Assembly (NCBI RefSeq): GCF_011044975.1
Contig: NZ_JAAKZV010000050.1
Span: 1-39,664, forward strand
Source: Streptomyces coryli
Lineage (GTDB): Bacteria; Actinomycetota; Actinomycetes; Streptomycetales; Streptomycetaceae
Reading direction: 5' to 3'
Length of the DNA: 39,664 bases
The notes beneath the pieces were generated by a model. That model searched no databases and was not told the origin of the DNA. It saw nothing but the letters and a program-made list of their open reading frames with translations. Both the position numbers and the translations under genes were made by a program. Each line of letters opens with the position of its first letter. Position 1 is the stretch's first letter. Of the stretch, positions 1 through 39,664 are shown piece after piece.

Positions 1-3000
1 CTCGCACACCGTCGCCACCACCGACTCCTCCCCCACCGCGTACGACCGCTGCCCCGTGTGCGCCCCCACCGCGTGCACCCGGGAGCCGTCCGCCGCGAAG
101 GACAGGGCCAGGATGCCGTCGCCGGGGGTGGGGAGCGGGCCGCCCAGGGGCTGGCGGGTGGCGGTGTCCCAGAGTTGCAGGGTGCCCTCTTCGCCGCCCA
201 CCGCCAGGGTCTGGCCGTCGGGGGAGAAGGCCAGCGCCGAGACCGGTTCCGTGGTGCCGCCCGAGGCGCTGTCGTACGTGCCCGGCACCGCGCCCAGGCC
301 GCGCCGCGCGCCCGCGTCCCACAGCGTGACCCGGCCCGAGTCGTCGCCGGCCGCGAGATGGCGGCCCTTCGGGTCGAAGGCCAGCGCCAGCGGCATGCCG
401 AGGGCCAGCATCCGGCGCCGGATCTTCCCCGACTCCAGATCGACTATCTGGCCCTGGTCCGTGACCAGATACCGGCCCTTCGGGTCCTGGGCGATCGCCT
501 CGCCGCCGATCTCCTTGAACTGCCGCTTGCGGGAGCGCAGTCGGGCGTCCCAGACCTGCACCTTCTCGCCGTCGGCGGCGAACGACAGCAGCAGCGACCG
601 GCCGTCGGGGGTGAAGGTCATCCCGCTGAGCCCGTTGTCGTCCGCGTCCGAGACCTTCCGGCTGCCGGCCGCCGTGCCGCGCCGCAGGTCCCAGAGCCGT
701 ACCGTCTCCGGCACCAGCTCCATCGACTGCGGGACATAGGCGAGCGTCCGCCCGTCCGCGCCGAGCGCCATCAGCACCGTGCAGTGCTCGTCGCACTTCA
801 GCGGCGGCGGCCCGGCCGCCCGCCGCCCGGTGCGGCGGTCGAAGGCCGCGAGCTCCAGCCGGTCCTCGCCCCGCGGCCGCTCGGCCACCCAGCGGCTGCC
901 GTCCGCGCTGAACCGGGCCGAATACCACTCGTTCCGCTGCCACTTCCCCGCCAGCGGCCCGCGCAGCGACAGCGTCCGCACCACGCTCCCCGACACCCCG
1001 CCCAGATAGCGCAGCACGCCCGCCTTCTCGTCCAGGCGCAGCTCCATGGCGTCCTCGTTGACCAGCGGATAGCGCAGCACCGGGCGCCGCGGCTCGGACG
1101 TCCGCCACAGCAGCACCTCGTCCGCGTCCACGCCGGCGACCAGCGAGGCGTCGGCGCTGATCGCCAGGTCGTCCATCAGCCCGGCATGCTTGACCAGCAG
1201 CTTTCCGCGGCCGGTGGCGATGTCGTACGCGCGCAGCTCACCGCCGTCCAGCACGGTGAGGCGGCCGTCAGGGGTGAACTTCAGCCCGTCCGCCTCGCAC
1301 CCCTTCTTCGCCTTCGTCGACCAGCCGGCCAGTTGGCCGCGCAGCTCCCGCTTCTTCCCGTCGCGCAGGTCCCACAGCTCCAGCGGACCGTCGTCCACGC
1401 AGAAGGCGAGGGTCCGGTCATCCGGGGAGAAGGCGCTCGTGTAGGCGTAACCGTCGGGGTCCATCGTCCGGCTGAGCAGCGGCTTGCCGCCGGCCGCCGG
1501 GGTCACCTGGGTCCGGTCGGGACCGTCGAGCCCCGCGTCGCGGAGCAGCAGCCGGCCGCTGGGGCTGAACTCGCCGCTGGCGCCGAAGTCCGCGATCTTC
1601 TGCCCGCGGCCGGCCTCGCCCAGCCGCCGGATCCGCAGCCCGTCGTCGGTGCCGTGCAGCAGGGTGCGCCCGTCCGGGCTGAGCGTCACATCCGCCTCGG
1701 CCCCGGACTCGCCGAGCCCGCCGTACGTCGCCACCCGCCGCTGGCGGCCCACGTCCCACCGCGCCACCCGGTCGCTGCCGAGGCTGGTCACCGTCCGCCC
1801 GTCGGCGCTCAGATAATGCTGCGCGCCGGGGTCCTTGCCGGCCGGCACCGTGAAGGCCCCCGCCGCCTTCTGCGCGTACGCCCCCATCAGCGCGGCCCGC
1901 GTCTCCCGGGTCTCCGCCAGCCGCCACGCCGCCGCGCTCAGCCGCATCGCCGCGACCGGGTCGGAGTAGCGCAGGCTGTCGGCGACCGCGGCGATCCGCC
2001 GGGCCTCGGCCTGGACGTGCTGCCGGTCGCCGACCCGGTTCTGCTGCCAGGCGATCACGCCCGCGACCAGCGCGAGCACCAGCAGCGTGGCCACGACCGC
2101 GACGAGCGTACGGCCCCGGCGCCGCTCCCGGCCGCGGGCCGCGAGACCGGCGTCGAGGAACGCGGCCTCGCGCGCGGTCAGTTCGCCGCGCCCGGCCTCC
2201 CCGCCGAACCGCTCCGCCGCCTCGGCCAGCCGGTTGCCCCGGTACAGCGCCCCCGCGTCCCGGTCCAGCTCCTCCCACGCCAGCGCGGCCTCGGTCAGCC
2301 GGCGCAGCGCCCGCATCCGCTCGCGGTCCTCCTCGATCCAGCGGGCGAACCGCGGCCAGCCGCCGATCAGCGCCTCGTGGGCGAGGTCGACGGTGGTCTC
2401 GGAGAGGGTCAGCAGGCGGGCGCGGGTGAGGAGTTCGAGTACGTGGCCGACATCCGCCGGGTCGCCGACCTCCAGCTCGGTCCGCTGCACCGGCCGCCGG
2501 GTGTCCTGGGAGCCTTCGCCGGGGGCGACGAGCCGCAACAGGATGCGCCGGGCCACCTCGGCCTGCGTCTCGCTGAGCCGCCCGTACGCCTGCTCCGCCG
2601 TGGCCGCGACCGCGCCGTGCAGGCCGCCGGCCGCCTCATACGCCTGCAGGGTCAGCGCCCGGCCGCGGCGGCGGCGCCAGGTCTCCAGCAGTACGTGCGA
2701 CATCAGCGGCAGCCCGCCGGGCTCGCCGTCCAGCTCGGCCAGCAGCCGGGCGGTCAGCTCCCGCTCGACGATCAGCCCCGCCGCCTGCGCCGGCTTGACG
2801 ATCGCGGCGCGCAGCTCGGCCTGGCTCATCGGGCCGACCAGCAGCTGCGCCGCCCGCAACGCGTCGGCGAGCTCGCGGTGTTCGGCGCACCGCCCGTAGA
2901 AGTCGGCGCGCACGGCGATCACCACGCGCAGCCGGCTGCCGGGCTCGCGCGCGGCGAGCAGCAGCTTCAGGAAGCGGGCGCGCTCGGCCGGGTCCTGGCA

Positions 3001-3612
3001 GAGGGTGAAGACCTCTTCGAACTGGTCGACCAGGACATACGTGTCGCCGTCCCCCGCCGCCGGGACGAGCGCGTCCGCGTGCCGCTCCGGGTGCTCGCCG
3101 GGGGTCAGGATCCGTATCACCGCGGCGGCGCCCTGCTCGCGCACCGCCGGCACCAGACCGGCCCGCAGCAGCGAGGACTTGCCGCTGCCCGAGGGGCCGA
3201 AGACCGCGGCGAAGCGGTGCCCGGCGACCAGCCGCACCACCTCGTCGGTGAGCTGCTCGCGGCCGAAGTACGTCTGCCGGTCGTCCGGTTCGAAGCGGGC
3301 CAGGCCGCGGTACGGCGGCGGGCCCTGGTCCCGGCCCTCGCCGGCCGGCGGCTCGTCCGCCTCCGCCTCGCGCCACCGGCGCTCCCACTCGGCGGCGTCC
3401 GCGCCGCAGGCGCGCGCGTAGGCCAGCACCACCGGCAGCGACGGCAGCTTCTCCCCGGCGGCGGCCTGCGACAGCGTCGTCACCGAGAACTCGCAGCGCG
3501 CCGCGAGCTGCCGGTAGGTCAGCCCGGCCTCGTCCCGCAGCTTGCGCAGCTCGTACGCGAATCTCTGCACCGGCCCCGCGGCAGGGTCGACCGGTCGTTC
3601 CCTACGCCCCAC
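1..3612 (-). CDS. HTH / nSTAND1-type NTPase / WD40 propeller protein (3' end cut by window)
   Basis: A single open frame of 1204 codons reads leftward off the window edge, so the C-terminus is missing. Domains in order: an XRE-like helix-turn-helix at about residues 12-65; an NTPase with P-loop GPSGSGKSS near residue 137 and Walker B YVLVDQFEEVF near 195, typical of the STAND 'nSTAND1' group; an alpha-helical arm; one hydrophobic membrane segment at about 505-525; then repeated WD40 blades (FSPDGRTL- and LWD-type motifs) from about 590 to the cut end. The GTG start at 3612 is chosen because GGGGGAG lies just upstream and the HTH begins at once. STAND proteins are signalling switches; here the propeller would lie outside the membrane and the HTH inside. 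The ligand and target are unknown. It is divergent from the amine oxidase genes and shares an intergenic inverted repeat with them. Confidence 0.9.
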   Translation of the reverse strand, partial: MGRRERPVDPAAGPVQRFAYELRKLRDEAGLTYRQLAARCEFSVTTLSQAAAGEKLPSLPVVLAYARACGADAAEWERRWREAEADEPPAGEGRDQGPPPYRGLARFEPDDRQTYFGREQLTDEVVRLVAGHRFAAVFGPSGSGKSSLLRAGLVPAVREQGAAAVIRILTPGEHPERHADALVPAAGDGDTYVLVDQFEEVFTLCQDPAERARFLKLLLAAREPGSRLRVVIAVRADFYGRCAEHRELADALRAAQLLVGPMSQAELRAAIVKPAQAAGLIVERELTARLLAELDGEPGGLPLMSHVLLETWRRRRGRALTLQAYEAAGGLHGAVAATAEQAYGRLSETQAEVARRILLRLVAPGEGSQDTRRPVQRTELEVGDPADVGHVLELLTRARLLTLSETTVDLAHEALIGGWPRFARWIEEDRERMRALRRLTEAALAWEELDRDAGALYRGNRLAEAAERFGGEAGRGELTAREAAFLDAGLAARGRERRRGRTLVAVVATLLVLALVAGVIAWQQNRVGDRQHVQAEARRIAAVADSLRYSDPVAAMRLSAAAWRLAETRETRAALMGAYAQKAAGAFTVPAGKDPGAQHYLSADGRTVTSLGSDRVARWDVGRQRRVATYGGLGESGAEADVTLSPDGRTLLHGTDDGLRIRRLGEAGRGQKIADFGASGEFSPSGRLLLRDAGLDGPDRTQVTPAAGGKPLLSRTMDPDGYAYTSAFSPDDRTLAFCVDDGPLELWDLRDGKKRELRGQLAGWSTKAKKGCEADGLKFTPDGRLTVLDGGELRAYDIATGRGKLLVKHAGLMDDLAISADASLVAGVDADEVLLWRTSEPRRPVLRYPLVNEDAMELRLDEKAGVLRYLGGVSGSVVRTLSLRGPLAGKWQRNEWYSARFSADGSRWVAERPRGEDRLELAAFDRRTGRRAAGPPPLKCDEHCTVLMALGADGRTLAYVPQSMELVPETVRLWDLRRGTAAGSRKVSDADDNGLSGMTFTPDGRSLLLSFAADGEKVQVWDARLRSRKRQFKEIGGEAIAQDPKGRYLVTDQGQIVDLESGKIRRRMLALGMPLALAFDPKGRHLAAGDDSGRVTLWDAGARRGLGAVPGTYDSASGGTTEPVSALAFSPDGQTLAVGGEEGTLQLWDTATRQPLGGPLPTPGDGILALSFAADGSRVHAVGAHTGQRSYAVGEESVVATVCE

Positions 3613-3649
3613 AACAACTCCCCCGTTTCCCCCTGAATTCAGGCTAGCG

Positions 3650-3689
3650 GGATTGTTCGGCCTGGTGAAACGGGGGTGCCGAACAATCC
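3650..3689. promoter_or_regulatory. Inverted repeat in divergent promoter region
   Basis: Two perfect 12-bp arms, GGATTGTTCGGC (3650-3661) and GCCGAACAATCC (3678-3689), are separated by 16 bp. They lie between the divergent starts at 3612 (-) and 3746 (+). One arm falls within the spacer of a plausible leftward promoter (TTTCAC, 18 bp, TAGCCT), which suggests an operator for one or both genes. The binding protein is unknown; the HTH of the leftward gene is one candidate. Confidence 0.5.
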
Positions 3690-3745
3690 GCAGGCCGGTC
3701 AACTGGGATGGACCGAGCACCACATGAGGGAGCACGAGGGGACTT

Positions 3746-4543
3746 ATGACAGACACGGGGGGAAGATCGTTCCGTTCGGTACTGCGCCGCTTCTCCGCCC
3801 AGGCGGGCGTCGCCTTCGCGGGCGTCGCGGTCGTCACCGCGATCGCCTGGCCGATGAGCGCCGCGAGCGACGGCCCGGCACGGGGGTCCGGGCCGTCGGC
3901 GGGCGGCATGCCGGGACCGGGCGCCGCCGCGCGCAGCGCGCCCGGACAGTACGTCGCGCCCGCGGCGCCGCAGGGCGCCGGCACCGGCCGCGACCCGCTC
4001 ACCGCCGATGAGCGGCAGGCGGCCGTCCGCGCGGCGCTCAGCGCCGACCGGCCGCTGCGCACCCAGAGCAAGGACGTCGCCGGGCGCGCGGGCGATCCGC
4101 AGCTGATCTCCTCCGCGCTCGCCGAGGACACCGAAGGCCGCACCGCGGAGGTGCGGTTCTACGACTACGGGGACAACACGCTGGTCGTGAAGACCGTCGA
4201 CCTGTCCACCGGAAAGGTCACGGACTCGGAAGCCGCCAAGGGCGCCCAGCCGCCGCCCGGCGTGCGGGAGTCCCGGGAGGCCGCGAAGCTGCTGATCGCG
4301 AGCCCGCAGGGCGATGGCCTGCGCACGGACTACCGCGCCGCCACCGGCCGGGCGCTCACCGGCGTCGATCAGCTCCGGGTCCAGGGCGGGTCGTACGCGG
4401 CACGCCCAGGCGACCCCGCGGAGCTGCGTGAATGCGGGGCACACCGCTGCGTGCGGCTGTGGACGCGGGTCGCGGACGGCCCGTGGATCGACACCCGCGG
4501 CTATGTCATCGACCTCAGCGACCGGACGGTGCACCGTGTTTGA
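3746..4543 (+). CDS. Split copper amine oxidase, N-terminal (N2/N3-like) domain protein
   Basis: 265 residues. The N-terminus (RSVLRRF, then a hydrophobic run at about 20-38) looks like an export signal or membrane anchor, followed by a Gly/Pro/Ala-rich linker to about residue 85. The rest starts with LTADERQAAVRAAL and continues with EVRFYDYGDNTLVVKTVDLS and, at the end, GYVIDLSDRTVHRV. This order resembles the N2 and N3 domains that precede the catalytic domain in copper amine oxidases. There is no catalytic tyrosine or copper ligand here. The ATG at 3746 has GAGGGG 4 nt upstream. The gene overlaps the next one by 8 bp, and that next gene encodes the catalytic domain, so the two products probably form one extracytoplasmic enzyme. 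The domain assignment rests on remembered family patterns; a tyramine-oxidase-like role is inferred. Confidence 0.7.
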   Translation: MTDTGGRSFRSVLRRFSAQAGVAFAGVAVVTAIAWPMSAASDGPARGSGPSAGGMPGPGAAARSAPGQYVAPAAPQGAGTGRDPLTADERQAAVRAALSADRPLRTQSKDVAGRAGDPQLISSALAEDTEGRTAEVRFYDYGDNTLVVKTVDLSTGKVTDSEAAKGAQPPPGVRESREAAKLLIASPQGDGLRTDYRAATGRALTGVDQLRVQGGSYAARPGDPAELRECGAHRCVRLWTRVADGPWIDTRGYVIDLSDRTVHRV

Positions 4544-5837
4544 CCGCATACGACTTCTCCGCCCGCTCGTCGCCGCCGCGGTGCTGCTGCTGCCCCTGCT
4601 GCCGGTGACGGCCGCGCAGAGCACGGCGGCGCCGGCGGCGCCCGCGGCGGGGCCCGACTGCTCGGCCGCCTCGAAGATCGAGAAGAAGCTGGCCGGCGGC
4701 ACGACTTGGCGGATGTGCTGGCACAACAACGAGTACGCCGGACTGGTGCTGGAGGACGTGAGCTACCAGCCCAAGGGCGAGCCCAGGCCCATCAAGGTGC
4801 TGGCCAGCGGCCGCCTCGGCCAGGTCCATGTCCCGTACGACAACGGCGCGAACGAATACAACGACGTCACCGAGGAGGCCATGGGCTCCTTCCCGGAGAA
4901 GCTGAAGCCGAAGGACTGCCCGGGCGGCACCATCCGCTCGATCCCGGTGCCGGAGGGGCGGCCCGTGCCGGGCCTGTGCGTGACCACGCAGGCCCGCGGG
5001 TTCGCGTACCACGGCAACAGCGGCGACGTGATGGAGCCGCGCGCCCGCACCGACTCCGCGCAGGGCACGGATCTCGCGGTGTACGCGATCTACTCGGCGG
5101 GCTACTACCAGTACGTCGTGCAGTGGAACTTCTCCGACGACGGCACCATCACGCCCAAGGCCGGCGCCACCGGCAACCTCTCCCCGTCCGACTTCGACGC
5201 CTCGGACAAGACCGGCAGCCCGCTCGGCAAGGGCAGCCGGGACCGGGCGACCAGCCACCAGCACAACGTCTTCTGGCGGCTGCGCTTCCAGCCGGACGGC
5301 TCGGACAAGCAGCGGATCGAGCAGTACGGGACCCAGCGCGGGGGCCGCGACCCGGACACCGGCACGGAGCGGCTGCACACCACGCGCCGGACGGTGGCCA
5401 CGGAGACGGCCGGCAACTCCGGCTCGTACCGGTGGTGGCGGGTGGTGAGCGGCACGGCCAAGAACGCGGACGGCCACCCGCGCTCGTGGGAGCTCGTGCA
5501 CCACAACCCGGCGCGCTACACGGGCCGTCCGTACACGGCGAAGGACGTGTACTTCACGCAGCACAACAAGTGCGAGGACTATCCCAACGACAACCGCCGC
5601 TTCACCCGCCGCTGCGCGGGCGACGTGTCGAAGTTCGTCACCGGCCAGCGGCTCACCCGCCCGGTGCTCTGGGTCAACGTCGGCTTCCACCACATCCCGC
5701 GGGACGAGGACCAGACGCCGATGCCGGCGCACTGGCAGGGCTTCCAGATCGCCCCGCGCGACGTGACGGCGATGAGCCCGCTGACGCCGGACCGGCTGCG
5801 CGCCCCGCAGTACAACGGCGAACCGCACGAACACTGA
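4536..5837 (+). CDS. Split copper amine oxidase, catalytic domain (tyramine oxidase-like)
   Basis: 433 residues from the GTG at 4536, which overlaps the upstream gene by 8 bp. The frame is open further upstream, but a signal peptide begins at this GTG (FDRIRLLRP, a long hydrophobic core, then Ala-rich cleavage sites). Copper amine oxidase marks are visible: HQHNVFWRLRF supplies the His-x-His copper pair, and HHIPRDEDQTPMP matches the region of the third copper His. The tyrosine expected to become topaquinone lies in SAGYYQYVVQW. Here the usual N-Y-[DE]-Y motif reads Y-Y-Q-Y, so both neighbours of the tyrosine differ. YND near the start may hold the catalytic-base Asp. Full-length relatives of about 600-700 residues also carry the N2/N3 domains, supplied here by the preceding gene. 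Expected role: oxidative deamination of primary amines outside the cell. Activity is uncertain because of the altered cofactor motif. Confidence 0.82.
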   Translation: MFDRIRLLRPLVAAAVLLLPLLPVTAAQSTAAPAAPAAGPDCSAASKIEKKLAGGTTWRMCWHNNEYAGLVLEDVSYQPKGEPRPIKVLASGRLGQVHVPYDNGANEYNDVTEEAMGSFPEKLKPKDCPGGTIRSIPVPEGRPVPGLCVTTQARGFAYHGNSGDVMEPRARTDSAQGTDLAVYAIYSAGYYQYVVQWNFSDDGTITPKAGATGNLSPSDFDASDKTGSPLGKGSRDRATSHQHNVFWRLRFQPDGSDKQRIEQYGTQRGGRDPDTGTERLHTTRRTVATETAGNSGSYRWWRVVSGTAKNADGHPRSWELVHHNPARYTGRPYTAKDVYFTQHNKCEDYPNDNRRFTRRCAGDVSKFVTGQRLTRPVLWVNVGFHHIPRDEDQTPMPAHWQGFQIAPRDVTAMSPLTPDRLRAPQYNGEPHEH

Positions 5838-5847
5838 TGCCATCCGC

Positions 5848-5879
5848 CTGTGGCGGGCACCGGGTGCTGCCCGCCACAG
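5848..5879 (+). terminator. Hairpin terminator after amine oxidase genes
   Basis: The arms CTGTGGCGGGCA and TGCCCGCCACAG form a perfect 12-bp stem with an 8-nt loop, starting 10 nt after the stop codon at 5837. There is no T-tract, which is usual in high-GC actinomycetes. Confidence 0.75.
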
Positions 5880-5912
5880 CGCAGGTGCGCACCCTGCCGC
5901 AATAATGAGCTC

Positions 5913-6545
5913 ATGACGACCAGCCCCGCCCTCCACCCCTCGTCCCTGCGCGAGCAGATCCGCGAGCACATCGTGGAGGGGATCATCAGCGGCCGCTGGA
6001 AGCCCGGCGAGCGCATCGTGGAGCGCCGGATCGCCACCGAGCTGGAGGTCAGCCAGACCCCGGTGCGGGAGGCGCTGCGCGAGCTGGAGTCGCTCCGCCT
6101 CATCGAGTCGTCCCCGAACAAGGGCGTCCGGGTCCGCGACCTGACGGCCGCCGACCTGGAAGAGATCTATCCGGTACGGGCCGGCCTGGAGCAGATCGCC
6201 GCCGAGCTGGCGGCGCCGCTGCTCGCCCGGGACGTCTCGGCGCTGGAGCCGCACGTCGCGGCGCTGCGCGAGGCGGACGCCACCGGCGACAGCGAAGCGC
6301 AGGTCAGGCACACGGTCGCCTTCCACCGCGAGCTGGTACGGGCGGCCGGGAACAGCGTCCTGCTGCACACCTGGGAGGGCCTCGGCATCGAGGTCTTCAC
6401 CTCGCTGTCCATCCGCTGGCTGGGCACCCACCAGGAGTCGTACGCCGAGGAGCACCAGGACGTCGTGGACGCCTTCCGGCGCGCCGACCCGGACCTCTCC
6501 GCCCTGGTCAAGGCGCACGTCCTGGGCTGCGCCCCGCGCCGCTGA
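5913..6545 (+). CDS. GntR family (FadR/FCD type) transcriptional regulator
   Basis: 210 residues. The N-terminal winged helix (about 8-75) has the family pattern LREQIREHIVEGIISGRWKP, then SQTPVREALRELESLRLIE. The C-terminal FCD ligand domain follows, with FHREL, EEHQDVV and KAHVLGC supplying three His in the usual metal-binding positions. The Asp normally four residues before the first His is Thr here (TVAFH). The start at 5913 follows TAATGA by four bases and has no Shine-Dalgarno sequence, so a leaderless mRNA is possible; upstream ATG codons in the same frame give non-coding-like sequence. It lies 102 bp upstream of aceE and in the same direction. By analogy with PdhR it may control aceE through the palindrome at 6614-6630, which is inference. 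Confidence 0.88.
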   Translation: MTTSPALHPSSLREQIREHIVEGIISGRWKPGERIVERRIATELEVSQTPVREALRELESLRLIESSPNKGVRVRDLTAADLEEIYPVRAGLEQIAAELAAPLLARDVSALEPHVAALREADATGDSEAQVRHTVAFHRELVRAAGNSVLLHTWEGLGIEVFTSLSIRWLGTHQESYAEEHQDVVDAFRRADPDLSALVKAHVLGCAPRR

Positions 6546-6567
6546 GGCCTCCCCGCCCAGACACACC

Positions 6568-6586
6568 GTGCCGCGCCCCGCGGCAC
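6568..6586 (+). terminator. Probable hairpin terminator after gntR gene
   Basis: GTGCCGCG and CGCGGCAC form a perfect 8-bp stem with a CCC loop, 22 bp after the regulator stop and before the aceE promoter. It would separate the two transcripts. Confidence 0.45.
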
Positions 6587-6612
6587 TCCGTGCCGACTTT
6601 GCACCCCGCTCT

Positions 6613-6640
6613 TTGATCGATCATCGATCAGACTTAAAGT
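6613..6640 (+). promoter_or_regulatory. aceE promoter with embedded palindromic operator
   Basis: TTGATC (6613-6618), a 16-bp spacer, then TAAAGT (6635-6640) make a good housekeeping-type promoter. A perfect palindrome TGATCGATCATCGATCA (6614-6630, single central C) fills the spacer and overlaps the -35, as expected for a repressor site. The aceE ATG begins 7 nt after the -10, so transcription would start at or next to the ATG; there is no Shine-Dalgarno sequence. Confidence 0.65.
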
Positions 6641-6647
6641 CGATCGC

Positions 6648-9323
6648 ATGACCGATGCCGTACAGAAGCGTCCGAGCGAGCTCGACCAGCTGCCGGACCG
6701 CGACCCCCAGGAGACCGCCGAATGGCGTGAGTCCCTCGACGCCGTCAACAAGGCGGCCGGCCCGCAGCGCGCCTCGTACCTGCTGCGGCGCACCCTGCAG
6801 CACGCCCAGACCGAGCCGGGCGTGGAACTGCCCGCGCTGCTGGAGACGGATTACGTCAACACGATCCCGACCGCCGCCGAGCCCGCCCTCCCCGGCGACC
6901 CGGCGCTGGAGTCGCGGATCACCGCCTGGAACCGCTGGAACGCCGCCGCCATGGTGACCCGCGGGTCGCGCCTCGGCCTCGGCGGGCACATCGCCACCTT
7001 CGCCTCCGCGGCCTGGCTCTACGAGACCGGCTTCAACCACTTCTTCCACGGCAAGGAGGGGGACGGCTCCGGCGACCAGCTCTACATCCAGGGCCACGCC
7101 TCCCCCGGCATCTACGCCCGCGCCTTCCTCGACGGCCGGCTCTCCGAGGCGCAGCTCGACCGCTTCCGCCAGGAGGCCGGCGGCGACGGCCTCCCCAGCT
7201 ACCCGCACCCGCGCCGGATGCCGACGCTGTGGGAGTTCCCCACCGTCTCCATGGGCCTCGGCCCGCTCTCCGCGATCTACCAGGCGCGCTTCAACCGCTA
7301 CCTGACGAACCGCGGCATCAAGGACGTCTCCAACTCCCATGTCTGGGCCTTCCTGGGCGACGGCGAGATGGACGAGCCCGAGTCGACCGCCGCCCTCGCC
7401 CTCGCGGGCCGCGAGCAGCTCGACAACCTCACCTTCGTCATCAACTGCAACCTGCAGCGCCTCGACGGCCCGGTCCGTGCGAACTTCAAGATCGTGCAGG
7501 AGCTGGAGGCCCAGTTCCGCGCCGCCGGCTGGAATGTCGTCAAGTCGCTCTGGGGCTCCGCCTGGGACGAGCTGCTCCAGCTCGACGCCACCGGCGCGCT
7601 CGTCCGGCGGCTGCGCGAGGTCCCGGACGCGCAGTTCCAGACCTACGCCACCCGCGACGTGGCGTACATCCGCGAGCACTTCTTCGGCGCCGAGCCGGCG
7701 CTGCAGGAGCTCGCGAAGCTGATCACCGACGACAAGATCAGCGAGTGCTTCCACACCTCCCGCGCGGGCCACGAGCCGCGCAAGGTGTACGCGGCCTACC
7801 GCGCCGCCCTGGCCCACAAGGGCGCCCCGACGGTGATCCTGGCCCAGACCGTCAAGGGCTGGACCCTCGGCCCGGGCTTCGAGTCCCGTAACGCCAACCA
7901 CCAGATGAAGAAGCTCACCGGCAAGGAATTCCGCGCCATGCGGGACCTGCTGGAGCTCCCCATCCCGGACAAGGCGCTCGAGGACGACCTGGTGCCGTAC
8001 TGGCACCCAGGCCAGGACTCCCCCGAGGTCCGCTACCTGCAGGAGCGGCGCGCCGAGCTCGGCGGCCCGGCCCCGGCCCGCCGGGTGCACCCGGTCGCCC
8101 TGCCGCAGCCCGCCGACAAGTCCTTCCAGGCGCTGCACAAGGGCTCCGGATCCCAGGAGATCGCCACGACCATGGCCTTCGTGCGCCTGGTCAAGGACCT
8201 GATGCGGGACAAGGAGACCGGCAAGCGCTGGGTGCCGATCGTCCCCGACGAGGCGCGCACCTTCGGCATGGAGTCGCTCTTCCCGAGCGCCGGCATCTAC
8301 TCGCCGCTGGGCCAGACCTACGACCCGGTCGACCGCGACCAGCTCCTGTACTACAAGGAGGCCAAGGACGGTCAGATCCTCAACGAGGGGATCACCGAGG
8401 CCGGTTCGATGGCGGACTTCACCGCCGCGGGTACGGCGTACGCCACCCACGGCGAGCCGATGATCCCGTTCTACATCTTCTACTCGATGTTCGGCTGGCA
8501 GCGCACCGCCGACCAGATGTGGGCCTTCGCCGACCAGCTCGGCCGCGGCTTCATCGTCGGCGCCACCGCGGGCCGTACGACCATGACCGGTGAGGGCCTG
8601 CAGCACGCCGACGGCCACTCGCCGCTGATCGCCTCGACGAACCCGGCCGCCCTGTCGTACGACCCCGCCTTCGCCTACGAGGTCGCGGTCATCGTCAAGG
8701 AGGGCCTGCGGAGGATGTACGGCGAGAACGCCGAGGACGTCTTCTACTACCTCACCGTCTACAACGAGACGAAGGTCCAGCCGGCCATGCCCGAGGGCGT
8801 GGAAGAGGGCATCCTCAAGGGCCTTTACCGCTTCAAGGAGTCGGAGCACACAGCCCCGGACGCCCCGCGCATCCAGCTGCTCGCCTCCGGCACCGCCATC
8901 CACTGGATCCTCGAAGCCCAGCAGATCCTCGCCGATGAGTGGGGTGTGTCCGCCGACGTGTGGTCCGCCCCGTCCTGGACGGAACTGCGCCGGGAAGCCC
9001 TGTCCTGCGACGCGGCGCAGCTTCGGGGGGAGGATCGGGTCCCGTACGTCACCCGTGCCCTGGAAGGCGCACCGGGCCCGGTCCTCGCCGTATCCGACTG
9101 GATGCGCGCGGTCCCCGACCAGATCAGCCAGTGGGTGCCGCAGGACTACAGCTCCCTCGGCACCGACGGCTTCGGCCTGTCGGACACCCGCGACGCGGCC
9201 CGCCGGCACTTCGGGGTGGACCCGCAGTCGGTGGTCGTCGGAGCGCTCGCGCAGCTCGCGCGGCGCGGTGACGTGAAGCACGAGACGGTCAAGCAGGCGG
9301 CGGAGAAGTACGGGCTCGCCTGA
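6648..9323 (+). CDS. aceE: Pyruvate dehydrogenase E1 component, homodimeric type
   Basis: 891 residues, normal for the AceE family. It decarboxylates pyruvate with thiamine diphosphate and passes the acetyl group to lipoylated E2 in the cytoplasmic complex. The thiamine-binding motif begins with GDGEMDEPE at residue 237 and ends about 30 residues later at INCNLQ. Other family blocks are [27 protein letters not shown], the transketolase-like middle domain ([19 protein letters not shown]) and [12 protein letters not shown]. The ATG at 6648 is fixed by the family N-terminus and by a promoter ending 7 nt before it, which implies a leaderless message. A GntR regulator lies upstream and lipA/lipB about 13 kb downstream. 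Streptomyces often has more than one aceE copy, so this may be one of several. Confidence 0.97.
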
Positions 9324-9504
9324 GCCTTCCACCGGCGTCAACCGGCGGCGGCTGCGAGGAGTTGAACTGCTCCTCCAGCCGCCGTCTGTCGCTTTCGCCG
9401 AAGTGCGCGGCGGCCAGGAACACGGTGATGGTGTCACCCCGCTCCATGAGCCAGGCGGCTATGTCCTGCGGGGGGTCGGTCACAAGCAGCACCCGGACCG
9501 GCAT
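9289..9504 (-). CDS. Small protein of unknown function downstream of XRE regulator
   Basis: 71 residues from the ATG at 9504, which has GGGAGG 5 nt upstream; a longer start at 9561 lacks such a site. It begins [20 protein letters not shown] and continues [17 protein letters not shown], which could form a strand-helix-strand unit, then ends in a Pro/Arg-rich tail. I recognise no family. It follows the XRE gene by about 110 bp on the same strand, so the two may be co-transcribed. Its last 35 bp overlap the end of aceE on the opposite strand. Confidence 0.5.
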
Positions 9505-9613
9505 CGGGACCTCCCGGTCGGTCTTCCGAGCGCTGGCCGCCTGCTCGTCAGGTACATGCAAGCACAGATGCGGGCTGCCCGTACGAGCCTTCCAGGCTCT
9601 TTTCAGCCGTTGT

Positions 9614-10087
9614 TCAGCCGTCGCTCTCGCGGGTTACATCGCGCAGCGCGTCGTGCGTCCGCTCCCAGGCGCTGAGCGCGCGTTTCAGCTGCTCAGGGGT
9701 GATGTCGGGGCGGCCCTTCACGATGACGACGATGCGGCCCTGCGGGTCTTCGTTGTCGGGGAGGTTGAGGACCGCGGCGTCCAGCAGCGGGCCTTCGGCG
9801 CGCAGCGCCTCGACGATGCGCAGCGGGAGTTCACCTGCGGCTTCGCCGCCGCCCGGAGCCGGGTCTCCGCCTGCGAGCACCTGTTCGACGGAAGCTTCCG
9901 ACCAGCCGACCACGCGGGCGTAACTGCGCATCGTGCCGGTGACCTTGGCGCGTTTCACACCCCGCTCGACGGACTGGACCGCGGTGCGGGTCACGCCGAT
10001 CCGCTCCGCCAGCTCCTCCTGCGTCCATCCGGCCGCGCCGCGCGCCTGAGCGAGCGCCTTGCCGAGCCGGCCCCAGTCCTGCCCCAT
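9614..10087 (-). CDS. XRE-type helix-turn-helix regulator
   Basis: 157 residues. The N-terminal Cro/CI-type HTH (about 8-65) reads LAQARGAAGWTQEELAERIG, then VTRTAVQSVERG. It has an acidic linker and a C-terminal segment (LPLRIVEALRAEGPLLDAAV, then GRIVVIVKGRPD) that I cannot assign. It is followed by a small gene that could share its promoter. A stretch of 178 bp separates it from the divergent small membrane protein gene. Target and signal are unknown. Confidence 0.85.
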   Translation of the reverse strand: MGQDWGRLGKALAQARGAAGWTQEELAERIGVTRTAVQSVERGVKRAKVTGTMRSYARVVGWSEASVEQVLAGGDPAPGGGEAAGELPLRIVEALRAEGPLLDAAVLNLPDNEDPQGRIVVIVKGRPDITPEQLKRALSAWERTHDALRDVTRESDG

Positions 10088-10178
10088 GGGCCCCCATCAT
10101 GCCCCAATCCGCAGCCCCGGAAAAGCGCGGCAGCCCCTCAACTGAGCTCGCAAAAGCTGACTTTGAGAGCGGAAGCGC

Positions 10179-10206
10179 TTGCGGCGTCCCGTGACAGGGC
10201 TAAACT
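10179..10206 (+). promoter_or_regulatory. Housekeeping-type promoter for small membrane protein
   Basis: TTGCGG (10179-10184), a 16-bp spacer, then TAAACT (10201-10206), placing transcription start about 50 bp before the ATG at 10266. Confidence 0.5.
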
Positions 10207-10265
10207 TGTGAGCCCAGCAACAGGGCGGCCTGCACCAGCACCTCACCATGAACGGGAGTAGAGCT

Positions 10266-10508
10266 ATGCAGGTCCTGCTGACCCTGGGCACCACCTGCGG
10301 GGCACTCGCCGCTGCCGGCGTGCTGCTGCGCTGGCTGTGGCGTGCCAATCGGCAGCTGGTACGCCTCGCCGACTCGCTCATCGAGCTGTCGCCCGACCAG
10401 GGCGAGCAGACCGTACGCGAGGAGATCACGCGCCTCGCAGGCGATCTGTCGGTACTTTCCGGACGGTTCGACGAGCACCTCGACCGGCATGGCGGCCGGT
10501 CTGACTGA
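10266..10508 (+). CDS. Small single-pass membrane protein
   Basis: 80 residues. It starts MQVLLTLGTTCGALAAAGVL, a membrane segment to about residue 22, followed by a basic patch and an acidic cytoplasmic-type helix (LIELSPDQGEQTVREEITRL) that could be a short coiled coil. The ATG at 10266 is preferred over that at 10248 because GGGAG lies 7 nt before it. The 3' end overlaps the convergent NUDIX gene by 83 bp. Function unknown. Confidence 0.6.
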   Translation: MQVLLTLGTTCGALAAAGVLLRWLWRANRQLVRLADSLIELSPDQGEQTVREEITRLAGDLSVLSGRFDEHLDRHGGRSD

Positions 10509-11070
10509 GCTGCGCACCATTGAGCGATGCCGCTCCGGGGGGCGGCTGGCTCAGCTGCCGCAGCCGCAGCATCGCCGCCACCGTGGCGGCCGCACGCAAC
10601 TTGCCGGACCGCAGCAGCCGGGGCACATCGGCGAGCGGGACCCACACCCGGCGGTCGGACTCGAAGGCGTCGCGCGGCTCTCCCGTGTACTCGGCGCGAT
10701 CACTCCAGTAGATGTGATGCCGGGCATCGGTGATGCCGTTGGCGGCCTCCAGCGTCATCAGATGCCTGAGGCCCCGCGCCCGCCACCCGGTCTCCTCCTC
10801 CAGCTCGCGGGCCGCCGCCGCGGCGATGTCCTCGCCCTCGTCGACCATGCCGGAGGGCAGCTGGTAGCCCCAGCTGCCGGTGATGAAGCGGTGCCGCCAC
10901 AACAGCAGCGCCTCGTTACGGTCGTTGACGATCGTGGCCATCGCCACGGCGGGCAGCCGCACCAGATAGTGCTCGAGCCGGCGCCCGTCCGGGAGTTCCA
11001 CATCGGCCAGGTTCACCCGCAGATACGGGTTCTCGTAGACCGTCACTTCGCTGTGCTGAGTCCATCGCAT
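10426..11070 (-). CDS. NUDIX hydrolase
   Basis: 214 residues. The Nudix box is complete: in GMVDEGEDIAAAAARELEEE followed by TGW, the Gly-x5-Glu-x7-Arg-Glu-Leu-x-Glu-Glu pattern is intact and should bind Mg2+. The fold resembles ADP-sugar pyrophosphatases (SVTVYENPYLRV-like start, VWVPLADVPRLL near the end), but the substrate cannot be read from the sequence. A basic 35-residue tail follows the domain. The start at 11070 (MRWTQHSEV) matches the usual family N-terminus; a GTG at 11127 is also in frame and overlaps the upstream stop as GTGA, so a longer, translationally coupled form is possible. It lies downstream of the TPR regulator, probably in one operon. Confidence 0.9.
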   Translation of the reverse strand: MRWTQHSEVTVYENPYLRVNLADVELPDGRRLEHYLVRLPAVAMATIVNDRNEALLLWRHRFITGSWGYQLPSGMVDEGEDIAAAAARELEEETGWRARGLRHLMTLEAANGITDARHHIYWSDRAEYTGEPRDAFESDRRVWVPLADVPRLLRSGKLRAAATVAAMLRLRQLSQPPPGAASLNGAQLSQTGRHAGRGARRTVRKVPTDRLRGA

Positions 11071-11123
11071 GCCGCCCCCGGTGCCGACCGACTTGTTCAA
11101 GCCATTGTCAGCACCGAAACCCG

Positions 11124-12422
11124 TCACAGGGGAATGCGGAGGGCCTCGTCTATCCGCTCGACGGCAGATCGGGATATGGCCGCGTCATATCCCCCCAACT
11201 CCCGCCGCAGCAGCCGGTATCTGTCCCGCAGCCGCGTCGACTCCATGCCGGTCCCCGCCGCCAGCATCGGCGCCACCAGCCCCGCCGCCTCCTCCGGCTC
11301 ACCCTGCCGCAGCCGCACCCGCGCCAGTACGGCGAGCCGGTGCACCCGGCCGCGGGTGTGGCCGTCCGCGGCCGCCGCCCGCTCGGCGTGCAGCCGGGCC
11401 TGCCACAGCTCGCCGAGGCCGAGGAACGTCTCCGCGAGCAGCGCCTCGACCCGGCCGCGCTCCACATAGTCGGTCTCGGCCGGCTCGGCCCGCGAGCCGA
11501 TCAGCGCGGCCATCGCCTGCGCGGCCCGCGCCGCCGCCCGCGCCGAGGCGGCATCTCCCTGGGCGGCGTACGCCTTGGCGCGCATCGCGTACAGATCGGT
11601 GGCCAGCGCCGGGCTGAGCCACCGCGGATCGCCGTCCAGCGCGGCGTCGGTGCAGGCCAGCGCCTGGCTGTAGTGCCGCAGCGTGAGCGCCTGCTGCGTC
11701 ATGAGACCGATCGCGTACGCACCGAGCTCCCGGTCGCCCGCCCGGGCCGAGAGCCGCAGCGCCTGGGTGAAGTAGCGCTGGGCCAGACCGTGCAGGTCGG
11801 AGTCGTACGCGCATACCCCGGCCAGCGCGGCGAGAGAGCCGGCCGAGCGGCTCAACAGCCGCCCGTCGGCGCCCTTCTCGCCGTCGCGCAGCCGCGGCCC
11901 GACCTCGGCGGCGAGATACGACACCACGCGCAGCCGCGTCGCCACCCCGCCGACCTGGCGGTACATCCGCTCGTAGTGCTCCCGGGCGGCCCCGGGCAGC
12001 CGCGGGTCGCCGTCCTCCCCGAGGGTCAGCGCCTCCGTACGCCGCCACTGCCACACCGGCAGCAGCGCCCCTGGACCCCACTCCGGCTGCAGGGTCAGCA
12101 GCCGCTCGGAGCCGCGGCCGTCCGCCTGCCAGAGCGCCGCCATCCGCCCAGGGGCGGCGTCGTCCGCGCGCGGCCGCGGGCCCGCGAGGCCGATGTCCGC
12201 GGGGCGTACGGTCCGGCGCAGCCGCCGCCCGAAGACCTCGCAGAGCACTTCGGGCACCGGGTCAACAGGCCGCTGCCCGCGCAGCCAGCGCAGCACCGAG
12301 GCATGGTCGTAACGCAGGGTGATATCCCGGCTGCGTCCCGCGTCATTGACGCGCGCAGCCAGCCCGGCGTGGCTGAAACCCGCCTCCTCCAGCACCGCCG
12401 CGAACAGCAGGTTCGGTTCCAT
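11124..12422 (-). CDS. NsdA-like regulator with HTH and TPR repeats
   Basis: 432 residues. The N-terminal DNA-binding-like region (FAAVLEEAGFSHAGLAARVN, then LRYDHASVLRWLRGQRP) resembles Streptomyces regulators related to NsdA. The remainder is Ala/Arg-rich helical repeats (for example HGLAQRYFTQALRLSARAGD) of tetratricopeptide type, a likely protein- or peptide-binding scaffold. A second protein of the same design lies at 20082-21575. NsdA is known as a negative regulator of sporulation and antibiotic production in S. coelicolor; transfer of that role here is inference. It sits just upstream of the NUDIX gene with a 4-nt GTGA overlap to that gene's longer start. Confidence 0.85.
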   Translation of the reverse strand: MEPNLLFAAVLEEAGFSHAGLAARVNDAGRSRDITLRYDHASVLRWLRGQRPVDPVPEVLCEVFGRRLRRTVRPADIGLAGPRPRADDAAPGRMAALWQADGRGSERLLTLQPEWGPGALLPVWQWRRTEALTLGEDGDPRLPGAAREHYERMYRQVGGVATRLRVVSYLAAEVGPRLRDGEKGADGRLLSRSAGSLAALAGVCAYDSDLHGLAQRYFTQALRLSARAGDRELGAYAIGLMTQQALTLRHYSQALACTDAALDGDPRWLSPALATDLYAMRAKAYAAQGDAASARAAARAAQAMAALIGSRAEPAETDYVERGRVEALLAETFLGLGELWQARLHAERAAAADGHTRGRVHRLAVLARVRLRQGEPEEAAGLVAPMLAAGTGMESTRLRDRYRLLRRELGGYDAAISRSAVERIDEALRIPL

Positions 12423-12522
12423 ACGCGAATCCCGTGGATGTCCCGACGGGAAACCACGGTACCCGTGATCCGCTCACGGAGCGTGATGAATGCGCACACT
12501 GGTTGCCCCGGTTCACACACTC

Positions 12523-12614
12523 CCCGGCAGGCGGAGTCCGCGCTTCACTCGTAGCGCACCCTCCCCCGCCGGCCGGGTGCCGGGAAAGACTTGGTGCGCT
12601 GGCCGCCTGCCGGG
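12523..12614 (-). terminator. Nested long hairpin after the symporter operon
   Basis: Outer arms CCCGGCAGGCGG (12523-12534) and CCGCCTGCCGGG (12603-12614) are perfect. Inside them AGCGCACC (12553-12560) pairs with GGTGCGCT (12593-12600). The structure begins 5 nt after the stop of the small symporter subunit read leftward, so termination is the simplest role. A structured regulatory RNA cannot be excluded. Confidence 0.5.
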
Positions 12615-12619
12615 TCCCG

Positions 12620-12727
12620 TCACTCGGGCTGGTCGGGGTGAGTGCGCAGCTTGAGCAGGGCGGCGACCAGGCCGCCCCAGACGATCACGATCGCCACGAT
12701 CAGCATGACGATGGCGCTGCCCGACAT
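12620..12727 (-). CDS. MetS-like small subunit of sodium symporter
   Basis: 35 residues, MSGSAIVMLIVAIVIVWGGL and then LVAAL-type residues ending in LRTHPDQPE. It is a single membrane helix with a short charged tail. The size and sequence style match the MetS family (methionine/alanine importer small subunit), known in Corynebacterium as the partner of the NSS transporter MetP. Its ATG overlaps the stop of the transporter by one base (TGATG), so translation is coupled. It probably assists the transporter in the membrane. Confidence 0.85.
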   Translation of the reverse strand: MSGSAIVMLIVAIVIVWGGLVAALLKLRTHPDQPE

Positions 12728-14274
12728 CAGATCTTTCCTCCCAGCTCGTCCTCGACCGGTTCCGCCTCCGGCGCCCGGCCGCCGATGTCCCCGTGGTGCT
12801 TCCACGGCACCAGCGCGACCAGCACGCCGAACACCAGCACCGCGCCCGCGACGCCCCAGCCGGCCCAGGCGAGGAATGAGCCCGGCATGCCGGCGTAGTT
12901 CTCCTTGAACTCCGCCCGCAGGCTGTCGACCATCATCCAGCCCAGCATCAGCGGCGTGATCGCGCCGAGGCAGACGATCCACCACTTGCCGAGCCGCACC
13001 GCGGACGTCTCGTTCGCGTCCGCCTGCAGCACCGGCAGCCGGCGCAGCACCCACGCGACCGTCACGACCGCGACGAGCGCGCACAGCGCGATGCCGTACT
13101 GATTGATGAAGTGGTCGACGGCGTCGAGGAGATGGATCCCGCCGTCGGTGGAGAACGCCACCACGGACACCACCATCAGCAGCCCGCCGACCAGCAGCAC
13201 GGAGTTGCTCCGCGAGATGCCCGTGCGGTCCGCCACCGCCGCGACCTGGACCTGCACGATCGACACCAGCGAGGTCAGGCCCGCGATCACCAGCGAGCCG
13301 AAGAACATCACGCCGAACAGCCCGCCCAGCGGCATGCTCGAGATGATCTGCGGGAACGCCACGAACGCGAGCCCGATCCCGGAGGACGCCACCTCGGACA
13401 CCGGCTCGCCGCTCTGCGCCGCCATGAAGCCGAGCGTGGCGAAGACCCCGATCCCGGCCAGGATTTCGAAGGAGCTGTTCGCGAACCCGGCCACCATCGC
13501 CGAGCCGCTCAGGTCCGAGCGGCGGCCGAGGTAGGACGCGTACGTAATCATGATGCCGAAGCCGATGGAGAGCGAGAAGAAGATCTGCCCGTACGCGGCG
13601 ATCCACACGCTCCCGCTGCTGAGCGCCGACCAGTCGGGCCGGAAGAGCGCGTCCAGGCCGAGGCCCGCGCCGTTCAGGGTGAGGGCGCGGACGACGAGCA
13701 CGAGGAAGAAGACCACCAGCAGCGGGATGAAGATCCGGTTCGCCACCTCGATGCCGCGGCGCACGCCGAGCGCGAGGATCGCGATGGTGATCAGCCAGAC
13801 GGCGATGAGCGGCCAGGTCACGCCCGGGACGTAACTGCTGAAGGTGCCCGCCTTGTCGGGGGCCTTCAGGAACTCCCCGAAGAAGAATCCTTCCGGGTCG
13901 TCGCCCCACGCCTGGTTCACCGAGAAGCCGATGTAGCGCACGGACCAGGCCAGGATCACGGCGTAGTACGCGGCGATGACGAAGCAGATCCCCACCTGCC
14001 ACCAGCCGATCGCCTCGGCGGGGCGGGCCAGTTGGCGGAAGGCGCCGGGCGGCGAGGCGCGGTAGCGGCGGCCGACCGTGTACTCCATGATCAGCAGCGG
14101 CAGCCCCGCCGTCAGCAGGGCGAGCAGATACGGCAGCAGGAAGGCGCCCCCGCCGTTGTCATAGGCGACCGCGGGGAAACGCCAGATGTTGCCGAGACCG
14201 ATCGCCGATCCGATGGCGGAGAACAGGAATCCACTCCTGCTCCCCCACCGCTCGCGCGGCTCGATGGACGACAT
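12727..14274 (-). CDS. Sodium-dependent (NSS/SNF family) amino-acid transporter, MetP-like
   Basis: 515 residues with about eleven or twelve hydrophobic segments. The family hallmark SAIGLGNIWRFP lies at about residues 22-33, with NGGGAFLLPY just after, marking the unwound first helix that binds Na+ and substrate in the LeuT fold. FSLSIGFGIMITYASYL near residue 250 is the conserved TM6 region. The ATG at 14274 has AAAGG upstream. Pairing with a MetS-like subunit suggests uptake of methionine or small neutral amino acids; this is inferred from the Corynebacterium MetPS system. It is divergent from a WYL regulator gene that might control it. Confidence 0.93.
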   Translation of the reverse strand: MSSIEPRERWGSRSGFLFSAIGSAIGLGNIWRFPAVAYDNGGGAFLLPYLLALLTAGLPLLIMEYTVGRRYRASPPGAFRQLARPAEAIGWWQVGICFVIAAYYAVILAWSVRYIGFSVNQAWGDDPEGFFFGEFLKAPDKAGTFSSYVPGVTWPLIAVWLITIAILALGVRRGIEVANRIFIPLLVVFFLVLVVRALTLNGAGLGLDALFRPDWSALSSGSVWIAAYGQIFFSLSIGFGIMITYASYLGRRSDLSGSAMVAGFANSSFEILAGIGVFATLGFMAAQSGEPVSEVASSGIGLAFVAFPQIISSMPLGGLFGVMFFGSLVIAGLTSLVSIVQVQVAAVADRTGISRSNSVLLVGGLLMVVSVVAFSTDGGIHLLDAVDHFINQYGIALCALVAVVTVAWVLRRLPVLQADANETSAVRLGKWWIVCLGAITPLMLGWMMVDSLRAEFKENYAGMPGSFLAWAGWGVAGAVLVFGVLVALVPWKHHGDIGGRAPEAEPVEDELGGKI

Positions 14275-14365
14275 AGCGCACCTTTTGCTCTCATTACCGG
14301 CAGACCTGACGCGACGTTAGCAGCGTCGGCGCACCGCGCCGCCATGCCGCGCGCATGATGTCCCC

Positions 14366-15352
14366 ATGCGTGCTGCCCGGCTGATCCACCTCGTACTCCT
14401 GCTGCAGTCCCGCGGCTCGCTGACCGCCGCCGAGCTCGCCGAGCGGCTCGAGGTCACCGAGCGGACGGTGCAGCGGGACGTGCAGGCGCTGAGCGAGGCG
14501 GGCATCCCGGTCTACGCCGACCGCGGCCGCATCGGCGGCTACCGCCTGATGGGCGGCTACCGCACGCGGCTCACCGGCCTCGGCCGCACCGAGGCCGAGG
14601 CGCTCTTCCTCTCCGGAGTCCCGGGCGCCCTGCGCGACATGGGCCTCGACGACGCCGCGTCCGCGGCCCGGCTGAAGGTCTCGGCCGCCCTGCTGCCCGA
14701 GCTCAGCGACGCCTCGGACAGCGCGGCCCAGCGCTTCCACCTGGACGCGCCGGGCTGGTGGCGCGAGCCGGAGACCCCGGAGTGGCTGCCGGCGGTGGCG
14801 GAGGCGGTGTGGGACGACCGGCGGCTGGCGGTGACGTACCGGCGGCGCCCTGAGGCGGATCCGGTGGAGCGGGAGTTGCAGCCTTACGGCCTCGTGCTGA
14901 AGGCCGGGGTCTGGTATCTGGTCGCGCGGGTGGACGGCGAGCGGGGCGGCTTCCGCACGTACCGGATGGACCGCATCGAGCACGCAGCGCAGACCGGCGA
15001 GCGCTTCGAGCGGGACGAGAGCTTCGACCTGCCCGCCTTCTGGGCGGACCGGGCGGCCGACTTCGCGCGCTCGATCCTGCATGACGAGGTGACCGTGCGG
15101 CTGACCTCGGCGGGGGCGCGGCGGCTCCCGTTCGTGACGGACCGGGCGGCGGCGGAGGAGGCGCTGGCGGCGAGCCGGCCGGACCCCGCCGGCAGGGTCA
15201 CGGTGACCCTGCCGGTGGAGTCGCTGGAGATCGGCTACAGCCAGCTGCTGAGCCTCGGCCCTGAGGCCGAGGTGCTGGGGCCGCCGGAGCTACGGGAGCG
15301 GTTCGCGGAGGCCGCCGCCCGCTGGATGGAGATCTACGGCCGCGACCGGTAG
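14366..15352 (+). CDS. HTH / WYL-domain transcriptional regulator (YafY/DeoR-like)
   Basis: 328 residues. A DeoR-like winged helix (about 5-58: SLTAAELAERLEVTERTVQR, then DVQALSEAGIPVYADRG) is followed by the WYL ligand-binding domain (RELQPYGLVLKAGVWYLVA near 172-190) and a C-terminal WCX extension. WYL regulators respond to small ligands or nucleic acids. CATGAT ends 6 nt before the ATG and there is no Shine-Dalgarno sequence, so the mRNA may be leaderless. It is divergent from the NSS transporter. Its 3' end overlaps the convergent SDR gene by 19 bp. Confidence 0.92.
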   Translation: MRAARLIHLVLLLQSRGSLTAAELAERLEVTERTVQRDVQALSEAGIPVYADRGRIGGYRLMGGYRTRLTGLGRTEAEALFLSGVPGALRDMGLDDAASAARLKVSAALLPELSDASDSAAQRFHLDAPGWWREPETPEWLPAVAEAVWDDRRLAVTYRRRPEADPVERELQPYGLVLKAGVWYLVARVDGERGGFRTYRMDRIEHAAQTGERFERDESFDLPAFWADRAADFARSILHDEVTVRLTSAGARRLPFVTDRAAAEEALAASRPDPAGRVTVTLPVESLEIGYSQLLSLGPEAEVLGPPELRERFAEAAARWMEIYGRDR

Positions 15353-16269
15353 CTCTCCGGGTCCCCCGGGTCCTCGCCGCGCATCAGCCGGCTGAAGTAC
15401 GGCCAGCTGTCCGGCAGCGTGCCGTCCGTGTCCGTGTAGCCGTACTCCTTCGCCAGCTGCCCGCTGTACAGCGACTCCCCGTTCCAGCGCGCCCGGCCCT
15501 GGTCCGCCGCCAGCTCCGCGACCCCGCGCGCCACCAGATACGGCGACTCGGACAGCGCGAACTCCTTCGGCGCCGTCTTCCCCACCGAATCCCGCCAGGT
15601 CTCCTCGGTGGTCTTGAAGGTGTCCAGCATCTGCTCCGAGCGCAGGAATCCCGGCGACACCGCCACCGCCGTCCCGCCCGACTCCTTCAGCTCATGGCCG
15701 ATGTTGAACGCCATCCGGATCGGGGCGTTCTTGGCCAGGTCGTAGAAGAACATCTCGCGGTACGGCTGGTTCGACTCCGCCGTGCCGTCGGTGATCTCCA
15801 CCAGCAGCGCGTCACCGGTGCGCACCAGCAGCGGCAGCGCGTACCAGCTGGTGATGATGTGGCTCTTCACCCCGAGCTCCAGCATGCGCAGGCCGCGCTC
15901 CAGGTCGATCTCCCACATCTTCTTGCCGAACTCGACCAGGTGCTCCCCGCCCCACAGGTCGTTCACCAGGACGTCGAGCCGCCCCCGCTCCCGCTCGATC
16001 CGGTCGAGCAGCGCCTTCACCTGCTCCCGCTCCAGGTGATCCGTCGGTACGGCGATGCCCTCGCCGCCCGCCGCGGTCACCAGCTCCGCGGTCTCCTCGA
16101 TCGTCTCCGTCTTCCGTCCGACCTCGCTGACCTGAGTCCGCGTGGTCCGCCCGGTCGCGTACACGGTGGCGCCCTTCGCGCCCAGCGCCACCGCCATCGC
16201 CCGGCCCGCGCCCCGCGTCGCGCCTGCGACCAGGGCGACCTTGCCCGCAAGTACCTTCTCTTCGCTCAT
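15334..16269 (-). CDS. Short-chain dehydrogenase/reductase (SDR) family oxidoreductase
   Basis: 311 residues from the ATG at 16269 (MSEEKVLAGKVALVAGATRG). The Rossmann Gly motif is GATRGAGRA near residue 16, with GRTTRT after the second strand, which suggests NADP(H). The catalytic Tyr-x3-Lys is YDLAK, and VNDLWGG replaces the usual NNAG. The C-terminal extension (WPYFSRLMRGEDPGDPESYR) is typical of the larger DHRS1-like SDRs. Substrate unknown. The much longer open frame upstream of 16269 has no protein-like character. Confidence 0.9.
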   Translation of the reverse strand: MSEEKVLAGKVALVAGATRGAGRAMAVALGAKGATVYATGRTTRTQVSEVGRKTETIEETAELVTAAGGEGIAVPTDHLEREQVKALLDRIERERGRLDVLVNDLWGGEHLVEFGKKMWEIDLERGLRMLELGVKSHIITSWYALPLLVRTGDALLVEITDGTAESNQPYREMFFYDLAKNAPIRMAFNIGHELKESGGTAVAVSPGFLRSEQMLDTFKTTEETWRDSVGKTAPKEFALSESPYLVARGVAELAADQGRARWNGESLYSGQLAKEYGYTDTDGTLPDSWPYFSRLMRGEDPGDPESYRSRP

Positions 16270-16338
16270 GGACCACACGTTCGCAGCGAATCCCGACAAC
16301 CTCTGTCGCCATTCCGGCGGAGATTCCGTCCGGATCGA

Positions 16339-16369
16339 TACGCACGGATCCCCGCACTCCGCGTGCGTA
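16339..16369. promoter_or_regulatory. Inverted repeat between divergent SDR and DUF4240 genes
   Basis: TACGCACG (16339-16346) and CGTGCGTA (16362-16369) are perfect arms separated by 15 bp, in the 132-bp region between starts at 16269 (-) and 16402 (+). It may be an operator; no regulator gene is adjacent. Confidence 0.35.
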
Positions 16370-16401
16370 ACAGCGCCCGAGGAACGATCCTGTACCTCGT
16401 G

Positions 16402-16926
16402 ATGGAAGAGTCGGAGTTCTGGGAGCTGATCGACAGCTCCCGCGTGGCGTCGGACGGCGATCCCGACGACCACGCCGACCTGCTGGTCGACCGCCTGACG
16501 GCGCTCGACCCCGACTCCGTGCTCGACTTCGCCCGGCACTTCGAGTCCCGGATGAACCGCTCGTACCGCTGGGACGTGTGGGGCGCGGCCTGGGTGCTGC
16601 TGGACGGGGCGAGCGACGACGCCTTCGACAACTTCCGCTGCTGGCTGATCGGCCAGGGCCGGGCGGTCTTCGAGGGCGCGCTGCACGGCGACCCGGACGA
16701 CCTCGCGGACCTGCTGGAGGACTTCGACCCCGAGGCGGACGGCGACGCGGAGGGCCTCGGCTTCGCCGCCGACGAGGCGTACGAGCAGCTCACCGGGCTC
16801 GAGCGGCCCGAGCTCGAGCTGCCGCCGCCTCCGCCGGAACCGGTGGGCGCGGCGCTGGACTTCGAGGACGACGAGGCGCTGGCGGAACGTTTCCCGAAGC
16901 TGTGGGAGCAGTTCAGAGAGGACTGA
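16402..16926 (+). CDS. DUF4240 domain protein
   Basis: 174 residues starting MEESEFWELIDSSR, the usual opening of DUF4240 proteins, and including ESRMNRSYRWDVWGAAWVLL and FRCWLIGQGRAVFEGAL. These proteins are acidic, soluble and of unknown function; some related proteins occur near secretion or immunity genes. The C-terminal 30 residues are very acidic and Pro-rich. A GTG directly before the ATG is an equal alternative start. The stop overlaps a convergent terminator hairpin. Confidence 0.85.
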   Translation: MEESEFWELIDSSRVASDGDPDDHADLLVDRLTALDPDSVLDFARHFESRMNRSYRWDVWGAAWVLLDGASDDAFDNFRCWLIGQGRAVFEGALHGDPDDLADLLEDFDPEADGDAEGLGFAADEAYEQLTGLERPELELPPPPPEPVGAALDFEDDEALAERFPKLWEQFRED

Positions 16927-16951
16927 GTCCTCCTTTTGCGGTCTCAGTCCT
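16919..16951. terminator. Bidirectional terminator between convergent genes
   Basis: AGGACTGAG (16919-16927) and CTCAGTCCT (16943-16951) form a 9-bp stem whose loop contains CTTTT. It overlaps the stop codons of both the DUF4240 and GNAT genes, which lie 17 bp apart. Confidence 0.65.
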
Positions 16952-17438
16952 TGAGGCTGCGGCCCATCAGCACGTCGTCCACGTACTGCCCGCCGAGCAG
17001 GAACTCCTCCGGCAGCACACCCTCGACGGCGAACCCCTCGGCCTCGTAAAGCCGCCTGGCCGGCGCATTGTGCCCGAGCACGCGCAGCGTCAGCCGCCGG
17101 GCCCCCTGGCCGCGGGAGTGGTCCGCGGCGCCGCGCAGCAGCGCCCGGCCGACGCCCTTGCCGCGCGCCCACTCGTCGACGATCAGGCCCTGGATCTGCC
17201 GGACGTGGACGGAGGCGGCGAGCGGGGTGGGCGGGACGACCTTGATGTACCCGGCCAGCCGCCCGTCGAGCTCGGCGACCAGGAAGTCGTCCGGGCGGTT
17301 ACGGGCGGCGAAGAACGGCTCGTACGGCGGCTGCGGGCGGTCCTGCACGGAGTGCAGCGTCGACCAGCAGCGCAGGTCCAGGTCGAGCAGTTCGGCCCCG
17401 TCGGCGAGGGTGGCGAGGCGTATGACAAGGGACGGCAT
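16944..17438 (-). CDS. GNAT family N-acetyltransferase
   Basis: 164 residues. The acetyl-CoA motif A is QGLIVDEWARGKGVGRALLR (about 84-103, R-x2-G-x-G type), preceded by the strand FLVAELDGRLAGYIKVV and followed by the motif B region LGHNAPARRLYEAEGF. It transfers an acetyl group from acetyl-CoA to an unidentified amine. It ends against the convergent DUF4240 gene and is divergent from the TIGR01777 gene over a 47-bp gap. Confidence 0.92.
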   Translation of the reverse strand: MPSLVIRLATLADGAELLDLDLRCWSTLHSVQDRPQPPYEPFFAARNRPDDFLVAELDGRLAGYIKVVPPTPLAASVHVRQIQGLIVDEWARGKGVGRALLRGAADHSRGQGARRLTLRVLGHNAPARRLYEAEGFAVEGVLPEEFLLGGQYVDDVLMGRSLKD

Positions 17439-17485
17439 CAGCCCACTGTGCCACGAAGCGCCTGCGGAGCAGGCAGGATATTCCC

Positions 17486-18379
17486 ATGCGTATCGCAGTC
17501 ACCGGCTCGACCGGACTCGTCGGCACCGCGTTCGTCCGCTCCCTGCTCGCGGACGGCCACGAGGTGGTCAGGCTCGTCCGCCGGGAGCCGGCCGGCGACG
17601 GCGAGGTGCGCTGGGACCCCAAGCGGCAGTACGTGGACACGGCGGGCCTCGCGGGCTGCGACGCGGTGGTGCACATGGCGGGCGCGGGCGTCGGCGACCA
17701 CCGCTGGACCGAGGCCTACAAGCGTGAGATCCGGGACAGCCGGGTGCTGGGCACGGCGGCCATCGCCGAGGCCATCGCGACGCTCGACGTGCCGCCGAAG
17801 GTCTTCGTCTCGGGCAGCGCGGTCGGCTATTACGGCGACACGGGCGACCGCCGGGTGGACGAATCGACACCCCCGGGCGAGGGCTTCCTGTCGGACGTAT
17901 GCCAGGAGTGGGAGGCCGCGGCGGAGCCGGCGGCCGAGGCGGGCGTCCGCACGCTCCTGGCCCGCACGGGTCTGGTGGTCTCGCGGCACGGCGGCGCGTG
18001 GGGCCGGCTCTTCCCGCTCTTCAAGCTGGGGTTGGGCGGCCGCCTGGGCAAGGGCAACCAGTACTGGTCCTTCATCGCCCTGCACGACCACATCGCGGCC
18101 CTCCGGCACCTGATCGACACGGACTGGCTCACGGGCCCGGTCAACCTGACCGCCCCGGAGCCGGTCACGAACCGCGAGGCCACGGCGGCGATGGGCCGCG
18201 TCCTGCACCGCCCGACCCTCCTCACGGTCCCGACCCCGGCCCTGCGCATCGCCCTCGGCGACTTCGCCGAAGACGTCCTGGGCAGCCAACGCGTCATCCC
18301 CCGCCGCCTCCTGGACTCGGGCTTCTCCTTCGCCTTCCCGGGCATCGACGACGCCATCAAGGCAGCGCTGCGCGACTGA
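17486..18379 (+). CDS. TIGR01777 family (YfcH-like) NAD-dependent epimerase
   Basis: 297 residues. It opens with MRIAVTGSTGLVGTAFVRSL, an extended-SDR Rossmann motif, and contains GAGVGDHRW, YKREIRDSRVLGT, SGSAVGYYGDTGD and a C-terminal DUF1731 segment (QRVIPRRLLDSGFSFAFP). The family is widespread and its reaction is unknown. In Streptomyces I recall it upstream of lipB, as here. Confidence 0.93.
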   Translation: MRIAVTGSTGLVGTAFVRSLLADGHEVVRLVRREPAGDGEVRWDPKRQYVDTAGLAGCDAVVHMAGAGVGDHRWTEAYKREIRDSRVLGTAAIAEAIATLDVPPKVFVSGSAVGYYGDTGDRRVDESTPPGEGFLSDVCQEWEAAAEPAAEAGVRTLLARTGLVVSRHGGAWGRLFPLFKLGLGGRLGKGNQYWSFIALHDHIAALRHLIDTDWLTGPVNLTAPEPVTNREATAAMGRVLHRPTLLTVPTPALRIALGDFAEDVLGSQRVIPRRLLDSGFSFAFPGIDDAIKAALRD

Positions 18380-18731
18380 GCGGGGACCGCACCCGGGTAC
18401 GCAACGAGGGCGCGGGGCGGGGCGCGCCCGCAGCACGGGGATGGGCAGCACGCGCAGCCAAATATGTCGGTGCCGCGTGAGGACGTGCCCCCGCCACGCG
18501 CCCGGCCCCCGAGGCGAACGCCCCTCGGCACCGCAGCCCCACAGCCCGCCGCCAGGCGACTACGCGCCCGCCATGCCCCCGTGCCCAAGCCATGCGCGCT
18601 GCGAAGCGGACGAAATTCCGCCTAGCGTGCCCAAGTGCCGGGTAGCCGACCGCCCCACCGGGCATGAAACAGGCGCCCTGGCGCGCAAGGGGCCGCACGG
18701 CCTATATCCGCACACCCCCCGGGAGGGCACC
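18380..18731. other. 352-bp gene-free stretch
   Basis: The reading frame of the downstream oxidoreductase stays open here from 18441, but its translation (Pro/Arg/Cys-rich, no fold-like pattern) does not look like protein. A small inverted repeat CCGAGG/CCTCGG occurs near 18510. TAGCGT at 18623 could be a weak -10. I see no RNA gene or repeat array. It may be a long leader. Confidence 0.5.
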
Positions 18732-20066
18732 GTGCTGAGCTTCGCACCCCGCACCCACCACGACGACAGCACGGACGTGGTGATCGTCGGCGCGGGCCTC
18801 GCCGGACTCGCGGCAGCACAGCACCTGACCCGCGCGGGCCTCTCCGTCATCGTCCTGGAGGCCGCCGACCGCCCCGGCGGCCGGATGGCCACCGACACCG
18901 TCGACGGCTTTCGCCTCGACCACACCCCGCACCTGCTGAACGCCTCGTATCCCGAACTCCGCCGCACCCCCGGCCTGCACGACCTGCCGCTGCGCCCGTT
19001 CACGGCCGGCCTCGTCGTCGCCGACCAGCCGGACCGCCCCGCCACCCGCCACCACATCGGCCGCCACCGGAGCACAGGGGGCGCACTCACCACCGCACGC
19101 GCCCTCGCCGCCGCGGCCCGCGGCCCGCTCACCGGCGCCCCGCTGTCCGGCGCGCTGGAGGAGGCCCGCCTCACCACCGCGCTCTCCCGGCTGGCCACGG
19201 CCTCGCCGCAGCGCCTGCTGTCCCGCCCGGAACGCGCGGCGGCCGAGTCGGCCGGCGCCGGCCTGCTCCGCCCGCTCCTCGCCGCACTGCTCAGCGACCC
19301 CGGCCTCATCACGTCGAGCCGTGTCGCGGACCTCGCGCTGCGCTCGTTCGCCCGCGGACACGTCTGCCTCCCGGAGGGCGGCGCCGGCACCGTCCCCGAC
19401 CGGCTCGCGGCGGTGCTGCCGCGCGGCGTGCTCCGTACCGGAAAGCGGGCGGTCTCCGTGGACACGACGGCGGTACGGACCGCCGACGGCGAGGCGCTGC
19501 CCTGCCGCTCGGTGCTGGTCGCCACCGGCGCCCGCGCGGCGTCCGACCTGCTGCCCGGCCTGCGGCTGCCGGACTTCCACCCGGTGACGGTGCTGCATCA
19601 CACCGCCCCCGAGCCGCCGCTGCGGGAGCCCGCGCTGGTGCTGGCGGCCGAGGGCTCGGACGGGCCGGTGGCGCACACGGCGGTGGCCAGCGAGACGGAC
19701 CCGGCGCGGTCGGCGTCCGGGCGGCCGCTGATCACCTCGACGATCCTGGGCGCGGCGGCGTACGAGCCGGTCACCGTCCTGGACAAGACGTCGCGCGCCC
19801 AGCTGGGCCGCCTGTACGGCACTCCCGCGGAGGACTGGGAGCTGCTGGCCGCCCACCACGACCCGGAGGCGGTCCCGGCCATGCCTCCGCCGCACGACCT
19901 GCACCGCCCGGTCCGCCTGGTGTGCGGCCTGTACGTCTGCGGCGACCACCGCGATACGAGCACCCCGCAGGGGGCGCTCCACTCGGGGAGGCGGGCGGCC
20001 ACCGCCCTGCTGAACGACTTCGGCTGCCGCCCGGCCCCGCTCCCCGACCTGCGCCAGGCGGCGTAA
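18732..20066 (+). CDS. FAD-dependent NAD(P)/amine-oxidase-like oxidoreductase
   Basis: 444 residues from the GTG at 18732, with GGGAGG 5 nt upstream. VVIVGAGLAGLAAAQHLTRA followed by VIVLEAADRPGGRMAT is the dinucleotide-binding fold with the GG motif of the phytoene desaturase/monoamine oxidase family. The C-terminal VCGLYVCGDHRDTSTPQGAL segment is the usual second FAD contact. The substrate is unknown; relatives act on isoprenoids, amines or protoporphyrinogen. It ends 15 bp from the convergent TPR regulator. Confidence 0.9.
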   Translation: MLSFAPRTHHDDSTDVVIVGAGLAGLAAAQHLTRAGLSVIVLEAADRPGGRMATDTVDGFRLDHTPHLLNASYPELRRTPGLHDLPLRPFTAGLVVADQPDRPATRHHIGRHRSTGGALTTARALAAAARGPLTGAPLSGALEEARLTTALSRLATASPQRLLSRPERAAAESAGAGLLRPLLAALLSDPGLITSSRVADLALRSFARGHVCLPEGGAGTVPDRLAAVLPRGVLRTGKRAVSVDTTAVRTADGEALPCRSVLVATGARAASDLLPGLRLPDFHPVTVLHHTAPEPPLREPALVLAAEGSDGPVAHTAVASETDPARSASGRPLITSTILGAAAYEPVTVLDKTSRAQLGRLYGTPAEDWELLAAHHDPEAVPAMPPPHDLHRPVRLVCGLYVCGDHRDTSTPQGALHSGRRAATALLNDFGCRPAPLPDLRQAA

Positions 20067-20081
20067 AGCGCTGGCGGCGGC

Positions 20082-21575
20082 CTACACGAGCGCCGCCACC
20101 CGCTCCCGATACCCCCGCACCGGCGCCGCGTCCCGATAAGGCTCGAGCCGCCGCTCGAAGTCCTTCACGTACTCCCGCGCCCGCGCGGACCGCATCTCCG
20201 CGGCCTGCTGCGCCGCCTCCGCGCCGAGCACACACGCCTGCTCCAGCTCGCCGAGCCCCAGCCGCGCCGACGCCAGCACCACCCGGCAGAACAGCCGGCT
20301 GCGCGCATACCCCTGCCCCCGCAGCTGCAGCGACCGCTCGGCATGCTGCGCCGCGGCCCGGTACTGCTGCAGGTCCCGGTGGCAGTGCCCGAACTCGTCG
20401 GCCAGCTGCGCCTCGTCGAAGAACCGCGCCCAGTGCGGCACTTCGTCCCCGGGCCGCGCCGTCTCCAGGGCGCGCTCCGCCCGCGCCAGCGAGGACGTGG
20501 AGGCGCGCACCTCACCGAGCACGCCGTGCCCGCGCGCCTCCGCCGCGTGCAGCAGCGCCTGCACCGTCGCCGGCACATTGCTGCCCGCGCCCTGCTGCGC
20601 CACCCGCGCCAGCTGCACCGCTTCCCTGCCGTGCCCGAGATAGACCGCCTGCCGGCTCATGGTGACCAGGACATACGCCCCGTACCCCCGGTCGCCGGCC
20701 GCCTGCGCCAGCCGCAGCGCCTGCACGAAGTACCGCTGGGCGAGACCGTGCGCCCCGATGTCGTACGAGGTCCAGCCCGCCAGCCGGGTCAGATCCGCGG
20801 CCGCCGCGAACAGCCGCCGCCCGGTCACCTCGCTGTACGTGCCCCGCAGCATCGGCTCGACCTCGTGCTCGAGATACCGCACCAGCGCCTGCCGGGCGTG
20901 CCCGCCGCCGTACGCGTGGTCCAGGGCGCGGAAGAGCTCCGCGACCGAGCGCAGCGCGGCGATGTCGCCCTGCGTGACCCGCTGCCCTGGCAGCCGGTCC
21001 ACCGACTCGCCGCCGGAACGCCCCGCCACGGCCGGCCGCGGGCCGCGGGCCTGCGACGGGACCCGTACCGGCTTGACGGCATTGGCGGCGGCCTTGGCCG
21101 CACCGTCGACGCCCTGTTCTCCGCGGGCCACCCGCTCGTCGGGGCGGCCGATGAGCCAGTCCCGGCTCGGCACGACCAGACCCGCCGGGGTGAAGGCGAT
21201 CTTGCGCAGCTCGGCCTGGCTGCCGGTGTCCTTGCGCCACAGCCCGCTGACGATGTCCACCGCCTCCGCCGGGGAGGCCGCGAATTCCAGGCCCGCGTAC
21301 ACCGGCGCGCACGCGTCGAGGCCGAGGTCCTGGGCGGACAGCCGGCGGCCGAGCCGGCGGGTGAACACCTCGGCGATCAGCGCCGGCGTGGTGCCGCGCG
21401 GCTGCTGCCCGCGCAGCCAGCGGGTGACCGAGGTCTTGTCATATCTGAGATCGAGGCCATGCTCGATACCGAGCTGGTCGACTCTGCGGGCGAGCCCGGC
21501 ATTGGAGAACCCGGCTTCCGCGATGAGCGCGGCTAGCTGACGGTTCGGGGTGCGCTGTGCGGGTCGGTCGGTCAC
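20082..21575 (-). CDS. NsdA-like regulator with HTH and TPR repeats (second copy)
   Basis: 497 residues from the GTG at 21575, which has AGGAGA eight bases upstream; the ATG at 21659 adds a segment with no protein-like pattern. The N-terminal region (LAALIAEAGFSNAGLARRVD, then LRYDKTSVTRWLRGQQPRG) closely parallels the 11124-12422 protein, as does HGLAQRYFVQALRLAQAAGD in the repeats. A low-complexity linker at about 155-195 separates the HTH part from the TPR part. The gene is divergent from lipB. Probably a developmental or metabolic regulator; not characterised from sequence alone. Confidence 0.87.
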   Translation of the reverse strand: MTDRPAQRTPNRQLAALIAEAGFSNAGLARRVDQLGIEHGLDLRYDKTSVTRWLRGQQPRGTTPALIAEVFTRRLGRRLSAQDLGLDACAPVYAGLEFAASPAEAVDIVSGLWRKDTGSQAELRKIAFTPAGLVVPSRDWLIGRPDERVARGEQGVDGAAKAAANAVKPVRVPSQARGPRPAVAGRSGGESVDRLPGQRVTQGDIAALRSVAELFRALDHAYGGGHARQALVRYLEHEVEPMLRGTYSEVTGRRLFAAAADLTRLAGWTSYDIGAHGLAQRYFVQALRLAQAAGDRGYGAYVLVTMSRQAVYLGHGREAVQLARVAQQGAGSNVPATVQALLHAAEARGHGVLGEVRASTSSLARAERALETARPGDEVPHWARFFDEAQLADEFGHCHRDLQQYRAAAQHAERSLQLRGQGYARSRLFCRVVLASARLGLGELEQACVLGAEAAQQAAEMRSARAREYVKDFERRLEPYRDAAPVRGYRERVAALV

Positions 21576-21732
21576 CTGGAGGGTCTCCTGCCTGCGCCTG
21601 GGAGGACGCGACGGAATGTAGCGACCAGATCCGCCCTGATCGCCACCTTCGTCCGGCATTCATCCGATCGTGTGAGGAGCGGTCGTAAAGCTGCCGCCCG
21701 ACCTCGGTGGGTAGGTCCCGTACGCCCGGCCG

Positions 21733-21738
21733 TACAGT
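21733..21738 (+). promoter_or_regulatory. Candidate -10 box for lipB
   Basis: TACAGT lies about 37 bp before the lipB GTG. No convincing -35 is visible at the expected spacing, so this is tentative. Confidence 0.3.
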
Positions 21739-21774
21739 GGCTAAGGACGCGACACTGAGCTAATGGGAGAAGAC

Positions 21775-22554
21775 GTGGGCGAGCTGCGCTTCGTTCATCT
21801 GGGGTTCGGCGAGGACGCGGTCGAGTACCAGGCGGCCTGGCAGGAGCAGCGGCAGGTGCACTCGGCCCGGTTCGCCGACGAGATCCCCGACACCTGCCTG
21901 CTCCTCGAGCACCCCCCGGTCTATACGGCCGGCCGGCGCACCGCGGAGAACGAGCGGCCGCTCGACGGCACCCCGGTGGTGGACGTCGACCGCGGCGGCA
22001 AGATCACCTGGCACGGCCCTGGCCAGCTCGTCGGCTATCCGATCCTCAAGCTCCCGCGCCCGGTCGACGTGGTCGCGCACGTGCGCCGCCTCGAGGAGGC
22101 GCTGATCCGTACGGCCACGGAATTCGGCGTCGAGACCACCCGGATCGAGGGCCGCAGCGGCGTGTGGGTGCTGGGCGACCCGGTCGAGCAGAAGCTCGGC
22201 GGGCTGTCCCTGGACCTCGATCCGCGCATGCAGGACGACGACGAGTACGACCCGCGCCTCGCCGGTCCCGAGTACGCGCCGTCCAACGCCGGCCAGCGCC
22301 GCGAGGACCGCAAGCTCGCCGCGATCGGCATCCGCGTCGCCAAGGGCGTGACCATGCACGGCTTCGCGATCAACGTGAATCCGGACAACACCTGGTTCGA
22401 CCGCATCGTGCCGTGCGGCATCCGCGACGCGGGCGTGACCTCTTTGTCGAACGAGCTGGGAAGAGAAGTGCCGGTCGCCGAGGTTCTCCCTGTCGTGGAG
22501 AAGCACCTGCGCGCGGTCCTCGAGAACGCCAGCCCGCTCCCCCGGGCCGTGTGA
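21775..22554 (+). CDS. lipB: Lipoyl(octanoyl) transferase
   Basis: 259 residues. LipB moves octanoate from acyl carrier protein to the lipoyl domains of 2-oxoacid dehydrogenase E2 subunits and GcvH. The family signature [12 protein letters not shown] spans residues 73-84, and the catalytic pair is present: Lys180 in [10 protein letters not shown] and Cys214 in VPCGI. The GTG at 21775 is chosen because GGGAG lies 5-6 nt upstream; the ATG at 21763 would contain that site within the coding region. A segment at about 137-178 ([20 protein letters not shown]) is longer than in E. coli LipB, which I believe is usual in actinomycetes. lipA follows after 115 bp with its own candidate promoter. Confidence 0.97.
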
Positions 22555-22575
22555 ACTCGTAACCCCATGCAACGG

Positions 22576-22603
22576 TCGACCCGCATAACCGAAGGCGTAC
22601 GCT
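22576..22603 (+). promoter_or_regulatory. Candidate promoter for lipA
   Basis: TCGACC (22576-22581), 16 bp, then TACGCT (22598-22603), about 66 bp before the GTG. It suggests lipA can be expressed apart from lipB. Confidence 0.4.
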
Positions 22604-22669
22604 GGTGAGCGGCGCGAAATCGAAGATGCTGACTTACCGCAGCCCAGCACAGAACTGAGGAGCCCGGAC

Positions 22670-23608
22670 GTGTCCGCTGTCGCACCCGACGGTCGCAAGA
22701 TGCTCCGCCTGGAGGTCCGGAACAGCCAGACCCCCATTGAGCGCAAGCCCGAGTGGATCAAGACCCGGGCGAAAATGGGTCCCGAGTACAACGCCCTGCA
22801 GAAGCTGGTGAAGAGCGAGGGGCTGCACACGGTCTGCCAGGAGGCGGGCTGTCCCAACATCTTCGAATGCTGGGAGGACCGCGAGGCCACCTTCCTGATC
22901 GGCGGCGAGCAGTGCACCCGGCGCTGCGACTTCTGCCAGATCGACACCGGCAAGCCGGCCGAGCTTGACCGCGACGAGCCGCGCCGGGTGGCCGAGTCCG
23001 TCCAGCAGATGGAGCTGCGCTACGCCACCATCACCGGCGTCGCCCGCGACGACCTCGAGGACGGCGGCGCCTGGCTGTACGCGGAGACGGTCCGCCAGAT
23101 CCACGCCGCGATGCCGGACACCGGCGTCGAGCTGCTGATCCCCGACTTCAACGCCGTCCCCGAGCAGCTGGCCGAGGTCTTCTCCTCCCGGCCCGAGGTG
23201 CTCGCGCACAACGTCGAGACGGTCCCGCGCATCTTCAAGCGCATCCGCCCGGCCTTCCGCTACGAGCGCTCGCTGGAGGTCATCACCCGCGCCCGCGAGG
23301 CCGGGCTGGTGACGAAGTCGAACCTCATCCTCGGCATGGGCGAGGAGCGCGAAGAGGTCAGCCAGGCGCTGAAGGACCTGCACGAGGCGGGCTGCGAGCT
23401 GATCACCATCACCCAGTACCTGCGGCCGACGCCGCGGCACCACCCGGTGGAGCGCTGGGTGAAGCCGGAGGAGTTCGTGGAGCTGCAGCAGGAGGCCGAG
23501 GAGATCGGCTTCTCCGGCGTGATGTCCGGGCCGCTGGTCCGGTCCTCGTACCGCGCGGGCCGGCTGTACAAGCAGGCCATGGAGCGCCGGGGCGCGGCCG
23601 CCGCGTAA
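22670..23608 (+). CDS. lipA: Lipoyl synthase (radical SAM)
   Basis: 312 residues. LipA inserts two sulfurs into protein-bound octanoyl groups. Both iron-sulfur sites are present: the auxiliary cluster Cys56, Cys61 and Cys67 ([12 protein letters not shown]) and the radical-SAM cluster Cys82, Cys86 and Cys89 (CTRRCDFC). The C-terminal SSYRAG motif with the Ser ligand of the auxiliary cluster reads [13 protein letters not shown]. The GTG start has GAGGAG 7 nt upstream. It lies directly after lipB, and the pair serves AceE/E2 and other lipoate enzymes. Confidence 0.98.
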
Positions 23609-23647
23609 CCGCCGCACTCTCACGGGAGGGCCGGGCTTTCATCGGGT

Positions 23648-23676
23648 TTGACCCCTTGGTCACGCACTGGTAACAC
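23648..23676 (+). promoter_or_regulatory. Promoter for the 55-residue protein gene
   Basis: TTGACC (23648-23653), 17 bp, then TAACAC (23671-23676). Start of transcription would be about 57 bp before the ATG at 23740. Confidence 0.5.
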
Positions 23677-23739
23677 CGGTGGGTGAGTATGGAGCCCGGC
23701 CCACTCATCATCTCCTTCACAACTACAGGGGGGCACGTC

Positions 23740-23907
23740 ATGGACACGCTGCGCAGGATCGAGCGGGTGCTGCTGGGCGACGGCCAGCGGACCGCGCGGC
23801 GCAATGCCTGGAATGCGGTACTCGAGGACCGCCGGCGGGCCAAGGACCGGCGGGAGACCGAGGTCGTGATGAGGGCCACCGCGACCCGAGGCGCTCAGCC
23901 CACGTAA
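23740..23907 (+). CDS. Small conserved-type charged protein of unknown function
   Basis: 55 residues, MDTLRRIERVLLGDGQRTAR followed by RNAWNAVLEDRRRAKDR. It is highly basic and helical, with no membrane segment or Cys. The start at 23740 has AGGGGGG upstream; the in-frame ATG at 23683 adds unlikely sequence. I recall a similar short protein at this place, between lipA and the DUF4191 gene, in other Streptomyces, which supports it as real. No function known. Confidence 0.7.
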   Translation: MDTLRRIERVLLGDGQRTARRNAWNAVLEDRRRAKDRRETEVVMRATATRGAQPT

Positions 23908-23910
23908 ACT
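23905..23910 (+). promoter_or_regulatory. -10 box implying a leaderless DUF4191 transcript
   Basis: TAAACT ends 8 nt before the ATG at 23919 and includes the stop codon of the small gene upstream. No Shine-Dalgarno sequence precedes the ATG (TTCGTCTT). A clear -35 is not seen. Confidence 0.4.
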
Positions 23911-23918
23911 TTCGTCTT

Positions 23919-24611
23919 ATGGCGAGCACGGCACCCCCAGAGAACACCGGGCGACTGAAGCAGATCGCTCTCACCTACAAGATGACCAAGAGGGCTGATC
24001 CCAAGGTCGGCCTCGTGGTCGCGGCCGTGGGCATCGTCATTCTCGGCGCCCTCGTCGGCATCGGATTTGCCATTGGGCACCCGATCTACCTGGGCATTCT
24101 TGGTCTGCTGCTGGCCCTGCTGGGCATGGCGATCGTCTTCGGCCGCCGGGCCGAGCGGGCCGCCTTCGGCCAGATGGAGGGCCAGCCCGGCGCCGCGGCG
24201 GCCGTGCTGGACAACATGAAGCGCGGCTGGACCGTCACCCCGGCCGTGGCCATGAACCGCAGCCAGGACGTCGTCCACCGCGCGGTCGGCAAGGCCGGCA
24301 TCGTGCTCGTCGGCGAGGGCAACCCGAACCGGGTGAAGGGCCTGCTGGCGGCCGAGAAGAAGAAGATGTCGCGGATCGTCGCGGATGTCCCGGTCCACGA
24401 TGTCGTGGTCGGCAACGACGAGGGCCAGGTCCCGCTGAAGAAGCTCCGCACCACGCTGGTGAAGCTCCCGCGCTCGCTCTCCGGCCCGCAGGTCACGACG
24501 GTCAACGACCGGCTGAAGGCGCTCGGCGACCTGATGTCGAACATGCCGATCCCGAAGGGCCCGATGCCGAAGGGCATGCGGATGCCCAAGGGTGGCGGCA
24601 AGGCGCGCTGA
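23919..24611 (+). CDS. DUF4191 membrane protein
   Basis: 230 residues. Two membrane helices lie at about 28-72 (KVGLVVAAVGIVILGALVGI and GILGLLLALLGMAIVFG). After a cytoplasmic RRAERAAFGQMEGQPGAAAA segment there is a domain with GKAGIVLVGEG and an Arg/Lys-rich, Pro/Met-rich tail (PIPKGPMPKGMRMPKG). This is the actinobacterial DUF4191 pattern, a conserved family of unknown function next to lipA and glnA. It ends at a strong terminator shared with the convergent RDD gene. Confidence 0.93.
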   Translation: MASTAPPENTGRLKQIALTYKMTKRADPKVGLVVAAVGIVILGALVGIGFAIGHPIYLGILGLLLALLGMAIVFGRRAERAAFGQMEGQPGAAAAVLDNMKRGWTVTPAVAMNRSQDVVHRAVGKAGIVLVGEGNPNRVKGLLAAEKKKMSRIVADVPVHDVVVGNDEGQVPLKKLRTTLVKLPRSLSGPQVTTVNDRLKALGDLMSNMPIPKGPMPKGMRMPKGGGKAR

Positions 24612-24620
24612 ATCTCTTAC

Positions 24621-24665
24621 GACGTGAATGGGCCCCGGTGCAGTGCACCAGGGCCCATTCACGTC
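24621..24665. terminator. Strong bidirectional hairpin terminator
   Basis: GACGTGAATGGGCCC (24621-24635) pairs perfectly with GGGCCCATTCACGTC (24651-24665), and GGTGCA/TGCACC extend the stem inside. It lies between the convergent DUF4191 and RDD genes. Confidence 0.9.
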
Positions 24666-24684
24666 TGTCGGAGCGCTCCAGGAC

Positions 24685-25152
24685 TCAGAGGCGTACGACC
24701 ACGGACCGGGCCACGCGGTCGTGCAGGCCGCGCGTATCGCGGTCCCAGACCACGGCCGGGATGACCAGGCACAGGAGCACCGTGCGGGCCAGCACCCGTA
24801 CGAACGGGACCCGGCCGCCGTCGATCGACTCCACCCGGATCCGCAGGGCGGCCTTGCCGGGCGTCAGCCCGACCGTGCCGACGGTCAGCGCCGTCATCAC
24901 GAAGAAGATCCCCAGCGTCCAGTTCCCCGCCGTGGTGCTTTCGCCACGGGCGAACAGGCCGTATGCGATCAGCAGGCACATCAGCCAGTCGATGAAGAGC
25001 GCGCCGATGCGCCTCCCCACCGAGGCGACCGAGCCCCGCCCTTCCTTGGGAAGCCCCAGCTGCTCGCCGCGGTATCCGAAGTCCACGCCCATGCTCTCGG
25101 CCGCTGCACGCGGCCCGGAGAGCCATGACCCGGCTGCCTGACGTCCATCCAT
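24685..25152 (-). CDS. RDD family membrane protein
   Basis: 155 residues from the ATG at 25152 ([20 protein letters not shown]); a GTG at 25161 is also in frame. Three hydrophobic segments follow the Arg-Asp-Asp-type opening [20 protein letters not shown]: about 55-75, 82-100 and 120-138. [11 protein letters not shown] is the conserved RDD loop. Function unknown; RDD proteins sit near glnA in many actinomycetes. It is divergent from glnA. Confidence 0.93.
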
Positions 25153-25225
25153 TTCGCCCACGCGTCCAAAGGTACTGCGACACCCCGCGAAGAGCGGCGG
25201 GCGGGGGCGGGCACCGGAGATCTGG

Positions 25226-25263
25226 TTAACATCGCCGAAACAAATGGGTCACGCTCGAGAAAT
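25226..25263 (+). promoter_or_regulatory. GlnR binding site upstream of glnA
   Basis: Four half-boxes with exact 6-bp spacing: TTAAC (25226-25230), GAAAC (25237-25241), GTCAC (25248-25252), GAAAT (25259-25263). This fits the published actinomycete GlnR pattern gTnAC-n6-GaAAC repeated. TAGGGT at 25274-25279 could be the -10. glnA starts 97 bp after the site, consistent with activation under nitrogen limitation. Confidence 0.85.
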
Positions 25264-25359
25264 CCCCCGTGCCTAGGGTCGGGCAGGCATGCCACCGCAC
25301 TGGCTGCCACTGAGCGCCCCGCCACCACCGACGCGCGTGGCGGGACTAGGAGGAGTTTG

Positions 25360-26775
25360 ATGTTCCAGAACGCCGACGAGGCTCGGAAGTTCATCGCGGA
25401 CAACGACGTGAAGTTCGTCGACGTCCGCTTCTGCGACCTGCCGGGCATCATGCAGCACTTCACGGTCCCGGTCGAGACCTTCGACCCGACCGAGCAGCTG
25501 ATGTTCGACGGCTCGTCGATCCGCGGCTTCCAGGCGATCCACGAGTCCGACATGGGGCTGGTAGCGGACCTGTCGACGGCCCGCGTGGACCCGTTCCGCA
25601 AGGACAAGACCCTCAACATCAACTTCTTCATCCACGACCCGATCACCGGCGAGCAGTACAGCCGTGACCCGCGGAACGTGGCCAAGAAGGCCGAGGCGTA
25701 CCTCGCCTCCTCCGGCATCGCCGACACCGCGTACTTCGGCCCGGAGGCCGAGTTCTACGTCTTCGACAGCGCCCGCTTCGAGACCACCGCGAACCGCTCG
25801 TTCTACGAGATCGACTCCGAGGCCGGCGCCTGGAACACCGGCGCCCTCGAGGACGGCGGCAACCGCGGCTACAAGGTCCGCTACAAGGGCGGCTACTTCC
25901 CCGCTCCCCCGGTCGACCACTTCGCCGACCTGCGCGCCGAGATCTCCCTCGAGCTGATCAAGAACGGCCTCCAGGTCGAGCGCCAGCACCACGAGGTGGG
26001 CACGGCCGGCCAGGCCGAGATCAACTACAAGTTCAACACGCTGCTCGCCGCGGCCGACGACCTGATGCTCTTCAAGTACATCGTGAAGAACGTCGCCTGG
26101 CGCAACGGCAAGACCGCGACCTTCATGCCGAAGCCGATCTTCGGCGACAACGGCTCGGGCATGCACGTGCACCAGTCGCTGTGGTCGAACGGCGACCCGC
26201 TGTTCTACGACGAGCAGGGCTACGCGGGCCTCTCGGACACCGCCCGCTACTACATCGGCGGCATCCTGAAGCACGCCCCGTCGCTGCTGGCCTTCACCAA
26301 CCCGACGGTGAACTCGTACCACCGCCTGGTGCCGGGCTTCGAGGCGCCGGTGAACCTGGTGTACTCGCAGCGCAACCGCTCCGCGGCCATGCGTATCCCG
26401 ATCACCGGCTCGAACCCGAAGGCCAAGCGCGTCGAGTTCCGCGCGCCGGACCCGTCCTCGAACCCGTACCTGGCCTTCTCGGCGCTGATGATGGCCGGCC
26501 TCGACGGCATCAAGAACAAGATCGAGCCGGCCGAGCCGATCGACAAGGACCTCTACGAGCTCGCTCCGGAGGAGCACGCCGGGGTCGCGCAGGTCCCGAC
26601 CTCGCTGCCGGCCGTGCTGAGCGCCCTGGAGCAGGACAACGAGTACCTGCAGGCCGGCGGCGTCTTCACGTCCGACCTGATCGAGACGTGGGTCGAGTAC
26701 AAGCGGGAGAACGAGATCGCCCCGCTGCAGCTGCGGCCGCACCCGCACGAGTTCGAGCTGTACTTCGACATCTAA
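25360..26775 (+). CDS. glnA: Glutamine synthetase, type I
   Basis: 471 residues. It makes glutamine from glutamate and ammonia with ATP, as a cytoplasmic dodecamer. Family motifs: [10 protein letters not shown] near 49, the metal- and ATP-site regions [12 protein letters not shown] and [16 protein letters not shown], and NRSAAMRIP. The adenylylation site is present as Tyr399 in [10 protein letters not shown], so GlnE-type control is likely (GSI-beta). ATG 25360 has AGGAGGAG upstream; the TTG at 25357 is in frame but lies between that site and the ATG. A GlnR site precedes the gene, and a 19-bp-stem terminator follows it. Confidence 0.98.
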
Positions 26776-26785
26776 ACCGCCGATA

Positions 26786-26828
26786 CACGGAAGCCCCCGC
26801 CGAGTACACCTCGGCGGGGGCTTCCGTG
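26786..26828 (+). terminator. glnA terminator
   Basis: A perfect 19-bp stem: the arm starting CACGGAAGCCCCC (26786-26804) pairs with the arm ending GGGGGCTTCCGTG (26810-26828), loop TACAC. It begins 11 nt after the glnA stop. Confidence 0.92.
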
Positions 26829-26964
26829 CGTGATACACCGACCCGGCGCCGCCGGCTCTTGACCTTTCACATAACATGCGGGTCGCAGTAAACGGTTGCT
26901 TCGCTCTCCCGGCAGCTACGGGGTGCGTAAACCGGAGTCTGACACCAACGAGGGGAATCAGTAC

Positions 26965-27930
26965 GTGTCGCCCGCTTCCGCCCCGCCTCCGTGGCAGCCG
27001 GGGCCCCCGCCGTATTCACCCGCCGCCGGGGCCCAGCCCCAGCAGGGCGGGTACTATCCGCCGCCGCAACCCGGTGTGGGCTATCAGCAGGCGCCGGCCC
27101 CACCGGGCTATGTGCCGCAGCAGGGCGGCGGATTCCCGCAGCAGGGCGGCGGGTTCCCCCCGCCGCCGCCCCCCGGCGGCGGCCGCGCCCCCGGGCGGAA
27201 GGCGCGAATATGGGGCGTCGTCCTGATCGTGCTGGGCGTGTTCCCGATACTCGGCGCGCTGGCGGTGATCGCGGCGGCCGTCAACAACGCGCAGCGCACC
27301 GAGACCAACCCGGAGTTCGCCGCCAAGGCCTGGCACAACCTCAGGTCGGACAAGATCTTCCCGGCGCACCTCAAGGACACCTCCATCATCCAGGCCAACA
27401 CCGGCTGGACCCGGCAGGGCATCCTCCGCAAGGGCTTCTCCTGCGACGAGAACCTGGGCGGCCCGTTCAAGAAGCAGGCCGAATCGGCCGGTTGCAAGCA
27501 GGTCCTGGCGGCCACGTACACCGACGACACCGGCAAGTACGCCGCCACGGTGGCGCTCGTCGTCACCCGCTCGAACAAGGCCTCCCAGTCGCTGGCCGCC
27601 GAGTTCGACGAAGCCGTCAACGCGCGCCGGACCACTGACCCGGTGAAGCCCCCCATCAGGCCGATCGCCGTGCCGAATACCCCGGCCGCGCAGTGGCGGG
27701 CCTTCGGCGGCGCCGTCACCGCGATCACCACGGTCGACGAGAACGCCCCCTATGCCGTGGCCGTCACCGCCGGGCATACGGACCTCAAGCGCAAGTTCGG
27801 CTATCTGCCCGGCACTTGGGCGGATCAGGGGCCGGACGAGGTGCGGCTCTTCCCGAAGATGGCCGACGAGCTCGCGAGCATCTTCAGCCGCACGTTCCCG
27901 CGGGTCATGGAAGGCGAGGAGACAAAGTGA
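26965..27930 (+). CDS. Proline-rich N-terminus single-pass membrane protein, partner of mycosin-like protease
   Basis: 321 residues from the GTG at 26965 (GAGGGGA upstream). Residues 1-75 are a Pro/Gln/Gly/Tyr-rich cytoplasmic-type tail with GGGFPQQ repeated. One membrane helix follows the basic GRKARIWGVVLIVLGVFPIL (about 80-105). The exported part holds two Cys (SCDENLGG, AGCKQVLAA) that could form a disulfide, and no enzyme motif. It overlaps the protease gene by 4 bp (GTGA), so the two are coupled. Similar Pro-rich-tail proteins sit near type VII secretion genes in actinomycetes, but I see no ESX component here. Possibly a protease partner or substrate. Confidence 0.85.
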   Translation: MSPASAPPPWQPGPPPYSPAAGAQPQQGGYYPPPQPGVGYQQAPAPPGYVPQQGGGFPQQGGGFPPPPPPGGGRAPGRKARIWGVVLIVLGVFPILGALAVIAAAVNNAQRTETNPEFAAKAWHNLRSDKIFPAHLKDTSIIQANTGWTRQGILRKGFSCDENLGGPFKKQAESAGCKQVLAATYTDDTGKYAATVALVVTRSNKASQSLAAEFDEAVNARRTTDPVKPPIRPIAVPNTPAAQWRAFGGAVTAITTVDENAPYAVAVTAGHTDLKRKFGYLPGTWADQGPDEVRLFPKMADELASIFSRTFPRVMEGEETK

Positions 27931-29162
27931 GGCGCCTGAACAAGACGGCCCTCGCGGCCCTGGCGGGCGGCCTCGCGGCCGCGCTGGTCGGCACCGCCCC
28001 GGGCACCGCCGTCGCGGCCACGCCCGGCTGGGAGCGGCAGGCGATGTCGCTGCCGGCGGCGCACGCCGTGAGCAAGGGCGACGGCATGACGGTGGCCGTC
28101 ATCGACTCCGGCATCGTCACCGACCAGCCGGTGCTCGCGGGCCGCGCCAAGAACGGCCCGGACTTCCTTAATGAGGACGACCAGAAGGAGTCCTGGTACG
28201 GCGGGCACGGCACGTCCATGGCGTCGAGCGTGCTGGACGTCGCGCCGAACGCGAAGGTCCTCGGACTGCGGGCCATCCGCGACCGCGAGGACCCCGATTA
28301 CAAGACCTGGAACGAGGCCATGCAGGAGGGCCCGGGGAGCAACGACGGCCCCGTGGACGCGCTGCGGGACGCGATTCTCTACGCGGTGAAGCACGACGCC
28401 GACGTCATCTCGATGTCGCTCGGCGACGCCAGCTGGACGGCGCGCTACGACGGGGGCGAGGCCAACGCGATCCAGTACGCGCTCTCCAAGGGCGTGACCG
28501 TGGTCGCCTCCGCCGGGAACAGCGGCGACCTGAGCCGGATCGACGAGACCGGCAACGGCGACGACGAGAACAACATCGGCTATCCGGCCGGCTACCCGGG
28601 CGTGCTCACGGTGGCGGCCACCCAGCCGGGCGGCTCCCGCGCCTCCTTCTCCTCGGTCCACAACTACGTGGACGTCGCGGCGCCCGGCGTGGACATCTAC
28701 GGCGCCGACAACCGCGGCAAGGGCCGTAAGTCCGGCGACGGCACCTCGCCCGCCGCCGCGCTGACCGCGGGCACCGCGGCGCTGGTGCAGGCGAAGTACC
28801 CGAAGCTGTCACCGGCCCAGGTGGTCCAGGTGCTGCAGAAGTCGGCCTCGCATCCTGGCTCGTATTCGCCGCTCACCGGCTACGGCCAGATCAACGCCGC
28901 GGCGGCGCTGCGGACCGCGGCGAAGGTCAAGGGCATCGGGTCGATGCCGGTGGGCACCATCGGCGCCGGGAAGTACTTCGGCCCTGGGGACGACGGCACG
29001 ACCCCGCGCGTGAAGGCCAGCATCGACAACGAATACCTGACGATGGCGGCGGTGTTCGGCGTACCCGGGCTGCTGGCGGTCATCGGCGGAATCCTGCTGT
29101 CGATCCGGGGCCGAAAGGCCCGCAAGGCCGCGGTCGCCCCCGCGTATCCGACGGCGTACTGA
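27927..29162 (+). CDS. Membrane-anchored S8 subtilase, mycosin-like
   Basis: 411 residues from the GTG at 27927, which overlaps the upstream gene by 4 bp. A signal peptide (RRLNKTALAALAGGLAAALV, cut after AVA) is followed by a subtilase domain: Asp in VAVIDSG, His in GGHGTSMAS, oxyanion Asn in VVASAGNSG, and Ser in GDGTSPAAALTAG. In the Ser motif the usual GTSMAxP reads GTSPAAA. The C-terminus carries one membrane helix (FGVPGLLAVIGGILLSIRG) and a basic tail, the MycP layout of type VII secretion. No eccB/C/D or WXG100 gene lies in the window, so it may work alone, or with its coupled partner. Confidence 0.92.
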   Translation: MRRLNKTALAALAGGLAAALVGTAPGTAVAATPGWERQAMSLPAAHAVSKGDGMTVAVIDSGIVTDQPVLAGRAKNGPDFLNEDDQKESWYGGHGTSMASSVLDVAPNAKVLGLRAIRDREDPDYKTWNEAMQEGPGSNDGPVDALRDAILYAVKHDADVISMSLGDASWTARYDGGEANAIQYALSKGVTVVASAGNSGDLSRIDETGNGDDENNIGYPAGYPGVLTVAATQPGGSRASFSSVHNYVDVAAPGVDIYGADNRGKGRKSGDGTSPAAALTAGTAALVQAKYPKLSPAQVVQVLQKSASHPGSYSPLTGYGQINAAAALRTAAKVKGIGSMPVGTIGAGKYFGPGDDGTTPRVKASIDNEYLTMAAVFGVPGLLAVIGGILLSIRGRKARKAAVAPAYPTAY

Positions 29163-29182
29163 CGCTCGCTGTCAGACCCGTG

Positions 29183-29199
29183 TGTCACTCTGTGTGACA
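29183..29199. promoter_or_regulatory. Small palindrome upstream of candidate ORF
   Basis: TGTCAC-TCTGT-GTGACA, a 6-bp inverted repeat with a 5-bp centre, ending on the A of the ATG at 29199. It may be an operator or coincidence. Confidence 0.3.
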
Positions 29200-29426
29200 T
29201 GAACGGGAATGGCGATACGGAGAGTTACGGCGGTGTCTACGGCCGCATCGCCGCTGCGACGGAGCGGCGGGCGATGCGGCGGCGACAGCGGGAGGAGTTC
29301 GCTCTGGCGCGGCGCTATGGCCTGCGGGCCCGGCAGGCGGCGCGGTTGCGGCAGGCCGGGCGGCGGAGGGGGCCGCCGGCGCGGCCGTCGCCGCCAGGTG
29401 TCAGTGAGCGGCGCCGAGTTCGATGA
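29199..29426 (+). CDS. Possible small basic protein
   Basis: 75 codons, MNGNGDTESYGGVYGRIAAA followed by an Arg-rich helix (ERRAMRRRQREEF). No Shine-Dalgarno sequence is visible, and the last 26 bp overlap the convergent SMR gene. The first half looks protein-like, while the Arg/Pro-rich end could be a chance open frame. Doubtful. Confidence 0.3.
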   Translation: MNGNGDTESYGGVYGRIAAATERRAMRRRQREEFALARRYGLRARQAARLRQAGRRRGPPARPSPPGVSERRRVR

Positions 29427-29724
29427 GGAGGACGCCGGTGGCGATCAGGGCGATGCCGAGGCCCATGACCTTGGTGAGGGGTTCGCGGAAGAGGATGCGG
29501 GAGGAGATGGCGGCCAGGGCGACGCCGGTTGCGGCCCAGATGCCGTAGGCGACGCCGAGGGCCATGCCGCCGTCCAGGGCGAGGGTGAGAAAGGCGAAGG
29601 CGGCCAGGAAGCCGGTGACCACGGCGAGGAACCACTTCCTGCTGCCGCCCCGGGAGGCCATCCGCAGCGAGAGGGAGGCGGTGGTCTCGGTCAGGATCGC
29701 GCCGGTGAGGAAGAGCCAGGTCAT
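29401..29724 (-). CDS. SMR family multidrug/guanidinium exporter subunit
   Basis: 107 residues, four membrane helices. The essential Glu lies in GAILTETTASLSL (helix 1), and GVAYGIWAATGVAL is the conserved helix 3 motif with the Trp of EmrE-type proteins. SMR proteins exchange protons for small cations. The ATG overlaps the stop of the preceding SMR gene (ATGA), so the two subunits probably form a heterodimer like EbrAB or YkkCD. Third gene of the TetR operon. Confidence 0.95.
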   Translation of the reverse strand: MTWLFLTGAILTETTASLSLRMASRGGSRKWFLAVVTGFLAAFAFLTLALDGGMALGVAYGIWAATGVALAAISSRILFREPLTKVMGLGIALIATGVLLIELGAAH

Positions 29725-30128
29725 GCCTGCGCTCCTTCCGTACGGGATGGGCCGCCTGCTCGGGATGCGCCGCCGGCTCGGGATGCCTCGCGGGCCTGGC
29801 GGGCGTGTGCGGCCTGGGAGCCGAGTTCCACGCACATCACGCCCGCGATGACCAGGCCGATACCCACGCCCATCAGGGCAGTCAGCGGGTCGCCGAAGAT
29901 GACCTTCGCCATGAGTGCGGTGAGGGCGACGCCGCAGGCGGCCCAGATGCCGTAGGCGACGCCCAGTCCCATCCCGGCGCGCAGCACCAGGGACAGGGCG
30001 GTGAACGCGCCGACGTAGCCGACGACGACAAGGAGGTACCAGGCCGGGGCGTCCAGGGCCGCGCGCAGCGCGAGCGTGGCGGTGACCTCGAGCAGGATCG
30101 CCGCGGCGAGCAGCAGCCATTGCCTCAT
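29721..30128 (-). CDS. SMR family exporter subunit with extended C-terminus
   Basis: 135 residues. Helix 1 holds the essential Glu (AAAILLEVTATLAL) and helix 3 GVAYGIWAACGVAL. After the fourth helix there is a hydrophilic extension of about 28 residues (ASRAGGASRAGGPSR) encoded by an 18-bp tandem repeat, unusual for a family normally near 105-110 residues. ATGA overlaps join it to the TetR gene upstream and to the second SMR gene downstream. Confidence 0.95.
   Translation of the reverse strand: MRQWLLLAAAILLEVTATLALRAALDAPAWYLLVVVGYVGAFTALSLVLRAGMGLGVAYGIWAACGVALTALMAKVIFGDPLTALMGVGIGLVIAGVMCVELGSQAAHARQAREASRAGGASRAGGPSRTEGAQA
29743..29796. repeat. Three 18-bp imperfect tandem repeats
   Basis: Units at 29743-29760, 29761-29778 and 29779-29796 each begin CGGGATG. 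They encode the Ser-Arg-Ala-Gly-Gly repeats in the tail of the first SMR subunit on the opposite strand. Confidence 0.7.
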
Positions 30129-30673
30129 GACACGGTCTCGTCCTCGAGGAGTTCGTCCGCGACGGCAAGGAGTAGGTCGCGGTCGCGGTCCGGGACGGGG
30201 AAGACGCCGGTGGCGACGGCGGTCCAGTAGCCGTCGGCGAGCAGGCGGGCGGCGGTCAGCCGGCCGTGGACCGACGCCGGCAGGTCGTCGGGCAGGTCGA
30301 GCCAGGGGCCGAGACGCCGGGTCCAGCCCTCGGTGAGGGCGTCGCGGTACAGCGCGTCGCAGCAGATCGCGTAGTCGGCGCGGTCGAACTGCTCGGTCAG
30401 GGCGACCTGGACGTAGGCGCGGATCCGCTGCTGCGGAGTCGCCGTCTCGACGGGCTGCCCGAGACGCTCCTGCAGGAGGGTCACCCATCGCCCGGCGGCG
30501 TGGTCGACGACCGCGAGCATCAGGGCTTCCTTGGTCGGAAAGTGATACATCAGCCCCGGCTTGGTCACCCCGACCTGCTTGGCCGCGGCATCCAGCGTGA
30601 TCGTCCCGCCCCCCTCGGCCCGGAGCAGCTCCAGCGCCCCGTCCAGAATCCGAATCTTTGCGTTGCTTGCCAT
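30125..30673 (-). CDS. TetR family repressor of the SMR operon
   Basis: 182 residues. The N-terminal HTH reads LDAAAKQVGVTKPGLMYHFP within residues 1-50, the TetR pattern. The C-terminal ligand domain is typical, with two adjacent Cys (YAICCDALY) that might sense thiol or metal stress. It heads a three-gene operon (TetR, SMR, SMR) with 4-nt overlaps. A near-perfect palindrome lies 8 bp before its ATG, so it most likely represses its own operon and is released by a cationic compound. Confidence 0.93.
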   Translation of the reverse strand: MASNAKIRILDGALELLRAEGGGTITLDAAAKQVGVTKPGLMYHFPTKEALMLAVVDHAAGRWVTLLQERLGQPVETATPQQRIRAYVQVALTEQFDRADYAICCDALYRDALTEGWTRRLGPWLDLPDDLPASVHGRLTAARLLADGYWTAVATGVFPVPDRDRDLLLAVADELLEDETVS

Positions 30674-30680
30674 GCCGCCA

Positions 30681-30702
30681 CTTTACCATCCGGAAGGTAA
30701 AG
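30681..30702. promoter_or_regulatory. TetR operator palindrome
   Basis: CTTTACC and GGTAAAG arms flank a CCGG centre; only one base pair in the symmetric 22-bp site mismatches. On the minus strand it contains TAAAGT, a possible -10, so a bound repressor would block the TetR-SMR promoter. Confidence 0.75.
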
Positions 30703-30874
30703 TACTGCGAATGTCGTCGCTGTCGCTGCCGTGGGCGGTGCGCATATGAATGCGCCAAGTCCCGTCGTCTGCCTGCCATTTCGCAGACGTTTTCCATGTT
30801 GATCCGTTAGGTTCTCTGCCACATCGGTCACTGGTGCGCCCATTCGGGCGTGTGTGCAGTCCATGGGAGCGTCT

Positions 30875-33034
30875 GTGCCTGAGGTCGTGGGGTTGGAGAG
30901 TCTGCTGAGCAAGGAGGGCTTTTTTGCCCGCCTGTTCGGGCGGGCTTCCGATGGCTCCCGACAGGATCCGCTGTACGGGCCCGATCTGCCCGTGGTGCTG
31001 CTCACCGGCGGGCCCGGCATGGGCAAGGAGCGGGTGCTGCGCGAGGTCCGGGACCGGTTCGCGAAGAAGCTGCCGGTGATCTACGTGGACTGCCGCCGGC
31101 CCCAGTACGCGACGCAGGCCGAGCTGGAGCCCGGCGCCCGCTCGGCGCCGACGGAGATCCTGTTCGACATCGCGCAGCGGCTGAGTACGTGGGACGGTAC
31201 GGGGGGTTCGTTCACCTTCCCCCGGCTGTTCGCCGGCCTCGCGGTGCTCGCGCCCGGCGTCCAGGCGGGCAGCGCCGCGGCGGTCGCCACCGAGGTCGAG
31301 CGATACGAGCGGATCGCCCCGCAGCGCGGCCGGCTCGGCCTGGCCAGGGGCGGCTTCTGGAGCACCGTCACCAAAGGCACCCTCAGCGGGCTGCTGACGA
31401 CGGCCGCCACCGGCACCCTCGGCCCGATCCCGGGCGTCTTCGTCAACGCCCTCGCGAACGCGGTCCTCGCGCGCCCGGCGTCCGGCAGCGGCAAGAAGGC
31501 GCTGCAGCGGAGTTACGGCGCCTATCGCGGCGCGGGCGGTCAGCCCGAGCACGGGCTGACGAACCTCGCCACCGACTTCCGCTCCGGCGGGGACGGGCGG
31601 CGGCTGGCGGAGGACTTCCTCTTCCGCGTACTGCGCGAGGATCTGGAGGCGGATTACGCGTCGCCCACCGGCGTCATGTCCCGGGTCGGCCGCCCGGTGC
31701 TGCTCTTCGACCACGCCGACTCACCGCTCGGGCAGGGCCTGCTCCGCGCCGTACTGGCCGAGCGCCGGGACGGGCAGCGCGACCGCGTGGTCGTCGTCGG
31801 GACGGCACGCCGGCCGGACGGCGGAGCCTTCCTGCACCGCGGGCAGTTGCTGGACGAGACGACCCCGCCGGCGGCGTTCCGGCCCGGCGACGGCTTTCCG
31901 TCCACCTGGACCCGGCCCGCCGACGGCGCGGCCGCGGGAGCCACCCAGGCACCGCTCGCCGACGGGGTGCTGCTGCTGCGGATGCCGTTTCTCACCAACG
32001 TCCAGATCAGCGACGAGATCGCCCGCTGGCAGACGGGCGCGCCCCCGATGGGCGGTGCCCACGCGCTGCTGATCGAGTCCGCCGTGACCCGGCTGAGCAA
32101 TGGCCGGCCGCACACCGTGCGCCGACTGGCCGCCGCGTCCTCCGAGTTCCGGATGCCGGACGACGCCAACCACCGCGATCTCCTGGACGCCCCACTGCGC
32201 GACGACGTCGCGCCCGCGCGACCGGTGGCGGAGATGCTGGTCCAGGAGCTGATCGAGGACCAGCTGCCGACGGAGCTGCCGCCCGTGCACCACTCGCAGT
32301 GGCTGGATCTGCTCACCCACCTGTCCATCACCCACGACGAAGAGTGCGCCGACGTCGTGCTCCGCCACCACCAGCAGGGCCACCTGCACCAGCTGCGGGC
32401 CCATCAGGTGGCGCGCCTGCTCGCCGACGCCGGATGGCCGCGCTGCGAGCGGCACTTCATCGGTGACTTCGGCCTGCGCCAGTTGCTGCTGCACCGGTTG
32501 TACGGGCTGCTGCCCGACGGCGCCGCCTGGTACGCCGACCATCAGCTGCTGCGGGACCACTACCCGGCGGCCCCGGCGCAGAACGGGTCCCCGCCGCCCG
32601 GCGGGGCGTTCCGGTCGGCGACCGCGCATCACATGAACCACCACCTGGTGTCCGGCGGCGTACCGGACGTCATCGGCCATCTGGTGAGCGCGCTGCCCGG
32701 GCGGCCCCAGGAGTGGTGCGCGGAGCTGCTCGAGATCGCCCAGGCGCCGTATCCCCCGGGAGCCGACGCCCGGCTGCAGCGGGCCCTCGGCAGGGTCCCG
32801 GTCCCCGGGGAGCCGCTGCAGCGCACCGTCGACCAGCTGCTGCACACCGTGTGGCTCTGCCAGGAGCGGACCCGGCCGATCGCGGCGACGCTGGACGGCG
32901 CACTGGGGATGCATCTGGCGGTGCTCGGGGGCATGGAGTTCGACGGCGCCGGACTCATCGGTCCGGCAACGGCCGCTTGGCCGGGCAAGGCATCGGCCGA
33001 CCAGCCGCTGCTGCCCTGTACCTGCGTGAAGTAG
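30875..33034 (+). CDS. P-loop NTPase-like protein with atypical Walker A, partner of binding-fold protein
   Basis: 719 residues from the GTG at 30875 (GGGAG 5 nt upstream); a GTG at 30854 is also in frame. The Walker A is GGPGMGKE at 45-52, in which Glu replaces the Ser/Thr that normally holds Mg2+. A Walker B-like RPVLLFDHAD lies near 280, with a RVVVVGTAR strand soon after. Between them is a Gly/Ala-rich, partly hydrophobic region (GTLSGLLTTAATGTLGPIPG, about 170-195) that could touch membrane. The C-terminal half is helical and His-rich. I do not recognise a named family. It is 23 bp upstream of a membrane-anchored binding-fold gene, and the two are surely one operon. It may be a cytoplasmic signalling NTPase that has lost or altered catalysis. 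Confidence 0.85.
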   Translation: MPEVVGLESLLSKEGFFARLFGRASDGSRQDPLYGPDLPVVLLTGGPGMGKERVLREVRDRFAKKLPVIYVDCRRPQYATQAELEPGARSAPTEILFDIAQRLSTWDGTGGSFTFPRLFAGLAVLAPGVQAGSAAAVATEVERYERIAPQRGRLGLARGGFWSTVTKGTLSGLLTTAATGTLGPIPGVFVNALANAVLARPASGSGKKALQRSYGAYRGAGGQPEHGLTNLATDFRSGGDGRRLAEDFLFRVLREDLEADYASPTGVMSRVGRPVLLFDHADSPLGQGLLRAVLAERRDGQRDRVVVVGTARRPDGGAFLHRGQLLDETTPPAAFRPGDGFPSTWTRPADGAAAGATQAPLADGVLLLRMPFLTNVQISDEIARWQTGAPPMGGAHALLIESAVTRLSNGRPHTVRRLAAASSEFRMPDDANHRDLLDAPLRDDVAPARPVAEMLVQELIEDQLPTELPPVHHSQWLDLLTHLSITHDEECADVVLRHHQQGHLHQLRAHQVARLLADAGWPRCERHFIGDFGLRQLLLHRLYGLLPDGAAWYADHQLLRDHYPAAPAQNGSPPPGGAFRSATAHHMNHHLVSGGVPDVIGHLVSALPGRPQEWCAELLEIAQAPYPPGADARLQRALGRVPVPGEPLQRTVDQLLHTVWLCQERTRPIAATLDGALGMHLAVLGGMEFDGAGLIGPATAAWPGKASADQPLLPCTCVK

Positions 33035-33057
33035 ATCGTTCTGAGGAGACAACGGGG

Positions 33058-34641
33058 ATGCCCAGGTGGTTGCAGCTACTCATCGCGGTGCTCACCGCGG
33101 CCGCGATCGGCCTCGCCGTCTGGGGCGGCATCTCGCTCTACCAGGCGGGGAAGGAGCCCGACACCTGCACCGACGGCATCGAGAAGATCGACGGCGAGTG
33201 CATCGGCGTCAACGCCGACGGCTATGACTTCGAGACCGCCGAGATCAGCGACGTGGCCAAGGCGATCGCCGCCGAGAACAAGCGGATCGAGAAGCAGCCG
33301 CACGTCACCGTGGCGATGATGCTGCCGCTGCAGTCCGACAAGCCGTCCGTACGCCGGCAGATACGCAGCGACCTGCAGGGCGCGTACCTGGGGCAGCGGC
33401 GGGCCAACGAGGGCGAGGGCGAGCCGCCGAAGATCCGCCTCGCGCTCGCCAACCCCGGGCGGGATTACGGGCGGCAGAAGGACGTCGTGGACACCCTTCT
33501 GGAGTGGGCCGACTCGAAGCAGCACAAACTGCGCGCCGTGACCGGCTTCAACCTCAGCCTCGACACGACGGAGGCGGCCGTCAAGCGGCTGACGAAGCAC
33601 CGCGTTCCGGTGCTCGCCTCCCGGATCAGCGGCGACAGGATCTCCAACAAGGAGACCACGAACGGCACGGACAAGCTGAAATTCCCCGGCCTCGCCCGGA
33701 TCATCCCCACCAACGGTGACGCGGCCAAGGCGCTGGCCGACTACAACGGCGAACGGGGCCTGCGGAACCAGAAGACCGTGCTGGTCTACGACTCCCGCGA
33801 GGACAGCTATGTCCAGTCGCTGGCGGACGCTTTCACCAGCATCAAGGAGAAGGGCCCCGCCGGTCAGGCCGCGATCCCCTTCGAGTCCCCGGCCATCGAC
33901 GAGGCCGGCACGACCGGGAATCAGTTCGCCTCCATCGCCCACAACATCTGCGGATCGAGCGCCGATACCGTCTATTTCGCGGGCCGCACCCTGCACCTGC
34001 GGATCTTCGCGCTCAAGCTCGCCGCGATGCAGTGCGAGAAGCGGCACTACACCATCATCAGCGGCTCCGACGCCGCCTCGCTGCGGCAGAACATGTCGGA
34101 GGACGACTGGGGGGACCTGCGCGGTGCGGGCGGCAAGCCGAAGGTGACGGTGCAGTACGCGGCGCCGGCGCATCCGGGGGCGTGGAAGGCCGAGTTGGCC
34201 GAGCGCACGGACAAGCCGCAATACCTCAAGGAGCCCGACGAGGCCCTGGGTCGCCTCGAAGACGAGATCGACGCCGTCCACGACGAGAACATCAACCTCG
34301 GCTCCGTACCGGACCTGAAGGACTCCCGCACGATGCTCGTATACGACGGTCTCATCACCATCGGTACGGCGCTGCACCAGGCGCAGCAGGGGGGCACCGA
34401 GGACCTGCCGAGCCGGCGCGACGTCGGCGCGCAGTGGGCACTGCTGAATTCCCAGTCGCGGGTGCAGGGCTCCAGCGGCCTCATCTGCCTGACCAGCAGC
34501 GGGAATCCGTACGACAAGCCGGCCGCCATAGTCGAGCTCGATCCGGGCACGGAAGGCAAGGGCGAGCTGAAGTTCGTGGGGCTGGGGTGGCCGACCGGCA
34601 GACCGCAGCTGCCGAACTGCGTGATCCCCAGCAGCTCCTGA
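33058..34641 (+). CDS. Membrane-anchored periplasmic-binding-fold (type 1 PBP) protein
   Basis: 527 residues. One N-terminal membrane helix (LQLLIAVLTAAAIGLAVWGG, about 4-27) without a lipobox, then two close Cys (DTCTDGIEKIDGECIG) and a two-lobed type 1 periplasmic-binding fold resembling branched-chain amino-acid receptors (HVTVAMMLPL, GDAAKALADYNGERG, KTVLVYDSREDSYVQSLADA, DTVYFAG, YTIISGSDAASL). No permease or ABC ATPase is adjacent, so a sensor role is more likely than transport. The ATG has GAGGAG about ten bases upstream. It directly follows the NTPase-like gene and precedes the AfsR-like gene by 28 bp. Confidence 0.88.
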   Translation: MPRWLQLLIAVLTAAAIGLAVWGGISLYQAGKEPDTCTDGIEKIDGECIGVNADGYDFETAEISDVAKAIAAENKRIEKQPHVTVAMMLPLQSDKPSVRRQIRSDLQGAYLGQRRANEGEGEPPKIRLALANPGRDYGRQKDVVDTLLEWADSKQHKLRAVTGFNLSLDTTEAAVKRLTKHRVPVLASRISGDRISNKETTNGTDKLKFPGLARIIPTNGDAAKALADYNGERGLRNQKTVLVYDSREDSYVQSLADAFTSIKEKGPAGQAAIPFESPAIDEAGTTGNQFASIAHNICGSSADTVYFAGRTLHLRIFALKLAAMQCEKRHYTIISGSDAASLRQNMSEDDWGDLRGAGGKPKVTVQYAAPAHPGAWKAELAERTDKPQYLKEPDEALGRLEDEIDAVHDENINLGSVPDLKDSRTMLVYDGLITIGTALHQAQQGGTEDLPSRRDVGAQWALLNSQSRVQGSSGLICLTSSGNPYDKPAAIVELDPGTEGKGELKFVGLGWPTGRPQLPNCVIPSSS

Positions 34642-34657
34642 AGCCGAGCAAACTGGC

Positions 34658-34663
34658 TACTCT
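34658..34663 (+). promoter_or_regulatory. -10 box implying leaderless AfsR-like transcript
   Basis: TACTCT ends 6 nt before the GTG at 34670 and no Shine-Dalgarno sequence is present. This would let the regulator be expressed apart from the upstream pair. Confidence 0.4.
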
Positions 34664-34669
34664 GCATCC

Positions 34670-37600
34670 GTGAACATCGACCTGACCTTGCTGCCCCGCG
34701 TCGCCTATCGCGATCAGGAGATCACCGCGCCGCGGCTGCGCGGGTTGCTCGCGTTGCTGGCGGAGGATCTGAAGACGGGGGCCGGGACCGGACGGCTTGT
34801 CGAGGGGCTGTGGCCCGATGAGCAGCCCGAGCGGCCCGGCAAGGCGATTCAGGTGCTGGTGTCGCGGGCGCGGTCGCAGCTCGGGGCCGAGGTCATCGAG
34901 AGCACGCCCACCGGGTATCGGCTGGGGCTGCGGGCGGAGCAGGTGGACAGTTCCGCGCTGCTGCTGCATGCCGCCGCGAGTGCCGAGCGGGCGCGGGCGG
35001 GGGATCATGCCGGCTCGCTGGCGGCGGCGGATGCGGGGCTGGCGCTGTGGGAGGGCGTGGGCGAGGACGCGGGGGACGACGAATTCCATGATCCCGTAGC
35101 CGCGTTGCGCGCCGAGCGGGCGCCGGTGCGTCGCACCCTGATACGACACCGCGCGCTCGCGCTCGCCCGGCTGGGGCGGCACTCCGAGGCCGCCGGGCCG
35201 CTCGACGAGGTGTTCACGGAGCACCCGCGGGACGAGGAGGTGCTGGCCGAGCTGCTGCGCGGGATAGCGGGCACCGCAGGGCCGTCCGCGGCCCTCGCGC
35301 GCTACGAGACGTACCGCCGCGAGCTCCGCGACGATCTCGGCACCGACCCGGGGGCCGCGCTGAAGGCCGTACAGCAGGAGCTGCTGAGCGGTGAGGCGCC
35401 GACCGTACGACATGGGGTGCCGCACGAGCCGAATCCGCTGCTGGGGCGGGACGCCGATGTCGCCGCCGTGGCCGGGCTGCTGGAGACCGCGCGGGTCGTC
35501 ACCGTCGCCGGGCCCGGCGGGCTCGGGAAGACCCGGCTCGCGTACGCCGTGAGCCGGCGGGCGCGGCAGCGGGTGGTGTATTTCGTGCCGCTCGCGGGCG
35601 TCACCGACGACGCGGACGTGGCCGCCGAGGTGGCCTCCGCGCTCGGCGCGGGCGAGGGGCCCAGCCTCGGGGGCGCACCGTCCTCCGACGCCGGGTCCGC
35701 CATCCTCGGCGTGCTCGGCTCCGGACCCGCGCTGCTGGTGCTGGACAACTGCGAGCAGGTCGTCGGCGGCGTCGCCGCCCTCGTCCAGTCGCTCGTCTCC
35801 GCCTCCAAGGACCTGCGCGTGCTGACCACCAGCCGCGCCCCGCTCGACCTCAGCTCGGAGTCCGTCTACGGGCTGCCGGAGCTCGGCCTCGAGACGATGG
35901 TCGACCTGTTCGGGCAGCGGGCCCGCTCGGCCCGGCCAGGGGTGGAGCTGCCGGACGAGCCCGTACGGCAGCTGTGCCGGCATCTCGACGGGCTGCCGCT
36001 GGCCGTGGAGCTGGCGGCGGCGCGGGTACGGGTGCTGTCCGTACCGGAGATCGCCCGCCGCCTCGGCGACCGCTTCACGCTGCTGCGCGGGGGCGCGCGG
36101 GACGCGCCGGAGCGGCACCGGACGCTGCACGCCGTCGTGGAGTGGAGCTGGAATCTGCTCGAGCAGGACGCGCGGGCGGCGCTGCGTTCGCTGTCCGTCT
36201 TCCCCGGCGGCTTCACCGCGGAGGCCGCCGAGCAGGTGCTCGCGGACGGGGACGGCGACGCGCTGCTGCTCATCGAGCAGCTCACCGACCAGTCGCTGCT
36301 GCGTGCCACCGACACCCCGGCCGGGATGCGCTTCCGGATGCTGGAGTCGGTACGGGAGTTCTGCGCCGCCCGCCGGGTGGAGGCGCGCGAGGACGAGGCG
36401 GCCACCGCCCGGTTCCTCGGCTGGGTGCGGGACTTCGGCCGCCGGTACCACGACGCCATCCTCGGCCCGGATCTGCTGCAGATCTGGGAGCTGATCAGGG
36501 CCGAGCAGGACAACCTCGTGCCGGCCCACCGGCACGCCCTCGCCCACGACGACCTGCCGACGCTGGCCGCGACCACCGCCCTGCTGGGCTGCCTGTGGTC
36601 CACCGACACCAGCTACGAGCGGCTGCTCACCCTCACCGCCGAGTCGGGCCCGCCGCTGTCCCACCACCACCCGGAGCCCGCCGACGCGGACGTGGCGCGC
36701 ACCGCGGCGACGATCTGCACGGCGAGCCTGTTCATGGGCAACGGGCCGCGTGCGGTGCGCCAGTTGGTCACCCTGCGCCGGCTGCCGGCGGCCCCGCCGG
36801 ACACGCTGGTTCGGGCGCTCGCGGTGGTGCTGCAGGCCGTACCGGACATGCGGCCGCCGGACTACGAGGTGCTGCAGGAGCTGTGCCGCAGCAGCGAGCC
36901 GCTGCTGGCGGGCGTGGCCGAGATCGTCGCGTCGTATCTCTGGGAGGGCGCCGGGGACCACGACCGGGCGCTGGAGTCGGCGCGGCGGATGGTCGCCGCG
37001 CTGCGCCCGCTGCGCAGCCCGATCACGACGATCATCGGCCATGGCCGGCTCGGCGAGCTGTGCCTGCAGGTGCAGCGCGGCGAGGAGGCATACACGCATC
37101 TGAAGGACGGCCTCGAAATACTGCTCGCGCAGGGCGGCTACCGCGACTCGGTCGGCATGCGCCACGCCCTGGTCCTCGCCTGTCTGCAGCGCGGCGAGAT
37201 CGACGAGGCCGAGGAGTGGCTGCGGCAGGCGGAGCTGGAGCAGCCGGCGGAGGGCATCGAGCAGCTGACCCCCGATCTCGGCACCCGCGCCGAGATCGCC
37301 CTCGCCCGCGGGACGACGGAGGTGGGGCTGCGGCTGTGGCGGAGCGCGGTGGAGTCGATGGGCGCGGGGGCCCAGGAGTATGCGGCGGACCCGTTCTTCG
37401 AGCGGTGGGCGCTGGAGGTCCGGTCCACGGCGCTGACGGCGCATGCGCACGCCGGGCGGCTGGAGTTGGTGGCGGGGCTGCACGACCAGCTGCGGGAGCA
37501 GCTGCGTTCGCTGCTGGCGGCGCCGCCCGCAGGGCCGGCGGAGCTTCCGGTGTACGGGACGGTGCTGCACGCGCTCGGGATGGCCCGGGTGGTGGAGGGC

Positions 37601-37816
37601 GACGCGGCCGGGGTGCGGATGCTGGCGCTGGCGGAACGGCTGCGGGTGCAGCGGCAGTTCCAGCCGACGATGTCGGCCGAGCGGGCGCGGGAGGCGGCGG
37701 AGAACGCCGACGGGGCGGCGTACGCCGACGCGGTGTCGGAGTACGCCGCCCTGGGGCGGGACGATTTGCGGGAGGCTGCCCGCGGGCTCATCTCGATTAC
37801 TTCGGGTCGCGGTTGA
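34670..37816 (+). CDS. AfsR/SARP family regulator with NB-ARC and helical repeats
   Basis: 1048 residues. Domains: OmpR-type winged helix (about 1-90), bacterial transcriptional activation domain (about 95-235), NB-ARC ATPase with P-loop GPGGLGKT near 284 and Walker B LLVLDNCEQV near 357, and a long C-terminal TPR-like region. This is the AfsR layout without an obvious receptor kinase. SARP proteins activate promoters by binding 11-bp-spaced direct repeats. A matching triple repeat lies upstream of the convergent ABC exporter (39580-39612), the most likely local target. The stop overlaps the exporter permease gene by 20 bp on the opposite strand. Confidence 0.94.
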   Translation: MNIDLTLLPRVAYRDQEITAPRLRGLLALLAEDLKTGAGTGRLVEGLWPDEQPERPGKAIQVLVSRARSQLGAEVIESTPTGYRLGLRAEQVDSSALLLHAAASAERARAGDHAGSLAAADAGLALWEGVGEDAGDDEFHDPVAALRAERAPVRRTLIRHRALALARLGRHSEAAGPLDEVFTEHPRDEEVLAELLRGIAGTAGPSAALARYETYRRELRDDLGTDPGAALKAVQQELLSGEAPTVRHGVPHEPNPLLGRDADVAAVAGLLETARVVTVAGPGGLGKTRLAYAVSRRARQRVVYFVPLAGVTDDADVAAEVASALGAGEGPSLGGAPSSDAGSAILGVLGSGPALLVLDNCEQVVGGVAALVQSLVSASKDLRVLTTSRAPLDLSSESVYGLPELGLETMVDLFGQRARSARPGVELPDEPVRQLCRHLDGLPLAVELAAARVRVLSVPEIARRLGDRFTLLRGGARDAPERHRTLHAVVEWSWNLLEQDARAALRSLSVFPGGFTAEAAEQVLADGDGDALLLIEQLTDQSLLRATDTPAGMRFRMLESVREFCAARRVEAREDEAATARFLGWVRDFGRRYHDAILGPDLLQIWELIRAEQDNLVPAHRHALAHDDLPTLAATTALLGCLWSTDTSYERLLTLTAESGPPLSHHHPEPADADVARTAATICTASLFMGNGPRAVRQLVTLRRLPAAPPDTLVRALAVVLQAVPDMRPPDYEVLQELCRSSEPLLAGVAEIVASYLWEGAGDHDRALESARRMVAALRPLRSPITTIIGHGRLGELCLQVQRGEEAYTHLKDGLEILLAQGGYRDSVGMRHALVLACLQRGEIDEAEEWLRQAELEQPAEGIEQLTPDLGTRAEIALARGTTEVGLRLWRSAVESMGAGAQEYAADPFFERWALEVRSTALTAHAHAGRLELVAGLHDQLREQLRSLLAAPPAGPAELPVYGTVLHALGMARVVEGDAAGVRMLALAERLRVQRQFQPTMSAERAREAAENADGAAYADAVSEYAALGRDDLREAARGLISITSGRG

Positions 37817-38585
37817 AGGACGCCTTCGACCAGTAGTAGCCGAGGACGGCCAGGCCGATGCTCCAGGCGATGGCGAGCCAGCCGTTGTGCCCGATCTCGC
37901 TGCCCAGGAGCAGGCCGCGCAGGGTCTCGATCACCGGGGTGAAGGGCTGGTATTCGGCGATCGGCTGGAACCAGCCCGGCATCGACTCGGCCGGCACGAA
38001 GGCGGAGGAGATCAGCGGCAGCAGGACCATCGGCATCGCGACGTTGCTGGCACCCTCGGCGTTCGGGCTGATCATGCCCATCCCGACGGCGATCCAGGTC
38101 AGGGCGAGGGCGTAGAGCGCGGTGAGGCCGAACGCCGCCAGCCACTCCAGCACATTGGCGTCCGTGGACCGGAAGCCGATGGCCACGCCGACCGCCCCGA
38201 CCAGCAGCACGCTGGCGATGCACTGCAGGACGCTGCCGATGACGTGCCCGATGAGGATCGAGCCGCGGTGGATGGCCATCGTACGGAAGCGGGCGATGAT
38301 GCCCTCGGACATGTCCATCGCCACGGACACCGCGGTCCCGACGACGGTGCTGCCGACGGTCATCATCAGGATGCCGGGGACGATGAACGCGATGTAGTCG
38401 GCTCGGTCGGCGCCGGCGCCGAGTCCGGCGCTCATCGCGTCACCGAAGATGTAGACGAAGAGCAGCAGCAGCATGACCGGGGTCAGCAGCAGGTTCAGGG
38501 TGAGCGACGGGTAGCGCTTCGCGTGCAGCAGGTTGCGGCGCAGCATGGTGTTCGAGTCGCGTACGGCGAGGGCGAAGGCGCTCAT
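37797..38585 (-). CDS. ABC-2 type exporter permease (DrrB-like)
   Basis: 262 residues with about six membrane helices. YPSLTLNLLLTPVMLLLLFV, then the amphipathic GIIARFRTMAIHRGSILIGH and SPNAEGASNVAMPMVLLPLI, are typical of DrrB/ABC-2 permeases. Its ATG overlaps the stop of the ATPase gene (ATGA). It would form an exporter with that ATPase for a hydrophobic compound not identifiable from sequence. Confidence 0.95.
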   Translation of the reverse strand: MSAFALAVRDSNTMLRRNLLHAKRYPSLTLNLLLTPVMLLLLFVYIFGDAMSAGLGAGADRADYIAFIVPGILMMTVGSTVVGTAVSVAMDMSEGIIARFRTMAIHRGSILIGHVIGSVLQCIASVLLVGAVGVAIGFRSTDANVLEWLAAFGLTALYALALTWIAVGMGMISPNAEGASNVAMPMVLLPLISSAFVPAESMPGWFQPIAEYQPFTPVIETLRGLLLGSEIGHNGWLAIAWSIGLAVLGYYWSKASFNRDPK

Positions 38586-39556
38586 CGGACAGTCTCCTTG
38601 GTCTGGTTGGGCTTGCTGGTGCCGCTGGTCAGGGCGAAGAACACGTCGTCGAGGTCGGGGGTGTGGACGGTGAGCTCGTCGGCGTCGACGCCGGCGGAGT
38701 CCAGCCAGTCCAGGATGGAGCGGAGCTCGCGCTGGCTGCCGTCGCTGGGGATCTGGAGGGTGAGGGACTCGTCGTCGCGGGTCGCCTCGCGGAGCGCGTA
38801 GCCGGCGGACTGGTAGGCGGCGGGGTCGGAGAACCGGAGGCGGACGTGGCCACCGGGGATGAGCCGCTTCAGCTCGTCGGCGGTGCCTTCGGCGACGATC
38901 TTGCCGTCGTTGAGGACGGCGATACGGTCGGCGAGCTCGTCGGCCTCCTCCAGGTACTGGGTGGTGAGGAAGACGGTGACGCCGTCGGACACGAGCTCGC
39001 GGATGATCCCCCACATGTTGTGGCGGGACCGCGGGTCGAGACCGGTGGTCGGCTCGTCGAGGAAGATGATCCGCGGATTGCCGACCAGCGTCATGGCGAT
39101 GTCGAGCCGCCGCTTCATGCCGCCGGAGTAGGTGGCGGCAGGCTTCTGCGCGGCCTCGGTGAGATCGAACCGCTCGAGCAGCTCGGCGGCGGCCCGCTTG
39201 CCCTCTTCCTTGGAGAGGTGGTGCAGGTCGGCCATGAGGAGCATGTTCTCCTCACCGGTGATCAGCCCGTCCACGGCGGAGAACTGCCCGGTGACCCCGA
39301 TGGCGGCCCGTACCGCCTGCGGGTCGGTGGCGAGATCGTGCCCGCCGATGTGAATGTCACCGGAGCCGGCGTCGGCACTGATGAGGGTGGAGAGGATCTT
39401 CACGGCGGTCGTCTTGCCGGCACCGTTCGGGCCGAGGAGCGAGAAGATCGTGCCCTGCGGCACGGAGATGTCGATGCCATCGAGGACGATCTTGTCCCCG
39501 TAGGCCTTGCGCAGCGCGGTGGCTGCGATGGCTTGGGTGCTCGGTGTCGTCGTCAT
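38582..39556 (-). CDS. ABC exporter ATPase (DrrA-like)
   Basis: 324 residues. Walker A GPNGAGKTT (about 42-50), signature YSGGMKRRLDIA (about 142-153), Walker B IIFLDEPTTGLD, and a C-terminal DrrA-type extension ending LDDVFFALTSG. It powers the permease encoded directly downstream. DrrAB exporters confer resistance or export secondary metabolites, but many are orphans, as this seems to be. The ATG at 39556 lies 23 bp from a triple 11-bp repeat. Confidence 0.96.
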   Translation of the reverse strand: MTTTPSTQAIAATALRKAYGDKIVLDGIDISVPQGTIFSLLGPNGAGKTTAVKILSTLISADAGSGDIHIGGHDLATDPQAVRAAIGVTGQFSAVDGLITGEENMLLMADLHHLSKEEGKRAAAELLERFDLTEAAQKPAATYSGGMKRRLDIAMTLVGNPRIIFLDEPTTGLDPRSRHNMWGIIRELVSDGVTVFLTTQYLEEADELADRIAVLNDGKIVAEGTADELKRLIPGGHVRLRFSDPAAYQSAGYALREATRDDESLTLQIPSDGSQRELRSILDWLDSAGVDADELTVHTPDLDDVFFALTSGTSKPNQTKETVR

Positions 39557-39579
39557 GCCCCAGAGCTTGGGGTGGGGCG

Positions 39580-39612
39580 CCTTCAGGGTGGTTTCAGTGC
39601 GGTTTCAGGGTG
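39580..39612 (-). promoter_or_regulatory. Three tandem 11-bp repeats, likely SARP or PhoP/AfsR-type operator
   Basis: On the plus strand the units are CCTTCAGGGTG, GTTTCAGTGCG and GTTTCAGGGTG with exactly 11-bp period, just upstream of the exporter ATPase gene on the minus strand. Direct repeats with one-turn spacing are the known binding form for SARP and OmpR-type winged helices. No strong -10 is visible between the repeats and the ATG. Confidence 0.6.
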
Positions 39613-39664
39613 TGGGGGGTGGCTTCGTTTCCTGGCGTTTTGGCTGGTGGCGGGGGTGTTTCGC

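Follow-up and report, generated by a model that had tools for sequence, protein, structure and literature searches.

A predicted split transmembrane receptor with a STAND-like NTPase partner in Streptomyces coryli

Two neighbouring genes of Streptomyces coryli, which encode an NTPase-like protein of 723 aa (P0001) followed by a receptor-like protein of 527 aa (P0002), are best read as two separately encoded parts of one transmembrane receptor, the NTPase part being STAND-like and partly degenerate, a reading that we consider likely. The pair was found in a stretch of 39,664 nucleotides (contig NZ_JAAKZV010000050.1), here called the window. Relatives in which this outer domain is fused to signalling domains of the immune type point to a role in sensing and not in transport. 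What can be read from the sequences directly is the adjacency of the two genes, the homology of their products, the existence of one-chain versions and the exchange of the cytosolic part.

Results

Organization of the locus

The first-pass annotation of the window had placed the two genes 23 bp apart, and re-reading the open reading frames returned the same distance between the P0001 stop at 33034 and the P0002 start at 33058. The P-loop GGPGMGKE, in which Glu occupies the position of the catalytic Ser/Thr, was likewise found again at residues 49-56 of P0001. Coordinates of these and further features are listed in Table 1. The additional statement that no transport gene is nearby was too broad. 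An ABC ATPase gene (ABC_tran, E 9e-28; a DrrA-type C-terminus matched below cut-off only) and a putative ABC-2 membrane gene, recognised by eye, are located 3-5 kb downstream of the pair on the opposite strand. Upstream, at a distance of about 1 kb, there is an SMR gene, and a second one was recognised by eye. The statement holds, however, for importers of the Liv type, as no part of such an importer was found among the ABC, ABC-2 and SMR genes near the pair.

Table 1 Features of the P0001-P0002 locus and its surroundings, in window positions.
Feature	Position	Strand	Basis
STAND-like NTPase protein P0001, 723 aa	30863..33034 (ATG start)	+	ORF; sub-cut-off AAA_16; family profile
P0001, alternative GTG start	30854	+	ORF to 33034
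Walker A GGPGMGKE, residues 49-56, Glu at Ser/Thr position	31007..31030	+	
Walker B-like PVLLFDHA, His after Asp	31694..31717	+	
G-x-P motif (G414, P416)	32102..32110	+	
Membrane-anchored receptor P0002, 527 aa, predicted PBP type I (LIVBP/mGluR-like) outer domain	33058..34641 (ATG start)	+	
P0002 N-terminal membrane anchor helix, residues 7-25	33076..33132	+	Kyte-Doolittle scan
P0002 C37-x(10)-C48-x-G50 motif, 3' of helix	33166..33207	+	35-row alignment
Putative ABC-2 membrane gene	37797-39014	opposite	by eye
ABC ATPase gene	38582-39556	opposite	ABC_tran

P0001 resembles STAND NTPases

Searched singly against NCBIfam, PADLOC and PDB, P0001 and P0002 were silent or gave matches at chance level. 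Against Pfam, P0001 matched AAA_16 with an E-value of 1e-3 and 20.0 bits, under the cut-off of 32.6. Among 35 members of the NTPase family, 23 matched AAA_16 and 20 matched AAA_22 at E<=0.01. The best rows obtained with the NTPase profile in PDB were P-loop stretches of unrelated ATPases. D283 and G414 are nearly invariant in the family alignment (A4), and an equivalent of P416 is present in 81% of 97 rows; G414 and P416 constitute a GxP motif, which we take to be a mark of STAND proteins.

The P-loop, the Walker B Asp and the GxP motif are features that the family appears to share with STAND NTPases (AAA_16, AAA_22, NB-ARC, nSTAND), with Pfam matches that are mostly sub-cut-off. Several properties set the family apart. 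In the separate NTPases the Walker B Asp is mostly followed by N, H or D, and the second Walker B acid is mostly N or H. The Walker A motif is altered in several clades, P0001 itself having GKE in place of the GK[ST] of the STAND P-loop. Furthermore, about 230 residues separate Walker A from Walker B in P0001, and the protein is paired with a PBP receptor.

Membrane segments were called by the Kyte-Doolittle method with a 19-residue frame and a mean of 1.6 or more. No such segment was detected in P0001, and 12 of 91 family NTPases have one at the same threshold. In KAP NTPases, transmembrane segments separate the two Walker motifs, and some fused relatives likewise have membrane segments in that interval. 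KAP membership of P0001 itself was rejected, as Pfam searches returned no KAP match and the protein has no membrane segment.

Alteration of Walker A is shared by a clade

Conservation of Walker A was counted in a 113-row profile alignment, which includes partial ORFs and one locus twice (L013/L121). Lys and Ser/Thr are both kept in 49 rows. A further 30 rows have the Lys without Ser/Thr (G 23, A 3, E 2, Q 1, R 1), and 15 have the Lys changed to R, A or G with Ser/Thr retained. Neither residue is found in 19 rows, most of which are partial ORFs or fused modules. A quick tree was built from 90 separate NTPases and came with warnings of long branches meeting; in it the window sequence falls into a clade of 30 rows (SH-aLRT 100). 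The Walker A Ser/Thr is absent from 28 of these, with Gly mostly taking its place and Glu rarely; the exceptions are L127, the nearest row to the window, with T, and L073 with S. Over the same quick tree, at least nine changes between canonical and altered Walker A motifs took place. Many distant relatives retain GKS or GKT, and in other clades it is the Lys that has disappeared.

Since 28 of 30 clade rows are altered and at least nine changes occurred, we regard the Glu of the window as one instance of a clade-wide loss, in a family that has repeatedly altered its P-loop. By this alignment the change is not a local mutation, and a normal GKS/GKT is not what nearly all homologues carry (49 of 113 rows overall, two of 30 in the clade). 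The proposal that the system is characterised by a P-loop Glu stands in part: alteration is common to the clade, but Glu itself occurs in only two of the 30 rows that have the Lys without Ser/Thr, and 49 of 113 rows are canonical.

The outer domain of P0002

P0002 has a single membrane segment, starting at residue 7 (Kyte-Doolittle mean 2.28), and no lipobox was seen in it by eye. In fused relatives the corresponding helix sits mid-chain. A PBP type I domain was not detected when P0002 alone was searched against Pfam and PDB. Because single-sequence searches gave little, a broader receptor profile of 35 rows (A3) was used. In PDB, A3 matched the LIV-binding protein homologue 4n0q (E 6e-11) and mGluR5 (3lmk, E 5e-7), both over part of the profile length, and mGluR1 as well. 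On account of the matches to LIV-binding proteins and mGluR5 we assign the outer domain of P0002 to PBP type I. This profile match, together with the one helix, agrees with the initial guess that P0002 is an ABC-receptor-like protein anchored by an N-terminal helix.

Cys37, Gly50, Cys298, Ala308, Arg310 and Cys326 are identical in all 35 rows of A3, and Cys48 is kept in 34. Ser167, kept in 32 of 35 rows, aligns with the Ser of the GxxxSxxT motif in the LIV-type protein L320. In LIV proteins this Ser contacts amino-acid ligands, and from this role we infer that the ligand of the outer domain is probably small and amino-acid-like. By profile match, the PBP type I domain is common to the family, to LIV/HAAT ABC binding proteins (Peripla_BP_6) and to mGluRs. 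In contrast to LIV/HAAT binding proteins, however, the P0002 family is helix-anchored, rarely has a Liv permease near and contains the added motifs C-x(10)-C-x-G and FAGR.

The two genes are kept together

A scan of genome contigs yielded 17 close loci, all from Streptomyces by title. In each of them the P0002-type gene lies directly behind the NTPase gene, with an intergenic gap of 4-41 bp in the 16 loci with unbroken frames; in the remaining locus, L014, both genes are split into two frames each, from mutation or sequencing error. The NTPase alignment of the window and 16 further sequences (A1, 17 rows) has a mean column identity of 83%, and G49-K55 is invariant in all its rows, the next residue being G, E or A. 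Distance matrices of the two genes correlate with r 0.94 over 91 pairs and 0.74 among distant pairs, as co-inheritance alone would likewise predict. A conserved third gene was not found in 29 close loci, the only cluster present in at least four loci being a PAS-like gene (by eye). It occurs in four of the 29 at varying distance and strand, as placed by a simple gene caller that misplaces some genes.

The receptor profile A2 matched in at least 118 of 199 Streptomyces genomes and in at least 5 of 296 genomes drawn from the phylum, and A3 matched at E<=1e-6 in 103 of 394 class-level genomes. Scoring was limited to a few candidates in each genome, which makes these counts lower bounds for the profiles, while 103 overstates the receptor family because the weakest A3 matches inspected look like LIV-type lipoproteins. 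L309, L311, L317 and L320 were rejected as family receptors, as they lie below 75 bits and resemble lipoproteins of the LIV type, L320 according to Pfam and the others on visual inspection. Matches were also seen in four plasmid records; the three that were inspected had no gene annotation at the site.

Liv-type permeases are rare beside the receptor

Models for permeases and ABC ATPases were derived from the corresponding loci in genomes of this same kind and applied to 149 receptor loci with median flanks of 5.4 and 5.3 kb; 40 loci fetched later lie outside this test. A Liv-type permease was found near three of the 149 loci, in no case on the same strand and always at least 3.9 kb off. An ABC ATPase was present in 16 loci, in four of them on the same strand. 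In the control, an ABC ATPase was detected no more than about 1.5 kb away in 22 of 30 permease loci; the recovery of all 30 by the permease model is by construction. A permease regularly beside the homologues was thus not found. The pair was rejected as a LIV/HAAT ABC importer: the PBP type I domain is present, but permease and ATPase genes are rare in the flanks of the receptor loci.

The receptor is combined with exchangeable cytosolic modules

We classed 193 receptor ORFs, of which 182 reached at least 75 bits and represent 180 distinct receptors, as L121 is a duplicate of L013 and two of the ORFs come from the one broken receptor in L014. The 180 are matches chosen for inspection and not random genes, so that the following proportions cannot be extended to genomes at large. 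An NTPase gene is located upstream of 95 receptors (search conditions: same strand, within 400 bp), at a median gap of about 30 bp when gene starts are inferred by means of the profile. In another 47 receptors a module derived from the NTPase is part of the chain itself, recognised by iterated HMM in 19 and by profile-profile groups in 28; five of the 28 (L282, L288, L293, L294 and L296) were put into their groups by eye only. When compared with the NTPase profile by hhalign, the fused groups gave probabilities of 93.7-99.9, with groups A, C and F (including the L166/L167 group) aligned only via 74-84 columns around Walker B and the others via 188-273. All but three of the fused NTPase-type groups rest on profiles built in this analysis and not on curated families. 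L291 is a full one-chain fusion with a canonical GPGGSGKT.

Other inner domains were assigned to 19 receptors, 16 by Pfam and three by eye. These comprise DUF4062 (L187, L188 and L190 by Pfam; L194, L286 and L287 by eye), EAD1 (both receptors of L200, L306, L312), TIR (L297, L300 and L308, TIR_2 over the Pfam cut-off), TIR with a sub-cut-off NB-ARC region (L298), Ser/Thr kinase (L289 and L301, Pkinase over the Pfam cut-off), TIR plus kinase (L210 and L212, TIR_2 plus Pkinase) and caspase (L118). Caspase, DUF4062, EAD1, Pkinase and TIR_2 were each found over Pfam cut-offs in one frame with transmembrane and PBP regions. No recognised partner was seen for 17 receptors, and two lack upstream sequence. 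The NTPase is encoded upstream, fused, or replaced by TIR, kinase, caspase, EAD1 or DUF4062, a distribution in agreement with a receptor whose cytosolic modules are exchangeable and which occurs in the window in its split, STAND-like form. The idea that receptor and NTPase form a two-part unit without a permease, first drawn from the window alone, is borne out by this distribution and by the adjacency in 17 of 17 close loci. EAD1 was observed in L313 too, which lies under the 75-bit line with 64 bits.

Discussion

We propose that a small ligand would be bound outside the cell by a Venus-flytrap domain resembling those of LIV-binding proteins and mGluRs, that a single membrane helix would join this domain to the inside, and that the STAND-like NTPase of the neighbour gene would serve as the cytosolic signalling half of the receptor. 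Ligand binding may alter how the NTPase-like protein assembles or which state it adopts, and the C-terminal half of this protein would then pass the signal on. Within the window clade nucleotide, if bound at all, would be held and not hydrolysed, and in fused relatives lacking a P-loop the module may work without nucleotide.

Homology of the outer domain to LIV-type binding proteins would also fit an orphan solute-binding protein of an ABC system, which would deliver its ligand to a permease from another locus and lie next to an NTPase gene only incidentally, and BPD_transp_2 permeases do occur somewhere in 25 of 25 genomes searched. We judge this improbable, as P0002 has an N-terminal helix and no lipobox was seen, Liv permeases are near just three of 149 loci, an NTPase gene or NTPase-derived module accompanies 142 of 180 strong receptors, and one-chain TIR, kinase and caspase versions exist. 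That the NTPase is a dead remnant of a decaying GGPGMGK clade and the pair functionless seems highly improbable. Such decay would agree with the loss of the Walker A Ser/Thr throughout most of the clade (28 of 30 rows) and with the two broken genes of L014, whether by mutation or sequencing error, but the invariance of G49-K55 and the high column identity in A1 suggest that the clade is under selection.

Within the split-receptor reading, the pair could act in defence or cell death of the STAND, caspase or TIR kind, sensing an outside signal and killing or arresting the cell; this is a special case and not an opposite. The partners EAD1, caspase with an EACC1 gene (L118), TIR and DUF4062 are known from conflict systems described earlier (PMC7159879, section 33). 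On the other hand, P0001 and P0002 match no PADLOC model, only three of 35 NTPases weakly match mad8 and one PDC-S01, and the pair contains no recognised toxic enzyme. We hold a defence role to be possible but lean against it.

More broadly, the split receptor of the window may belong to an undescribed actinobacterial superfamily of mGluR-like receptors, in which a Venus-flytrap domain and one helix are coupled to one of several interchangeable modules inside the cell (STAND-like NTPase, TIR, Ser/Thr kinase, TIR plus kinase, caspase, EAD1, DUF4062), a proposal whose chances we put slightly short of even. The split form, commonest among the matches inspected, would be represented by the window pair, its NTPase having been turned repeatedly into a non-hydrolysing signal relay, and the receptors would correspond, in bacteria, to Toll-like or death receptors, with small molecules outside the cell as their ligands. 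The prevailing view is that bacterial STAND, TIR and caspase systems mostly sense signals within the cell. If true, our reading would give Streptomyces a route from extracellular small-molecule signals to STAND, TIR and caspase switches, and the one-chain and split forms would be material for testing how a nucleotide switch is replaced by a scaffold.

In the literature searched, mainly open-access main texts, we found no description of an NTPase-PBP pair, and the main-text PBP passage of PMC7159879 does not mention one. A close described case is System 4 of Kaur et al. 2020 (PMC7159879), in which an EACC1 gene and a caspase gene form a membrane-associated two-gene system of actinobacteria; according to section 33 of that paper, transmembrane helices plus an outer PBP domain are one variable end of the caspase protein. 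As far as this account goes, System 4 and the window pair are both membrane-associated two-gene layouts in actinobacteria. System 4 has its EACC1 gene at the 5' side and a caspase or cyclase domain in the second gene. The window pair differs in that P0001 and P0002 have no EACC1, caspase or cyclase match, the inner part being a separate STAND-like NTPase. In L118, an EACC1 gene (E 8e-22) is followed after about 15 bp by a caspase-TM-PBP chain, which fits System 4, and its PBP belongs to the P0002 receptor family. With L118 as such a case, the outer domain of the window pair recurs in a variant of a conflict system that is already described, whereas the inner partner is a different one.

Neighbors of the NTPase-receptor pair

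In the window, the BTAD/AAA_22 (AfsR/SARP-like) regulator gene lies on the same strand as the receptor gene and starts 28 bp after its end; the two could be co-transcribed. This regulator is absent from the gene clusters common to at least 4 of the 29 close loci. Upstream of the pair, a glutamine synthetase gene is followed by the Pro-rich protein gene, which has no family assignment, and then by the subtilase gene, whose product appears mycosin-like by eye. The TetR regulator gene accompanies the SMR-type small multidrug resistance genes, the second of which was assigned by eye.

Variation among receptor-family relatives

In other genomes, the NTPase-derived module of fused receptors carries two additional hydrophobic segments at loci L162, L164, L166-L168, L171, L172, L180, L181, L185 and L198, an arrangement that resembles KAP NTPases. 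Tandem receptors, two of the family each, occur at L196, L200 and L214. The pair broken in Streptomyces violaceusniger NBRC 13459 (L014) is intact in other loci, and its frame breaks may reflect either mutation or sequencing error.

Coordinates of window features and of loci of receptor-family relatives (L numbers)
Location	Position	Strand	Feature
Window	26896-29162	+	Pro-rich protein gene; subtilase gene (Peptidase_S8, E 9e-39)
Window	29401-30673	-	SMR-type gene (E 7e-14); second SMR-type gene; TetR regulator gene
Window	34670-37816	+	BTAD/AAA_22 regulator
L014	7857-11792		NTPase and receptor genes, each split over two frames
L210	2540-6034		TIR + Ser/Thr kinase + TM + PBP, single chain
L212	2168-5101		TIR + Ser/Thr kinase + TM + PBP, single chain
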